Shown one piece after another: positions 1 to 64,000 of a stretch of DNA of 64,000 nucleotides. A program made the translations under genes and the position numbers. The number at the start of each line of letters is the position of its first letter. Within the stretch, counting starts at the first letter, position 1. Under the pieces are notes generated by a model that worked only from the letters and a program-made list of their open reading frames with translations, did no database searches and was not told the origin of the DNA. The stretch is from NCBI GenBank assembly GCA_903832735.1, contig CAILCO010000084.1, forward strand, positions 1 through 64,000, written 5' to 3'. The DNA comes from an uncultured Sterolibacterium sp. GTDB taxonomy: Bacteria > Pseudomonadota > Gammaproteobacteria > Burkholderiales > Rhodocyclaceae.

Positions 1-169
1 CAATGTCCCGATGAGCCTTGCCAATTCTCTCGTCCTCATTTTGCATCTCCTGGCTCCAGCGCCCGTGCGCTATGTAGCCAGTATCCACTTCCACAGGCTC
101 GCTAGATGAGCCAGCCACGTTATTCGCTAAATGAGCCAAAAGTAAACACCCTCAACCAGGAATATCCTC
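1..169. other. Left-edge intergenic sequence with a short direct repeat
   Basis: No gene is convincingly resolved here. A 15-nt motif TCGCTARATGAGCCA occurs at 99-113 and 124-138, one mismatch apart and 25 nt out of register, just upstream of ppiB. On the minus strand a reading frame stays open from about 151 to the window edge. An ATG at 39-37 with AGGAG seven bases upstream could open a different minus-strand gene running off the edge (MRTRELARLIG...). Both possibilities rest on too few codons to decide. The repeat could be a regulator site for ppiB or the edge of a mobile sequence; the sequence alone does not say. Confidence 0.3.
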
Positions 170-661
170 ATGATCAAACTGCATACCAACCACGGCGTCA
201 TCGACATCGAACTCGACGCCGAAAAAGCCCCCGAGACGGTGGCCAACTTCCTCGCTTATGTCAAGGCTGGGCATTACGACAACACGATCTTCCACCGCGT
301 CATCGACGGCTTCATGATCCAGGGCGGCGGCTTCACGCCGAACATGGAACAGAAGCCATGCCAGGCGCCGGTCAAGAACGAGGCCGGCAACGGCCTGAAG
401 AATGTCCGCGGCAGCCTCGCCATGGCGCGCACCTCGGACCCGCATTCGGCCACCGCACAGTTCTTCATCAACGTCGCCGACAATGCCTTCCTCGACTTCA
501 AATCGCCCTCCGGCAACGGCTGGGGCTATTGCGTATTCGGCCAAGTGGTCGAAGGCATGGATGTCGTGGACAAGATCAAGGGCGTCAAGACCGGAAGCAA
601 GAACTTCCAGCAGGACGTGCCGGTGAAAGAGGTCATCATCGAGCGCGCCGAACTCGTCTAG
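170..661 (+). CDS. ppiB: Peptidyl-prolyl cis-trans isomerase B (cyclophilin)
   Basis: This is a single-domain cyclophilin of 163 residues, the usual length for cytoplasmic PpiB. It catalyses cis-trans isomerisation of Xaa-Pro bonds during folding. The catalytic Arg lies in [13 protein letters not shown] (about residues 41-53), and the second active-site block [17 protein letters not shown] is at about 85-101. There is no signal peptide, so it should be cytoplasmic. The start is the ATG after CCAGGAATATCCTC, where AGGA serves as ribosome binding site. It ends 11 nt before lpxH on the same strand, so the two are probably co-transcribed, a common pairing in beta- and gammaproteobacteria. The longer ORF-track entry beginning at 106 is a different frame that later runs into lpxH. 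Confidence 0.96.
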
Positions 662-672
662 GGCGGCGTGGC

Positions 673-1419
673 ATGCCGGCCGCGCTGTTCGTCTCCGACC
701 TGCATCTGTGCCCGACGCGGCCGGCCATCGTCCGGCTGTTTCTGGATTTCCTCGCCGATCAGGCGATGACGGCGGATGCGCTCTACATTCTCGGCGACAT
801 GTTCGACTACTGGGCCGGCGATGACGAACTCGCCGACCCCGATGACCCATTTGCCGCCTCGATCGCAGGCGCGCTGAAGGCCCTCGGCGACCGCGGCACC
901 CGGCTGTTTTTCATCACGGGCAACCGCGACTTCCTCGCCGGCGACGGTTTCGCCCGTGCCACCGGCATGACGCCACTCGAGGAACCGCATCTGGCGACCA
1001 TCGCCGGCGTGCCGACCCTGCTCCTGCATGGCGACACCCTGTGCAGCGACGATACGGCCTACCAGGAATTCCGCCGCGAGGTGCGCCGGCCGGCCTGGCG
1101 CGAAGCTTTCCTGGCCCGACCGCTGCCCGAGCGGCGGGCACAGATCGCGGCGCTGCGCGCGCGCAGCGAACAGGCGAAACTGGGCAAGAGCGCCGCCATC
1201 ATGGACGTCAATGCCGGGGCCGTCGCCGAGCTCCTGCGCGCTTACGGCTACCCGCGCCTGATCCACGGCCACACCCATCGGCCGGGATATCACGAACACC
1301 TCGTCGATACGCATCTCTGCCAACGCTGGGTGCTCGGCGACTGGTACGAAAAAGGCAGCTATCTCGCCTGCGACGAGCGGGGCTGCGCCACCCTACCCTT
1401 GCTGTCGACCAAGCTGTAA
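673..1419 (+). CDS. lpxH: UDP-2,3-diacylglucosamine hydrolase LpxH
   Basis: LpxH hydrolyses UDP-2,3-diacylglucosamine to lipid X and UMP at the inner face of the inner membrane, the fourth step of lipid A synthesis. The 248-residue protein has the calcineurin-like metallophosphoesterase motifs in order: SDLHL (about 8-12), GDMFDYW (41-47), GNRD (83-86), LHGDTL (118-123) and HGHTHRP near residue 197. The ORF track gives a longer ORF from 106, but its first 189 codons overlap ppiB out of frame. The ATG at 673 begins the family's normal N-terminus, with GGGCGG just upstream. Cofactor type (Mn in most LpxH) is from family knowledge, not visible here. Confidence 0.95.
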
Positions 1420-1456
1420 TGCCCGTCGCGCTCGACCTGCCCACACGCCCCGGCCT

Positions 1457-3298
<1,842 letters not shown>

Positions 3299-3316
3299 GA
3301 TTAAGGCTCGCTCAAA

Positions 3317-3338
3317 GGCGGCGCGCTATGGCGCCGCC
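3317..3338. terminator. Hairpin between convergent recQ and rhlE
   Basis: GGCGGCGC (3317-3324) pairs perfectly with GCGCCGCC (3331-3338) around a six-base loop. It lies in the 53-nt gap between the recQ stop and the rhlE stop, where a bidirectional terminator would be expected. No T-run follows on either strand, so intrinsic termination is uncertain and the hairpin may only protect 3' ends. Confidence 0.4.
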
Positions 3339-3351
3339 CTGCTCATAGCAA

Positions 3352-4644
<1,293 letters not shown>

Positions 4645-4839
4645 GGGGTGACTCCTGGACTCCGCCCTGCATGCTTGGCACGCACCAGTCTGGACGAAAT
4701 CGCTTACGGGGTAAGACGCGGAAAGAGAATCTAAACGCGGCGCGCGGCAAACAGACTGATGGGAAGGCCCCGCGGCGCGCAGTGTATCACCCCCGGCCGG
4801 TCGCGGGTGGCAAATATTCAGGCCCGTTTCAGACCCGTG
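4645..4839 (-). promoter_or_regulatory. Probable rhlE promoter and 5' leader
   Basis: This is the 195-nt gap between the metZ stop and the rhlE start. A candidate extended -10 element TG-A-TACACT lies on the minus strand (hexamer at 4786-4781), giving a leader of roughly 130 nt; no good -35 is visible. Long leaders are common in cold-induced DEAD-box genes, but no cold-shock motif can be named here. Confidence 0.3.
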
Positions 4840-6015
4840 TTAGACCAGCGCCAGCCCCCGGGCGAGATCAGCCTCGATGTCGCTCACCGCTTCGAGGCCC
4901 ACCGCGATGCGTAACAACCCCTCGCCTATGCCTGCTGCGGCTCGCGCCTCGGCCGTGATGCGACCGTGGGTGGTGCTGGCCGGGTGGGTGATGGTGCTCT
5001 TGGTGTCACCGAGATTTGCCGTGATCGACAACAGCTTGCAGTGATCGACGACGCGCCAGGCGGCTTCCCGCTCGCCCTTGACCACGAAGGACAGGATCGC
5101 GCCACCGCTGGCCTGCTGGCGCATCGCCAGAGCGTGTTGCGGGTGCGAGGCCAGGCCCGGGTAGAACACGCGCTGGACCGCGGGTTGCGCTTCCAGCCAA
5201 CTGGCCAGTCTGAGGGTATTGGCCGACTGCGCCTCCATGCGGATCTTCAAGGTCTCCAGGCCCTTCAGGATGATCCAGGCGTTGAAGGCCGAGAGCGTCG
5301 GGCCGGTAGTGCGGAGGAATTTCAGCACCTCGTCGGTCAGAGATTTCCTGCCGAGCACGGCGCCGCCCAAGACGCGGCCCTGGCCGTCGAGATACTTGGT
5401 GGCGGAGTGGATGACCAGGTCGGCGCCAAGTTGCAGCGGACGTTGCAAGGCCGGCGTGCAGAAGCAGTTGTCGACGGCCAGCAGCGCGCCGCCGGCATGG
5501 GCCACCGCCGCAATGGCGGCGATATCGAAGACCTCGGTGAGCGGGTTGGAGGGCGTCTCGATGAACACCAGTTTGGTCTTCTCGGTGAGCGCAGCGCGGA
5601 ATTTCTCGGGCTCGGTACCGACGACGAAGGTGGAGGACACACCAAACTTGGGCAGGATGTTGCCGAACAGTTGCTGGGTCGCGCCGAAGATGCTCTGCGA
5701 TGCGACGACATGGTCGCCGGCCTTCAGCAGCCCCATGGCCATGGCCAGGATAGCGGCCATGCCCGAGGCGGTGGCGACGCAGCCTTCGGCACCTTCGAGC
5801 GCGGCGAGGCGATCGGCGAACATGGTCACCGTCGGATTGGTGAACCGGGAATAAACATTACCCGCTTGGTCGCCGGAGAAGCGCAGCGCGGCTTGCGCGG
5901 CGCTGTCGAAGACGTAGCTGGAGGTCAGGTAGAGCGCCTCGGAATGCTCATTGAACTGACTGCGTTCCTGCCCGGCGCGAACCGCCAGGGTCTCGAATTG
6001 AAAATCTTCGCTCAT
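4840..6015 (-). CDS. metZ: O-succinylhomoserine sulfhydrylase MetZ
   Basis: MetZ is a PLP enzyme of the Cys/Met-metabolism transferase family. It makes homocysteine directly from O-succinylhomoserine and sulfide. The 391-residue protein has the PLP-lysine motif SATKYLDGQG (about 204-213), the substrate-loop region YSRFTNPT near residue 55, and the C-terminal SITANLGDTKSTITHPAS signature. It starts three bases after the purF stop, so the two are co-translated, the same purF-metZ order seen in pseudomonads and many betaproteobacteria. Cystathionine gamma-synthase and MetY are close relatives; the purF linkage favours MetZ. Confidence 0.9.
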   Translation of the reverse strand: MSEDFQFETLAVRAGQERSQFNEHSEALYLTSSYVFDSAAQAALRFSGDQAGNVYSRFTNPTVTMFADRLAALEGAEGCVATASGMAAILAMAMGLLKAGDHVVASQSIFGATQQLFGNILPKFGVSSTFVVGTEPEKFRAALTEKTKLVFIETPSNPLTEVFDIAAIAAVAHAGGALLAVDNCFCTPALQRPLQLGADLVIHSATKYLDGQGRVLGGAVLGRKSLTDEVLKFLRTTGPTLSAFNAWIILKGLETLKIRMEAQSANTLRLASWLEAQPAVQRVFYPGLASHPQHALAMRQQASGGAILSFVVKGEREAAWRVVDHCKLLSITANLGDTKSTITHPASTTHGRITAEARAAAGIGEGLLRIAVGLEAVSDIEADLARGLALV

Positions 6016-6018
6016 GAT

Positions 6019-7542
6019 TTATCCCGAGGTCACGAGATTGAGGTCGAGTTGCGCGCTCTCACCTTCGTCGTCGGGCCCGCTGGCGCCGTCGCGGCGCGCC
6101 GAATCGATGCTGGAGAGATATTCGACGGTGACATCGCCGGTAATGTAGTGGCCATCGAAACAGGAGGTCTCGAAGCAGCCGATGCCCGGATTGACCGCGG
6201 AGAGCGCCGCCTTGAGCCCGTCCAGATCCTGGTAGATCAGGGCGTCGGCGCCGATCTCGCGGCGGATTTCGTCGTCGCTGCGATCCGAGGCGATAAGTTC
6301 GGAACGGCTCGGCATGTCGATACCATAGACGTTGGCATAGCGCACCGGCGGCGCCGCCGAAGCGAAATATACCTTGCGTGCGCCGGCCTCGCGCGCCATC
6401 TGCACGATCTCCCGGCTGGTGGTGCCGCGCACGATCGAGTCGTCGACCAGGAGCACGTTCTTGCCCTTGAATTCCTGGGCGATGGCGTTCAGCTTCTGGC
6501 GCACCGACTTTCGTCTTGTCGCCTGACCGGGCATGATGAAGGTGCGACCGATATAGCGATTCTTGACGAAGCCTTCGCGGTACGGGAGGTTCAGCCGCTT
6601 GGCCAGTTCCATGGCCGACGGCCGGCTCGAATCGGGGATCGGCATCACCGTGTCAATCTCCAGATGCGGCATGGTGTGCCTGATTTTCTCGGCGAGAAAT
6701 TCGCCCATCTTGAGTCGGGTCTCATACACCGAAGTTCCATCGATCAGCGAGTCGGGTCGGGCCAGATAGACGAATTCGAAAATGCACGGTGCGTGCATGG
6801 TGCGTTCGGCGCACTGGCGACTGACGAAGTTGCCCTGGATATCGATCAGCACCGCTTCGCCCGGCGCCACGTCGCGCAGGATCTTGAAGCCGAGGGTATC
6901 GATGGCCACGCTCTCGGAGGCCACCAGATACTCGCAGCCCGCCTCCGTCTCGTTCTTGCCGATAATCAGCGGCCGGATGCCGTAAGGATCGCGGAACGCG
7001 AGCAGGCCATAGCCCGAGATCATCGCCACCACGGCATAGGCGCCCCGGACACGGCGATGGACGCCGGCCACGGCCTTGAAGATGGTCTCGGCATCGACCT
7101 GATACTTGGTCGAGGCGGCCTGCAACTCGTGCGCTAGGACATTGAGCAGCACTTCGGAATCGGAATTGGTGTTGATGTGCCGCAGATCCTGCAGGAAGAT
7201 GTCCTGCTTGAGCTGCGCGGTATTGGTCAGATTGCCGTTGTGCGCCAGGGTCAGGCCGAACGGCGAATTCACGTAGAAGGGCTGCGCCTCAGCGGCGTTG
7301 AAGGCGGAGCCGGCGGTCGGGTAGCGACAATGACCGATGCCCCAGTTACCCACCAGGTTGAGCATGTTGCGGGTGCGGAAGACATCGCGCACCAGTCCCG
7401 GCCCCTTGTGCATGTGGAAGCGCCCGCCGTCGGCGGTGGCGATGCCGGCCGCATCCTGGCCGCGGTGCTGCAGCACTTGCAATCCGTCATAGAGTAGTTG
7501 ATTGACGGCTGTTGTCGCGACGACACCGATAATTCCACACAT
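6019..7542 (-). CDS. purF: Amidophosphoribosyltransferase PurF
   Basis: PurF transfers glutamine amide nitrogen to PRPP, the committed step of purine synthesis. The true N-terminus is MCGIIGVV, where Cys2 becomes the catalytic N-terminal nucleophile. The ORF-track start 31 codons upstream is therefore rejected in favour of the ATG at 7542, which has GGTGGAA upstream. The 507-residue protein has the N-terminal glutaminase domain (HNGNLTN near residue 100) and a C-terminal phosphoribosyltransferase domain with the PRPP loop VLLVDDSIVRGTT (about 360). It follows cvpA by 10 nt, the conserved cvpA-purF arrangement. Confidence 0.96.
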   Translation of the reverse strand: MCGIIGVVATTAVNQLLYDGLQVLQHRGQDAAGIATADGGRFHMHKGPGLVRDVFRTRNMLNLVGNWGIGHCRYPTAGSAFNAAEAQPFYVNSPFGLTLAHNGNLTNTAQLKQDIFLQDLRHINTNSDSEVLLNVLAHELQAASTKYQVDAETIFKAVAGVHRRVRGAYAVVAMISGYGLLAFRDPYGIRPLIIGKNETEAGCEYLVASESVAIDTLGFKILRDVAPGEAVLIDIQGNFVSRQCAERTMHAPCIFEFVYLARPDSLIDGTSVYETRLKMGEFLAEKIRHTMPHLEIDTVMPIPDSSRPSAMELAKRLNLPYREGFVKNRYIGRTFIMPGQATRRKSVRQKLNAIAQEFKGKNVLLVDDSIVRGTTSREIVQMAREAGARKVYFASAAPPVRYANVYGIDMPSRSELIASDRSDDEIRREIGADALIYQDLDGLKAALSAVNPGIGCFETSCFDGHYITGDVTVEYLSSIDSARRDGASGPDDEGESAQLDLNLVTSG

Positions 7543-7552
7543 AAAGTTCCAC

Positions 7553-8044
7553 CTATCTATAACGAATCCGCTGCGCCACCGTCCGCGGCAACCAGGGTCT
7601 TGCTGCCAGCACCGCTGTTTCCATCGGCGGCGCAAGCCAGGCCTCTCGCCACCAGGGCTGCCGGGGCAGATCGGACAACCCGCAAACCAGAACCACAGCC
7701 AAAGCCATCAACACGCCGCGCAAGACGCCAAACATGGCGCCCAGAAAACGATCCGCGAGCCCCAGACCGACCGCGCGCAGTAGGCGCGAGAGCAGGAAGC
7801 GGGCGAGTGCGAATACCAGCAGCGTCGCCATAAACACCGCGACGAAACCAGCCGCGGCCCGCCAAGCCGGCTCGCCGAGCCAAGGACTCAACATCTCCGC
7901 CGCGGCCTGGGACCACGCCCGCGCGGCAAAGAAAGCCGCCACCCAGGCCACCAAGCCGAGAACCTCGCTGACCACGCCGCGCCACAGGCCGAACACGGAC
8001 GACAAGGCAATCACCGCCAGCACTGCGTGGTCGAAGCCGGTCAT
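7553..8044 (-). CDS. cvpA: CvpA family membrane protein
   Basis: This 163-residue inner-membrane protein has four predicted hydrophobic segments (about 5-25, 28-45, 65-88 and 100-122). It matches the colicin V production protein family in length and in its position directly upstream of purF. In other bacteria CvpA affects colicin V export and envelope stress tolerance; its biochemical activity is not established. It overlaps no neighbour and lies three bases after dedD. Confidence 0.87.
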   Translation of the reverse strand: MTGFDHAVLAVIALSSVFGLWRGVVSEVLGLVAWVAAFFAARAWSQAAAEMLSPWLGEPAWRAAAGFVAVFMATLLVFALARFLLSRLLRAVGLGLADRFLGAMFGVLRGVLMALAVVLVCGLSDLPRQPWWREAWLAPPMETAVLAARPWLPRTVAQRIRYR

Positions 8045-8047
8045 GCG

Positions 8048-8713
8048 CTATTGTTGCGCCACGATGCCGCCCTGCGGCCCTCCGGCGCCGATTTTCTTCA
8101 ACTGGGCCTGGGCCTTTTCCGCCGCCATGCGCGTCGCGAACGGACCGCTGCGCACACGCGTCCGCGGGCCCTGCGCGGTATCCACTTGTTCAGTGTAGGC
8201 CGGGTAACCCAGTCCCTTGAGTTTGGCCAGTAAATGCTTGACGTTGCCCTGGTCCTGGTAGGCGCCCAACTGGACAACCCACTGTTCATGGTTCGCTTCG
8301 GGCTTGCCATCGGACTTAACATCGGGCTTGCTCGGCGGCGCCGTCGATTTGACTTGCGCGGCTGGGGCGGCCGACGGTGCGGACGCAGGGGTTGGCGCAA
8401 CGGGCTTGGGTGATTCTGTATTATTCTCGGGCGCGGGCGGCTCCGCTGCGGGCGGGGCCGGGATGGCAGCGGGTTTCGCCAGCGCAGCAGCAGGCGCGGT
8501 GGCGACATTCAAGGGCGGCCCAGCGGCATCCTGGCCCGGGATGCGGATCTGGATATCCTGGGTGAGCGGCCTGGGCTCCTGATCCATCACCATGGGCAGC
8601 ACGATGACGGCAAGCAAGGCCAGCGCCACGGCACCGACGAGACGCCGCCGCGCACGCTTCTTGAGTTCCAGTTGCCCGTCTTGCGCCGGGTCGATTTCCG
8701 CCATGGAGTTCAC
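8048..8713 (-). CDS. dedD: SPOR-domain protein DedD
   Basis: DedD is a cell-division protein that binds denuded septal peptidoglycan through a SPOR domain. The protein has a basic cytoplasmic N-terminus, one membrane segment (about 27-42), a long Pro/Ala-rich periplasmic linker, and a C-terminal SPOR domain beginning near HEQWVVQLGAY (about 144). The listed start is a GTG that overlaps the folC stop as GTGA. An ATG three codons downstream (8704), about ten bases from AAAGG, is an equally good or better start and would give 218 residues. The gene sits between folC and cvpA as in many proteobacteria. Confidence 0.88.
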   Translation of the reverse strand: MNSMAEIDPAQDGQLELKKRARRRLVGAVALALLAVIVLPMVMDQEPRPLTQDIQIRIPGQDAAGPPLNVATAPAAALAKPAAIPAPPAAEPPAPENNTESPKPVAPTPASAPSAAPAAQVKSTAPPSKPDVKSDGKPEANHEQWVVQLGAYQDQGNVKHLLAKLKGLGYPAYTEQVDTAQGPRTRVRSGPFATRMAAEKAQAQLKKIGAGGPQGGIVAQQ

Positions 8714-9993
8714 GCCTTTCGCGCCAATTCGCGCAGGACATCCGCAACCGTAAGGAAGGATCCGAAGACTAGAATTCTATCACTTTCGTTGGCGGTCCCT
8801 CGCGCGTGACGAAAGGCGGCAGCTGGTCCATCGAACTGCGGCAGCGACTCCGTGATGCCCATTTCCCTGAGCATCTGCGCCACTTCAGCCGCTTCCGCGC
8901 CACGCGGTCCAGGCAACGAACAAGGCAGCCAGCGAGTAATGCGATCCTTGATCGCGCTGACCACGGCGCGGATATCCTTGTCGCGCAGCATGCCGAATAC
9001 CGCCCAGGTTTCGGGATGGAAGGCCATGTTGCCGAGGTTGTCGGAAAGCGCCCGCGCCGCCTGAGGATTGTGGGCGACATCGAGCACGATCGTCGGCCGT
9101 CCGGGCAGCACCTGGAAGCGCCCGGGCAATTCGACTTCGGACAGGCCGCGGCGAATGTCCTGCATCGCCACCGGCAGGCGCGCCGCCAACGCCTCCAGGG
9201 CCGCCAGGGCGCTGCTGGCATTGTGCAACTGGTGCACGCCATGCAAGGCAGGGTAAGCCAGGCCGCTCTTCTTGCCGGCGCGACTGCGGTATTGCCACTG
9301 ACTTTCCTGGCGCAAGTAGCCGAAGTCGCGGCCCAGCACCTGCAAATCGGCGCCTATCGCCAGCGCATGGGCGACCAGGCTTTGCGGCGGCTCGCGGTCG
9401 CCGCAGATCGCTGGCCGCCCGGCACGAAACACCCCGGCCTTCTCGAAACCTATGGCCTCGCGCGTATCGCCCAGATATTCGGTGTGATCGAGCTCGATGC
9501 TGGTGACGATGGCGCAATCGGCGTCAAAGCAGTTGACCGCATCGAGCCGGCCGCCCAGGCCGACTTCGAGGATGACGGCATCCACCCGCTCAGCGCCGAA
9601 GCATTGCCACGCCGCCAGGGTACCGAACTCGAAATAGCTCAGATTCACTCCGCCGGCCGCCTGTCTTGCCGCTTCCACGCTGGCAAAGGCAGTGCAAAGG
9701 ACGGCATCGCTGGCGGCCATGCCACCGATTCTGACGCGTTCGTTATAGTCCAGCAGATGCGGAGAAGTGTAGAGCCCGACGCGATAACCGGCGGAACCGA
9801 GTATGCATTCCAGCATGGCGCAGGTCGAACCCTTGCCGTTGGTGCCGGCGACCGTGATCACCGGCACGGCCTGCAGCACGCCAAGATGCGCCGCTACGGC
9901 CGCTACGCGGGAGAGTCCGAGCGTTATCCCCGCCGCCCCCTGCGGGTGCCCCGCCTCAAGATGGGCGAGCCAGGCGGAAAGCGAGTCAGGCAT
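8710..9993 (-). CDS. folC: Bifunctional folylpolyglutamate/dihydrofolate synthase FolC
   Basis: FolC adds glutamate to dihydropteroate and to tetrahydrofolates using ATP. The 427-residue protein has the Mur-ligase ATP loop GTNGKGS (about 49-55), the following YTSPHLL block, and the [13 protein letters not shown] motif near residue 145. It overlaps accD by eight bases at its start, so translation is coupled. The order trpA-accD-folC-dedD is standard for this group. Confidence 0.95.
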
Positions 9994-10852
9994 GCAGCGC
10001 CGGCAAGCGCTGTAGCAGACAGAGCAGGGAGGCGAGCTTGTCGCGCAATTCGCGGCGATCGACGATCATGTCGATGGCGCCCTTTTCGAGCAGGAACTCG
10101 GCGCGCTGGAAGCCCTCCGGCAGCGTCTCGCGGACCGTCTGTTCGATCACCCGGGGACCGGCGAAACCGATCAGCGCCCCCGGCTCCGCGATAACCACGT
10201 CGCCGACGAAGGCGAAGCTCGCCGAGACGCCGCCCATGGTTGGATCGGTCAGCAGGGTGATGAAAGGCAGTTGGTGCTTGGCCAGGAGCGATACCGCAGC
10301 AGTGGTTTTAGCCATCTGCATCAGCGAGAACAGCCCTTCCTGCATCCGCGCGCCGCCTGAGGCGGTAATGCAGACAAACGGCAACTGGCTCTCGATGGCG
10401 CAATTGACGCCGCGCACGAAGCGCTCGCCGACCACCGAGCCCATCGAACCGCCCATGAATTCGAATTCAAAACAGGCGATCACCAGAGGCAGGGTCTTGA
10501 TCGCACCCTGCATCACCACCAGCGCATCGGACTCGTCAGTGTCCGCCTGGGCGGCGACGAGGCGGTCAGGATAGCGCTTGCTGTCCTTGAACTTCAGCGC
10601 ATCGACCGGAATCACCTCGGCACCGATCTCGAAGCGCCCCTCCGGGTCGAGCAGCAGATCGAGCCGCGGCCGCGCCCGAAGTCGATGGTGGTGGCCGCAC
10701 TTGGGGCAGACGCCCTGATTGGCTTCGAGGTCGGAACTGTAGAGCACCGACTCGCAGGCCGGGCACTTGCACCACAAGCCCTCGGGAATCGACTTGTGAG
10801 CGCCTTCGGCGCGTTTGATCTTCGGCGGCAGGAGCTTCTGCAGCCAACTCAT
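9986..10852 (-). CDS. accD: Acetyl-CoA carboxylase carboxyltransferase subunit beta
   Basis: AccD is the beta half of the carboxyltransferase that transfers CO2 from biotin to acetyl-CoA, making malonyl-CoA for fatty-acid synthesis. It has 288 residues. A four-cysteine zinc ribbon lies at about 28-50 (CPAC ... CPKC), followed by the crotonase-fold carboxyltransferase domain with [11 protein letters not shown] near residue 164. The start codon overlaps the trpA stop by four bases (ATGA). The partner accA is not in the window, as expected. Confidence 0.96.
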
Positions 10853-11652
10853 CGCGACACCTCGTCGATCGCAGCGCGAATGCCGCGCAGGAAAGCGGTG
10901 ACGCGAAGCGTTGCCTCCGCCCTGGGGGAGTTTTCTATTTCCTCGATGATGCGGCTGCCAATCACCACCGCGTCTGCGATCACCGCGATCTTCGCGGCGC
11001 TCGCCGCATCACGGATGCCGAAGCCGACGCCGACCGGCATGCCGACTTTCCGCCGGATCTCGGGAATGCGTCGCGCCACTTCGGCGTAGTCAACCTGGCC
11101 GGCGCCGGTCACCCCGGTCAAGGAGACGTAGTAGATGTAGCCGCTGCCGGCCGCTGCCACTTCGCCGAAGCGGCGCTCTATCGAAGTCGGCGCGAGCAGG
11201 AATATCGGATCGATGCCGGCGCGCCGCAAGCCTGCGGCGAACTCCACGCATTCCTCAGGCGGATAGTCGACGGTCAACACCCCATCGACGCCGGCGGCCG
11301 CGGCGTCGATGGCGAAGTCGCTGCCGTAGGCTTCGAGCGGATTCGCGTAGCCCATCAGGACAATCGGCGTGACGGTGTCTTCAGTGCGAAAACGGCGCAC
11401 GATGGCGAGCACGCCCCTGAGATTCATGCCGTTCTTCAAGGCCCGCTCGCTGGCGCGCTGGATGGTCGGACCGTCGGCCATCGGGTCGGAGAAGGGTACG
11501 CCCAACTCGATGATGTCGGCGCCGCCCTCGACCAGCGCCCGCAGCAGGGGCAACGTCAGTTCGCCATCGGGGTCGCCTGCGGTAATGAAGGGGATCAGCG
11601 CGCAGCGGTTCTGCGCCTTGAGTTGTTCGAATGTTTTCCGGATGCGCGACAT
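10849..11652 (-). CDS. trpA: Tryptophan synthase alpha subunit
   Basis: TrpA cleaves indole-3-glycerol phosphate to indole inside the alpha2beta2 complex. The ORF track starts 57 codons too early; the ATG at 11652 gives MSRIRKTF, the family's normal N-terminus, and a protein of 267 residues. The catalytic Glu lies in [12 protein letters not shown] (about 45-56) and the catalytic Asp in [11 protein letters not shown] near residue 130. It starts two bases after trpB, so the two subunits are co-translated, and it overlaps accD downstream. Confidence 0.96.
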
Positions 11653-11654
11653 GA

Positions 11655-12863
11655 TCAGAACACCATCCCGGATTGTTCGGTGACGGTATGCATGTCCTTG
11701 TCGCCGCGGCCGGAGAGATTGACCAACAGCAACTTGTCGCGACTCAGGGTCGGTGCGAGTTTGGCGGCATAAGCCAGGGCATGCGCCGACTCCAGCGCCG
11801 GGATGATGCCCTCGAAACGACAAAGGGCGTGGAAGGCCGCCAGGGCCTCTTCGTCGGTCACTGCGACATACTCGGCGCGGCCGCTATCCTTGAGCCACGC
11901 ATGTTCGGGACCGACCCCCGGATAGTCGAGCCCAGCGGAGATCGAGTGCGTCTCGATAATCTGGCCATGCTCGTCCTGCATCAGATAGGTGCGGTTGCCA
12001 TGGAGCACCCCGACCGGGCTGTTGGTGGTCAAGGGCGCCGCATGCCGGCCAGTCTCCAGACCGTGGCCGGCGGCCTCGACGCCGATCAGGTGCACGCCGG
12101 GGACATCGATATAGGGATAAAAGATGCCCATGGCGTTCGAGCCGCCGCCGACGCAGGCGATCACCGCGTCGGGTTGCCGACCGGCCACTGCGGGCATCTG
12201 GGTCCTGCATTCCGTGCCGATCACCGACTGGAAATCGCGCACCATCATCGGATAAGGATGCGGGCCGGCAACCGTGCCGATGATGTAGAAGGTATTGGCG
12301 ACGTTGCTGACCCAGTCGCGCATCGCCTCGTTCAAGGCATCCTTGAGCGTCTTCGAACCGCTCTCCACCGGCACCACGGTGGCGCCGAGCAGTTTCATCC
12401 GGTAGACATTGGCGGCCTGACGCCGGATATCCTCCGAGCCCATATAGACGACGCATTCCATGCCGTATCTTGCCGCCACCGTGGCCGTGGCCACGCCATG
12501 CTGGCCCGCGCCGGTTTCCGCGATCACTCGCGGCTTGCCCATGCGCCGAGCCAGGATCGCCTGACCGATGCAGTTGTTCACCTTGTGGGCGCCGGTATGG
12601 TTGAGATCCTCGCGCTTCAGGTAAATCTGCGCGCCGCCCAACAGCGCCGACCAGCGCTTGGCGTGATAAATCGGGCTGGGCCGGCCGACGTAATGTTCGA
12701 GGTCGTACTCGAACTCGGCACGAAAAGCCGGATCTTGCTTCGCCGCGGCATAGGCGGCGGTCAACTCGGCGAGCGCCGGCACCAGCGTCTCGGCGACGAA
12801 ACTGCCGCCAAAACGGCCGAAGTGGCCGGATCTGTCGGGAAGATTGTAGGGAAGCTCAGACAT
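11655..12863 (-). CDS. trpB: Tryptophan synthase beta subunit
   Basis: TrpB condenses indole with serine using PLP. The 402-residue protein carries the PLP lysine in HTGAHKVNN (about 87-95), the catalytic-base region ETGAGQHG (about 115), and the glycine-rich phosphate-binding loop GGGSNAMG near residue 238. It overlaps trpF by eight bases at its start. The operon here is trpF-trpB-trpA with no nearby trpEGDC, which is usual for the class. Confidence 0.97.
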
Positions 12864-13479
12864 CGGTACTTCTCACTCCAGCTATGAATTCTGCGATCAA
12901 CTTCGCATCCTTGATGCCGCCGGCGCTTTCCACGCCGCTGCTGACATCCACTGCCCAGGGCCTAACGGCGGCCAGCGCGGCCGCGACATTGCCGGCATGA
13001 AGTCCGCCCGAGAGGATCAGCGGCAGCGGCAAACTCTCAGGGATCAGACGCCAGTCGAAGGTCTTGCCCGCGCCTCCGTAGCTATCGACATGGGCATCGA
13101 GGAGCAGGCCGCAGGCGCCCGGGAACGACTCGGCGTATTCTAGCAAATCGAGCCCCGGCCTGACGCGCGCGGCCTTGATATAGGGCAGGCCGAACTGCGC
13201 GCAATAGCCATCGTCCTCCTCGCCGTGGAACTGCAGCAACTGCAGCGGCACCGCCTTGAGAATTGACTGCACAACCCTTGCGTCCTCATTCACGAACAGA
13301 CCGACCGAGGTCACGAACGGCGGCATCAAGCGCGCCAGCTGGGCGGCCCGCGGAGCGCTAAGGTAACGCGGACTGGGCGGATAGAAGACCAGACCCAACG
13401 CGTCGGCGCCCAGCAGGGCCGCGCTGCGCAAATCCTCTTCGCGCGTGATGCCGCAGATTTTTATGCGCGTGCGGGACAT
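12856..13479 (-). CDS. trpF: Phosphoribosylanthranilate isomerase
   Basis: TrpF performs the Amadori rearrangement of phosphoribosylanthranilate. The 207-residue TIM barrel has the catalytic Cys in IKICGITRE (about 6-14) and the catalytic Asp in LLLDAH near residue 128. The phosphate-binding LSGGL and DVSSGVE motifs are at about 156 and 178. It lies 23 nt after truA and overlaps trpB. No Trp leader peptide or attenuator is visible ahead of it. Confidence 0.95.
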
Positions 13480-13502
13480 AGTTTATGAATGGGGAACGCG
13501 CC

Positions 13503-14294
13503 CTAGCGAAGCGGCAAAGGCGCGATGATACGACCCTCGTCGGGCAAGCACCAGCGCGATTCGTATTCGGCCCCGGCAAAATAGAGGCCGGCCGGCGAAA
13601 AGGTCGGGGCGGCCCGGCCGCGGTCACGACCCGCCAGGACTTCGGCCAGCCAGACTGGCGGATGTTTGCCCCGGCCCACCGCGACCAGGGCGCCGACCAG
13701 GTTGCGCACCATGTGGTGGAGAAAGGCATTGGCGCGGAATTCGAATACCACCATGTCTCCGGAGCGACTGATCTCCGCCTGGGAGAGCGTTTTTATCGGG
13801 GATTTGGCCTGACACTCGGCGGCGCGAAAGGCGGAAAAGTCGTGCTCGCCGAGGACATGGAGGCAGGCGCGGCGCATCTCGTCGACATTGAGACCGTGGT
13901 GATACCAACCCATCCTGCCATGGTTCAGGGCAGGTCGTACCGAGTGGTTGTGCAATAGATAGCGGTAGCTGCGCGAGCGCGCCGAAAAACGGGCGTGAAA
14001 CTCGGCGCCGACCGGTTGCGCCCAGCGCACTGCCACCTGGTCGGGAAGATGCGCGTTGGTGCCGCGCACCCAGGCACTGTCCGGGCGCATTGCCTGCGTA
14101 TCGAAATGCACGACCTGACCGAGCGCATGGACACCGGCATCGGTACGACCGGCGCAAACGACCCGCAGCGGCGCGCCGGCGACCTCGGCCAGAGCCCTCT
14201 CCAGATTGTCCTGTACTGTGTTGCCGTCAGGCTGCGACTGCCATCCGTGAAATCCTGCGCCGTCATACTCGAGGCCGAGCGCGATCCTGACCAT
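13503..14294 (-). CDS. truA: tRNA pseudouridine(38-40) synthase TruA
   Basis: TruA converts uridines 38-40 of the anticodon arm to pseudouridine. The 263-residue protein has the catalytic Asp in [15 protein letters not shown] (about 47-61) and the C-terminal [11 protein letters not shown] block typical of the family. It lies 19 nt downstream of fimV and upstream of trpF, the arrangement known from pseudomonads and betaproteobacteria. Confidence 0.95.
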
Positions 14295-14313
14295 AGCCTA
14301 GGCCGGATAATGC

Positions 14314-17103
14314 TTAAGCGAGTTGGGCGAGACGGGTGCGGGCGACTGCCTGCTGGTCGGAATTACCCTCTTTGGCGACTTCCTGCAACAGTTCGCGCGC
14401 GCCTTCCTTGTCGCCCATTTCTTCATAGGCATGAGCGAGTTCGAGCTTGGTGGCCACTTCCTCGAAGGCCGCGACCGGCGTTCCGGGCACGGCGGGCTCG
14501 ATGGATTCGGCCGGTTCGGCAGCCGGCAAGGCGTCGAAATCGAGACTGATCTTGGACAGATCCACTCCCGCCGGAACCTGCGGCAGTTGAGTCGCAGGCT
14601 GCGCCGCGACTGCGGCCTCATCGGCGCCAAGGTCGATTTCAGGCACGTTCAGTCCGGTGCTGGTAAGCTCGATCATCATCAGTTCTTCGGCGGCAGCGGG
14701 CTGATCCTTGGCCGGCACAGACAGATCGAGATCGATGTCGGCCGGGGATTCCACTTCGGACTCGGTCATGCTCGAGGGCATGACCAGCGTCTCCATCCCG
14801 GAATATGCGGGCCCCTGGTCACTGCCGCCGGGACTCAGTTCGAAGTCCAGAGACATGTCCTCTGGCACAGCCATTTCCGCTGCCGGCGGCGCCATACTCG
14901 CGGGCTCGGCAACTGGACCGGCAACGAGCCCTGCAGCAGGCTCGGGCATGCCTAGATCGAGATCGAAATCGAGCTTGCTGGGGTGCTCGTCGGTTGCTGG
15001 CGAAGCAAACCCCGGTCTGGCCAGGGGCTGGGTTTCGATCGACTCGTAGATCTGCGCCAGTTCGCCAGGAAGGGTCAATCTGGCCCCTTCGGCGGCCGGC
15101 AAGGACAGGGATGACCCTTTGGATTCCCGGAGCGCTTCCGGCGCGTCTGGGACGGTTTTACGGCCATACAGAGGGTTTTCCGGATCGATCTTCTGGACCA
15201 GGATCGCCGCCTTCTCCCAGTCGGGTCCGGTGCCGCCGGTCTGCCTGTAGAGTTCGCCGGCAACTGCCGCGAACGGCTTGAGACTCTTGCGCGCGGCGTA
15301 GATTTCCAGCAGCTTGAGCTGAATCGCCGGCCGCGTCGGATCGGCCTTCTGCGCCTCCAGGAGGATTTCCTCGGCCTGCGTATCGCGACCGTAGGCCATG
15401 TAGACATCGGCCTCGGCGACCGGATCGACCCCCTCGTCACTGTCGAGCGCCGCCATGCCGGACTGGCTGAAGTCGGTGGTCAGCGAGCTTTGACTGGTAT
15501 CGACGCTTTGTCCGCCGGTGGCGCCAAAGACCGAGTGGGCCGGAACATTGGGCTCGATGACGGTATGGTCCGATTCGGAGAAAGCGGCAAGTTGCCGCCT
15601 GCGCCAGACCGAGAAACCAAGATAGCCCAGGAGCAAAGCGATGATACCGCCACCGCCATAGACTAGCGCGGGATTGTCCTCGACGAAACTGGGTGGGGGC
15701 GCGGGCGGCAATAGCGGTTTCGCCGGTGGCGCCAGCTTGAGCGGCGGTGCCGGCTTCGAGGGCGCTTGTTCGACCGGCTTATCGACCACCGGCTCGCCCT
15801 TCGATGCCTCCGCCACGGCCACTGCCGGTGTCACCGGCTGTTCCGTGGCTTTCACGGGGGCCGCCGCGGCAGGCAGCGCCGGCGCGGGGACCGCCGGGGT
15901 CGCTGGCTTGACAGCCTGGGCCTCCGCCTGCTTCTGCAGGTCGACCATGCCTTGGCTCTTCAGTTCGACCAGTTTCCTGAGATCGTTAAGATTCTTCTCG
16001 AGTTCGGCAATCCGGCTATTCGCCTCCTTGAGCGCCTTGTCCCGGGCCACCAGATCCTCTTCAATCGCCGTCATCCGTACGCTGCCCGCCTTGCCGGCAG
16101 CGGTTTTGCCATCCTTGGCCGCGGTGCTGACTTCGAGCTTGTCGCTGCCTGCGGCTTTGGCCTGCGCCTTGTCCTCGACCCGGGGCAGGATCTTGCCGCT
16201 CACCGATTGCTTCGCCGGAGTCTCCTTCGGCACGGCGGTGGCGACCGCACCGGCGAGTTTCCTGCGATATGCTTCGAAATCGGCGGATTGAGCAACGACG
16301 GTCTTCTTCGCTTCGCTCTGGCTGACCGAAGACGCCGCCTCAGCAGCGGGAATGCTGAGTATCTTTCCGGCCACCAAGCGGTTCATGTTGCCGCCTTCGA
16401 AAGCATCCTTGTTATGGCTGAACAACGCGACCAGCACCTGGTCCAGACTGACGCCCTCCGGTTTGACTTCCCGGGCTATCTTGGCCAAGGTATCGCCGCG
16501 CTGCACGACCCGAGTCGGCACGACAATGCGCTCCTGCACTACCGGCTTCGCTTCGGCAACGCGAGGTGACGGCGGAGGCGGGGACGGCTGCTTTGCCGCT
16601 GCTGGAGTCGGGGCGCCGACCGGTGCGACCGCTGCTGCCGACGGCGTCCTGGCGGCGGGCAAGGTGGCGGGGACGGCCACCGGCTTCTGCAGGAATTCGG
16701 GCGGATCGAGCAGGAAAGTATATTCGCGCACCAAGCGCCCAGAGGCCCAGTTGAGCTCCACCAGCATATCGAGAAAGGGTTCGTTGATCGAGCGCTCGGA
16801 ACTCAGGCGCAGGAAGGCTTGACCATCCGCTCTCTGATCGACGTTGAAACGGATCCCGGAGAGCGCCGCGGCGTATTCGATTCCTGCCTGCTTGAAGGCC
16901 TCCGGAGCTGCCATGCGCGCCGACAGCGAGACAAGCTCCTCGCGGCTGGCGCTGATATCGAGCTCGGCGCGTAGTGCTTGCCCGAGCACCGAAAGCACGG
17001 TCAGTTTGCCTAGACCGGCGGCATCGGCGGCAAGCGGCAGCACTGCCAGGGCAACCGCGAGCGCGGAAGCCTTGAGTCGCATTGGCAGGGTCGAATTATT
17101 CAC
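14314..17103 (-). CDS. fimV: FimV, LysM/TPR polar hub protein
   Basis: FimV is a large inner-membrane protein that binds peptidoglycan and organises cell-pole functions such as type IV pili and cyclic-AMP signalling. It has 929 residues: a signal peptide (about 1-28), a FimV N-terminal domain, a LysM domain near 195-250, a coiled coil (about 345-395), a Pro/Ala-rich linker, one membrane segment with the basic stop WRRRQ near 485-505, and a very acidic cytoplasmic part with TPR-like helices ending in the FimV C-terminal motif. The GTG at 17103 is preferred because AGGG lies seven bases upstream; the ATG at 17082 has no such site. Confidence 0.92.
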   Translation of the reverse strand: MNNSTLPMRLKASALAVALAVLPLAADAAGLGKLTVLSVLGQALRAELDISASREELVSLSARMAAPEAFKQAGIEYAAALSGIRFNVDQRADGQAFLRLSSERSINEPFLDMLVELNWASGRLVREYTFLLDPPEFLQKPVAVPATLPAARTPSAAAVAPVGAPTPAAAKQPSPPPPSPRVAEAKPVVQERIVVPTRVVQRGDTLAKIAREVKPEGVSLDQVLVALFSHNKDAFEGGNMNRLVAGKILSIPAAEAASSVSQSEAKKTVVAQSADFEAYRRKLAGAVATAVPKETPAKQSVSGKILPRVEDKAQAKAAGSDKLEVSTAAKDGKTAAGKAGSVRMTAIEEDLVARDKALKEANSRIAELEKNLNDLRKLVELKSQGMVDLQKQAEAQAVKPATPAVPAPALPAAAAPVKATEQPVTPAVAVAEASKGEPVVDKPVEQAPSKPAPPLKLAPPAKPLLPPAPPPSFVEDNPALVYGGGGIIALLLGYLGFSVWRRRQLAAFSESDHTVIEPNVPAHSVFGATGGQSVDTSQSSLTTDFSQSGMAALDSDEGVDPVAEADVYMAYGRDTQAEEILLEAQKADPTRPAIQLKLLEIYAARKSLKPFAAVAGELYRQTGGTGPDWEKAAILVQKIDPENPLYGRKTVPDAPEALRESKGSSLSLPAAEGARLTLPGELAQIYESIETQPLARPGFASPATDEHPSKLDFDLDLGMPEPAAGLVAGPVAEPASMAPPAAEMAVPEDMSLDFELSPGGSDQGPAYSGMETLVMPSSMTESEVESPADIDLDLSVPAKDQPAAAEELMMIELTSTGLNVPEIDLGADEAAVAAQPATQLPQVPAGVDLSKISLDFDALPAAEPAESIEPAVPGTPVAAFEEVATKLELAHAYEEMGDKEGARELLQEVAKEGNSDQQAVARTRLAQLA

Positions 17104-17138
17104 TTGGCATCCCTATCGCGAATCTTTCATAGGTAATC

Positions 17139-17167
17139 AACATAACATCAGCAGCTTAGCGGCGCAA
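17139..17167 (-). promoter_or_regulatory. Candidate sigma-70 promoter for fimV
   Basis: On the minus strand TTGCGC (17167-17162) is followed by a 17-bp spacer and TATGTT (17144-17139), the latter preceded by TG to make an extended -10. It lies in the 104-nt gap between asd and fimV, 35 bases ahead of the fimV start. The -35 match is weak. Confidence 0.35.
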
Positions 17168-17207
17168 GGCAAGCTTCACCCCGCCAAGGCAGCGACCCGC
17201 ACGAGGC

Positions 17208-18317
17208 TCAGTCGAGCAGGATACGCAGCATCCGCCGCAGCGGCTCGGCCGCTCCCCACAATAATTGATCGCCGACAGTGAACGCGGAAAGATACTCCGG
17301 GCCCATGGACAACTTGCGCAGGCGCCCGACCGGCACGGTCAGCTTGCCGGTGACGGCAGTCGGGGTCAACTCCTTGATCGTCACCTCGCGCTGATTGGGC
17401 ACGACCCTGACCCAGTCGTTGTGCCCCGCGAGCAGTTCCTCGATATCAGCCAGCGGAACATTCTTTTTGAGCCGGATGGTCAGCGCCTGTGAATGGCAGC
17501 GCATCGCGCCGATGCGCACGCAAAGACCGTCGACCGGGATAGGCGTGACTTCCCGTCCAAGAATCTTGTTGGTCTCGGCCTGACCCTTCCATTCCTCCTT
17601 GCTCTGCCCGTTGCCCAGATCCTTGTCGATCCACGGGATCAGCGAACCGGCCAGGGGCACACCGAAGTGGGTCGTCGGGAAACCGTCGTCACGCAGGATG
17701 CCGGCCAGTTCACGATCGATGTCGAGAATCGCCGAGGCCGGATCGTTCAGCAGCGGCGCCACGACGCGGTGGGCCTCGCCCATTTGCTCCAACAGCTCGC
17801 GCATGTTCTGGGCGCCGGCGCCCGAGGCGGCCTGATAGGTCATCGAGGTCAGCCAGTCGACGAGGCCAGCCTTAAACAGCCCGCCCAGGGCCATCAGCAT
17901 CAGACTGACGGTGCAGTTGCCGCCGATGTAATTGTTCACTCCGCGGGCAAGAGCCGCATCGATGACATCGCGATTGACCGGATCGAGAATGATGATGGCG
18001 TCACTTTGCATGCGCAGCGTCGAGGCTGCGTCTATCCAGTAGCCGTTCCAGCCGGCGGCGCGCAGTTGCGGGAAAATCTCGCTGGTGTACTCGCCGCCCT
18101 GGCAGGAGATGATGATGTCCATCTTCTTCAGATCCGCTACGCTTTTCGCGTCCTTCAGTTTCGCGCCACCCTGGATGAAACTGGGAGAATCGCCGCCGAT
18201 ATTCGACGTCGTGAAGAACACCGGCTCGATCAGGGCAAAGTCATTTTCCTCGCGCATGCGCTGCATCAGAACCGAACCCACCATGCCACGCCAACCGACC
18301 AGACCTACTCGTTTCAT
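17208..18317 (-). CDS. asd: Aspartate-semialdehyde dehydrogenase
   Basis: Asd reduces aspartyl phosphate to aspartate semialdehyde, the branch point to lysine/diaminopimelate, threonine and methionine. The protein begins [15 protein letters not shown] with the NADP-binding glycine motif. Its catalytic cysteine is Cys135 in GGNCTVSL, and the catalytic histidine is in [10 protein letters not shown] (about 274). Two ATGs are two codons apart; the one at 18317 sits at better distance from AGGAAA, giving 369 residues. It follows leuB, the conserved leuCDB-asd order. The homocysteine branch ends in metZ further down the same run. Confidence 0.96.
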
Positions 18318-18336
18318 GATCATGCTTTCCTAAAGT

Positions 18337-19398
18337 TTACAAGACTGCGAGAACCGCGTCGCCCATCGCCCTGGTGCCGACCTGGCGCGTGCCCGGCTCA
18401 AAGATGTCACTGGTGCGAAAGCCCTGCGCCAACACCTTGCGCACCGCCGCCTCGATACGCTCGGCGGAACCCGCCTCGTTGAAGGTATAGCGCAACATCA
18501 TCGCCGCCGAGAGTATGGTCGCCAGCGGGTTGGCGATGTCCTGGCCGGCGATATCCGGAGCCGAACCGTGGATCGGCTCGTAGAGCCCGAACTTGTGTTC
18601 GTTGAGCGATGCCGACGGCAGCATGCCAATCGAACCGGTGAGCATCGAGGCTTCGTCGGAGAGAATGTCACCGAACATGTTGCCGGTGACGATGACATCG
18701 AACTGCTTCGGGTTCTTCAGAAGTTGCATGGCGCAGTTATCGACATACATGTGCGACAGTTCCACGCCCGGATATTCGCGACCGACCGCGCTGACCACTT
18801 CGCGCCAGAGTTGCATGGTGTCGAGCACGTTGGCCTTGTCCACCGAGCACAGCCGGCCGCCGCGCTTGGCCGCCGCCTGGAAGCCGACATGGGCGACGCG
18901 CCTGATTTCCGATTCCGAATAGCGCATGGTATCGAAGCCTTCGCGCTCGCCGTTTTCCAGCACGCGAATGCCCCGCGGCTGGCCGAAATAAATGTCGCCG
19001 GTCAGTTCGCGGATGATCAGGATGTCGAGCCCGGCGACCACCTCGGGCCTGAGGCTGGAGGCCTGAACCAGTTCTGGGTAAACCAGCGCCGGACGGAAGT
19101 TGGCGAACAGGTTGAGCGCCTTGCGCAGGCCGAGTATTGCCTGCTCCGGACGCAACTCGCGGGGCAGCGTATCGAGACTGAAATCGCCGACCGCGCCGAA
19201 CAGGATGGCATCGGATTGCCGCGCCAGCCTCAGCGTGGACTCCGGCAAGGGATGACCGAGCGCCCGGTAGCCGGCGCCCCCGACGGGCGCCTCGGTCAAC
19301 TCGAAGTTCAGGTCGAGCGCACTCAGGACGCGCAGCGCCTGGGTGATGATTTCCGGGCCGATACCGTCGCCGGGTAGAACACAGATTTTCATGTTCAT
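18337..19398 (-). CDS. leuB: 3-isopropylmalate dehydrogenase
   Basis: LeuB oxidises and decarboxylates 3-isopropylmalate to 2-oxoisocaproate with NAD. The 353-residue protein shows PGDGIGPEI at about 9-17, the substrate-arginine region [14 protein letters not shown] (about 128-141), and the metal-binding signature [13 protein letters not shown] near residue 240. Its start overlaps the leuD stop as ATGA. A second in-frame ATG two codons later is also possible. Confidence 0.97.
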
Positions 19399-20042
19399 TT
19401 ACTTTCGGAAAACAGCCAGGGCTGTTCGATGCGACGGACAGCCTCGAATTCGCGAATCTTGTCGGCGTGGCGCAGGGTAAGACCGATGTCGTCGTAGCCG
19501 TTCAGGAGACAGAACTTGCGGAAGGCATCGACCTCGAAGGCGAGCGCCTTGCCATCGGGCCGGGTTACGCTCTGCGTCTCGAGATTGATGCGCAGTTTGT
19601 AGCCCGGCGCATGCAGCGCCTGATCGAACAGCGCATCGACCTCCACCTTGGCCAGGCGGATCGGTAGCAGGCCATTCTTGAAGCAGTTGTTGTAGAAGAT
19701 ATCGCCAAAGCTGGTCCCGATCAAGGCCCGCAAGCCGTAATCCTCCAGCGCCCAGGGCGCGTGCTCGCGCGAGGAGCCGCAACCGAAGTTGTCGCGCGTG
19801 AGGAGGATGGCGGCACCGCGATAGCGCGGCTGATTGAGCACGAAGTCGGGATTGGGCAGACGCATGGCAGGATCCTGGCCGGGCTCGCCGTGATCCAGAT
19901 AGCGCCACTCGTCGAACAGGTTCTGGCCGAAGCCGCTCTTCTTGATCGACTTCAGGAACTGTTTGGGAATGATCGCATCGGTGTCCACATTGGCGCGATC
20001 GAGCGGCGCCACGAGCGCCTCAAGTTGGGTGAATTTTCGCAT
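19395..20042 (-). CDS. leuD: 3-isopropylmalate dehydratase small subunit
   Basis: LeuD is the swivelling domain of isopropylmalate isomerase. The ORF-track start lies about 49 codons upstream, inside leuC. The ATG at 20042, six bases after GAGG, gives MRKFTQLEA and 215 residues, close to the normal family length. The [13 protein letters not shown] block (about 20-32) and the [11 protein letters not shown] signature (about 72-82) identify the family. It starts 14 nt after leuC and is coupled to leuB. Confidence 0.95.
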
Positions 20043-20056
20043 GGTCATCCTCGGTC

Positions 20057-21472
20057 TCAGAGCAACACTCTGACGTCGGCAAAATGGCCGGCGATCGCAG
20101 CGGCGGCGGCCATCTGCGGGCTTACCAGATGGGTACGGCCGCCATTCCCCTGGCGGCCCTCGAAATTGCGGTTCGAGGTTGAGGCACAACGCTCCCCGGG
20201 CTCCAGGCGGTCATCGTTCATCGCCAGGCACATCGAGCAACCCGGCTCGCGCCACTCGAAGCCGGCCGCCACGAAGATCTTGTCCAGCCCTTCCGCCTCG
20301 GCCTGCCGCTTGACCGGACCGGAACCGGGCACCACCAGTGCCAGCTTGACGTTGGCGGCAACGCGGCGGCCCCGGACGACGGCCGCAGCAGCGCGCAGAT
20401 CCTCGATGCGCGAATTGGTACAGGAACCGATGAACACCTTGTCAAGCTTGATCGCAGTCATCGGCGTACGCGGTGCGAGGCCCATGTACTGCAGCGCGCG
20501 CGCCACGCCTTCGGCCTTGACCGGATCGGCGAAATCCTCCGGTGCGGGCACGGCACCGGCAATGTCGGTGACCATCTCGGGCGACGTGCCCCAGGTCACC
20601 TGCGGTACGATCTGCCCGGCATCGAGCAGCACTACGGCGTCAAAGTGCGCGCCGGGATCGCTCTTGAGATGGCGCCAGACGGCCACCGCGCGCTCCCATT
20701 GTTCGCCAGCAGGCGCCAGGGGGCGGCCCCTGAGGTAATCGATGGTGGTGTCATCGACCGCAATCATGCCGGCGCGCGCGCCGGCCTCGATCGCCATGTT
20801 GCACAGGGTCATGCGGCCTTCCATCGATAGTGCGCGGATGGCGCTGCCGGAAAACTCCATGGCGTACCCGGTACCGCCGGCGGTGCCGATCTTGCCGATC
20901 AGGGCCAGCGCGAGATCCTTCGCGGAAACGCCGCGGCCCAAGAGGCCATTGACTTCCACCGACATGCTCTTGGATTTTTTTTGCAGCAGGCATTGCGTCG
21001 CCAGCACATGCTCGACTTCCGACGTGCCGATGCCGTGGGCGAGACAGGCGAAGGCGCCATGCGTGCTGGTGTGCGAGTCGCCGCAGACTACGGTCATGCC
21101 CGGCAGGGTCGCGCCCTGCTCGGGACCGATGACATGGACGATGCCCTGGCGCGGATCGCGGAATGGGTAATAGGCCAGCGCGCCATATTCCCGGATGTTG
21201 CTGTCGAGCGTCTGCAACTGCAGGCGTGAAGTCTCGTCGGCGATCCCTTCCAGCCCCTTCTCCCAGCCCTTGGTCGGTGTGTTGTGGTCGGCGGTGGCAA
21301 CGATGGAACCGACGCGCCAGGGGCGCCGCGCCGAGAGTTTGAGTCCTTCGAAAGCTTGCGGACTGGTCACTTCATGGACCAGGTGTCGATCGATATAGAG
21401 CAGCGCGGTGCCGTCCGCCTCCTGGCGGATCAAATGATCGTCCCAAAGCTTGTCGTAAAGCGTCTTCGGCAT
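20057..21472 (-). CDS. leuC: 3-isopropylmalate dehydratase large subunit
   Basis: LeuC is the aconitase-fold subunit that carries the [4Fe-4S] cluster and isomerises 2- to 3-isopropylmalate. The ATG at 21472 begins [11 protein letters not shown], the family N-terminus, and gives 471 residues; the longer ORF-track start runs into the upstream MFS gene. The cluster cysteines are visible in GSCTNSR (about 348) and in GCSMC (about 409-413). leuA is not in the window. Confidence 0.96.
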
Positions 21473-21500
21473 GTCTGCGCTTCCTGCAGAAAATGAAATG

Positions 21501-21529
21501 ATTATCGCACAGCTTAGCGCCGCATCGCC
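21501..21529 (-). promoter_or_regulatory. Candidate promoter of the leu run
   Basis: On the minus strand TGCGATAAT (21509-21501) is an extended -10 element about 29 bases ahead of the leuC ATG. The -35 region 17 bp further up (GGCGAT, 21529-21524) matches poorly. The gap of 106 nt after the MFS gene makes an independent promoter likely here. No leucine leader peptide was seen. Confidence 0.4.
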
Positions 21530-21578
21530 GCCCATGGAGCCGGGAGGCGGGGAGTTTCCGGCAGCCGCGGAGCATCGT

Positions 21579-22727
21579 TCAAACCGTCTCGGGCGCCGGC
21601 CGCTCGGCGTTGCCGCGCCAGACCAGGAGCAACCCCGCCAGGGCGAACAGGGAGCCCAGCGTATAGGTCCAGCCGGGGCCGAACGCCTCCCAGGTCTGGC
21701 CGCTCGCCAGAGCGCCGAGCATGCCGCCGGCTCCGAACGAGATGCTGCCATAGAGCGCCTGGGCGCGTGCCTGCTGGCCGCCCGGGAACCAGCGATGAAG
21801 GGCGGCCACAGTCGCCGCGTGGCAGACGCCGAAGGTGGCGCCATGGAGCAATTGCGCCGCGGAGAGCAGCAGGATGGAGTCGGCGGCCCAGCCTATCACC
21901 AGAAAACGCACGATGGCGCAGGCAAACGAGAACATCAGAAGGTGCTGCAACGAATAGCGCCGGAGCAGGCGCGGCATCACCAGAAAAACCAGGATCTCGG
22001 CCAGCACGCCCAACGACCAGAGCGCGCCGACGACGGTCTTGCCATAGCCGTGATCGACCAGGTGGATCGAATAGAACACATACAGGGGACCATGCGCCGC
22101 CGACATCAGAAAGCTCGCAAGGAGCAGCGAGAACACCTTCGGGCGGCGCAGCGTGGCGATCAGTTCCAATGCCGGCAAGTCGCTCTGCTTGCGCCGTGTC
22201 GCCGGTAGCACCAGGGCGCAAGCGAGTATGCCCGCGAGCAAGGCGACGGCCACCCAAAGCAAGGCGGCAATCGGCCATGCGTCGAGCAGCCAGCCGATGC
22301 CGGTCACCGCAATGATGAATCCGACCGAACCCCACATGCGGATAGCGCCATAGCGCTCCGCATGCCGCTCGAGATGCCCGAGCGTGAGCGCCTCGACCAG
22401 CGGCAACGAAGCGCTCCAGAAGAAGGACATGAAGACCATGGAGAGAAACAAGCCGGAGAAACTGGTGGTGAAAAAGAAGCCGATGAAGCCGACCACGCTC
22501 ATAGCCGCGGCAACCCGCACGATCCGGGTTTTATCACCGAGCCCATCGGCCAGCCATCCCCAGAGGTTGGGTGCGACAAGCCGCATCACCTGCATCAGGG
22601 ACAGCAGCACGCTGATATCCCAGGCGTTGAAGGCCAGGGATTGCAGGTACAAGGCGAAATACGGCGAGAAGGCGCCAATGAAGGCAAAGTAGAAAAAATA
22701 CCAGGCCGACAGGCGCCAGTAAGGCAT
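21579..22727 (-). CDS. MFS transporter of the HcaT/nucleoside-permease-like type
   Basis: This is a 382-residue major facilitator with 11-12 hydrophobic segments. The opening [20 protein letters not shown] and the [11 protein letters not shown] loop (about 60-70) match the PPP/HcaT-like branch (3-phenylpropionate and related carriers). Substrate cannot be read from sequence. It lies 37 nt after aroC on the same strand, at the end of an apparent fdxA-fadD-aroC-MFS run. It could equally be an uncharacterised nucleoside:proton symporter. Confidence 0.75.
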
Positions 22728-22764
22728 TGAAGTGGCCTGGGGTCAGCCGAAAATCAGCCGGAAC

Positions 22765-23865
22765 TCAACCGACTCTGCCGGGGATCTTCGGTGTCGGGCA
22801 GTCCACGTCGGCGCATTGGGCGCGATGGCGCAAGGCGTGATCGATCAGCACCAGCGCCAGCATCGCCTCGGCGATCGGCGTGGCGCGGATGCCGACGCAG
22901 GGATCGTGGCGGCCGTGGGTTTCCACCATCACCGGCTTGCCGAGCATGTCGATCGAACGCCTGGGCAAGCGGATGCTCGAGGTCGGCTTGATGGCGATGC
23001 TGACGACGATGTCCTGGCCGCTGGTAATGCCGCCGAGCACGCCGCCGGCATTGTTGGAAAGAAAACCGGCCGGCGTCAGCTCATCGCCGTGTTCGCTGCC
23101 GTGTTGTTCGATGCAGGCGAAACCGGCTCCGATCTCGACGCCCTTGACCGCGTTGATGCCCATCATGGCGCTGGCGAGGTCGGCGTCGAGCCGGCCGTAG
23201 ACCGGCTCGCCCCAGCCCACCGGCACGTTCTGCGCCTCCACCGTGATTCTCGCGCCGACCGAGTCGCCCGCCTTCCGTAGCTCATCCATGGTGTCTTCGA
23301 GCAGCGGCACGATGTCCGGATCCGCGGCGAAAAACGGATTGCCCCGGACCGACTCCCAGTCCTTCAGCGGAATGACGATAGAACCCAACTGCGCCATCCG
23401 TCCGCGAATCACGATGCCATAACGGCTGTTCAGCCATTTTCGGGCGATGGCGCCGGCGGCAACACGCACCGCCGTCTCGCGCGCCGAGGCGCGGCCGCCG
23501 CCGCGGTGGTCGCGTATGCCGTATTTCTGCCAGTAGGTGTAGTCGGCATGGCCGGGGCGGAAGGAATTCGCGATGTTGCCGTAGTCCTTGCTGCGCTGAT
23601 CCTGGTTGCGGATCAGCAGGGCGATAGACGTGCCGGTGGTCTTGCCCTCGAACACGCCGGAGAGGATCTCGACGGTGTCGGGCTCGCGCCGCTGGGTCAC
23701 ATGACGCGAGGTTCCCGGCCGGCGCCGGTCGAGTTCCGCCTGAATGTCGAGTTCGGACAAATCCAGTCCCGGCGGGCAGCCATCGACCACGCAGCCGATC
23801 GCCGGGCCATGCGATTCACCGAAGGAAGTGACGCAAAAAAGGGTGCCGAAAGTGTTGCCGGACAT
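22765..23865 (-). CDS. aroC: Chorismate synthase
   Basis: AroC eliminates phosphate from EPSP to give chorismate, using reduced FMN as cofactor. The 366-residue protein has the three family signatures: [18 protein letters not shown] (about 12-29), [16 protein letters not shown] (about 124-139) and [17 protein letters not shown] near residue 320. It lies 10 nt after the fadD-type gene. The product feeds the trp genes further along. Confidence 0.97.
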
Positions 23866-23875
23866 CTTGACCGCC

Positions 23876-25570
23876 TCAGTGTATGGCTATGTCCACCGAG
23901 TTTAGCACCGCTGTGTCGCGCAAGGCGCGGCGCAGGATCTTGCCGACGTTGGTCTTGGGCAATTCGATGCGAAATTCGACCTGGTGCGGCACCTTGTAGC
24001 CGGTCAGGCTTTCCTTGCAGTGGGCAATGAGCATTGCGGCGGTGAGCGCCGGATCGCGCCTGACCACGAAGATTTTCACCGCCTCACCGGATTTCTCGTC
24101 CGGCACACCGACCGCCGCCACTTCCAGCACGCCCGGATGCATGGCGACGACCGCTTCGACCTCGTTCGGATAGACGTTGAAACCTGAGACGATGATCATG
24201 TCCTTCTTGCGGTCGACGATGCGCAGGTAGCCCTGCTCGTCCATCACTGCCACATCGCCGGTACGCAGGAAGCCGTCGGCCATGAACACCTTGGCGGTCT
24301 CGTCGGGCCTGTTCCAGTAGCCCTTCATCACCTGCGGCCCGCGTACGCACAACTCGCCAGCCTGGCCGAGCGCCAGGTCGCGCCCCTCTTCATCGCGGAT
24401 CGCCACCTCGGTGGACGGCAGGGGCAGACCGATCGAACCGTTGTAGTCCTTGAGGTCGAGCGGGTTGATGGCCACCGCCGGCGAGGTTTCCGTCAAGCCG
24501 TAGGCCTCGACCAGAGTGTTGCCGGTGACCTGCTGCCATTTGTCCGCCACCGCCTTCTGCACCGCCATGCCGCCGCCCAGCGAGATGCGCAACTGGCTGA
24601 AATCGAGCGAGGAAAAGTGGGCGTCGGCCAGCAGCGCGTTGAACAGGGTATTGACGCCGGTGATGGTGGTGAATCGGTATTTCGCCAACTCCTTGACGAA
24701 ACTGGGGATGTCGCGCGGATTGGTGATCAGCACATTGGTCGCGCCGAGCTTGAAATAGACCAGGCAGTTCGCGGTCAGCGCGAAGATGTGATAGAGCGGC
24801 AGCGCGGTGATCACGATCTCTTCGCCCTGATGCAGAAAAGGTTTTAGCCAGGCATGCGCCTGGAGCAGGTTGGCGATAATGTTGCCGTGGCTGAGCATCG
24901 CCGCCTTAGCCACGCCGGTGGTGCCGCCGGTGTATTGCAGGAAGGCGATGTCCTCATGATCGGCCGGAACCGGCAGGAAGCTCCTCCCGGCGCCGCGTGC
25001 CAGCGCATCGTTGAAGGTGACGGCCTGCGGCAGGCGGTAAGCCGGGACCATCCTCTTGACATGCCTGACGACGAAATTGACCAGGGCGCCCTTGGGGAAG
25101 CCGAGCATGTCGCCCAGGCCAGTGACGATGACATGCCTGATCCCGGTCCGCGCCACGACCTCCTGCAGGACGTGGGCGAAATTCTCGAGTATGACGATCG
25201 CCTCCGCCCCGGAATCCCGGAGCTGGTGCTCGAGTTCCGGGGCGGTATACAGCGGATTGCAATTGACCACGGTATAGCCGGCGCGCAAGGCGCCGAAGAT
25301 GCATACCGGGCACTGCAGCACATTGGGCATCATGACGGCGATGCGCGCGCCTTTCGCCAACCCCAGCACGGACTGGCAATAGGCGGCGAAGTCGCGCGTC
25401 AGCCGATCCAGTTCGGCATAGCTGATCGCCCGGCCCATATTGACGTAAGCGCTACGAGCCCGGAAATCCCTGACGCTGCGTTCGAACAATTCGCCTATCG
25501 AGGCGAACTCATCGACAGCTATCTCCCCGGGAACCCCCGGGGGATAGCTTTTCAGCCAGATCTTTTCCAT
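23876..25570 (-). CDS. fadD: Long-chain fatty acid-CoA ligase (FadD type)
   Basis: This is a 564-residue ANL-superfamily ligase that activates long-chain fatty acids to acyl-CoA through an acyl-AMP. The P-loop is [17 protein letters not shown] (about 215-231); the A5 motif is YGLTETSP (about 357), and [26 protein letters not shown] follows in shorter pieces near 430-455. The C-terminal catalytic Lys is in TNVGKILRR near residue 545. Length and the N-terminal KSYPPGVP motif are typical of E. coli-like FadD. It starts 37 nt after fdxA. Confidence 0.88.
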
Positions 25571-25607
25571 TTCAACTCCGCCGCCGCCCGCTCTGCCGCG
25601 CCGGCAA

Positions 25608-25931
25608 TCAGCGCTCGAGCAAGCCCAGCTTGTCCTTCACCTTCTGCCACTGGTCGGCGTCCGGCGAGGGTTCCTTGCGCGCGATGATAGGTTTCCAGTG
25701 TTTGGCCAATTCGGCATTCAAGGCAATGAACGAGGACTGTTCCGCAGGCACGTCGTCCTCGGCGTAGATGGCCTCCACCGGGCATTCGGCGACGCACAGG
25801 GTGCAGTCGATGCACTCGTCGGGATCGATGACCAGGAAATTTGGTCCTTCGCGAAAGCAATCGACTGGGCAGACATCGACGCAGTCGGTGTACTTGCACT
25901 TGATGCAGGATTCCGTCACTACATAGGTCAT
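25608..25931 (-). CDS. fdxA: Seven-iron ferredoxin FdxA
   Basis: This is a 107-residue soluble ferredoxin with one [3Fe-4S] and one [4Fe-4S] cluster. The first cysteine set is [14 protein letters not shown] (about 9-22) and the second [12 protein letters not shown] (about 40-51), followed by the alpha-helical C-terminal tail of the FdxA/Azotobacter FdI group. The ATG at 25931 has AAGGTG seven bases upstream and gives the conserved MTYVVTESC start. The three-codon-longer GTG start is less likely. Confidence 0.94.
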
Positions 25932-25963
25932 TGCGCGCACCTTCGTTAAATATCAAGGCTTGA

Positions 25964-25993
25964 AGTATAAGCGAACCATCCTCGGTCAGCCAA
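25964..25993 (-). promoter_or_regulatory. Candidate sigma-70 promoter of fdxA
   Basis: On the minus strand TTGGCT (25993-25988) and TATACT (25969-25964) are separated by 18 bp, about 33 bases ahead of the fdxA ATG. The region between fdxA and the divergent regulator is A/T-rich, as expected for a two-way promoter zone. Confidence 0.45.
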
Positions 25994-26027
25994 TAATGCC
26001 GTAAGCAAAAAATAGTGTCTCCGCATA

Positions 26028-26056
26028 TTGTATGCTGATCGAATAGCATTTATACT
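26028..26056 (+). promoter_or_regulatory. Candidate sigma-70 promoter of the XRE regulator
   Basis: TTGTAT (26028-26033), a 17-bp spacer and TATACT (26051-26056) lie upstream of the regulator gene, predicting a leader of about 75 nt. In the leader GGGGT (26060-26064) can pair with ACCCC (26087-26091), a weak five-base stem. Confidence 0.55.
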
Positions 26057-26137
26057 AAAGGGGTAGGACTAAGGTAATAACAAATAACCCCCTGTATTAT
26101 CACGATGTATTAAATCTTTACTCATAAGGACCCGATC

Positions 26138-26434
26138 ATGAAAAACATCGAGAACGTAGACGCCCGCGAGATCCGTCGCAAACTCGGCATCAATCAGCAG
26201 CAGTTCTGGTCAAAGCTGGGCGTCACCCAGAGCGGCGGCTCCCGTTACGAAAGCGGACGCAACATGCCGCGTCCGGTGCAGCAGTTGCTACGCTTGGTCC
26301 ATGTCGAGCAGATCGATATCGGCAAGGTGAAGCGCGAGGACTTCGAGATCGTCGAGTTCCTGAAATCCCAGGACCCGGAGCTCTACAAGTCGCTCAAGAA
26401 GCAGGCGCGCAGCAAGGCCAAGAAGGCGGCCTAA
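26138..26434 (+). CDS. Small XRE-family helix-turn-helix regulator
   Basis: This 98-residue protein has a helix-turn-helix at about 10-45 (REIRRKLGINQQQFWSKLGV...). The recognition helix contains TQSGGSRYESGR, the usual Cro/CI-like pattern. The C-terminus is strongly basic (KKQARSKAKKAA), which may add non-specific DNA binding. AAGGA lies ten bases ahead of the ATG. It stands alone, divergent from fdxA and convergent with the radical SAM gene. Its target is unknown; it could regulate itself or fdxA. Confidence 0.8.
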   Translation: MKNIENVDAREIRRKLGINQQQFWSKLGVTQSGGSRYESGRNMPRPVQQLLRLVHVEQIDIGKVKREDFEIVEFLKSQDPELYKSLKKQARSKAKKAA

Positions 26435-26447
26435 GCGGCGGCAGAAG

Positions 26448-27293
26448 CTAAGGACTGACCGCGACGGTCAGTCCCGTTGCGCGTATCCGTCTCGCCCATG
26501 CCTCCAGCCATTCGGCCGGCAGGCGGGCGAGGCGTGGCGCCTCAGTCTGTTGCGAGGCCCGCGCAAGTCCATAGAGATGCACGCCGGCGATGCGGCCTTC
26601 GGTCTGCGCCAGGATCTCCAGCAACGCGCCGAGTTCGGCCTCACCGGGCGGGATCCCGTCAAGCGCGAAACAGCAGGTCTGCACCCAGGTCGGGCAGCGT
26701 TCGGCGCACAGGCGCAAACGCCGCGAGATCTGCTTCGGGTCCAGATCGACGCCATTGATGCGGCGGATCGCGTCCCGGGTTCCCGCATCCACCTTGAACC
26801 AGACCTCGCCATTAAGGCTGCCCAGGCGCGCGATGCCGTCTCTGACCGCTTGGCGCTCCAGTTGGCTGCCGTTGGTGATCAAGCGCAGCTTTATCTTGCC
26901 CGCGAGACCCGCATCGGCCAGCACCCGCGCTACTACTTCCAGGGCTTGGGGAAATTCCCGTGCGCTGGCGGGTTCACCGTTGCCCGAGAAGGCGATGTCC
27001 TCGATACGCCGTTCGGATTCTGCCACGCGCGCGAACATGAAGTCGCCGTGCAGCGCTTCGTCCAAAAACAGTCGCAGTTCCCGCTCCAGCAAAACCAGAT
27101 CGATCACCGGCGCACGGCCGCGTATCAGGTTGGGCACCTGGCAATAGATGCAACGCCAATTGCAGGCATTGTTCGGGTTGAGATTGATGCCGATGGAGAC
27201 GCCGCCGGCGCGGCGCGAGACCACTGGATAGACGTAGGTCATGCCGGCGCTATCGCGGCTGTGATCGGAAATGACGAGCGGTGTCCGGTTCAT
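26448..27293 (-). CDS. Radical SAM protein, COG0731-like
   Basis: The 281-residue protein has a radical SAM cluster CNWRCIYC (three cysteines in CxxxCxxC) near residue 48, followed by a GNGEP motif (about 104) that binds the SAM amino group. It most resembles the bacterial branch annotated as wyosine-synthase-like (COG0731), not a standard QueE. The ATG at 27293 is taken as start; an ATG at 27242 that gives MTYVYPV is possible. The ORF-track extension to 27746 overlaps queD and is rejected. It is divergent from queD across 75 nt, which suggests a role in tRNA or pterin-derived base modification, but this is inference. Confidence 0.75.
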   Translation of the reverse strand: MNRTPLVISDHSRDSAGMTYVYPVVSRRAGGVSIGINLNPNNACNWRCIYCQVPNLIRGRAPVIDLVLLERELRLFLDEALHGDFMFARVAESERRIEDIAFSGNGEPASAREFPQALEVVARVLADAGLAGKIKLRLITNGSQLERQAVRDGIARLGSLNGEVWFKVDAGTRDAIRRINGVDLDPKQISRRLRLCAERCPTWVQTCCFALDGIPPGEAELGALLEILAQTEGRIAGVHLYGLARASQQTEAPRLARLPAEWLEAWARRIRATGLTVAVSP

Positions 27294-27320
27294 ACAACGA
27301 CTCTTGCCGGGAAAAGGGGA

Positions 27321-27329
27321 TGTTATAAT
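27321..27329 (+). promoter_or_regulatory. Extended -10 promoter of queD
   Basis: TGTTATAAT is a perfect extended -10 element, 39 bases ahead of the queD ATG. No strong -35 is visible, which is usual for extended -10 promoters. The minus-strand radical SAM gene starts 28 bases to the left, so the two genes share this region. Confidence 0.6.
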
Positions 27330-27368
27330 CGCCCGCCATCCCCCCGCCGGCAAGACATTTCGCAAACC

Positions 27369-27827
27369 ATGCAGATCACCCGCCGCCTCGAATTCGACGC
27401 GGGCCATCGCATCCCCGATCACCAAAGCCAGTGCCGCCATCTGCACGGGCACCGCTACGCCATCGAGATCACCCTCTCGGGAGAGATCATCGCGATCAGC
27501 GGCGCGCCGGCAAACGGCATGGTCATGGACTTCTCGGAGATCAAGTCGCTGGCCCGGCGGCATCTCGTCGACGCCTGGGACCATGCCTTCCTGGTATACC
27601 GCGGGGACGTCGCGGTGGTCGATTTCCTCGCCACCCTGAGCGGCCACAAGACCGTCCTGCTCGATGCCGTGCCGACCGCCGAGAACCTCGCCGCCTGCGC
27701 CTTCGCCACCCTGGACGCGGTTTATCGCGACAATTACGGCAACCATCTGCGCCTGGAACGGCTACGCCTCTACGAGACGCCCAATTGCTGGGCCGACGCC
27801 CAGCGCAGCGATCTCAACCGGAATTGA
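27369..27827 (+). CDS. queD: 6-carboxy-5,6,7,8-tetrahydropterin synthase QueD
   Basis: QueD converts 7,8-dihydroneopterin triphosphate to 6-carboxytetrahydropterin, the first dedicated step to preQ0 and queuosine. The 152-residue protein has the catalytic Cys and zinc histidines in SQCRHLHGHRY (about 21-31). A further zinc histidine is at FDAGHRIP (about 9-16) and the catalytic triad Asp/His is near WDHAF. The start is the ATG at 27369; the ORF-track entry beginning at 26550 is read-through of the same frame. The gene is longer than E. coli QueD, as is common in betaproteobacteria. queC and queE are not adjacent. Confidence 0.9.
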   Translation: MQITRRLEFDAGHRIPDHQSQCRHLHGHRYAIEITLSGEIIAISGAPANGMVMDFSEIKSLARRHLVDAWDHAFLVYRGDVAVVDFLATLSGHKTVLLDAVPTAENLAACAFATLDAVYRDNYGNHLRLERLRLYETPNCWADAQRSDLNRN

Positions 27828-27848
27828 TTTTCTTCAAGGGGGAATGCC

Positions 27849-29477
27849 ATGCTCGGACAAATGATGAACCTGCCGCTGATGATCTCCAGCCTGATCCAGC
27901 ATGCCGACAGTTTTCACGGCGACGCCGAAATCGTCTCGCGCCTGCCCGAAGGCGGCATCCACCGCTACACCTACCACGATGCGCACCGCCGCTCACGCCA
28001 ACTGGCCAACGCGCTCCTGTCCCTGAACGTCAAGATGGGCGAGCGCATCGGCACCCTGGCCTGGAACAGCCATCGCCACCTCGAGATCTACTATGGCGTC
28101 TCGGGCATGGGCGCGGTCTGCCACACCATCAACCCGCGCCTGTTTCCCGAGCAGATCGCCTACATCGTCAATCATGCGGAAGACGACTACATCTTCTTCG
28201 ACATCACCTTCGCCGCGCTGGTCGAGAGCCTTGCCCCGCACTGTCCGCGGGTCAAGGGCTGGGTGGCGCTGTGCAGCCACGCGCACCTGCCCAAGTGCGA
28301 CAACATCGCCAACCTGCTGGCCTACGACGATCTGGTCAACGCGCACTCCGATGACTACCAGTGGCCGGAGTTCGACGAGAACACCGCCTCCTCCCTGTGC
28401 TACACGTCGGGGACCACCGGCAATCCCAAGGGCGTGCTCTTCTCGCATCGTTCGACGGTGCTGCACGCCTACGGCTCGGCATTACCCGACGGGCTCAACC
28501 TGTCGGCGCGCGACGCGGTGCTGCCTGCGGTGCCGATGTTCCATGTCAATGCCTGGGGTCTGCCCTACAGCGCCGCCATGGCCGGCGCAAAATTGGTGAT
28601 GCCCGGTGCGCAGCTCGATGGCGCCAGCCTCTATGAACTGTTCGAAGCCGAGCAGGTGACCATCTCCGCCGGCGTGCCGACGATCTGGCTGAGTCTGCTG
28701 CAGCACCTGCAAACCAACAGGCTCAAACTGTCGACCATCAAGACCCTGGTGATCGGCGGCTCCGCCGCGCCGCCGGCGATGATCCGCGCCTTCGACGAGG
28801 ATTACGGAGTCACCGTCAATCATGCCTGGGGCATGACCGAGATGAGTCCGCTGGGTACGGCCAATACTTTCAAACGGAAGCACCTTTCCCTCCCTGCCGC
28901 CGAGAAAGACAAGATCCGCGTGAAGCAGGGACGGCCGCTCTATGGCGTGCAGATGAAGATCGTCGACGGCGCCGGCAAGACCCTGCCCAACGACGGGCAG
29001 GCCTTCGGCGACCTGCTGGTGCGCGGGCCCTGGACGATCAGCAGCTACTACAAGGGCGAAGGTGGCAATCCCCTGATCGACGGCTGGTTTCCCACCGGCG
29101 ACGTGGCCACGCTCGACCCCGACGGCTACATGCAGATCACCGACCGTTCCAAGGACGTGATCAAATCGGGCGGCGAATGGATTTCCTCGATCGACATCGA
29201 GAATCTCGCCGTGGCCCACCCGGCGGTGATGGAAGCCGCCGTGATCGGCGTGGCCCACCCGAAATGGGACGAGCGGCCGCTGCTTCTGGTCATCCGGAAA
29301 AAGGACATGGCCGTGACGCGCGAGGAAATGCTCGAATTCATGCGCGACAAGATCGCCAAATGGTGGCTGCCCGACGATGTCGTATTCGTCGCCAGCCTGC
29401 CGCACACGGCCACCGGCAAACTGCTGAAAACCAGGCTGCGCGAGGATTATCGCGACTACAAATTGCCGACTGCCTGA
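27849..29477 (+). CDS. Fatty acyl-CoA synthetase, medium/long-chain AlkK type
   Basis: This is a 542-residue ANL-family ligase. The P-loop is [19 protein letters not shown] (about 180-198); [11 protein letters not shown] (about 229) and [10 protein letters not shown] (about 325) follow. The C-terminal hinge is [20 protein letters not shown] (about 437-456) and the catalytic Lys is in TATGKLLKT near 525. These features match the AlkK-like medium/long-chain group. GGGGGAA precedes the start. It heads a plus-strand cassette with a GST, two MaoC-fold proteins and a SnoaL-like protein, so its acid is probably handled by that set. The actual substrate is unknown. Confidence 0.85.
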
Positions 29478-29501
29478 CCGTACAACGAACAAGGAACAGC
29501 C

Positions 29502-30161
29502 ATGCTGAAACTTTGCGGATTCTCCGCCAGCAACTACTACAACAAGGTCAAACTGGCCCTGCTCGAAAAGGGCATTGCCTTCGAGGAAGAGACGATTTTT
29601 CCGTCCCAGGACGAAGCCTTGAAAAAGGACTCGCCGATGGGCAAGGTGCCCTTCCTGCGCACCCCGAACGGCGTTCTCACTGAATCGCAGGTGCTTGTCG
29701 AGTATATCGAGGACAGCCATCCGCAGCCGCCGCTCTATCCGGCCGACGCCTTCCTGCGCGCCAAGTGCCGCGAACTGATCGAGCACCTCGAACTGCATCT
29801 CGAGCTGCCGGCGCGGCGCCTCTATCGCGCGGCCTTCTTCGCGGGCAGCCTCTCCGACGAGGTCAAGAGCGAGGTCGAGAAACTGATCGTCAAAGGCTTG
29901 AATAGCCTGGCCCATCTGGCGCGTTTCGAGCCCTACATCGCCGGCGCGGAATTTTCCCACGCCGACTGCGCCGCCTTCGTGCATCTGCCCCTGGTCTCGC
30001 AGGCAACGAAAAGAATCTACGGCCGCGACCTGGTCGAGGCATTACTGCCGCGCGCCCAGCCCTATCTCGAGTTGATCTCCGGCCGCGCTACGGCGCAGCA
30101 AGTGAACGCCGACCGCAAACTTGCGATGGAAGCCTTCGCGGCCTCAAAGGCCAGGCAGTGA
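29502..30161 (+). CDS. Glutathione S-transferase family protein
   Basis: The 219-residue protein has an N-terminal thioredoxin-like GST domain (about 1-78) with the active-site region CGFSASNYYNKV and the cis-Pro motif GKVPFL, then ESQVLVEYIED. An all-helical C-terminal domain follows. It starts 24 nt after the acyl-CoA synthetase. Its stop overlaps the GTG start of the next gene, so it is part of the same unit. A GST in an acyl-CoA cassette may detoxify or isomerise an intermediate; this is inference. Confidence 0.85.
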   Translation: MLKLCGFSASNYYNKVKLALLEKGIAFEEETIFPSQDEALKKDSPMGKVPFLRTPNGVLTESQVLVEYIEDSHPQPPLYPADAFLRAKCRELIEHLELHLELPARRLYRAAFFAGSLSDEVKSEVEKLIVKGLNSLAHLARFEPYIAGAEFSHADCAAFVHLPLVSQATKRIYGRDLVEALLPRAQPYLELISGRATAQQVNADRKLAMEAFAASKARQ

Positions 30162-30634
30162 GCCAGACTTACAAGTACTACTGGGAGGATTTTCCCGTCG
30201 GCAGCACGCGCGAACTGGGCGGCATAACACTCTCCCAGGAAGACATCGTGCGCTTCGCCACGGAGTTCGACCCGCAACCTTTCCATGTCGACGAAGCCGC
30301 GGCCAGACAATCGAGCTTCGGCGGCATCATCGCCAGCGGCTGGCATACCTGCTCGCTGGCGATGCGCATGATCTGCGATGCCTATCTCCTAGACGCCGCA
30401 AGCCTGGGTTCGCCCGGCCTGGATAACGTCAGGTGGCTGAAACCGGTGCGCCCCGGCGACACGCTGCGGCTGATCTGCACGGTTCTCGAGGCGCGGCCGC
30501 TGGCGAGCAATCCGCAGGCCGGCCTGGTCCGCACGCAATGGCGGATGTTCAAGCAGACGGACGAATGCGTGATGGAAATGGACGGCTACAGCATGTTCGG
30601 CCGCCGGCCGGAAAACGAAGTGAGGACAAGATGA
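30158..30634 (+). CDS. MaoC-like hotdog-fold hydratase (first copy)
   Basis: The 158-residue single hotdog protein starts at GTG within GTGA, overlapping the GST stop. YWEDFPVG (about 8-15) and the hydratase-2 motif FATEFDPQPFHVDEAAA (about 33-49) carry the Asp and His expected for R-specific enoyl-CoA hydration. It is 158 residues, normal for a single-domain MaoC. It overlaps the next gene by ATGA. The nearest described role is (R)-enoyl-CoA hydratase or MaoC dehydratase in acyl-CoA breakdown. Confidence 0.85.
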   Translation: MSQTYKYYWEDFPVGSTRELGGITLSQEDIVRFATEFDPQPFHVDEAAARQSSFGGIIASGWHTCSLAMRMICDAYLLDAASLGSPGLDNVRWLKPVRPGDTLRLICTVLEARPLASNPQAGLVRTQWRMFKQTDECVMEMDGYSMFGRRPENEVRTR

Positions 30635-31239
30635 TCGCGAACGAGATGATGGAACAACTGCGTATCCGCAAGTTGGTCGAGGATTGGGCGCTGTGGCGCG
30701 ATGCCGGAGACTGGGAGCGCTTCCGCACGGTCTGGCACGACGACGGCGTGATGATGGCGACCTGGTTCCAGGGACCCGCAGAGAGCTTCATCCAGGTGAC
30801 CCGCGAGGGTTGGGACAAGGGCGTGAGCATCCTGCACTTTCTCGGCGGCTCGACTATCGACGTGGTCGGAAACCGGGCCATCGCCCAGACCAAGATGACC
30901 ATATCGCAGCGCGCCACGGTCGATGGCGTGGTCTGCGACGTGGTCTGCACCGGGCGTTTCTACGATTTTTTCGAGCAGCGCGATGGCCGCTGGGGATTCG
31001 TCCTGCGCCAGCCGATTTACGAGAAGGACCGGCTCGATCCGCTTGACCCTGCGGCCAGGCTGGAACTCGACTCGGAACTGCTCGCCCGGTTCCCGGAAGG
31101 CTATCGGCATCTGGCCTATCTGCAGACCAAGATCGGCTTTTCCATCAAGCCCGACATGCCCATGCTCAAGGGTCCGTCAGTCGAACGCCTATACGCCCGA
31201 GGCGCGGCATGGCTGGCCGGTCAGCCGCTGGAAATGTAA
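30631..31239 (+). CDS. SnoaL-like/NTF2-fold protein
   Basis: The 202-residue protein begins at the ATG at 30631, which overlaps the preceding stop (ATGA) and has GAGG upstream; the ORF-track start at 30433 is inside the MaoC gene. The N-terminal helix IRKLVEDWALWRDAGDWERF and WHDDGVMMATWFQG are typical of the NTF2-like SnoaL fold seen in polyketide cyclases, dehydratases and ring-hydroxylase small subunits. A catalytic assignment is not possible. About 60 extra residues follow the fold. Its setting between two MaoC genes suggests handling of the same acyl-CoA or ring substrate. Confidence 0.75.
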   Translation: MIANEMMEQLRIRKLVEDWALWRDAGDWERFRTVWHDDGVMMATWFQGPAESFIQVTREGWDKGVSILHFLGGSTIDVVGNRAIAQTKMTISQRATVDGVVCDVVCTGRFYDFFEQRDGRWGFVLRQPIYEKDRLDPLDPAARLELDSELLARFPEGYRHLAYLQTKIGFSIKPDMPMLKGPSVERLYARGAAWLAGQPLEM

Positions 31240-31261
31240 CAACACAAATAAGGGAGCCACC

Positions 31262-31723
31262 ATGCCGAAAACCGAAATCGCCAGACTCGAAGACCTCGCG
31301 GGCCGCGTCGGGCAGGAGCTGGCGGTCAGCGACTGGCTGACCATCACGCAGGAGCGCATCAATCTGTTTGCCGAAGCCACCGGCGACCACCAGTGGATCC
31401 ACGTGGATGTGGCGCGTGCCGCCCGGGATTCGCCTTATGGCGGGACCATCGCCCATGGCTATCTGACGCTCTCGCTACTGGCCAGATTCGTTCAGGAGAG
31501 CATCAAGGTCGGCAACGTCCGCATGGGCGTCAACTACGGCCTCAACCGGGTGCGTTTCACGTCGCCAGTCAAGGCGGGACAAACCGTGCGCGCCCACTTC
31601 AAACTCGCCGCCTTCGAGGAAATCGCCGGCGGCGCCCAGGTCACCTGGAGCGCCACCGTGGCCATAGAGGGCAGCGAAAAGCCCGCCTGCATCGCCGAGA
31701 TGGTTTCGCGCTGGTATACCTGA
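31262..31723 (+). CDS. MaoC-like (R)-enoyl-CoA hydratase (second copy)
   Basis: The 153-residue protein starts at the ATG at 31262 after AAGGGAG; the longer ORF-track entry is overlapping sequence. The hydratase motif FAEATGDHQWIHVDVARA (about 38-55) has the catalytic Asp and His, and YGGTIAHGYLTLSL follows, as in PhaJ/NodN-like enzymes. It is the last gene of the acyl-CoA cassette. It differs clearly from the first MaoC protein, so the two may act on different chain lengths or form a hetero-oligomer. Confidence 0.87.
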   Translation: MPKTEIARLEDLAGRVGQELAVSDWLTITQERINLFAEATGDHQWIHVDVARAARDSPYGGTIAHGYLTLSLLARFVQESIKVGNVRMGVNYGLNRVRFTSPVKAGQTVRAHFKLAAFEEIAGGAQVTWSATVAIEGSEKPACIAEMVSRWYT

Positions 31724-31725
31724 GC

Positions 31726-31752
31726 CGCCCCACAGGGACTTCCTGCGGGGCG
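31726..31752. terminator. Bidirectional hairpin after the acyl-CoA cassette
   Basis: CGCCCCACAGG (31726-31736) pairs with CCTGCGGGGCG (31742-31752) around the loop GACTT, with a single A-C mismatch. It lies three bases after the second MaoC stop and before the convergent CBS gene. No long T-run follows. Confidence 0.6.
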
Positions 31753-31775
31753 TCCATCAATTCTTTGATGACCAG

Positions 31776-32207
31776 CTAGCGCAGTTCCTGGATATGAATG
31801 CGCCGTTGCGCTTCGGAGACGAACTCCTCCAAGTCCGGATCCAGCGCGTTGCGCGACGAGACGATGCCGACCGGCTTGCCGTTCTCGATCACCGGGACAT
31901 GGCGAAAACCGTTCTCATGCATCATCAGCAGGGCCAGGCCGAATGGCTTGTCAGGACTGACGGTCAGCGGAGCGGCGGTCATCACCTCGGACAGGCAAGT
32001 CGTCTGCGGATCGAGTCCGCGTGCGATGACGCGGAATACGGCGTCGCGCTCGGTAAAGATCCCTGCCAGGCGCCCGGCTTCGACGACCATGACCGCGCCG
32101 ACGTTCTTCGCCGCCATCAACTCCGCGGCCTGACTGACGGTGGTCGGCGGCGGCGCAGTGAGGATCTTCTTCTTGTCCATGACAGTCTTGATCGGCAGAT
32201 TGAACAT
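31776..32207 (-). CDS. CBS-domain pair protein
   Basis: This 143-residue cytoplasmic protein consists of two tandem CBS domains (about 10-65 and 75-130), each with the usual T-V-x-x-A and D-A-V / R-N-A-L motifs. Such free-standing pairs bind adenine nucleotides and act as energy sensors; the target is unknown. AGGGAG precedes the start by seven bases. It is convergent with the acyl-CoA cassette and divergent from the ModA-like genes. Confidence 0.85.
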   Translation of the reverse strand: MFNLPIKTVMDKKKILTAPPPTTVSQAAELMAAKNVGAVMVVEAGRLAGIFTERDAVFRVIARGLDPQTTCLSEVMTAAPLTVSPDKPFGLALLMMHENGFRHVPVIENGKPVGIVSSRNALDPDLEEFVSEAQRRIHIQELR

Positions 32208-32428
32208 CGCGGTCTCCCTGATTTTTTATGATATGCGCGCGCCATCATGGCTATATCGTGGCCAGATGGCTGGGCGGGGTGTTCTGTTCTTGCATAGTCC
32301 CCGCCGCTCCCGGATGATAGCGACGGCGACTTGCGCGACTTTGACCACGATCAACGTTTGCGCAACTGGGCCGTAGCGCCTGATAGTCATTTCTGCAGGC
32401 CGATGAACACCTTTTCCAGGGAGACTCC

Positions 32429-33178
32429 ATGAACATCCGCATGACCGTCTTGACAGCCCTCGCAGGACTGCTGCTCGTGCCGGCGGGGTACGCCGCCGAG
32501 ATCACCGTTCTCAGTGCCGGCGCGATCGAACCGGGCCTGAAGGCCGCCGTGACGGCCTATCAGAAGGCAAGCGGCGACGCCGTGAAGATCAGCTTCGCAA
32601 CGGCGCCGCAGATCCAGAAACGCCTCGAAGGCAGCGAAACCTGGGATGTGCTGATCGCACCGCCGGCCATTCTGGAAGGCTACGCCAAGAGCGGGAAGGT
32701 CGGCGCGGAAAGCGTCGCCCTGGGTCGGGTCGGGATGGGCGTCGCGGTGCGCCCGGGTGCGGACCTACCCGACATATCGAGCGCCGAGGCACTGAAGCGC
32801 GCTATCCTGAACGCGGAATCGATCGTCTTCAACCGCGCCTCGACCGGCCTGTATTTCGAAAAAGTGCTGAAGCAGATGGGCATATCCGCAGAGGTCGAGG
32901 GCAAGACCACGCGCTACGCAGACGGCGCCGCGGTGATGGAGCACGTGCTGAAAGGCCATGGCCGCGAGATCGGCTTCGGCCCGATCACCGAGATCCTGCT
33001 GCAGCGCGAAAAGGGCCTGCGCCTGGTCGGCCCCTTTCCGGCGGAAGTGCAGAACTACACGGCCTACTCGGCCAGCCTTATGAGCAGCGCGGCGCAAAGA
33101 GCTGCGGCGCGCAATCTCGTGGAATATCTCGGCAGCCCGGCCGGCAAGGCGATTTTCGTCGCGGCCGGCGTCGAGTAA
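32429..33178 (+). CDS. ModA-like periplasmic substrate-binding protein (first copy)
   Basis: The 249-residue protein has a signal peptide (about 1-22, ending GYAAE). It then follows the type II periplasmic binding fold of the molybdate-binding family: ITVLSAGAIEPGL, a SFATAPQIQKRLE anion-pocket region, and FNRASTGLYFEKVL. AGGGAG lies upstream. No modB or modC permease genes are nearby, so it is either an orphan receptor or works with a distant ABC transporter. A molybdenum enzyme is encoded 4 kb away, which may be relevant. Ligand identity cannot be read from sequence. Confidence 0.8.
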   Translation: MNIRMTVLTALAGLLLVPAGYAAEITVLSAGAIEPGLKAAVTAYQKASGDAVKISFATAPQIQKRLEGSETWDVLIAPPAILEGYAKSGKVGAESVALGRVGMGVAVRPGADLPDISSAEALKRAILNAESIVFNRASTGLYFEKVLKQMGISAEVEGKTTRYADGAAVMEHVLKGHGREIGFGPITEILLQREKGLRLVGPFPAEVQNYTAYSASLMSSAAQRAAARNLVEYLGSPAGKAIFVAAGVE

Positions 33179-33275
33179 GCATGGCGAAAGTGGTCATGAA
33201 ACGGCGATTGACACTCGGAGACACGCCGGGCATATTGCCGGCGGTCACAGTCAAATTCCAAACGGGGAGAACACG

Positions 33276-34037
33276 ATGAAAATGAGTTCACTCGCGCTAC
33301 TCACGAGCGCCGGCTTTGCACTATCGCTAGCGCTGTGCGGCGGAGTACAGGCGGCCGAAATCAGGGTCCTGAGTTCCAACGGCGTGAAGACCGTGCTGGA
33401 GGAACTCGCCCCGCAATTCGAGAAGGCGACGCGGCACAAGTTGCTGCTCAACTTCGCCCCGGCCGCGGAACTGAAAGCGCAGATCGAGAAGGGCGAAGCA
33501 TTCGACCTGACCATCCTCACCGCCGCGGGAATCGACGACCTGATCAAGCAGGGCAAACTGGTCGCGGCGACGCGCAGCGACTTCACCCGCTCGGGTGCCG
33601 GCGTGGCGATCAAAAAAGGCGCGGCCAAACCCGACCTAAGTTCGGCGGAGGGTTTCAAGCGCACGCTGCTGGCGGCGAAATCGATCGCCTATGTCGGCCA
33701 GGGCGCAACCGGCGTCACGATAAACCGGATCATCGAGCGCTTCGGCATCGCCGCTGAGATGAAGGCGAAGACCATACCCCTGTCCGGAATTTCCGCCGCG
33801 GATGCGGTGGCCATGGGCGAGGCCGAACTCGGCTTCACCCAGATCAGCGAAATCCTGCCGGTCGCGGGCGCCGAACTCGCCGGCCCGCTGCCGCCGGAGG
33901 TCCAGGTCTATACCGTGTTCACGGCCGCGGTCGGCGGCAACGCCCGTGATTCGGCGGTGGCCATAAGCCTGATCAAATTCCTCACCGCGCCGGCCGCAGC
34001 CCCGGTGATCAGGGCAAAGGGCATGGAACCCGGTTAA
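33276..34037 (+). CDS. ModA-like periplasmic substrate-binding protein (second copy)
   Basis: The 253-residue protein has a signal peptide (about 1-26, VQAAE) and the same fold and length as the previous gene, with parallel segments IRVLSSNGVKTVLEEL, LNFAPAAELKAQIEKGE and YVGQGATGVTINRIIERFG. The two copies are clearly diverged and look like an old tandem duplication. GGGGAG precedes the start. No permease gene follows; the next 586 bases hold no full gene. It may bind a different oxyanion or small organic anion than the first copy. Confidence 0.8.
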   Translation: MKMSSLALLTSAGFALSLALCGGVQAAEIRVLSSNGVKTVLEELAPQFEKATRHKLLLNFAPAAELKAQIEKGEAFDLTILTAAGIDDLIKQGKLVAATRSDFTRSGAGVAIKKGAAKPDLSSAEGFKRTLLAAKSIAYVGQGATGVTINRIIERFGIAAEMKAKTIPLSGISAADAVAMGEAELGFTQISEILPVAGAELAGPLPPEVQVYTVFTAAVGGNARDSAVAISLIKFLTAPAAAPVIRAKGMEPG

Positions 34038-34041
34038 CCCG

Positions 34042-34088
34042 CATGGCTCCTGAACCACCCCACATGACGGTATGGCTGGGCGTCGGGG
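34042..34088. repeat. Dispersed intergenic repeat, copy A
   Basis: CATGGCTCC, GAACCACCCC, CATGA, ATGGC and GGGCGTCG occur here in the same order and nearly the same spacing as at 61,793-61,838. The blocks are identical and only short joints differ. Both copies lie in non-coding DNA, this one just after the second ModA-like gene. It is probably a member of a genome-wide intergenic repeat family. Confidence 0.6.
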
Positions 34089-34246
34089 CCAGGCCATGGT
34101 CATCGAAAACCGTGCCAGCCGGTTCGCCCACGGCCTTCGGCAAACTGATCGCCGGAGGAACCGCGATATGGGCCTTGCTTATCAATCGGTCCGGCGCCCG
34201 TTCGAAATAGGGCGAGAAGTACCTTGTTGCCCCCCGAAGAATCCCG

Positions 34247-34275
34247 TTGCATGGGAAATATTCCCATTGTAGAAT
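34247..34275 (+). promoter_or_regulatory. Sigma-70 promoter with an inverted repeat in the spacer
   Basis: TTGCAT (34247-34252), an exact 17-bp spacer and TAGAAT (34270-34275) form a strong promoter facing right. The sequence ATGGGAA-ATA-TTCCCAT (34251-34267) is a perfect 7-bp inverted repeat overlapping the -35 and filling most of the spacer. This is an ideal operator position for a repressor or a MerR-like activator. Transcription should begin near 34282. Confidence 0.7.
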
Positions 34276-34281
34276 GAAACC

Positions 34282-34421
34282 GGCGGATGTCTGAAAAAGA
34301 GATCCTGAAGCTGAGGCTCATTCCAATTCCTTGCAGGAAAGGGATTTCGGCTTCTGACGCGATTTCGATAGTGCGGTGCCGCAGGGGCCTGAACAGACTC
34401 CGGGTTCCTGCGGTTTTTTTT
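34282..34421 (+). ncRNA. Candidate structured small RNA
   Basis: About 140 nt run from the predicted start after a strong promoter to an intrinsic terminator, with no same-strand gene downstream. The middle folds well: GAAGCTGA (34307-34314) pairs with TCGGCTTC (34347-34354, one G-U), then ATTCC (34320-34324) with GGGAT (34341-34345), then TTCCT (34327-34331) with AGGAA (34335-34339) around the loop TGC. The terminator hairpin follows. A short ORF at 34287 (MSEKEIL...) lacks a ribosome binding site and runs through the terminator, so coding is unlikely. I do not recognise the family; it does not match 6S or tmRNA. It could be an Hfq-dependent regulator, hfq being in this window. Confidence 0.6.
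34379..34421 (+). terminator. Intrinsic terminator of the candidate small RNA
   Basis: CCGCAGG (34379-34385) pairs with CCTGCGG (34407-34413), immediately followed by eight T. The 21-base loop can pair further inside. It is one of the two clearest rho-independent terminators in the window and it points to the plus strand, where no protein gene ends. Confidence 0.85.
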
Positions 34422-34431
34422 CGACAGCGTC

Positions 34432-34578
34432 CTAGCTCTCCTGCTGCAGAGCGTCGAACTCCGCCGGCGGCAACGGGCGGCCGAACAGATAGCCCGGAAA
34501 GGCCTGGCAACCGCTTGCTGCAAGAACATCGCGCTGCGCTTCGCTCTCCATTCCCTCGGCGATGACCGCAGGCCGGTA
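34432..34578 (-). pseudogene. C-terminal remnant of an EAL-domain protein
   Basis: Read on the minus strand, this stretch ends with [19 protein letters not shown], then [18 protein letters not shown] and a TAG stop at 34434-34432. That is the last conserved block of cyclic-di-GMP phosphodiesterase EAL domains (AEGVET ... GYLFG.P). The reading loses similarity a few codons upstream and meets DUF2147 at 34,624, so about 45 codons are left and the catalytic EAL motif itself is gone. It is a decayed gene, probably cut by a deletion. The ORF track does not show it because it has no start codon. Confidence 0.75.
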
Positions 34579-34623
34579 TTGCCCTCTGTATCCTGCGGCG
34601 CTGTGGGCGCTTTCACGGAGGAA

Positions 34624-35064
34624 TCAATCGGACATCCTTCGCCAGCGTTGTGTCCGGCCGAACAGCGGCACGCCGATATAGCCGCGCACATCCAGGGTCT
34701 TGCTGTCGCGCAATTCCAGCTTGCTCTGATAGGTCTTGCCGTTCTCCGGATCGAGGATCTCGCCTTCCCATCTGTCTCTGCCTGCATCCCTGACCTCGAG
34801 AACCTGCAGTCCCAGTATCGCCTGTCCATGAAGTTTACCGTTGCATGCCGTGCACAGCGGCGGCGCCATCCCGGGCGGCAAATACAGCTCCACAATCCTC
34901 CCGGTCAGGAGATTGCCCACTCGCCGGATTTCGATCACCGAACTGGGCAGGCCATCGTCATCGTCAAGCTGCAACCAGCGGCCGGAAATTCCGCCGGCGC
35001 CGATATCGGCAAAGGCAAGACAGGAGATCCACAGGGCCAGCAGAAACAGCCCGCTTCTCATCAT
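34624..35064 (-). CDS. DUF2147 family secreted protein
   Basis: This 146-residue protein has a signal peptide (about 1-20), then a lipocalin-like DUF2147 beta-domain with GRWLQLDDD near residue 28 and a CTAC pair (about 70-73). Family function is unknown; members are found in the periplasm. It follows soxA by 10 nt on the same strand and seems to be the last gene of the molybdenum hydroxylase-sox run. The start may be either of two adjacent ATGs. Confidence 0.75.
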   Translation of the reverse strand: MMRSGLFLLALWISCLAFADIGAGGISGRWLQLDDDDGLPSSVIEIRRVGNLLTGRIVELYLPPGMAPPLCTACNGKLHGQAILGLQVLEVRDAGRDRWEGEILDPENGKTYQSKLELRDSKTLDVRGYIGVPLFGRTQRWRRMSD

Positions 35065-35074
35065 GTTCGCCTGC

Positions 35075-35872
35075 TCATGGCCGCACCGCCGGAGTTTCCA
35101 CCTTCATCCCGCGCCAGCGCCACATCAGGAACAGTTCGAGGTCGACGAATTCCGGCGAACCGTAGGCGTAGGCTTGCGTGCGTGTCCCACTGAGGCAGTT
35201 GCGCAGGCGCCGCTCCAGCGATCCGAGCCCTTGCCATTCGAGGCGGTAGAGCGGATAGCCGCCGGGGTCGGCCTGGGTGATCGGATTGCCGGCCAGCTTT
35301 TTGTCCCAATGCTCGTCGTGACATTGCGCGCAGGACAGGTTGAGCTGGCCCTGGCGGCGATTGAAAATTTCCCGGCCGGCTTCGAGGAAGGGCCGGGTGC
35401 GTTCGTCGATCGCGACTGCGATCGGCAGGCCGCGCGATTGCAATCCGAGATAAGCGGCGAGCGCCAGCAGATTCGCGCTCTCGTAGGCCAGCGCCGGCGC
35501 GTGCTGCCGCTCGCTGCGGCAGATGTTGATGCGCTGCGCAAGGTTCACCGGCCGTCTCTTCGCCGGATCGTAGGCCGGATAGCGCGCCGCGACGCCCTTC
35601 ATGGACTGACGTGCATCGCCGTGGCAATCGGAACAGGCGCGATCGGCGCTACCGGCCCTGGCATTCCACAGCGCTTCGCCGTCCTTCACCCAGAGCATGG
35701 CGGGATTGACGCTGTCGTCATCCTGCATCGCACGCGTCTCGCGACTCATGAAGTCGTAGCCGGAGCGACGCAGGGCGAGCGGGATTTCGCCGGCAGAGAT
35801 GGGAATGGCAGAGAGCATGGCCGCCAGAAACAGCGCCAGAACCGCCGCCCGCCGATCGCCGCTCGCGCTCAA
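35075..35872 (-). CDS. soxA: SoxA, c-type cytochrome of the sulfur-oxidising (Sox) system
   Basis: SoxA with SoxX attaches thiosulfate to the SoxY cysteine in the periplasm. Starting at the TTG at 35872, which overlaps the soxZ stop as TTGA, the protein is 265 residues with a good signal peptide (about 1-28). No ATG fits a complete signal; the ORF-track start lies within soxZ. There are two haem-binding motifs, CSDCH (near 66) and CAQCH (near 169), so it is of the di-haem type. The conserved catalytic cysteine is in LRNCLSGTRTQAY near 223. It lies directly after soxZ. Confidence 0.88.
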   Translation of the reverse strand: MSASGDRRAAVLALFLAAMLSAIPISAGEIPLALRRSGYDFMSRETRAMQDDDSVNPAMLWVKDGEALWNARAGSADRACSDCHGDARQSMKGVAARYPAYDPAKRRPVNLAQRINICRSERQHAPALAYESANLLALAAYLGLQSRGLPIAVAIDERTRPFLEAGREIFNRRQGQLNLSCAQCHDEHWDKKLAGNPITQADPGGYPLYRLEWQGLGSLERRLRNCLSGTRTQAYAYGSPEFVDLELFLMWRWRGMKVETPAVRP

Positions 35873-36195
35873 GTGACGGCTATGGCCGCGCTCTCGGTGA
35901 CCGAGAAGCCGTTGTCGCCGATCCAATTGAAGACCAGCGTGCCGCTCTCGGTCGCGACCGTGAAAAAAGCCAGGTAGGGATTGGCGGAAATCGCCGGATA
36001 GAGATCGGCGCTGAACACCTCGACGCCGTTGTAAGTGCACGCGAACTGCGTGACGATGTCGCGCGGGATCAGGGTACCCAACTGGGTGCGGCGAAATCCG
36101 GGCTCCATGGGATGGCCGACGATCGCCTTGATCTCGATGATCTCGCCGTGGCGGGCGCTGGCCGGAACCGTGATCAAGGCGCGGGCCACGGTCAC
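35869..36195 (-). CDS. soxZ: SoxZ, partner of the sulfur carrier SoxY
   Basis: SoxZ is the immunoglobulin-fold partner in the SoxYZ carrier complex. The 108-residue protein has no signal peptide, as in other SoxZ, and is exported with Tat-borne SoxY. RHGEIIEIKAIVGHPMEPGFRR (read in parts, about 15-36) and the C-terminal FNWIGDNGFSVTES match the family. It starts at GTG overlapping the soxY stop (GTGA), so the two are translationally coupled in the usual Y-Z order. Confidence 0.92.
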   Translation of the reverse strand: MTVARALITVPASARHGEIIEIKAIVGHPMEPGFRRTQLGTLIPRDIVTQFACTYNGVEVFSADLYPAISANPYLAFFTVATESGTLVFNWIGDNGFSVTESAAIAVT

Positions 36196-36659
36196 AGTTC
36201 CTCGAGACAGGCCGCGAGGGTCACCACGACATCCGCACTGCCCGAGCAGAAAGTGCCATCGCTCATCTCGCAGAGGGCGACCACCGTCTGCGTGTCGGCC
36301 AGACGGATCCGCGTCGCGACGCTGGCCCGGCCGGCGCGCGGACCGAGGCGGAAGGTGGCGACGTTGGGCTGGGGATTCTTCTCGGTGAACACATGGATGG
36401 TCTTGACATGGTCACGCGCCGTCATCGGACTGTCCACCCTGACCGTCAGCGCCACGGTATTGCCATTGTCGACCAGCGGCGGCAGTTCCAGCGTCACCCG
36501 GCCCTTGGCTACCGGCGCGCCGCCCACGACCTTGCGCATGGCATCGGACATCTCCGCCACCGTCGCATCCGCCGGCTCGAACGCGAGAACCGCAGCGACG
36601 CCGCCGGCGGCGAGCAGGAAGCGGCGGCGGGAATTTGCTGGGCGTCTGCGTTCTTTCAT
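36192..36659 (-). CDS. soxY: SoxY-like sulfur carrier with atypical C-terminus
   Basis: SoxY carries sulfur intermediates on a C-terminal cysteine. Starting at 36659 (or two codons up, 36665) the protein is 155-157 residues with a Tat signal (SRRRFLLAAGG) and the SoxY domain (ELPPLVDNGNTVALTV, then HVFTEKNPQPNVATF). The normal tail is GGCGG; here the protein ends in TLAACLEEL. One Cys is kept near the end, but the flexible glycine arm is missing. Position between soxX and soxZ supports SoxY identity. Whether it still accepts thiosulfate, or is specialised, cannot be decided from sequence. Confidence 0.85.
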   Translation of the reverse strand: MKERRRPANSRRRFLLAAGGVAAVLAFEPADATVAEMSDAMRKVVGGAPVAKGRVTLELPPLVDNGNTVALTVRVDSPMTARDHVKTIHVFTEKNPQPNVATFRLGPRAGRASVATRIRLADTQTVVALCEMSDGTFCSGSADVVVTLAACLEEL

Positions 36660-36667
36660 GGACATCT

Positions 36668-37084
36668 CTATTCGCGCAAGGTCAGAAGATATGCCACCAC
36701 GTCCTCGATCTGCTCCGCGCTCAATATCGGTTTGCCCTGGTAGGCGGCGGCGACCCGGGAAAGCCCCTCGGTCCTGTGGTAAGCCGGCATGATCGTCGCT
36801 GCGTTGCGGCCGGCGTCGACCATTTTCAGACGCAGTTGGCCTTCCGACAAACGACCTCCGACGCCACGCAAATCGGGGCCGAGATCGCCTTGGAAACGCT
36901 CTTCCGGAAATGGTCCGCTGTGACACAACAGACACAGACCGACCCGTCGATCGACGACTATCATGCGGCCGCGCGCCGGGTCGCCCCGGGCGCCGGTCAG
37001 GGAATCCGGCAGCGCAGCGCCATCGCCGACGTTGCATACACAGGAGGCGATGGCGAATGCGCCGGCGATGGCAGACTTTTTCAG
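36668..37084 (-). CDS. soxX: SoxX, mono-haem c-type cytochrome, apparently started at CTG
   Basis: The ORF track shows only an internal ATG at 36964, which would remove the export signal. The same frame is open upstream to an in-frame stop near 37,097. It reads MKKSAIAGAFAIASCVCN if initiated at the CTG at 37084, a convincing signal peptide and possible lipobox (IASC). AGGG lies five bases before that CTG. The mature protein has one haem motif CLLCH, then GPDLRGVGGRLSEGQLRLKM and the distal haem Met in TIMPAYH, as in SoxX. It starts seven bases after the molybdenum hydroxylase stop. No ATG, GTG or TTG fits, so a non-standard start or a sequence error must be considered. Confidence 0.75.
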   Translation of the reverse strand: MKKSAIAGAFAIASCVCNVGDGAALPDSLTGARGDPARGRMIVVDRRVGLCLLCHSGPFPEERFQGDLGPDLRGVGGRLSEGQLRLKMVDAGRNAATIMPAYHRTEGLSRVAAAYQGKPILSAEQIEDVVAYLLTLRE

Positions 37085-37091
37085 GGCGGCC

Positions 37092-39287
37092 CTACGCCAG
37101 TTCTATGCCGTGACTCTTCAGCGGGAAAGAGCGGATGCGCTTGCCGGTCGCAGCGAAGAAGGCGTTCAACACCGCCGGCGCGGCGACGCAGATCGTCGGC
37201 TCGCCGACCCCGCCCCAGAATCCGCCGGAGGGAATGGCAATGGCCTCGACCTTGGGCATCTGGGCGATGCGCATCGAGTCATAGACATGGAAGTTATCCT
37301 GTTCCATGTGGCCGTCCTTGACCGTGCACTCTTGGTTGAACAGCGCGGACAAGCCATAGACGAAGGAACCGGCGACCTGCCGTTCGATCTGCGCCGGGTT
37401 CACGGCATAGCCGCAATCTGTGGCGCCGACCAAGCGGTGAATCTTCACCTTGTTGCCGTCTTTGACCGAGATCTCGGCGCAGGCCGCGACATAACTGCCG
37501 AAGCCTCTGAAGTGGGCAATGCCGCGGAACCGGCCCTTGGGCGCGGGTTTGCCCCAGCCGGCCTTGGCGGCCACGGCCTTCAATACCCCGAGGGAGTTGG
37601 CATGATCCGTCATCAGTTTGAGGCGGAATTCGAGCGGATCCTGGCCGGCCGTATGAGCGAGTTCGTCGATGAAGCACTCGAGGAAAATGGCATTCTGGTT
37701 GATGTTCACGCCGCGCCAGAATCCCGGCGGCACATGCGTGTTGCGCATCGCATGGTCGATCAGCAGATTCGGAATGGTGTATTCGAAGGAGTGCTCGCCC
37801 TTCGGCCAGAAACCCTGAAAGGTGGCCGAGTCCGCGCCGTTCTTTTCCAGGGCCTCGGGACGCGCCGAAGTGAGAATCGACTGCCCCGACAAGCGGATAT
37901 GCAGACCGGAAAGATTGCCACCGGCATCGAGCGCCCCGGTCAATTTCGCCTGCATTACCGGGTGATACTTGCCGTGGAGCATGTCCTCCTCGCGCGACCA
38001 GAGCAATTTCACCGGCGTGCCCGGCATCTCCTTGGCGATCAGCACCGCCTGGCGCACGAAGTCGGTGAAGCCGCGCCGGCCGAAGCCGCCGCCGAGCAGA
38101 TATTTATACACTTCGCACTTGCCCACCGGCAGCCCGGAGGCCTCGGCGGTAGCGGCAAGCGCCGCTTCGCCGTTCTGCGTGCCGCACCAGACCTCGCAAC
38201 GCTCGGCGGTATAGAGCGCCGTCGCGTTCTGCGGCTCCATGGTCGCGTGATTGAGGAAGGGGTAGCTATAGACCGCCTCGATCTTCTTCGCCGCGCCGGC
38301 GATCGCCGCGTTGATATCGCCATTCTGGTTGAACGCGAAGGCCTTGTCGGCGGAGAGTCCTTCCTTCAGGATCTCGGCGATCGAAGCGGAGGACACCTTG
38401 ACGTTCTCGCCGCCGTCCCATTCGATGACGACGGCCTCGAGCGCGCTCTTGGCGTGCCACCAGGTCTCGGCAATGACGGCGACCGCGTTGTTGTCCACCG
38501 TGACGATCTTCTTCACTCCTGGCATGGCCTGCGCCTTTGCCGAATCGACGCTCTTCACCTTGCCGCCGAACACCGGGCAGGCCTTGACCGCAGCATTGAG
38601 CATGCCCGGCAGCTTCACGTCGATGCCGTAAGCCTGCTTGCCGGTCAGCTTGTCCCGGGTATCCAGTCGCTTCACCGGCTTGCCGATCAGCTTCCAGTCT
38701 TTCGGATCTTTGAGAACGATGTCCTTCGGTACTTCCAGTTTCCCCGCGGCATCGGCGACGTGACCGTAGGTCGTCTTGCGGCCAGAGGGCTTGTGTGTGA
38801 TGGTGCTGTTGGCGGCAACGCATTCCGCAGCAGGCACCTTCCATTCATTGGCGGCCGCCTGGACCAGCATCATCCTTGCCGCCGCGCCGCCCTTGCGTAC
38901 GTAATCGTGCGAAGTCCGGATGCCGCGACTGCCGCCGGTGCCGAAGTCGCCCCAGATGCGCTTTCTAGCCACGTTCTGACCCGGCGTCGGATATTCGGTG
39001 GTGACCTTGGACCAGTTGCATTCGAGTTCCTCGGCGACCATTTGCGCCAGGCCGGTCAGCGTGCCCTGTCCCATCTCGGAGCGGGCGATGCGGATGACCA
39101 CCGTGTCGTCCGGGCGGATCACCACCCAGGCATTGACCTCGGGCGCCTGGCTGGCAGACGCCTCGGCGGCATCGGCGCTCGCGGGTCCGCCGAAGGGAAG
39201 GTTCAGGGCTAGCATCAGGCCGCCGCCGACTGCGGCGCTGCCGACCAGAAAATTGCGACGGGCGATATCTTGCGGAGCGTTGATCAT
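37092..39287 (-). CDS. Tat-exported molybdopterin subunit of an IorB-like hydroxylase
   Basis: The 731-residue large subunit belongs to the xanthine oxidase family, in the isoquinoline 1-oxidoreductase/aldehyde oxidase branch (IorB-like). It starts MINAPQDIARRNFLVGSA, a twin-arginine signal, so the enzyme is periplasmic. The family blocks GTGGSRG (near 116), NHATMEPQNATA (near 348), GGGFGRRGF (near 399) and the C-terminal GGVGEPTI with the catalytic Glu are present. The ATG at 39287 lies six bases from AGGGG. It follows the [2Fe-2S] subunit by 10 nt and runs into soxX. Natural substrate is unknown: an N-heterocycle or aldehyde is likely. Confidence 0.88.
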   Translation of the reverse strand: MINAPQDIARRNFLVGSAAVGGGLMLALNLPFGGPASADAAEASASQAPEVNAWVVIRPDDTVVIRIARSEMGQGTLTGLAQMVAEELECNWSKVTTEYPTPGQNVARKRIWGDFGTGGSRGIRTSHDYVRKGGAAARMMLVQAAANEWKVPAAECVAANSTITHKPSGRKTTYGHVADAAGKLEVPKDIVLKDPKDWKLIGKPVKRLDTRDKLTGKQAYGIDVKLPGMLNAAVKACPVFGGKVKSVDSAKAQAMPGVKKIVTVDNNAVAVIAETWWHAKSALEAVVIEWDGGENVKVSSASIAEILKEGLSADKAFAFNQNGDINAAIAGAAKKIEAVYSYPFLNHATMEPQNATALYTAERCEVWCGTQNGEAALAATAEASGLPVGKCEVYKYLLGGGFGRRGFTDFVRQAVLIAKEMPGTPVKLLWSREEDMLHGKYHPVMQAKLTGALDAGGNLSGLHIRLSGQSILTSARPEALEKNGADSATFQGFWPKGEHSFEYTIPNLLIDHAMRNTHVPPGFWRGVNINQNAIFLECFIDELAHTAGQDPLEFRLKLMTDHANSLGVLKAVAAKAGWGKPAPKGRFRGIAHFRGFGSYVAACAEISVKDGNKVKIHRLVGATDCGYAVNPAQIERQVAGSFVYGLSALFNQECTVKDGHMEQDNFHVYDSMRIAQMPKVEAIAIPSGGFWGGVGEPTICVAAPAVLNAFFAATGKRIRSFPLKSHGIELA

Positions 39288-39297
39288 GGTCATCCCC

Positions 39298-39747
39298 TTA
39301 GGCCTTGGCTGCGGCATGAATGGCTTCGCGTACTTGCTGGAAAGTCCCGCAGCGGCAAATGTTGGTGATCGCGCCGTCGATATCCGCATCGCTGGGCTTC
39401 GGTTTTTCCTTTAGCAGAGCCGTCACCGCCATGATCATCCCCGGCTGGCAATAGCCGCATTGCGGCACATCGTGATCGAGCCAGGCCTTCTGCACCTTGG
39501 AGAGCACGTCATTGGTGGCGATGCCTTCGATGGTCGTGATTTTCTTGCCTTCCGCAGCGCTGACCGGGACGGAACAGGAGCGCACCGCCTGGCCGTCGAT
39601 ATGCACGGTACAGGCGCCGCACTGCGCAATGCCGCAGCCGTATTTGGTGCCGGTCAGCCCGGCCTGTTCCCGGATCGCCCAGAGCAGTGGCGTAGTGGGA
39701 TCGACATCGAATTCGTGGGATTTACCGTTGATCGTCAGGCGTGCCAT
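39298..39747 (-). CDS. [2Fe-2S] subunit of an IorA-like molybdenum hydroxylase
   Basis: The 149-residue protein has the plant-type [2Fe-2S] motif [15 protein letters not shown] (about 42-56) and the C-terminal four-helix cluster motif CGYCQPGM (about 101-108) with CRCG (about 138). It is the small electron-transfer partner of the large subunit, exported with it by the Tat system in related enzymes. The ATG at 39747 gives MARLTINGK; the ORF-track start is 14 codons longer. There is no FAD subunit nearby, as in the IorAB type where electrons go to cytochrome c. Confidence 0.92.
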
Positions 39748-39777
39748 TCCAGTTTCCCCTTTAACATGAAGGATGCG

Positions 39778-39806
39778 ATTCTGCTGCATCCCGAATTGAA
39801 GTGCAA
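39778..39806 (-). promoter_or_regulatory. Candidate promoter of the hydroxylase-sox run
   Basis: On the minus strand TTGCAC (39806-39801), 17 bp and CAGAAT (39783-39778) lie about 30 bases ahead of the [2Fe-2S] gene. Both hexamers are only moderate matches. The 72-nt gap after the TolA-like gene permits an internal promoter. Confidence 0.3.
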
Positions 39807-39819
39807 TACTTACGCTACG

Positions 39820-41298
39820 CTACTGGCTGACCATCCTCGGCCTCTCGTCGAAGACCCAGGTGCGGGTGATATCGATGACATCGTAATTACGTTTGAGATC
39901 GGGCGGAAAGGCGGAAAAGGGCGCGCTCATCTCGACGATCCGGCGTACCGCATCGTCCATGTCCCGTTGGCCGCTGCTCTTGTCGATGTGCAGGCTGGCC
40001 AGGGTGCCGTCGCTGTTGATGCTCACGGTGACCACCAGCGGTTCATAGAACCTGTCCTTGGACACGCGCGGGTAATTCAGGCTGCCGATGCGTTCGACTT
40101 TCTGCCGCCAGCCCTCACCGTAGAAAGCTAGCTGGATGTTTCGCGGATCTGCGCCGAGGATGCCCGCCCTGCGCCGCTGCTCGCCCTCGGGCCGAAGGTT
40201 GACCGGAGGTCCCGGGAAACCGCTTCTCGCCTGATCGAGGGCACGCCTGGCGAGGGATGTCCCCAGCGACTCCGACCGCCCCGCACGCTCCTGCCCGGCG
40301 CCGCCGGCCGACTCCTGGCGCCCGCGCGCCAGCTCCGCGTCCCGCGCCCGTTCCAATGCCTCCTGACGCGCCGCAGCCGCCTGCTTCTGCGCCGCGGCCT
40401 TCGCCTGATCGAGCTTTGCCTGTTCGAGTTTCGCCTGTTCGAGTTTCGCCTGTTCGAGCTTCGCCTGTTCGAGCTTCGCCTGATCGAGCTTTGCCTGATC
40501 GAGCTTCGCCTGATCGAGTTTCGCCTGTTCGAGTTTCGCCTGTTCGAGTTTCGCCTGTTCGAGCTTCGCCTGATCGAGCTTTGCCTGATCGAGCTTCGCC
40601 TGTTCGAGCTTCGCCTGTTCGAGCTTCGCCTGATCGAGCTTTGCCTGATCGAGCTTCGCCTGATCGAGCTTCGCCTGATCGAGCTTCGCCTGTTCGAGCT
40701 TCGCCTGTTCGACCCGCTTGCGCTCCGCGGCTTCCTGGCTGGCGGGGACGGCCTGCGGCAACTCCTCAGTCTTCTTAGGCAGGATGTTGCGCACCTCTTG
40801 CGCTGGCGCCGGCTCGGCGCGAACGTCCTCTTCTCTGGCCTGCGGCGTGACGGGCACGGCCCACGTGCTTTCCGCCTCCGTGCTGAGAATTTCATTCTCT
40901 TTCGGCGCAAGCTTCGCTGCATGGACGACGGCAGGGCGCGCAGGCTCCGCGACCTCAGGCGGCTGTTCCCGTGCCTGATGCAGGCTGACCGTCGCCGCTT
41001 GCGTCAGCGCCGGAGCCGGCGCAGGCGAAGCCGCCGGTTTTTCTTGCCGCGCTTCGGGCCGCGGCCTCGGGCTGATTCGGGCCGACATCGTGCTCATGTC
41101 CAGTTCCGTCGCCGCGATCAGTGCCGGGGCCGGAGCGACCAGGACCGCCTGGATCGAGGGCGCCGCCTCACGCGAGAAGGCCGACCACGGCAAACCATTC
41201 GTTGGTTCGCCGAATTGCAGCGAAATGATCAACGCATGGAACAGCAGACTCGCAACCAGGGATCTTGGCAGGTAGCCAGCCTTGCGCGCGTTGGGCAT
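39820..41298 (-). CDS. TolA/TonB-like envelope protein with pentapeptide repeats
   Basis: The 492-residue protein has a single N-terminal membrane anchor (about 12-30). A Pro/Ala-rich stretch follows, then a long charged helix made of 20 perfect EQAKL or DQAKL pentapeptides plus one imperfect copy, and a C-terminal TonB-like domain (about 400-492; VVTVSINSDGTLASLHIDKSSG). It should span from inner membrane across the periplasm and transmit force or bind an outer-membrane partner, as TolA and TonB do. No exbB/exbD or tolQR genes are adjacent. It is upstream of the molybdenum hydroxylase genes on the same strand; a functional link is inference. Confidence 0.82.
   Translation of the reverse strand: MPNARKAGYLPRSLVASLLFHALIISLQFGEPTNGLPWSAFSREAAPSIQAVLVAPAPALIAATELDMSTMSARISPRPRPEARQEKPAASPAPAPALTQAATVSLHQAREQPPEVAEPARPAVVHAAKLAPKENEILSTEAESTWAVPVTPQAREEDVRAEPAPAQEVRNILPKKTEELPQAVPASQEAAERKRVEQAKLEQAKLDQAKLDQAKLDQAKLDQAKLEQAKLEQAKLDQAKLDQAKLEQAKLEQAKLEQAKLDQAKLDQAKLDQAKLEQAKLEQAKLEQAKLEQAKLDQAKAAAQKQAAAARQEALERARDAELARGRQESAGGAGQERAGRSESLGTSLARRALDQARSGFPGPPVNLRPEGEQRRRAGILGADPRNIQLAFYGEGWRQKVERIGSLNYPRVSKDRFYEPLVVTVSINSDGTLASLHIDKSSGQRDMDDAVRRIVEMSAPFSAFPPDLKRNYDVIDITRTWVFDERPRMVSQ
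40396..40710. repeat. 15-bp coding tandem repeat (21 units)
   Basis: Twenty perfect-length 15-nt units (plus-strand form GAGCTTCGCCTGTTC or GATC-ending variant) and one partial unit at the left end run without interruption inside the TolA-like gene. Variation is limited to Glu/Asp (TTC or ATC end) and to a silent third base (TTC/TTT and AGC/AGT). In protein order the first residues run E2 D4 E2 D2 E3 D3 E4 D1. The in-frame 15-nt period means copy-number changes keep the gene open. Confidence 0.97.
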
Positions 41299-41361
41299 GG
41301 GAGAACGAATCCTGGATGGGTGCGCTATCTTACCCCGCGAGCCCGCGGCATGTCGCCAGCT

Positions 41362-43086
41362 TCACCCCGCATCGCCTCCGTCGCGATCGACGATCGTCGG
41401 AACCGCGGAGGCGAACCTGGCGTTGGAAAGATCGACGCCGATCAGCCGGGAAACGCGGATCGGGGTCCCCGCCTCCTGGAATTTCTCGATCGCGGTGTGC
41501 GCCGCCCGGTCGGCCACGGTCGCCCTGCTGCGCAGCCGCACGTACTCGGCCCAGGAAGAAATGATGAAGCGTTCGACGAATCGTCCCTCTTCCGCAATGT
41601 CGGCGAATACCCGCCAGCTCATGGCGCCGTTGCGGCGCCGGGTCGGCTCCACGGCGCGGATGGCGTGCAGGAATTCCTCGCGTTGCGCGCGCGGAATCCG
41701 GTATTCCACCTGGACCAGGACCGGGCCATCGTCGGCCATCGGTTGAAGCGCCATGGCCAGTTCCGGTAGTTGGAATCCGGGCGTCACATCCGCCTCGCTG
41801 CCCAGGACCACGCGAATCCGGTAGCTCAAGCCCTGCATGATGACTAGGGCCAGCGCCGAAATGGCCAGCGCGACATGCGTTCCCGTCGCCGACGCCAACG
41901 TACCCCAGAGTATGCTGCCTACGGCCAGGCTGGCCTGAACCGCGACGATGCTGGTGCCCACCGCCCGCGCCCGCACCCAGGCCGGGGCGGTGCTCTGGGT
42001 GCCGGCCGTCAGGCTGGCGAAGACGCACACCCAGGCCATGCCCGCGGCGTATGTTCCCAGCACCGCGAGGACCGTGGAATCGGTGGCGGCGATCAGCAGG
42101 ATGGCCAGGATCCACAGCAGGATGGCCGAGAGCACGACCGTATGCAAAGGCCGGCGACGCAACTGCGATGGGATCGAAATCGCCCCGGTCACCGCGCCCA
42201 GCCCGAACCCCGCGGAGAGCAAACCGAAGCCGCCGGCGCCGAGATGGAGCTGATCGCGAGCGAGCACGGGCAGCAGCGCCCAGAATGCGCTGGCGCAAAC
42301 AGCGAAACTGAAATTGCGGAAAACCAGCGCGCGCATTCCCGGTGAATGACGGACGAAGCGCATGCCGGATAGCACGCCGGAGAGCAGTCTTTCCGGCACG
42401 CCGGGCAAGTTGCGGGCACGCGGTTTCAACTGGCGCGCGGCGTGGATCATGATGGTGAAGCAGACGGCGCTGACGAGAAATGCGCTGCCGGAGCCCGCCC
42501 AGGCGGCAATCGCCCCAGCCAGTGCCGGACCGGCGGCGCGGGCGACATTGAAAGCCACGGCGCCGAGCGCGACGGCACGGTGCAGATCCCTGGGCGGCAC
42601 AAGTTCATTGACGTTGGCTTGCTGCGCAGGCTGGTAGAAGGTGAAACCCACCCCGACCATGAAGGTGAGCAGCAGCAGGGACGGCGGATTGATCCAGCCG
42701 GTCAGGGTGATGGTGCCGAGCGTGGCCGTGGCCACGAGCAAAACGGATTGCGCGACGAGGATGATCTTTCGTCTGTCGACGATGTCGGCCAGCGCCCCGC
42801 CGATCAGTCCGAAGAGCAGTGTCGGCGCGGTGCTCGCCGTCTGCACCAGGGCGACCATCAGCGGCGATGGCGTGATCGTCGCCATCAGCCATGCGGCCAC
42901 GGTCGCCTGCATGGTGTAGCCCAGGGCCGAACCGATGGTGCCAAAATAGAAGTGGCGGAAACCCAGGTGCCTGAGCGGCGACGATTCCTTCAGTTCGGCC
43001 AGGAGCGATGAAAACGGATTATTCACGCTGCGCTTGTGGACTCGCTTCGCCTTACCACGGCGCGATGACCTCGGCGAGCCGGGCAT
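41362..43086 (-). CDS. MFS_3-family exporter with C-terminal cytosolic domain
   Basis: The 574-residue protein has 12 hydrophobic segments of the major facilitator fold (about 45-430) with the GGALADIVDRRK loop near residue 97. A soluble C-terminal domain follows (about 455-574; PVLVQVEYRIP ... SWAEYVRLRSR), a dimeric barrel-like region typical of the MFS_3/DUF894 group related to EntS siderophore exporters. Substrate is unknown. Its start overlaps the end of the riboflavin kinase-HAD gene by 35 bases, so the two are probably one unit; a later GTG start is possible. Confidence 0.82.
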   Translation of the reverse strand: MPGSPRSSRRGKAKRVHKRSVNNPFSSLLAELKESSPLRHLGFRHFYFGTIGSALGYTMQATVAAWLMATITPSPLMVALVQTASTAPTLLFGLIGGALADIVDRRKIILVAQSVLLVATATLGTITLTGWINPPSLLLLTFMVGVGFTFYQPAQQANVNELVPPRDLHRAVALGAVAFNVARAAGPALAGAIAAWAGSGSAFLVSAVCFTIMIHAARQLKPRARNLPGVPERLLSGVLSGMRFVRHSPGMRALVFRNFSFAVCASAFWALLPVLARDQLHLGAGGFGLLSAGFGLGAVTGAISIPSQLRRRPLHTVVLSAILLWILAILLIAATDSTVLAVLGTYAAGMAWVCVFASLTAGTQSTAPAWVRARAVGTSIVAVQASLAVGSILWGTLASATGTHVALAISALALVIMQGLSYRIRVVLGSEADVTPGFQLPELAMALQPMADDGPVLVQVEYRIPRAQREEFLHAIRAVEPTRRRNGAMSWRVFADIAEEGRFVERFIISSWAEYVRLRSRATVADRAAHTAIEKFQEAGTPIRVSRLIGVDLSNARFASAVPTIVDRDGGDAG

Positions 43087-44095
43087 GCGTATGAACCAGG
43101 CGATCGGGCTCCTGCGCCGACATCATGGCGCTGTCGCCCGCCCCGGTGAGCACCGCCACGACGCGCACACCGGCCGCACGGCTGGCCTCTATATCGACCG
43201 GGGTATCGCCGACATAGATCGCCTCATCGGCGCTCGAGCGCAATTCCCTCAGCCCCTTCAGGAGGCCCTCGGGGTCCGGCTTGCGTCGGGAGACGTCGGC
43301 GCCGAGCACGACGCAGTCGAAGCGCTCGAGGATGCCGTCCTCGCGCAGCAGTTCCAGCACTTCCGGCCGGGCGCCGCTGACGATGCCCAGCACGATGCCC
43401 TGCCGCGTCAGCGCATCGAGCGTCTCGGCCAGCCCCGCGAACACCCGGCCATGCTCGCGCAAGGTCTCGGGCCACTGACGGGCGGCATGGGCGGACATCG
43501 CCGCGATGATGGCCTCGCCGTCCGTGCAATCGTCCGGCACGACGGCCTTCCAGAAGTTGCCCCCGGTCGCCAGCGAATGGCGCACATGCGCCTCGGTCAC
43601 TTCGAAGCCATACTGCCGGGCGGCAATTCGCGCTATCTCCAGGTAGGCGCCGACGGAGTCGACCAGCGTGCCATCGATATCGAAGAGTACCGTTTTCGCC
43701 TTGAGCGGACCGCACAGTTCCAGGCTGAGTGGGCTGCCTTCGGCCAGGGAGAGATGCCGGCGCAGCGGCAGAGCCGAGACAACCTCGACCTTGTCTTGCG
43801 GATAGGCCGCCAGGTCCGGCAGCACCACCGCTGCCGGGATCCGGCCGTTGACCCGCACCGGATAACAACGGGCGCTGCAAAAGGCGTCATCCGCCGCCGC
43901 CATGGCCAGTCCCGGCGTGTTGCGCCAGTTCCGCCAGCGCTGCCGGTTGTCCTCGTCGCCGAGCGCGAGATTGACCGTGCCGGGATAAGGATCGATCCCG
44001 GCCAAAGCGATCAGCTGTTGCCGCACCCAGGCAATCTGCGTGAACTCCGCGGCCTGCCCCAAGCCGCACACCAAGCGCCCTTCGAGCAGCGTCAT
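43052..44095 (-). CDS. Fusion of archaeal-type CTP-dependent riboflavin kinase domain with a HAD phosphatase
   Basis: Starting at the ATG at 44095, the 347-residue protein has two parts. Residues 3-128 follow the archaeal RibK/DUF120 pattern: LEGRLVCGLGQAAEF, IDPYPGTVNLAL (Thr40 and Asn42 correspond to the Mg-binding pair of the archaeal enzyme), PAAVVLPDL, and KVEVVSALPLRRHLSLAEG. Residues 135-347 are a HAD hydrolase with motif I FDIDGTLVDS (Asp139, Asp141), motif II S240, motif III K272 and motif IV GDTPVDIE (Asp297, Asp301). Bacteria normally use ATP-dependent RibF. A flavokinase joined to an FMN-type phosphatase would echo the plant FMN hydrolase/riboflavin kinase. The activity of either half is inference; both keep key residues. 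Confidence 0.8.
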   Translation of the reverse strand: MTLLEGRLVCGLGQAAEFTQIAWVRQQLIALAGIDPYPGTVNLALGDEDNRQRWRNWRNTPGLAMAAADDAFCSARCYPVRVNGRIPAAVVLPDLAAYPQDKVEVVSALPLRRHLSLAEGSPLSLELCGPLKAKTVLFDIDGTLVDSVGAYLEIARIAARQYGFEVTEAHVRHSLATGGNFWKAVVPDDCTDGEAIIAAMSAHAARQWPETLREHGRVFAGLAETLDALTRQGIVLGIVSGARPEVLELLREDGILERFDCVVLGADVSRRKPDPEGLLKGLRELRSSADEAIYVGDTPVDIEASRAAGVRVVAVLTGAGDSAMMSAQEPDRLVHTHARLAEVIAPW

Positions 44096-44126
44096 GAGCG
44101 TATATCTCCAGGTCTCCGCGAGCGGA

Positions 44127-44363
44127 TCAGGCGGCCTTGTTCTTATCGTTCCAGAACAGCAGCGCACCGTGACCATCGTCCAGCGAATAGCTGCGCGAGA
44201 CGAGGATCCAGCCCCGCAGTTGTTCAGTCGAGATCATCTGGTCGAGTTCACGCTTGTCGTCGGCGACAAGGCGCAGCTGACGCGTGGCACGCCTGGTAGA
44301 AACATCCGCAGGCATGATGCTGGGTTTGACGGCGATACGGTGGAGTTGGGCTAGGGTTTCCAT
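44127..44363 (-). CDS. Small hypothetical protein
   Basis: The 78-residue soluble protein has no recognised domain. It contains a basic N-terminal half (STRRATRQLRLV) and an SYSLDDGHGALLFW segment. It lies 31 nt upstream of the kinase-HAD fusion on the same strand and is probably co-transcribed. No ribosome binding site is obvious. It could be a DUF of narrow distribution; coding is supported mainly by position and frame. Confidence 0.5.
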   Translation of the reverse strand: METLAQLHRIAVKPSIMPADVSTRRATRQLRLVADDKRELDQMISTEQLRGWILVSRSYSLDDGHGALLFWNDKNKAA

Positions 44364-44504
44364 GATCGCTCGCGATTATCCGGAAAGCATCACTCTATTC
44401 CCTTGCCGGGCTATTCCTAATGCCAATTTGCGGCGGAATTCCCGCTCTGATCGGCTAATAGGGCAACGGACAGGGGGCTGTGGCCAGAACGCAAGGGGCG
44501 CGCA

Positions 44505-44858
44505 CTAGCCGCATAAGTTTCGAGGGCATTGCGTCTTGCAGGCGCAACAGAGGTAAGTGGCCGCATCCATGGCGCGCATCTTCTCCAGCCGGGATTCCGC
44601 GTCGTAGCAGCGCTGGCAGTAGGGGCCGGTCTTCTTGCCGTTGTCGACACGGTAGTAGGCGATGCCGTCAGACTTGAGTTGCCCGTCCTGTACAAGTCCA
44701 GTCGTCATCGAATGCGAATGAACTTGATCACTGCGCGCAGAGATCTGCAGTTGGCGCAAAGTGGCAGCCCCGTGCAAGGCCGTGAATTGTTCTTGGGCCT
44801 CGACCACAGCACCCCGCTTCAACAGCTCGAGTATGTCGTCATAGTTAAGCAATTTCAT
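44505..44858 (-). CDS. Cysteine-rich zinc-ribbon protein
   Basis: The 117-residue protein has a helical N-terminus (MKLLNYDDILELLKRG). Its C-terminal half has GIAYYRVDNGKKTGPYCQRC followed by CCACKTQC, two Cys pairs that form a zinc ribbon as in small proteins annotated only by this domain. The segment from here to about 46,300 is A/T-richer than its surroundings, suggesting recent arrival. Function unknown. Confidence 0.65.
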   Translation of the reverse strand: MKLLNYDDILELLKRGAVVEAQEQFTALHGAATLRQLQISARSDQVHSHSMTTGLVQDGQLKSDGIAYYRVDNGKKTGPYCQRCYDAESRLEKMRAMDAATYLCCACKTQCPRNLCG

Positions 44859-44966
44859 GTGTATCCTAGAGGCGGTGATTTTTGCTGAATCCTTGATGAT
44901 GACCTGGCGGCGCTATCGTGCTTATCATCTGGTCAGGCAGTCACTCAACAACCATGAGCCAACACC

Positions 44967-45440
44967 ATGATCCGCAAAACGCTGATATTGATTTCCCTCC
45001 TCGTTGCCGAAATTTCTTTTGCTGCGCCACAAAGCCCGACGATTGCGCCCGTCGAAATTGTCAATGTCGCGTTCGGCATCTTCGACGATAGTACCCCGGG
45101 CGAACTGCATTTGGATCCTACGGATATTATTCCCCGCAAAGCGGGGCAGCGTTTTGGCTGGGTCATGGAAGTCCGCACCGCGCAACACAGTTTGGCCGTC
45201 CGGGAAGAGTATCTCCAGCCCGGCTTGCCCAGGATCGAAGCGGCCACCGACGCATCCAGCGAAAGCCTGAATATTCCCAACGAACGGCACATCCAGGCAG
45301 GCCAGCGGCAACTCGTACCGGTGAACGGCAAGATCTACGGCATATGGGTCGTCGGCCCAAACGAGCCTGCCGGCCATCGCCTGCTCCATGTCGTCATAGA
45401 AGAAAAACTGGGGGCAAGCTTCGAGTACGAAGTGAAATAA
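44967..45440 (+). CDS. Secreted hypothetical protein
   Basis: The 157-residue protein has a clear signal peptide (MIRKTLILISLLVAEISFA, cut near residue 20). The mature part is soluble, with FGIFDDSTPGELHLDPT and GWVMEVRTAQHS segments, and I do not recognise a family. It is divergent from the zinc-ribbon gene and convergent with hsp20. No ribosome binding site of note is visible. A periplasmic location is inferred from the signal only. Confidence 0.6.
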   Translation: MIRKTLILISLLVAEISFAAPQSPTIAPVEIVNVAFGIFDDSTPGELHLDPTDIIPRKAGQRFGWVMEVRTAQHSLAVREEYLQPGLPRIEAATDASSESLNIPNERHIQAGQRQLVPVNGKIYGIWVVGPNEPAGHRLLHVVIEEKLGASFEYEVK

Positions 45441-45550
45441 GTAGTCCGCGATCAGCGGTGAATTGCTCGATGCCTTTGACCTGGCGATAGCCTCGACATT
45501 GACGGCGCGGTGTTCGCCACACGGCATTGAGGTTGGCATTACCGCTTATC

Positions 45551-45586
45551 GGAGGGCGCAGGCCAGGGCAGCCCGGCCGCCCCTCC
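45551..45586. terminator. GC-rich hairpin between convergent genes
   Basis: GGAGGGCG (45551-45558) can pair with CGCCCCTCC (45578-45586) with one bulged base. It lies between the secreted-protein gene and the hsp20 stop. There is no T-run. Confidence 0.35.
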
Positions 45587-45598
45587 GCCACGGGTTGC

Positions 45599-46054
45599 TT
45601 ATGCCGCCTTGCGCTCTAGAACCTGCACGTTATTGTCGCCATCGATGACAATCTTGCGCGGCTTCAGGGCTTCCGGAACCTCTCGTACCAACGCAATCTT
45701 GAGCAGGCCGTTGTCCAGGGAAGAACTGACCACCTTGACCTGGTCAGCGAGCTTGAAGCGATGTTCGAAATCCCGCGTAGCGATGCCACGATGCAGGTAG
45801 GTCGTATTCTGCTCGACCTTCTGCTTGCGGCCGACGATCCTCAGATTGTCGCCTTCGACCTCGATGTCCAGTTCGGAACGATCAAACCCCGCGACCGCCA
45901 TGCTGATGCGGTACTGGTCTTCCGCCACCAACTCGATGTTGTATGGCGGGTAACTGGGCTGCGCCTCGGTGCGCTGGGCATCGTGAATCAACTGGGCTAG
46001 GCGGTCAAAACCAATAGCCGAGCGGGAAAGGGTGTTCAGATCAAAAGCACGCAT
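45599..46054 (-). CDS. Small heat-shock protein Hsp20 (IbpA-like)
   Basis: This 151-residue alpha-crystallin-type chaperone has the IbpA-like N-terminus (FDRLAQLIHDAQ). The alpha-crystallin domain covers about 37-125 (YNIELVAEDQYRISMAVAGF ... GIATRDFEHRF ... LDNGLLKIAL) and ends with an IVI-type C-terminal motif in KIVID. It holds unfolded proteins for refolding. Its expression is likely controlled at two levels visible here: a sigma-32-type promoter and a hairpin that hides the ribosome binding site. Confidence 0.94.
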   Translation of the reverse strand: MRAFDLNTLSRSAIGFDRLAQLIHDAQRTEAQPSYPPYNIELVAEDQYRISMAVAGFDRSELDIEVEGDNLRIVGRKQKVEQNTTYLHRGIATRDFEHRFKLADQVKVVSSSLDNGLLKIALVREVPEALKPRKIVIDGDNNVQVLERKAA

Positions 46055-46059
46055 GAGTA

Positions 46060-46082
46060 TATCCTCCGGGAAAAAAGCGATA
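46060..46082 (-). promoter_or_regulatory. Candidate ROSE-type RNA thermometer for hsp20
   Basis: In the mRNA, UAUCGCU (46082-46076) can pair with the ribosome binding site AGGAUA (46065-46060) around a ten-base loop, leaving a single bulged G. This is the geometry of ROSE elements, where a short imperfect stem with a bulge melts on heating. The site is six bases ahead of the hsp20 ATG. A second stem (ACGGG/CCCGT) is possible further upstream in the leader. Confidence 0.6.
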
Positions 46083-46114
46083 TGGAATTACGGGCCTCGG
46101 TTGAGCACCCGTGC

Positions 46115-46177
46115 ACCGGATATATGCCCGGGATGGGTCGTTTCAAGTACTTGAAATATCGCCGACAGTCCCCATGA
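46115..46177. promoter_or_regulatory. Palindromic divergent sigma-32 promoter region
   Basis: TTTCAAGTACTTGAAA (46141-46156) is a perfect 16-bp palindrome that supplies the heat-shock -35 element CTTGAAA on both strands. To the right, CTTGAAA is followed after 13 bp by CCCCATGA (46170-46177), seven of eight consensus bases. To the left, CTTGAAA is followed after 11 bp by GGGCATAT, a weaker -10, leading to hsp20. Confidence 0.65.
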
Positions 46178-46293
46178 TGTTCAACTTTTTGTTGCCCCTG
46201 GAGCACTGCAAGGCATTTGGAAAAAGTCGCTCATCCCATTCAGTTGCATTGCTTGCGGTCGTGCCGAGAATAAGACGAGCTACAATTCGGCGA

Positions 46294-46614
46294 ATGACAC
46301 AGACCTTGATTCTCCACGCCGACGCGCCACCAAAACCGGAGGAAGGAAAGCCCTGCAATGGCTGCGGCTGGTGCTGCGTAGCGGAGCGCTGCCCAGTATC
46401 GTGGTTGTTCCTGCCGCTCGGCAAACGAGCATGCACAGCGTTGGAATGGGACGGCGAAATGCGTCGTTACCTCTGTGGCCTGGTCACTCATCCGGCGAAG
46501 CACGTCGGCTGGTTGCCACGACGATGGCAAGACCAATTCAGCCGCTGGTTCGCCTATCGCATCGCCGCCAGCAGAGGCTGTGATTTCGCTGCAAGGGAAG
46601 ATAGCGCCGCATAG
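46294..46614 (+). CDS. YkgJ-type cysteine-cluster protein
   Basis: The 106-residue protein contains CNGCGWCC (about 21-28) and further cysteines near 33, 48 and 60, the pattern of the YkgJ family thought to bind zinc or an iron-sulfur cluster. The ATG at 46294 is preferred to upstream in-frame codons because the cluster then lies at the usual distance from the N-terminus. A sigma-32-like promoter lies about 110 bp upstream, facing this gene. Function unknown. Confidence 0.7.
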   Translation: MTQTLILHADAPPKPEEGKPCNGCGWCCVAERCPVSWLFLPLGKRACTALEWDGEMRRYLCGLVTHPAKHVGWLPRRWQDQFSRWFAYRIAASRGCDFAAREDSAA

Positions 46615-46693
46615 ATGCCACGACAACCACATGGAAAAGCCCGCATTATCAGGGGACTTACCTGCCACCTGCTGACTACGTTGGATCTTAACT

Positions 46694-46783
46694 TGGCGGA
46701 GGGTGTGAGATTCGAACTCACGGACGCCTTGCGACATCGACAGTTTTCAAGACTGTTGGTTTAAACCGCTCACCCAACCCTCC
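46694..46783 (-). tRNA. tRNA-Ser (anticodon UGA)
   Basis: Read on the minus strand, GGAGGGT pairs with ACCCTCC to form the acceptor stem, followed by encoded GCCA. The anticodon loop CTTGAAA gives UGA, reading UCA/UCG serine codons. A long variable arm is present, as required for a class II tRNA, and TTCGAAT marks the T loop. Length is 90 nt with CCA. Confidence 0.97.
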
Positions 46784-46990
46784 GCAGGAGGCCTGCATTC
46801 TGAACGGTGACGACTAGCTTGTCCATCCCCGTGGGGCAGCGAAATGCCCGTATGTGCTATCGTGGCTTACTCACCCGGCGGGAAAAGTTTACAATTGCCC
46901 CGCTGGACAAAGTCAGAAACTTTTCCCATGCTGGCGAGTCTGAATCGAAGTCGGCTCTTTGTTGGCCCATACATTGGAGGATCCACCGCT

Positions 46991-47680
46991 ATGCAACCGA
47001 ATTTCCAGACCTACAACCAGACGCAAGACGTCGCGCAGTTGCAGAACCGCGTGCTGCGCAACACCTATCTGCTGCTGGCCGTATCGATGGTACCTACGGT
47101 GCTCGGCGCCCTGATCGGCGTGCAGATGGGTTTCTCGTTCATGACCGGCAGTCCGATGATGGGCTTCCTGCTGTTCCTGGGCATCGCCATGGCCTTCATG
47201 TATGGCATCGAGAAGACCAAGGAAACCGGCATGGGCGTCGTGCTGCTGCTCGGCTTCACCTTCTTCATGGGGCTGATGCTGTCGAACATCCTGCGGGCGG
47301 CGCTGGGCTTTTCCAACGGCGGCATGCTGATCGCGATGGCGGCCGGCGGCACCGGCGCGATCTTCTTCACCCTGGCAGGCATCGCCTCCACGACCCAGCG
47401 CGACTTTTCCAGCATCGGCAAGTTCCTCTTCGCCGGCGTGATCCTGCTCCTGGTCGCGTCGCTGGCCAATGTCTTCTTCCATATCCCGGCGCTGGCGCTG
47501 GCCGTCTCGGCGATTGCCGTGGCGATCTTCTCGGCCTACATCCTCTACGATATCAACCGCATCGTGCATGGCGGCGAGACCAACTACATCTCGGCCACGC
47601 TGGCGGTCTACCTCGACGTCTACAACATCTTCGTGAACCTGCTGAACCTGCTGATGATCTTCAGCGGCCGGCGCGACTAA
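46991..47680 (+). CDS. BAX inhibitor-1/YbhL family membrane protein
   Basis: The 229-residue protein has seven hydrophobic segments and the family's C-terminal AYILYDINRIVHGGETNYI motif (about 182-200). This is the YccA/YbhL group of bacterial BI-1 proteins, some of which are pH-gated calcium leak channels or FtsH modulators. GGAGG lies ten bases ahead of the ATG at 46991; the ORF-track start is further upstream in the leader. A possible -10 (TACAAT, 46890-46895) lies 95 bases ahead. It is convergent with rlmD. Confidence 0.9.
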   Translation: MQPNFQTYNQTQDVAQLQNRVLRNTYLLLAVSMVPTVLGALIGVQMGFSFMTGSPMMGFLLFLGIAMAFMYGIEKTKETGMGVVLLLGFTFFMGLMLSNILRAALGFSNGGMLIAMAAGGTGAIFFTLAGIASTTQRDFSSIGKFLFAGVILLLVASLANVFFHIPALALAVSAIAVAIFSAYILYDINRIVHGGETNYISATLAVYLDVYNIFVNLLNLLMIFSGRRD

Positions 47681-47686
47681 CTAGTC

Positions 47687-47737
47687 GTCGGGCTGAAGCC
47701 CGACCTACCCTAGGGCGGCTTACTTAAGCCGCCCTAG
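47687..47737. terminator. Double hairpin between convergent genes
   Basis: GTCGGGC-TGAA-GCCCGAC (47687-47704) and CTAGGGCGGCTT-ACTT-AAGCCGCCCTAG (47710-47737) are two perfect hairpins in tandem. They lie between the BI-1 gene and the rlmD stop, so either or both may end transcription from both sides. There is no long T-run. Confidence 0.7.
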
Positions 47738-47758
47738 TCGTTTCCAGCGTGTGCGTTT

Positions 47759-49054
47759 CTAGCGCGTGAATAGCGCGATCGATTCGACGTGCGAGGTCTG
47801 CGGAAACATGTTGGCGATGCCCGCGCCGCGCAGCCTGTAGCCCTGCTCATGGACCAGTACCGCAGCGTCCCGCGCCAATGTCGCCGGACTGCAGGAAATG
47901 TAGACGATGGTCGCAGGCGCGTTGGTGCCCAGCGCCTTGACCAGCGCAATCGCGCCATCACGCGGCGGGTCGATCAGCATCTTGTCGAAGCTGCCCAGCG
48001 CGGCGATGCTCTCCGGGGTGGCCTCGAACAGGTTGGCGACGCGAAATTTCGTGTTGCCGTCCAACCCGTTCAGTGTCGCGTTGGCCTGCGCCTGCGCCAC
48101 CAGCGCAGCAGCACCCTCGACGCCGACCACCTGCGCGCCGCTCCTGGCGATCGGCAGGGTGAAGTTGCCCAGGCCGCAGAACATGTCGGCGATGCGCTGG
48201 TGCTTTTCCGGCGCCAGGAGCGCCATCGCGCGGCGCACCAGCATGCGGTTGATGCCGTGGTTGACCTGGGTGAAATCCAGCGGCGAAAAGCGCAATTCGA
48301 TGGCGAACTCGGGCAGGGTATAGGCCAGCGGCGGCGCGCCCTTGGGATGAAGCAGAGAGAGCGAGGCCGGCCCGCCCGGTTGCAGGTACAGCGTCAAACT
48401 ATGCCGCTCGGCAAACTCGCACAGGCGGCTCTCGTCACCGGCGCTGACAGTCTCCAATACGCGCAGCACGAGAACCTTCTGGCTGTCGCCGATGGCGACC
48501 TCGATTTGCGGGATACGGTCGGGAATCGACAGGCCGGAGATCAGGCCGCGCAGTTCAGGCAACAGTGCGGAAATATCCGCCGGCAACACTTCGCAAGACT
48601 CCATGGCCGCGACATAACTGCTGCGCTTCTCGTGAAATCCGACCAGCACGCCGCCCTTCTTCGGTACCAGCCGCACCGACAGCCGCGCCCGCTTGCGGTA
48701 GCCCCAGGCCGGACCGTAGATCGCCGGATACAGCACTTCGGGGTGCAAACGGCCGATATGCCAGAAAGCGTCCTCGAGCACGCGCTGCTTGGCCGCTGCC
48801 TGGGCCGCCGGCTCCAGATGCTGCATGCTGCAGCCGCCGCAGATGCCGAAATACCGGCAGCGCGGTTCACTGCGCTGTGCGCTGGGCTGCAGAATGCTGA
48901 GCGCAGTTGCCTGCTCGTAACTGGGCTTTCTGCGGAAGCTGGAATACTCGACTTCCTCGCCGGGCAAGGCGCCCTCGATGAATATCGTCTTGCCTTCGAC
49001 GTGGGCGACGCCGCGACCTTCGTGGTCTAGCGATTCTATGATGGCGATCGGCAT
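47759..49054 (-). CDS. rlmD: 23S rRNA (uracil-1939-C5)-methyltransferase RlmD
   Basis: RlmD methylates U1939 of 23S rRNA. The 431-residue protein has an N-terminal TRAM domain (about 1-57), the [4Fe-4S] cysteines in CRYFGICGGC (about 67-76), and the SAM domain with DMFCGLGNFTLP (about 287). The catalytic Cys is in YISCSPATLARD (about 384). It is convergent with the BI-1 gene and divergent from the MFS gene. Confidence 0.94.
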   Translation of the reverse strand: MPIAIIESLDHEGRGVAHVEGKTIFIEGALPGEEVEYSSFRRKPSYEQATALSILQPSAQRSEPRCRYFGICGGCSMQHLEPAAQAAAKQRVLEDAFWHIGRLHPEVLYPAIYGPAWGYRKRARLSVRLVPKKGGVLVGFHEKRSSYVAAMESCEVLPADISALLPELRGLISGLSIPDRIPQIEVAIGDSQKVLVLRVLETVSAGDESRLCEFAERHSLTLYLQPGGPASLSLLHPKGAPPLAYTLPEFAIELRFSPLDFTQVNHGINRMLVRRAMALLAPEKHQRIADMFCGLGNFTLPIARSGAQVVGVEGAAALVAQAQANATLNGLDGNTKFRVANLFEATPESIAALGSFDKMLIDPPRDGAIALVKALGTNAPATIVYISCSPATLARDAAVLVHEQGYRLRGAGIANMFPQTSHVESIALFTR

Positions 49055-49147
49055 GGCGGCGGGAATCGGGAAAAGCGCGATTATATGCGACCTTCAATTC
49101 GTGATCTGTGAGAACATTTCGCTCCGCTATTCTTATCCTTGACTGCC

Positions 49148-50353
49148 ATGAAGCGATCGCTGTCTTCCGTCCTCGCCTATGCCGCACTGATCGTCTGCGT
49201 GGCGATGGGCATAAGGCACTCCTTCGGCCTGTTCCTCGGGCCGATGAGCGCCGATCACGGCTGGAACCGCGAAGTGTTTTCCTTCGCCATCGCCCTGCAG
49301 AACCTGATGTGGGGCGCGGCGCAGCCCTTCGCCGGCCTGCTTGCCGACCGCTACGGCGCGAAGCGCGTGCTCTGGGCCGGCAGCCTGCTCTACGTCCTGG
49401 GCCTGATCGGCATGGCCTGGTCGTCCACCGCCAGCGGCTTTGCCGCCAGCGCCGGCCTGCTGATCGGCATCGCGCAAAGCGGCGTCACCTATAGCGTGGT
49501 GTTCTCCGCGATGGGTCAGCTCGTGCCGGCGGAAAGACGCAGTTGGGCGATGGGAGTGGTGGCCGCCGCGGGCTCCTTCGGCCAGTTCCTGATGGTGCCG
49601 GTGGCTGCCGGTCTGCTCGGCGGTCTGGGCTGGTTCGGCACGCTCCTGGTGTTCGCCGCCGGCGCCACCCTGATCATGCCGCTAGGCGCCGCGCTCGGCA
49701 AAGGACTCGCCCCCGCGGCCGCGGCCAGCGGCGGCCAGAACGCCCGGCAGGCGCTGGCCGAGGCATCCTCGGACCGTGGCTTCGTGTTGCTCACCCTGGG
49801 CTATTTCGTCTGCGGCTTCCAGGTGGTGTTCATCGGCGTGCATCTACCGACCTATCTGCTCGACAAGGGCTTGTCCGGCAATGTCGGCGTGACCGCCCTG
49901 GCGCTGATCGGCCTGTTCAATGTCTTCGGCACCTACACCGCCGGATTTCTCGGCGGGCGCTTGCCGAAACGCTATCTCCTCGCCGCCATCTATTCTTTGC
50001 GCAGCGCCGTGATCAGCCTGTTCCTGCTGCTGCCGCTGTCGCCCCTGACGGTCTATCTCTTCGCCGCGGCCATGGGCCTGCTCTGGCTGTCGACGGTGCC
50101 CCTGACCAGCGCCGTGATCGCCCAGATTTTCGGGGTGCGCTTCCTCGGCATGCTCTCGGGCTTCGTCTTCTTCAGCCACCAGATCGGCAGCTTCCTCGGC
50201 GTCTGGCTGGGCGGGCGACTGTTCGACCGCAACGGCAATTACGATCTGGTCTGGGGCATCTGCATAGCATTGGGTGTTATCGCGGCGCTGCTCAATCTCA
50301 ACGTCGACGAGAGCAGCCTGGCCTCGCGCCGGACGCAGCCCGCCGTTGCCTAG
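49148..50353 (+). CDS. MFS transporter (OFA/YcxA-like)
   Basis: The 401-residue protein has 12 membrane segments and the GIRHSFGLFLGPMSADHGWNR opening, typical of the monocarboxylate/oxalate-formate antiporter-like branch. The LADRYGAKRVLW loop lies near residue 65. The ORF track begins at a TTG three codons earlier; the ATG at 49148 is used here. Substrate unknown; a small organic acid is possible. It is followed after 15 nt by a small membrane protein. Confidence 0.85.
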   Translation: MKRSLSSVLAYAALIVCVAMGIRHSFGLFLGPMSADHGWNREVFSFAIALQNLMWGAAQPFAGLLADRYGAKRVLWAGSLLYVLGLIGMAWSSTASGFAASAGLLIGIAQSGVTYSVVFSAMGQLVPAERRSWAMGVVAAAGSFGQFLMVPVAAGLLGGLGWFGTLLVFAAGATLIMPLGAALGKGLAPAAAASGGQNARQALAEASSDRGFVLLTLGYFVCGFQVVFIGVHLPTYLLDKGLSGNVGVTALALIGLFNVFGTYTAGFLGGRLPKRYLLAAIYSLRSAVISLFLLLPLSPLTVYLFAAAMGLLWLSTVPLTSAVIAQIFGVRFLGMLSGFVFFSHQIGSFLGVWLGGRLFDRNGNYDLVWGICIALGVIAALLNLNVDESSLASRRTQPAVA

Positions 50354-50368
50354 CGCCGCCTGACTCGA

Positions 50369-50716
50369 ATGTTCGAACGCCATAGCGCCGCGCTGGCTCC
50401 GCGCGGGGTATTCCTCTCCCGCCTGGGCCTGTCCTTTGCCGGAGGACTGGCCGTGATCCTATTCTCCCTGGCCTGGGGCATGGCCGGCTACCACTATTTC
50501 GAAGGGCAGGCCTGGATCGACGCCTTCGTCAATGCGGCGATGCTGCTCTCGGGCATGGGGCCCTTGGCATCGCCGCAAACCAACGCGGGAAAGCTCTTCG
50601 CCGGCCTCTATGCCCTGTATAGCGGCTTCGTCGTCCTGATCGCCGCGGCCATCGCCTTCGCGCCGGTGATACACCGCTTCCTCCACCGCTTCCATCTGGC
50701 GGAGGGGCGGGATTGA
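50369..50716 (+). CDS. Small membrane protein with potassium-channel-like layout
   Basis: The 115-residue protein has an N-terminal membrane segment (about 20-43), a hydrophobic re-entrant-like stretch (about 52-66) with LLSGMGPLAS, and a second full segment (about 75-100) ending in a basic helix. This TM-loop-TM plan resembles ion-channel pore domains, but the TVGYG selectivity filter is missing. It starts 15 nt after the MFS gene, and the pair may be co-transcribed. Function is unknown. Confidence 0.65.
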   Translation: MFERHSAALAPRGVFLSRLGLSFAGGLAVILFSLAWGMAGYHYFEGQAWIDAFVNAAMLLSGMGPLASPQTNAGKLFAGLYALYSGFVVLIAAAIAFAPVIHRFLHRFHLAEGRD

Positions 50717-50726
50717 CTCCGCCTGC

Positions 50727-51506
50727 TCAGTTAGCTACTTGGCTCGCAACTAAGCGCTGGCGCCGCGCCTCGTAAAGACAGATGCCGCTGGCCACTGAGA
50801 CGTTGAGGCTCTCGACGCTGCCCTGCATCGGAATCCGTGCGAGCCTGTCGCAGGTCTCGCGGGTCAACCGGCGCAAGCCGCCGCCTTCGGCGCCGAGCAC
50901 CCAGGCGAGCGCCCCAGTCTGATCGACCGAGTAAAGATCGCCCTCGGCTTCGGCCGCGGCACCGATGGTCAGGATCTCGCGCTCGTTCAATTCGCGCAAG
51001 GTGCGCGCCAGATTGGTCACGGTGATGAACGGTACGCTCTCGGCGGCACCGCTGGCCACCTTGATGGCCGTGGCATTCAGGCCGCAGGCGCGATCCTTGG
51101 GCGCAATCACCGCGTGCACGCCGGCGGCATCGGCGACGCGCAGGCAGGCGCCGAGATTGTGCGGATCCTGCACGCCGTCCAGTACCAGCAGCAAGGCCGG
51201 TTCGGCCAGAGTATCGAGAACGTCGTCGAGCTTGAGCACGCGTTGCGTCGCCGCGACCCGTGCGACCACACCCTGGTGGCGGGCGCTTTGCCCTCCGGCC
51301 CCGGGCACCCCGCCGGCCATCCCGTCCAGTCGCGCCGCCGCCGACAGGATCAGATGCACGCCATGGGTTTCGGCCAGTTTGATCAGATCCCGGGCGCGGC
51401 CGTCCGACCGCTCCTGGTCGAGGAAGATCTCGCGCACGTCGTCCGGACTGTGGCGCAGCTTGGCTATGACGGCGTGGAAGCCGTAGATGAAACGCTGTTC
51501 AGCCAC
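50727..51506 (-). CDS. rlmB: 23S rRNA (guanosine-2251-2'-O)-methyltransferase RlmB
   Basis: RlmB is a SPOUT methyltransferase that modifies G2251 in the ribosomal P loop. The 259-residue protein has an N-terminal substrate-binding domain (FIYGFHAV, about 6-13). The knotted SAM domain shows LDGVQDPHNLGACLRVADAAG (read in parts, about 109-130), LGAEGGGLRR (near 203) and PMQGSVESLNVSVA (near 226). It overlaps the end of rnr by eight bases, the common rnr-rlmB pair. Confidence 0.95.
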   Translation of the reverse strand: MAEQRFIYGFHAVIAKLRHSPDDVREIFLDQERSDGRARDLIKLAETHGVHLILSAAARLDGMAGGVPGAGGQSARHQGVVARVAATQRVLKLDDVLDTLAEPALLLVLDGVQDPHNLGACLRVADAAGVHAVIAPKDRACGLNATAIKVASGAAESVPFITVTNLARTLRELNEREILTIGAAAEAEGDLYSVDQTGALAWVLGAEGGGLRRLTRETCDRLARIPMQGSVESLNVSVASGICLYEARRQRLVASQVAN

Positions 51507-53769
51507 GACGCTTGCCCTTCTTCGCAGTGCTCTTGCCGAGGCCAGGTTTCGCCTCGGCCTTGGTTTCGACCAGGCGGAAATCGATCTTGTTGGTCTCCAG
51601 ATCGGCGCGCACCACTTGCACCCGCACCCGATCGGATAGACGGTAGCGCTTGCCGGTGCGCTCGCCCAGCATCACGTGGGCGGCTTCGTCGAAGTGGAAA
51701 TAGTCCGTGCCGAGTTCCGAGACATGGACCAGCCCTTCGACGAAAACCTCGTCCAGGGCGACGAAGATGCCGAAGGGCACGACCGACGAGATACTGCCGG
51801 AGAATTCCTCGCCGACGCGATCCTGCATGTAGTAGCACTTCAGCCAGGCTTCCACGTCGCGCGTCGCCTCGTCGGCGCGCCGCTCGGTCATCGAGGCATG
51901 CATGCCGATCTCTTCCCAAGCATTCTCGGTGGCTTTCGGCAGGTATTTCTTGCGCCCGATCACCGCCTTGATGGCGCGGTGGATGAGCAGATCGGGATAA
52001 CGTCGGATCGGCGAAGTGAAGTGGGTATAGGACTCGTAGGCGAGCCCGAAATGGCCGACATTTTCAGGGCTATAGACCGCCTGGCGCAGCGAGCGCAGCA
52101 TCACCGTCTGGAGCAGTTGCTTGTCCGGCCTATCCTTGATGCTCTCCAGCAGTTGGGCGTAATCCTTGGCGGATGGCGAGTCGCCGCCGGAGAGTTGCAG
52201 GCCGAAACCGCCGAGGAAGTCGCGCAGCTTGGTCAGCCGCTCCGGGGTCGGGCCCTCATGCACACGGTACAGCGCCGGATGGCCGTGCGCCTTGAGATAT
52301 TCCGAGGCGCAGACGTTGGCGGCGAGCATGCACTCCTCGATCACCCGATGGGCGTCGTTGCGCTCGTATGCCTCGATGCGCGCGATCTTGCCCTGGTCAT
52401 CGAAGATCATGCGCGTCTCCAGGGTCTCGAAATCGATCGCGCCCCGTTTCGCCCGCGCCTTGACCAGCACGCGGAAGAGCGCGTCGAGATTTTCCAGATG
52501 CGGCAACAGCGCAGCCAATTTCTCGCGCGCGGCGACATCCTTTTCGTACAAGGCGGCAGCGACCTCGGTGTAGGTCAGCCGCGCATGCGAGAACATCACC
52601 GCCGAATAGAAACGGTAACCGGTGATTTCGCCGCTGGCCGTCACCGTCATGTCGCAGACCATGCAGAGGCGTTCCACCCCCGAGTTGAGCGAGCACAGTC
52701 CGTTGGAGATCTTCTCCGGCAGCATCGGGATCACCCGGCGCGGAAAGTAGACCGAGTTGCCGCGCTGATAGGCTTCGCTGTCGAGCGCGCCTCCCGGCTG
52801 GACGTAATGCGAGACGTCGGCGATCGCCACCACCAGACGATAGCCTTTGCCCGAGCGCTCGCAATACACGGCGTCGTCGAAGTCCCGCGCGGTCTCACTG
52901 TCTATGGTCACCAGCGGCAGACTGGTTACATCCTCGCGGCCCTTCCAGTCGGACTTCTTCACTTCCTCGGGCAGCTTCTTCGCCTCGGTCAGCGCCTCCC
53001 GGGAAAACTCGTAAGGCAGTTCGTGCTTGCGCAGCGCAATCTCGATCTCCATGCCGGGATCGGCGTAATTGCCGAGCACTTCGACGATGCGTCCGATCGG
53101 CTGCGACTGGCGACTCGGCTGCTCGATGATCTCGACCATCACCACTTGTCCGGCGGCAGGCTTCAAGGCGCTGCCCTGCTCCGGCGGCGCAAGCAGGACG
53201 TCCTGGCTGATGCGGCGGTTTTCCGCCACCACGAACCAGACGCCGTGTTCGCTGAAGACGCGACCGACGACACGCGTGTTGGCCCGCTCCAGCACCTCGA
53301 CGATCTTGCCCTCCGGGCGGCCACGGCGATCGACGCCGACCACGCGGCAGATGGCGCGGTCGCCGTGCAGCACCTTCTCCATTTCCTTCGGGCCGAGGAA
53401 GAGGTCGGCGCCGCGCGACACCTCGCCGTCGGGTACGAGGAATCCGAAACCGTCGGCGTGGCCCTCGACCCGGCCCCGAATCAGGTCCGCCTTGTCCGGG
53501 ATCAGCCAGGCGCCGGCGCGGTTCTGTAGCAACTGACCTTCGCGCGCCATCGCCCCCAGGCGGCGCTGGAAGGCGACCAGCTCTGTAGAGGTGACGTCGA
53601 GCAGTTCGCAGATCCGCTCGGTCGTGAGCGGCACGCCGTGCCCGGCCAATATCCCCAGGATATATTCCCGGCTGGGCAAGGGATGTTCATATTTCTCAAG
53701 CTCGCGCGCGAGGAACGGGTCGGCGCGTCGGATGCGGCTGAGTTTCGAGATTTTGACTTTGTTTGACAA
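51499..53769 (-). CDS. rnr: Ribonuclease R
   Basis: RNase R is a processive 3'-5' exoribonuclease able to degrade structured RNA. The 756-residue protein has an N-terminal winged helix (about 20-90), cold-shock domains (about 85-240), the RNB catalytic domain with the Asp cluster in VTIDSETARDFDDAVY (about 286-301), an S1 domain near 640-725 and a basic tail. The start is TTG at 53769, eleven bases after AGGA; no ATG fits. The start codon overlaps the -35 box of the divergent tRNA-Leu promoter. Confidence 0.95.
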   Translation of the reverse strand: MSNKVKISKLSRIRRADPFLARELEKYEHPLPSREYILGILAGHGVPLTTERICELLDVTSTELVAFQRRLGAMAREGQLLQNRAGAWLIPDKADLIRGRVEGHADGFGFLVPDGEVSRGADLFLGPKEMEKVLHGDRAICRVVGVDRRGRPEGKIVEVLERANTRVVGRVFSEHGVWFVVAENRRISQDVLLAPPEQGSALKPAAGQVVMVEIIEQPSRQSQPIGRIVEVLGNYADPGMEIEIALRKHELPYEFSREALTEAKKLPEEVKKSDWKGREDVTSLPLVTIDSETARDFDDAVYCERSGKGYRLVVAIADVSHYVQPGGALDSEAYQRGNSVYFPRRVIPMLPEKISNGLCSLNSGVERLCMVCDMTVTASGEITGYRFYSAVMFSHARLTYTEVAAALYEKDVAAREKLAALLPHLENLDALFRVLVKARAKRGAIDFETLETRMIFDDQGKIARIEAYERNDAHRVIEECMLAANVCASEYLKAHGHPALYRVHEGPTPERLTKLRDFLGGFGLQLSGGDSPSAKDYAQLLESIKDRPDKQLLQTVMLRSLRQAVYSPENVGHFGLAYESYTHFTSPIRRYPDLLIHRAIKAVIGRKKYLPKATENAWEEIGMHASMTERRADEATRDVEAWLKCYYMQDRVGEEFSGSISSVVPFGIFVALDEVFVEGLVHVSELGTDYFHFDEAAHVMLGERTGKRYRLSDRVRVQVVRADLETNKIDFRLVETKAEAKPGLGKSTAKKGKRRG

Positions 53770-53790
53770 TTTGGAGAATTCCTATAAAAT
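53763..53790 (+). promoter_or_regulatory. Strong sigma-70 promoter of tRNA-Leu
   Basis: TTGACA (53763-53768) is a perfect -35. After 16 bp comes TAAAAT (53785-53790), and the tRNA begins 24 bases later. The -35 box overlaps the first codon of rnr on the other strand. Confidence 0.85.
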
Positions 53791-53813
53791 TCGCGCCTCT
53801 TTACTTCGTACCT

Positions 53814-53898
53814 GCCCAGGTGGCGGAATTGGTAGACGCACATGGTTCAGGTCCATGCGCCGCAAGGTGTGGGGGTTCGAGTCCCTTCCTGGGCACCA
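53814..53898 (+). tRNA. tRNA-Leu (anticodon CAG)
   Basis: GCCCAGG pairs with CCTGGGC to form the acceptor stem, followed by encoded ACCA. The anticodon loop TTCAGGT gives CAG, reading the CUG leucine codon that dominates in high-GC genomes. The long variable arm of a class II tRNA is present, and GGTTCGAGTCC marks the T arm. Length is 85 nt with CCA. Confidence 0.97.
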
Positions 53899-53914
53899 AG
53901 CTCCAAACAAAAAT

Positions 53915-53940
53915 AGCCGATTCATAGAATCGGCTTTTTT
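53915..53940 (+). terminator. Intrinsic terminator of tRNA-Leu
   Basis: AGCCGATTC (53915-53923) pairs perfectly with GAATCGGCT (53927-53935) around ATA and runs into TTTTTT. It begins 17 bases after the tRNA and faces the purA stop. Confidence 0.92.
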
Positions 53941-53950
53941 GTCGTCCGCG

Positions 53951-55276
<1,326 letters not shown>

Positions 55277-56443
55277 CTATTCCAAGGATACTGTTTGCCA
55301 GCGCCCGTCCCGATAGGCCAGCCGGCGGTCGCAGCCGGCCTCGGCCCAGTCGGCGTCATGCCCCGGCAGGGCATCGACGACGATCTCGCCGGCTGCACGC
55401 AGGGCCGCCACCGCCTGCCCGAGCAGCAGGTCTTCGGGCGCGCAAGGCGCCAGGATCATGCCCGGCGCTGCAGCGTGCGGCGCTAGGCGGACCAGTTCGC
55501 GCAAGTCGAGGCTGAAGCCGGTGGCGGCCCTGGCCCGGCCGAAGGACAAACCGACTTTGTCGTAACGGCCGCCCAGGGCGATGGCGCCGGGATGGTTGGC
55601 GGCATAGGCGGCAAAGACGACGCCGCTGTGATAGTGGTAACCGCGCAGGTCGGCAAGATCGAAGCTGACCGGCAAGTCCTTTACCGACCGCGCCAGCGCC
55701 GCCAACTCGGCTAACGCGGCGCTGATTTCGGGAAGTGCCGGCAGACGAGCCGCCGCTGCGGCCAGGCCGTTGCTGCCGCCATAGCATTCGGGAAGCGCCA
55801 GGAGCGCCGAACGGAAGGGCTCTGCGATATGCGCGCCTTTGACTATCTCGCGCAGCGTCGGCAAGTCCTTCGCCTGCAACACGCCGAACAGTTCCAGTTC
55901 GAGATCGGCATCCAGGCCGGCGCCGGCAGCCAACGCCCGGAATACCCCGACATGACCCAGGTCGATGCGACTGGCGGCGACGCCGGATAATTGCAGCGCC
56001 AATACCAGCAGGCGAATGATTTCGGCATCGGCATCGGTGCCGGCATGGCCGTAGAGTTCGATGCCGATCTGCAACGGTTGGCGCGAGGCGGTCAGTGCCG
56101 CCGGCAGGGTGTGCAGCACGCTGCCGCAATAGCATAGCCGAGTCACGCCGCTGCGGTTCAACAGATGCGCGTCGATGCGCGCGACCTGCGGCGTGATGTC
56201 GGCACGGATGCCGAGGGTACGGCCGGAAAGCTGATCGACCAGTTTGAAAGTGCGCAGATCCAGATCGCGGCCGCTGCCGGTGAGCAGCGACTCGACGTAT
56301 TCCAGCAGCGGCGGAATGACGTACTCGTAGCCATGACCGCGAAACGCATCGAGCAGGCGGCGGCGCAGGACTTCCACCTGCCAGGCCTCGGCCGGCAGAA
56401 CGTCCTCGATCGCTTCGGGCAGAAGCCAGCGACGCATGGTCAT
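55277..56443 (-). CDS. hisZ: ATP phosphoribosyltransferase regulatory subunit HisZ
   Basis: HisZ is a histidyl-tRNA-synthetase-like protein without aminoacylation activity that regulates short-form HisG. The 388-residue protein has [14 protein letters not shown] (about 7-20), class II motif 2-like [18 protein letters not shown] (about 75-92) and [10 protein letters not shown] near residue 295. It lacks the anticodon-binding domain of HisS. hisG is not in the window. The start is the first of two ATGs two codons apart. Confidence 0.93.
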
Positions 56444-56494
56444 TGGTCTCTACCGGCGCAGGGCCGCCTCTTCCTCGGGGCCAGGACGGGAATT

Positions 56495-56547
56495 CGGCGA
56501 GTACCGCTCGCCGCCGTCATGGCGGGCCGACTGCGCAAAGTCGGCCC
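56495..56547. terminator. Two perfect hairpins between hisZ and DUF2065
   Basis: CGGCGAG-TACCG-CTCGCCG (56495-56513) and GGGCCGACT-GCGCAA-AGTCGGCCC (56524-56547) are both perfect. They fill the 130-nt gap in the hfl-hisZ run. Without T-runs they may be processing or partial termination signals that reduce expression of hisZ-purA. Confidence 0.45.
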
Positions 56548-56573
56548 TGGGACGAGGGCTGGGGTATAGGTCG

Positions 56574-56759
56574 TCATTTGAAAATCGTCAGAAGGATAAG
56601 CCCGACCAGAATCGAGGACAGGCCGAGAAAACGCAACTGTCCATCGGACAGTTCGGTCATGCGGCGGAAGCCTTCGCGCCATACCTTGGGCACGAGGAAC
56701 GGCAGCAGGCCCTCGAGCACGAGCATCAGCGCGAACGCCAGAAGCAAAGTGGAACGCAT
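56574..56759 (-). CDS. DUF2065 small membrane protein (YjeT-like)
   Basis: The 61-residue protein has two hydrophobic segments (about 3-24 and 42-60) joined by a basic stretch KVWREGFRRM. This is the YjeT/DUF2065 family regularly found between hflC and purA or hisZ. Function is unknown. The ATG at 56759 overlaps the hflC stop; a GTG one codon earlier is also possible. Confidence 0.85.
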   Translation of the reverse strand: MRSTLLLAFALMLVLEGLLPFLVPKVWREGFRRMTELSDGQLRFLGLSSILVGLILLTIFK

Positions 56760-57637
56760 CACTTTCCGTTCTTGCCGCTGCCCTTCAGATACTTGAAGAA
56801 CTCGGAACTAGGATCGACCACCATGACGTCGCTCTTGTTCTTGAAGCTCTGACGGTAAGCTTCGAGGCTGCGGTAGAAACTGTAGAACTCGGGGTTATGA
56901 CCGAAGGCCTGGCCGTAGATCGAAGTCGCCTTGGCATCGCCTTCGCCCTTGGTGCGCTGGGCGTCCCGGTATGCCTCGGCGATGATGATCTCGCGCTGCC
57001 GATCGGCATCCGCCTTGATTTTCTCGGCCTCTGCCGCGCCCTTGGAACGCAGTTCGTTGGCCACGCGCTTGCGCTCCGTCTCCATGCGACGGAACACCGA
57101 GTCGCTGACTTCCTGTGGATAGTCAACCCGTTTCAGGCGAACATCGACGATCTGTACGCCAATGGCGCGGGCGTCCGCATCTGCCTTGGTGCGCACCGCA
57201 TCCATGATCTTCTCGCGCTCGCCGGAGACGACCTCGTGCACGGTGCGCTTGCCGAACTCCTCGCGCAAGCCGGCATTGACCGTCTGCGACAAGCGGATGT
57301 GGGCACGCGTTTCGTCACCCTGCACCGAGATGTAGTACTGCTTGACGTCGATGATGCGCCACTTGACGAAGGCATCGACCAGCATCGGCTTCTTCTCGGC
57401 CGTGATAAAACGCTCCGGGTCGGCGGCATCGTAGGTGAGGATACGCTTGTCGAAGAAGCGGACATTCTGGATCAGCGGCCACTTGAAGTTGAGCCCCGGG
57501 TCCTTGATGACTTCCTTGATCTCACCCAACTGGAAAATGATCGCGTACTGGCGCTGGTCCACGTTGAAAATAGCGGTCGCCAGCACCACCAGGGTGAACA
57601 GCAGGGCAGCGGCGGCAAAGGGCAGGTTGCGGCGCAT
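56759..57637 (-). CDS. hflC: HflC, FtsH protease modulator
   Basis: HflC is a membrane-anchored SPFH-domain protein that forms the large HflKC cage around FtsH. The 292-residue protein has one N-terminal membrane segment (about 5-24). The SPFH domain begins with VDQRQYAIIFQLGE (about 26-39), and a long charged coiled coil rich in Lys/Glu/Ala (about 190-250) follows. Its start overlaps the hflK stop by one base. Confidence 0.95.
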   Translation of the reverse strand: MRRNLPFAAAALLFTLVVLATAIFNVDQRQYAIIFQLGEIKEVIKDPGLNFKWPLIQNVRFFDKRILTYDAADPERFITAEKKPMLVDAFVKWRIIDVKQYYISVQGDETRAHIRLSQTVNAGLREEFGKRTVHEVVSGEREKIMDAVRTKADADARAIGVQIVDVRLKRVDYPQEVSDSVFRRMETERKRVANELRSKGAAEAEKIKADADRQREIIIAEAYRDAQRTKGEGDAKATSIYGQAFGHNPEFYSFYRSLEAYRQSFKNKSDVMVVDPSSEFFKYLKGSGKNGK

Positions 57638-58893
57638 CAGCGGTCTCCCCGTTCGCGGGAGCGCAGCGCATCGCGCGAACGCAGCGCCGCCTGGCTATCC
57701 GGCTTGTCTAGCTGCGGCGGCACGTCGCCCGAGGGCGGCGCCGACTGGCGCACCGCCACTTCCGGAACAGCCGCTACAGCGGGAGCCGCCGCGGTTGCGC
57801 CTGCCGCCTGCATCAGTTTGTCGAGCGGCAGGTAGAGCAGGTTGTTGCCGCCCTTCGCATCGATCATGATTTTGCTGGAGTTGGACAGGACCTGCTGCAC
57901 GGTGTCGAGGTACATGCGCTGCCGCGTCACTTCAGGCGCCTTGCTGTATTCGGACAAAATCTGTTTGAAGCGGCTGGCCTCGCCTTCGGAATTGGCGACG
58001 ACGCGACTCTTGTAGCCATTGGCTTCCTCGAAGAGACGCGAGGCCGCACCGCGCGCCCGGGGTATTACATCGTTGGCATAGGCCTGCCCCTCATTGACCT
58101 GACGATCCCGGTCCTGACCCGCCTTGACCGCATCGTCGAAGGCTGCCTGGACCTGCTCCGGCGGCTGCACGTTCTGCAAGGTCAGTTTCGAGACCAGGAT
58201 GCCGGTCTTGTAGCGATCGAGGATTTCCTGCATCAATTTGCTCGCCTGGGTAGCCACCTGTTCACGGCCCTCGTAGAGGGCGAAGTCCATCTTGCTCTTG
58301 CCAACGATCTCGCGCATGGCCGCCTCTGCCGCCTGCAGCACAGAATCATCGGGATTGCGATTGCTGAACAAATATTCCTGAGGATCCTTGACGAACCACT
58401 GCACGGCAAACTGGATGCTGACGATATTTTCATCATCGGTGAGCATCAACGCCTCTTTCAACACCCGGTTCTTGTCCGAGCCGCGGTAACCGATCTCGAC
58501 CACGCGCACGTCGTTCAGGCGGACGATCTCATTCGTCTGCACCGGATAAGGTAGACGCCAATGCAATCCAGGCTCGGTCGTCTGGGAATAACGGCCGAAG
58601 GTTAATACCACGCCGCGCTGGCTGGCTTCGACGATGTAGAAGCCGCTGGCCAGCCATACCACCAGCACCAGAACGGTGAGGAGGCCGATGCCGCCGCCGA
58701 ATTGGCGCAGATTGAAAGGCGGCCGCGGCTCACCGCCACCGGCCCCGCCGCCTCCCGCTCCGCCTTTCCTGCCGAACAGCGCTGACAGACGCCGGTTTAC
58801 GTCGCGCCACAGTTCTTCCAGGTCCGGCGGTCCGCCGCCCTTGTTGCCACCGGGATCGGGTTTATTTCCCCAACCGTGGTCGTTTAGCGACAT
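57637..58893 (-). CDS. hflK: HflK, FtsH protease modulator
   Basis: HflK is the partner of HflC. From the ATG at 58893 (MSLNDHGWGN) the protein has 418 residues: a Gly/Pro-rich cytoplasmic N-terminus (about 1-60), a membrane segment (about 68-88), the SPFH domain with VEASQRGVVLTFGRY (about 90-104), a coiled coil (about 270-330) and a Pro-rich C-terminus. The ORF-track start is 13 codons earlier and less typical. It lies 62 nt after hflX. Confidence 0.95.
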   Translation of the reverse strand: MSLNDHGWGNKPDPGGNKGGGPPDLEELWRDVNRRLSALFGRKGGAGGGGAGGGEPRPPFNLRQFGGGIGLLTVLVLVVWLASGFYIVEASQRGVVLTFGRYSQTTEPGLHWRLPYPVQTNEIVRLNDVRVVEIGYRGSDKNRVLKEALMLTDDENIVSIQFAVQWFVKDPQEYLFSNRNPDDSVLQAAEAAMREIVGKSKMDFALYEGREQVATQASKLMQEILDRYKTGILVSKLTLQNVQPPEQVQAAFDDAVKAGQDRDRQVNEGQAYANDVIPRARGAASRLFEEANGYKSRVVANSEGEASRFKQILSEYSKAPEVTRQRMYLDTVQQVLSNSSKIMIDAKGGNNLLYLPLDKLMQAAGATAAAPAVAAVPEVAVRQSAPPSGDVPPQLDKPDSQAALRSRDALRSRERGDR

Positions 58894-58955
58894 CAGAATA
58901 CCTGCGATCACTGGTCTGCTTTCAGGAGTCAATCATTACGCCGGCTAGGGCGATA

Positions 58956-60080
58956 TCAGGCAGCATCGGCCTGGGATGGCATTCGTGAAGCATGTTCGCG
59001 CGCCGCCTCGGCCAAGGTCGCACGAAGCAGATCGACGCCTTCGCCGCTCATGGCACTCAAACGAACGCGCGAAATTTTAGCATATTCGTCACGCTCCACC
59101 CCGGGCGCGGCCGCGGTGGCGTCGATCTTGTTCCAGATCAGGATCTGCGGCACGCTGGCTGCGCCGATTTCGATCAGGACTTTGTTCACGGCGTCGATCT
59201 GCTGCTGACGATCGGCACTGGCCGAATCGACCACATGCAGCAGCAGGTCGGCACTGGCCGTCTCTTCCAGGGTGGCCTGGAAAGCGGCGACGAGGGAGTG
59301 CGGCAGATCGCGGATGAAGCCTACCGTATCGGAGATCACGATCTGCCCTGCCCCGGCCAGGAACAGGCGGCGGGAAGTGGTGTCGAGTGTGGCGAAGAGC
59401 TGATCTGCGGCCAGACTCCCGGCCTTGGTCAGCGCGTTGAACAGAGTCGACTTCCCGGCGTTGGTATAACCGACGAGCGAGACCGCCAGCAGATCGCGTT
59501 TGATTCGCGCCCGACGCTGCACGGCACGCTGGCGTTCGAGCTGCTGCAGTCGCTCCTTGAGCAGGGCGACGCGCTTGCCGAGCAACCTCCTGTCGGTCTC
59601 GAGTTGGGTTTCGCCCGGACCGCGCAAGCCGATGCCGCCTTTCTGTCTTTCGAGGTGGGTCCAACCGCGCACCAGGCGCGTAGACAGACGCTGCAACTGA
59701 GCCAACTCGACTTGCAGCTTGCCTTCGTGGCTTTTCGCGCGCAAGGCGAAGATATCGAGGATCAGCGCGGAACGATCGATGACGCGGCAGTCCAGCGCCT
59801 TTTCCAGATTGCGCTGCTGCGCCGCTGAGATTTCATGGTTGAAGATCACCAGTTCGGCTGCGTGAGCACGCGCAGCAACGGCGATCTCCCCGACCTTGCC
59901 ACGACCTGCAAATGTGGCGGCATCGGGCGCCTGGCGCCTGCCCTGCACCAGAGCTTTTTTCCTGGCGCCAACGCTGGCAGCAAGCAATTCAAATTCTGCC
60001 AGACGCTCGGCATAATCACCGGCGCCGAAATCCAGTTGCACCAGAATGGCACTCTCGCCGCTTGCGGGACGTTCAAACAT
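58956..60080 (-). CDS. hflX: Ribosome-associated GTPase HflX
   Basis: HflX splits stalled or heat-damaged ribosomes. From the ATG at 60080 (MFERPASGES) the protein has 374 residues. The N-terminal HflX domain has AGRGKVGEI (about 60-68) and GPGETQLETDRRL (about 155). The GTPase domain carries the P-loop GYTNAGKST (about 200), DTVGFIRDLP (about 246) and NKID (about 314). The ORF-track extension upstream is out of keeping with the family. It follows hfq by 40 nt. Confidence 0.95.
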   Translation of the reverse strand: MFERPASGESAILVQLDFGAGDYAERLAEFELLAASVGARKKALVQGRRQAPDAATFAGRGKVGEIAVAARAHAAELVIFNHEISAAQQRNLEKALDCRVIDRSALILDIFALRAKSHEGKLQVELAQLQRLSTRLVRGWTHLERQKGGIGLRGPGETQLETDRRLLGKRVALLKERLQQLERQRAVQRRARIKRDLLAVSLVGYTNAGKSTLFNALTKAGSLAADQLFATLDTTSRRLFLAGAGQIVISDTVGFIRDLPHSLVAAFQATLEETASADLLLHVVDSASADRQQQIDAVNKVLIEIGAASVPQILIWNKIDATAAAPGVERDEYAKISRVRLSAMSGEGVDLLRATLAEAAREHASRMPSQADAA

Positions 60081-60120
60081 GCATGTGGCCAGGGCTAGAC
60101 CCGGCGCCCCGACGGGGACA

Positions 60121-60357
60121 TCAATCCTCGCCGTCGTCCTGGGCGATGGACACCGGACGGGCCGGGACCACCGTGGAGATGGCGTGTTTGTAGACCATCT
60201 GCGTGACCGTGTTCTTGAGCAGCACCACGTACTGATCGAAGGAGTCGATATGGCCTTGCAACTTGATGCCATTGACCAGGTAGATCGAGACCGGAATATG
60301 CTCCTTGCGTAGCGTATTCAGAAACGGGTCTTGTAATAGTTGCCCTTTATTGCTCAT
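60121..60357 (-). CDS. hfq: RNA chaperone Hfq
   Basis: Hfq is a hexameric Sm-like protein that pairs small RNAs with target mRNAs. The 78-residue protein has the Sm1 motif ([20 protein letters not shown], split, about 22-42) and the Sm2 motif [10 protein letters not shown] (about 56-65), with the proximal-face [10 protein letters not shown]-terminus. The acidic tail (QDDGED) is short. AGAGGA precedes the start. hfq-hflX-hflK-hflC is the conserved order. Confidence 0.98.
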
Positions 60358-60450
60358 GGTGGTCCTCTATTCTGGTTCTTGAAAGACTAATGTAAAACAT
60401 TTTCGCTGCCTATACCAGAACGTCAAATCACTGGACGTCGGCATTCGGCC

Positions 60451-61773
60451 TCAATTCCGAACGAAGGGGTTCGTCGAGGTCTTGAACTGAACCCGCAGGG
60501 GCGTGCCCTGCAGTTGGAACTGTTCCATGAAGGTCCGCTCCAGGTAGCGCCGATAGCTGTCCGGCACATGCTCCAGAGCGTTGCCGTGAATCACGATAAT
60601 CGGCGGATTGCTGCCTCCCTGGTGGGCATAGCGCAACTTCGGCCGGGTGGCACCGTGGCGCGGCGGCTCCTGCTTGGCGACCGCATCCTGCAATGCGCGC
60701 GTCAGCTGCGGCGTCGGCAATTTGGCCATGGCGGCGGCCCACGCGCGGTCGACCGAGGCCAGCAAGCCATTCACGCCTTCGCCCTTCAACGCCGAAACAT
60801 AATGGATGCGGGCGAAGCCGAGGAAATTCAACTTGCGCTCGATGTCTTGCTTGATCTGGCTGCGCCGGTATTCATCGACCGCATCCCATTTATTCACCGC
60901 CAGCACCAGGGCGCGTCCGGCCTCAATGGCGAAACCGGCGATATGCGCATCCTGATCCGAGATCTCCTGGCTAGCGTCCACCATCAGCACCACCACGTTG
61001 CACTGTTCCACCGCCTGCAGGGTTTTGATCACCGAGAATTTCTCTATCGTCTCGAACACCTTGCCGCGGCGTCGCAGCCCTGCCGTGTCGATCAGTGTAT
61101 AGGCACGGCCGTTGCGCTCGAACGGCACTTCGATCGCGTCGCGCGTCGTACCCGGCATGTCGAAGGCGATGACCCGCTCTTCGCCAAGCAGGGTATTGAT
61201 CAGCGTGCTTTTTCCGACATTGGGGCGCCCTGCGACGGCGACGCGGGGACCCGGGCCAACTTCCGGTTCTTCACGCTCTTCCGGGAAGGGCGAAAGCGCT
61301 TCCTCGACCAGCTCGCGCACCCCCTCGCCGTGCGCCGACGAAATAACCAGCGGGACGCCGCAGCCGAGTTCGTGGAACTCCGCGGCAAACACCGCGCGGT
61401 TAACCCCCTCGCCCTTATTCACCACCAGCAACAGCGGCCGGCCGCTCTTTCTCAGGCGATCGGCGATGACCTTGTCCTGAGGCGTGACCCCGGCCCGGCC
61501 ATCGACGACGAAGAGCAGGACGTCGGCCTCGGCGATTGCCGCTTCCGCCTGACGCGCCATCTCGTGCAGGATGCCTTCCTTGGCCTGAGGTTCGAAGCCG
61601 CCGGTATCGACGACCAGATAGGGCCTGTCGCCCTGGCGACCATGGCCGTAATGGCGGTCGCGCGTGAGTCCTGGAATATCGGCGACCAAGGCATCTCGGG
61701 TCTTGGTCAGCCGATTAAACAGCGTTGACTTGCCGACGTTGGGGCGTCCAACTATGACCAGCGTGGGCTTCAA
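60451..61773 (-). CDS. der: Ribosome biogenesis GTPase Der
   Basis: Der has two GTPase domains in tandem and is needed for 50S subunit maturation. The 440-residue protein has P-loops GRPNVGKST at about 8-16 and again at about 181-189, DTGG and DTAG switch II motifs, NKGE and NKWD guanine-specificity motifs, and a C-terminal KH-like domain. It follows bamB after 186 nt of non-coding sequence that includes a dispersed repeat. Confidence 0.97.
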
Positions 61774-61792
61774 TGAGTCTCCCTCTAACTTT

Positions 61793-61838
61793 CATGGCTC
61801 CGAAGAACCACCCCGCATGATGAAATGGCGGGGCGTCG
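61793..61838. repeat. Dispersed intergenic repeat, copy B
   Basis: This is the second copy of the element at 34,042. Here CCCCGC (61811-61816) and GCGGGG (61828-61833) form a perfect stem, making the copy a better hairpin than copy A. It lies in the 186-nt gap between bamB and der (61,774-61,959). The same gap also has CTCCCC-GCGA-GGGG on the minus strand near 61,888-61,899, another small hairpin. Nothing else is recognised in the gap. Confidence 0.6.
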
Positions 61839-61959
61839 TAATGCTTCAAGCGGGCAAAGGTCCGGCCGTGCCCGCCCCTCCCACCCCCCTCGCGGGGAGG
61901 CTACCAACCGGCTCGCTGCGCTCGAACCTCACACTGCTCGCTTGACAACGTATTTCACA

Positions 61960-63111
61960 CTAATGCACGGACAGGGAATACAGGCCGCCGTTTCTGGTCT
62001 GCACCAGGAAGTTCCCGTCCACGATGCGCTGCGGCTGAGCGGAGATGGTACTGCCATCGGTGGCCAGGCGCGCCGCGAAGGCACCGTCGCCGCTATTCAA
62101 AAGATGCACGAAGCCCTGATAATCCGCCACGGCGACATGCTTGCCCAGGGCAAGGGGACGGGACAGGCCGCGCATCAGCAGCTTGTCCTGCTTCCACAAA
62201 CTGGAGCCATTGGCCCGATCGAGCGCCAGGATCGCACCCTTGTCGTCGCTGACATAGACGCTTTTCGCATCCATGTCGAGGCCGGCGATGCTGGATATCT
62301 CTCGCGACCAAAGTTGGCTGCCGTTGTTCATGTCAAAACAGGCGACCCGCCCCTGATAGGCGACGGCGCAGACTTCGCGGCCGTCGACGACAGGCACGCT
62401 GGTAATGTCCGCGATACGTTCAAGCTCCGTGGCGCCCTTGGGCTGCGCGACCGTCGCCTCCCACAATGCCGAGCCATTGGCATTGGCCACCGCGACCAGT
62501 TTACCGCCCGGGAAGCCCGCCAGGATGGCGTTGCCAGACAACAACACGCCGACATTGCTGCGCAGGGCGAGGGCCGGGGTGCTGCGCTGGTAGACCCAGC
62601 GCCGTTTACCGTTGGCAGCTTCGAAAGCGAATAATCGCGAATCGCCGCTGCGCACGACCACGAGCCCATCGCCGACCGCAGGCGCCGCCAGCACTTCGGA
62701 GCTGACACGCGCAATCCATGCCGTCTGTCCCGTTTGCGCATCGAAGGCCAGCACCTCGCCCTTGGGCGTTCCGATCACGACCAGTTTGCCGTCGCTGCCG
62801 ACCCCGCCGGACAAGCCTTGTCCTGCATTGATGCGCCAGACCTGGCGGCCGCCGTCGAAGCGCGCCAGCGTGCCGTCGCGGTCCGCCGCATAGACACTTT
62901 GCCCAACCAGCGCCGGAGTGAATATGGTTTCTTCGCTAGCTCCGACATTCGCTTGCCAATTCACGTGGAGTTCCGCCGTCGCGGTGATCGGGGTGAGCGG
63001 CGCGATCTTGGGTCCGCTCGAGGAAAACGGGTTGAACTTGTCGAGGGTCGAACAGCCGCCCGCGAGCAAGCCCAGCAATATCACCGGAAGCCAGCGACTG
63101 CAGGGTCTCAC
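61960..63111 (-). CDS. bamB: Outer membrane assembly lipoprotein BamB
   Basis: BamB is an eight-bladed beta-propeller lipoprotein of the BAM complex that folds outer-membrane proteins. The 383-residue protein has a lipoprotein signal with lipobox LLAGGC (Cys20) and repeated PQQ-like blade motifs such as VYAADRDGTLARFD (about 73-86), VLAFDAQTGQTAW and CFDMNNGSQLWSR. Its start overlaps the yfgM stop (ATGA). Confidence 0.94.
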   Translation of the reverse strand: MRPCSRWLPVILLGLLAGGCSTLDKFNPFSSSGPKIAPLTPITATAELHVNWQANVGASEETIFTPALVGQSVYAADRDGTLARFDGGRQVWRINAGQGLSGGVGSDGKLVVIGTPKGEVLAFDAQTGQTAWIARVSSEVLAAPAVGDGLVVVRSGDSRLFAFEAANGKRRWVYQRSTPALALRSNVGVLLSGNAILAGFPGGKLVAVANANGSALWEATVAQPKGATELERIADITSVPVVDGREVCAVAYQGRVACFDMNNGSQLWSREISSIAGLDMDAKSVYVSDDKGAILALDRANGSSLWKQDKLLMRGLSRPLALGKHVAVADYQGFVHLLNSGDGAFAARLATDGSTISAQPQRIVDGNFLVQTRNGGLYSLSVH

Positions 63112-63773
63112 GACTGGGGCCCCAACGACTCGCGCTTGATCTGCAACACTTCGCGGTAAGCGCTGCGGCGCTGCTCCGCCGCGCCCTTCTCGGCTTCGTC
63201 GAGTTTGGCCAGCGCTGCGTCATAGGCTACCTTCGCTTCTGCGTTCTTGCCCTGGGCGGCGAGGATGTCGCCCTTCTGCTCGGCGTAGCGCGGCGCAAAC
63301 GGCGCCGCGGGCTCGGCTGCAAGTTGCTTCAGCGCTTCATCGTAGGACTTCTCGTCCTCCAGCACTGCCGCCAGGCGCAGCCGCGCCAGGTCGCGCAATT
63401 CCCGGTCCTTGGCATGTTCTGCGGCCCAGGCGAACTGCAGTTTGGCGGTCTTTAGGTCGCCGCTCTCGGTCTGCGCCTTGGCCGACAGCAGCGCCGCAAG
63501 GCCGGCATAGGTGGTCGAGGAGAACTTGTCGATCAGTTCGCCGGCCGCCTCGCGCGCTTTCTTGGCATCGTGTGCAGCGACCGCCTGTTCCAGCGCGCCA
63601 TACACGGCTCCGGCCTGCGCCGCCTGGCTACGCTGCCACCAGTTCCATGCCTGCCATGCGACCATGCCCAGCGCGACTGCGACGACGAGCGCCGTCACCA
63701 GATTGCCGTACTGCTTCCACCAGGTCTTCAGTTCGTCGAGCTGTTCCTGTTCTTCGAGGTCATACACCGCCAT
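63108..63773 (-). CDS. yfgM: YfgM/tetratricopeptide ancillary translocon subunit
   Basis: YfgM is an inner-membrane protein with periplasmic TPR repeats that contacts SecYEG and periplasmic chaperones. From the ATG at 63773 (MAVYDLEEQEQLDELKTWW) the protein has 221 residues: a short cytoplasmic N-terminus, one membrane segment (about 23-42) and helical TPR repeats (about 50-205). It lies between hisS and bamB as in most proteobacteria and overlaps the end of hisS by 14 bases. Confidence 0.92.
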   Translation of the reverse strand: MAVYDLEEQEQLDELKTWWKQYGNLVTALVVAVALGMVAWQAWNWWQRSQAAQAGAVYGALEQAVAAHDAKKAREAAGELIDKFSSTTYAGLAALLSAKAQTESGDLKTAKLQFAWAAEHAKDRELRDLARLRLAAVLEDEKSYDEALKQLAAEPAAPFAPRYAEQKGDILAAQGKNAEAKVAYDAALAKLDEAEKGAAEQRRSAYREVLQIKRESLGPQS

Positions 63774-64000
63774 GTTCGTCTTCCCAATCAAAAAGTAGTT
63801 CGCCGATCGCCTCGGCGAGTTGATCGAATGCCACCCGCCGCTGTTGCTGCGATTCGTCGCGCAACGGCTTCAGCGATACCTCGTTCGCAGCCGCCTCGAT
63901 GTCGCCGATGATCACGGCGAGCGCCGCGCCCGAGGCATCGGCGCGTTTCATTTGCGCCTTGAAGCTGCCGCCGCCGCAATGCAGTTGCACCGCGAAAGCG
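63760..64000 (-). CDS. hisS: Histidyl-tRNA synthetase, C-terminal part (cut by window edge)
   Basis: Only the last 79 codons are inside the window. The sequence CGGGSFKAQMKRADASGA, then AVIIGDIEAAANEVSLKPLR, is the HisRS anticodon-binding domain. The protein ends LLFDWEDEHGGV. The upstream part lies beyond position 64,000. The neighbour order hisS-yfgM-bamB-der confirms identity. The ORF-track start (GTG at 63990) is internal. Confidence 0.9.
   Translation of the reverse strand, partial: AFAVQLHCGGGSFKAQMKRADASGAALAVIIGDIEAAANEVSLKPLRDESQQQRRVAFDQLAEAIGELLFDWEDEHGGV

Follow-up and report, generated by a model that had tools for sequence, protein, structure and literature searches.

A probable operon-terminator remnant between two decayed genes in an uncultured Sterolibacterium genome

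This study addressed the question of whether a short intergenic block in an uncultured Sterolibacterium sp., a betaproteobacterium, encodes an independent small RNA or is a remnant of the genes around it. The block (34211-34431, 221 bp) lies in a window of 64,000 nucleotides, the whole stretch analysed here, which has a G+C content of 63% and belongs to a genome of 4.33 Mb in 176 contigs. The original prediction described a structured small RNA under a palindromic promoter. The features considered are collected in Table 1.

Table 1. Position and character of the features in and around the block.
Feature	Position	Strand	Remarks
SBP_bac_11 (molybdate-binding-like) solute-binding protein gene	33276..34037	+	intact, same strand, upstream; Pfam PF13531, E 1e-34
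3' stub of tctC-type (tripartite tricarboxylate transporter receptor-like) gene	34109..34210	+	own stop codon kept
Hairpin lacking a T tail, immediately behind the tctC stop	34210..34232	+	fold of 34205-34240, z -3.8
Promoter-like site TTGCAT-17-TAGAAT	34247..34275	+	8/12 consensus matches
Perfect inverted repeat ATGGGAA-ATA-TTCCCAT	34251..34267		no other exact genomic copy
Candidate transcript, ~140-145 nt	34280..34423	+	conditional on promoter use; start inferred from the -10
Intrinsic terminator	34378..34423	+	14-pair stem (34378-34414), 9-nt loop, eight T
3' stub of EAL-domain (c-di-GMP phosphodiesterase type) gene	34432..34572	-	5' side truncated; Pfam EAL, E 3.4e-5
DUF2147 gene	34624..35064	-	next intact gene to the right; Pfam PF09917, E 4.7e-24

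The block lies exactly between two 3' stubs, that of a gene which we take from its protein to be tctC-type on the + strand and that of an EAL-domain gene on the - strand; it is thus a convergent spacer, bordered on each side by the native 3' end of a gene that has otherwise decayed. The tctC stub matched the tctC-type protein of the congener locus L028 (55% over 31 aa, E 2e-8, tblastn with a short subject) and its DNA (72% over 90 bp, blastn). In L028, a full tctC-type gene directly follows the orthologous solute-binding-protein gene, and the stub, by this comparison, sits in its ancestral place behind the corresponding gene, whose ortholog in congener G004 is 77% identical. The EAL stub consists of the last 46 codons and covers positions 206-236 of the 236 in the Pfam EAL profile; its frame is broken upstream, and its stop codon (34432-34434) abuts the T tail of the terminator. 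About 25 matches to its C-terminus were found in the same genome, mostly in long open frames, as is also the case for its relatives in the genus. The original description of the surroundings was right in that no + strand gene lies downstream of the terminator, but it left the preceding + strand genes unweighed and missed the truncation of both immediate neighbours.

Concerning the upstream genes themselves, a second solute-binding-protein gene, likewise assigned to Pfam PF13531, lies at 32429-33178 on the + strand, so that 32429-34037 holds a tandem pair of SBP_bac_11 (molybdate-binding-like) proteins, of which several further paralogues occur elsewhere in the same genome. The stretch 34043-34210 (+) represents an internally deleted tctC-type gene beside an intact SBP_bac_11 gene, the complete pair being present in L028; GQAMVIENR at ~34088-34115, noticed by eye only, may be a leftover of the tctC N-terminal part.

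The terminator is real. It has the stable, GC-rich hairpin with an immediately adjoining U run that defines intrinsic (Rho-independent) terminators. Its folding energy of -25.1 kcal/mol (z -4.69) was equalled in 0 of 200 shuffles, and it is the strongest of the 7 hairpin-plus-T6 sites in the window; the predicted terminator with eight T is thus confirmed far beyond chance. It faces + strand transcription from the left, where the same-strand genes lie, and its position therefore suits it to stop the operon on that side; up to 34414, no second + strand terminator of similar strength was found. A terminated + strand RNA end at the block is credible. The earlier reasoning had excluded a leader, but it overlooked the possible service of this terminator to the upstream same-strand genes, namely the two solute-binding-protein genes and the tctC stub. 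Two observations count against the operon-terminator reading. One is the distance of ~340 nt between the terminator and the last intact + strand stop codon. The other is that, in L028, another + strand gene follows within ~26 nt of the tctC-type gene and no terminator is found there, so the terminator is not the ancestral end of that operon and the block is absent from L028.

The promoter had been described as a near-ideal sigma-70 promoter. The two hexamers are present where predicted with the exact 17-bp spacing; however, the -35-like TTGCAT (34247-34252) matches only 3/6 consensus bases and the -10-like TAGAAT (34270-34275) 5/6, and the site was unlisted by a standard promoter scan. The window holds nine promoter-like sites scoring at least 9. 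Among local dinucleotide shuffles of 34210-34377, 15% held at least one equally good + strand site at 15-19 bp spacing, and 4% held one as good at exactly 17 bp (P 0.04). These data suggest a mediocre promoter whose resemblance to consensus is near chance level. A possible - strand promoter at 34295-34266 (TTCAGA-18-TACAAT or CAGACA-16-TACAAT), which would produce a transcript antisense to the solute-binding-protein genes, scores higher at 9/12 than the + strand site; nevertheless, a quarter of local shuffles hold a site of at least 8/12 on either strand and no - strand gene lies before 32207, which leaves this alternative very improbable.

The inverted repeat is perfect, as originally predicted, but two of its bases overlap the -35, so it is not wholly contained in the promoter spacer. 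As RNA, the region (34247-34272) folds into a hairpin of 11 pairs and a single bulge. The window contains 9 perfect inverted repeats of 7 bp with a loop of 3, and the chance of such a repeat inside the promoter 29-mer is P ~0.005 by local shuffles, for a post hoc pick; this low value marks the repeat as locally unusual and counts against the convergent-remnant reading. No second exact copy was found in the genome or in four congeners, and the exact palindrome together with the -10 was not found in viral contigs. The best other genomic site has 2 mismatches with broken symmetry, and the recurrence before other genes that marks the operator of a shared regulon was not seen in the genome. Strict control by a regulator, which the repeat had suggested, is not borne out for a putative operator present in a single copy.

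The stem GAAGCUGA/UCGGCUUC in the candidate transcript is present as predicted. The body without the terminator (34282-34379) gave z -1.12, with 28 of 200 shuffles folding as well, and the whole candidate RNA gave z about -2.5 to -3.0. As the body alone is at chance level, it is the terminator that makes the whole fold significant; a significant stacked three-part hairpin is not confirmed, and a structured body beyond the terminator was not found. As seen here, one strong terminator can give an entire region the appearance of structure.

Upstream of this body, at 34210-34275 on the + strand, two hairpins without T tails stand right behind the stop of the tctC stub, and both are more stable than expected by chance (z -3.8 and -2.6). 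These hairpins, with the same-strand genes before them, would fit a 3'UTR-type RNA, in which the mRNA of the solute-binding-protein operon would have its 3' end protected by the hairpins and the terminator, its tail perhaps being released by an RNase. We consider this improbable, as the tctC gene is itself broken and the region is not conserved.

The original prediction also held that the ~140 nt code for nothing convincing, and our data agree, as no conserved reading frame was found. A short protein gene from the ATG at 34287 (MSEKEILKLRL...) has an open frame starting a few nt past the possible transcript start. However, this frame runs through the terminator and has no Pfam match. Its strong matches in 200 family genomes reflect EAL genes read in antisense (residues ~46-92), and the few weak matches touching residues 1-45 have E 1e-5 or worse. 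Such a gene can practically be dismissed.

Searches for relatives of the block gave consistently negative results. The proposed check against known families returned no Rfam match (best 15.5 bits against a gathering threshold of 50), and no paralogue was found in the same genome. No DNA homologue was detected in four congeners, nor among sampled genomes of the family (399), the order (399) and the class (369), where only short matches appeared at near the number expected by chance, and phages and plasmids gave no match beyond chance. In the spacers that follow the EAL relatives within the genus, no similarity to the block exceeded 14 bp. The proposed examination of compensatory changes in relatives therefore found no homologue to align, and conservation with such changes, which would mark a small RNA, was not seen. 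No account of small RNAs in Sterolibacterium was found in the literature searched.

Several apparent matches were rejected. A covariance model built from the single sequence of the block and searched in 151 family genomes gave three weak hits, two at E ~0.001 and a third at E 0.04; the two best lie inside coding frames of unrelated genes, which we take from their proteins to be PolX-like and N-acetylglutamate-synthase-like. A match of ~34 bp common to G319, G182 and G283, all of one other genus, was rejected as chance; in the one genome where it was checked (L110), it lies without extension inside a gene presumed from its protein to encode a DmsC-like membrane subunit. A mobile element was likewise rejected, as there are no repeats around the block.

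Taken together, an independently promoted, structured and tightly regulated small RNA is not supported, because the promoter is mediocre, the body folds at chance level, the operator is single-copy and no homologue allows a compensatory-change test. Since promoter and fold are near chance and no searchable related genome carries the block, leftover DNA of an ordinary kind is the likeliest account, with a young candidate RNA as the best case. Our preferred reading is that the block is probably what remains of a convergent intergenic region and carries the terminator of an operon. It would be an old spacer in which a + strand operon of solute-binding-protein and tctC-type genes met a - strand EAL-domain gene; the two genes next to it have decayed to their 3' stubs. 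The solute-binding-protein operon transcript would read through to the one-directional terminator, which is the only clearly real signal of the block and would stop + strand transcription arriving from upstream; promoter-like site, palindrome and hairpin would represent AT-richer spacer DNA whose likeness to a promoter and to a folded RNA is near chance.

A possible but less likely alternative is a trans-acting small RNA of ~140 nt, young and lineage-restricted, that runs from the palindromic promoter to the terminator. It may be bound by Hfq via its U tail, and a repressor on ATGGGAAATATTCCCAT would block polymerase. The 17-bp-spaced hexamers with the dyad between them, the strong terminator ~140 nt on, and the intergenic position with no conserved frame are consistent with it, and rearrangement-born cases are on record, PMC11101190 citing one from Salmonella. 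Against it stand a promoter of only 8/12, the chance-level body, the lack of homologues in the searched genomes and the lack of a second exact operator in the genome. Lack of conservation is, however, no proof of absence, because some small RNAs evolve rapidly, as stated in PMC8557413, and the genomes compared were congeners or more distant. The more specific version, in which a regulatory RNA restricted to the species arose recently in the spacer of two decaying genes and a dedicated repressor acts on a palindromic operator within its promoter, appears quite unlikely.

An operon terminator among decayed genes is nothing unusual; a truly transcribed small RNA would be one more lineage-specific RNA, chiefly an example of such RNAs arising beside decaying genes. 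In comparison with known systems, the block shares with small RNAs that are sigma-70-driven and Rho-independently terminated an intergenic position and the layout of promoter, ~140 nt and terminator; it differs in its weak promoter, its body without significant structure and its lack of conservation, being a candidate from sequence alone. With rearrangement-born small RNAs, such as the case given as reference 52 in PMC11101190, it shares a candidate RNA beside truncated genes that is absent from relatives, although the present block is known only as DNA sequence. With an ordinary intrinsic terminator in a convergent spacer, it shares the strong GC stem and U run, the convergent genes and the position behind a group of same-strand genes, the differences being that both adjoining genes are stubs here and that the terminator is one-directional.
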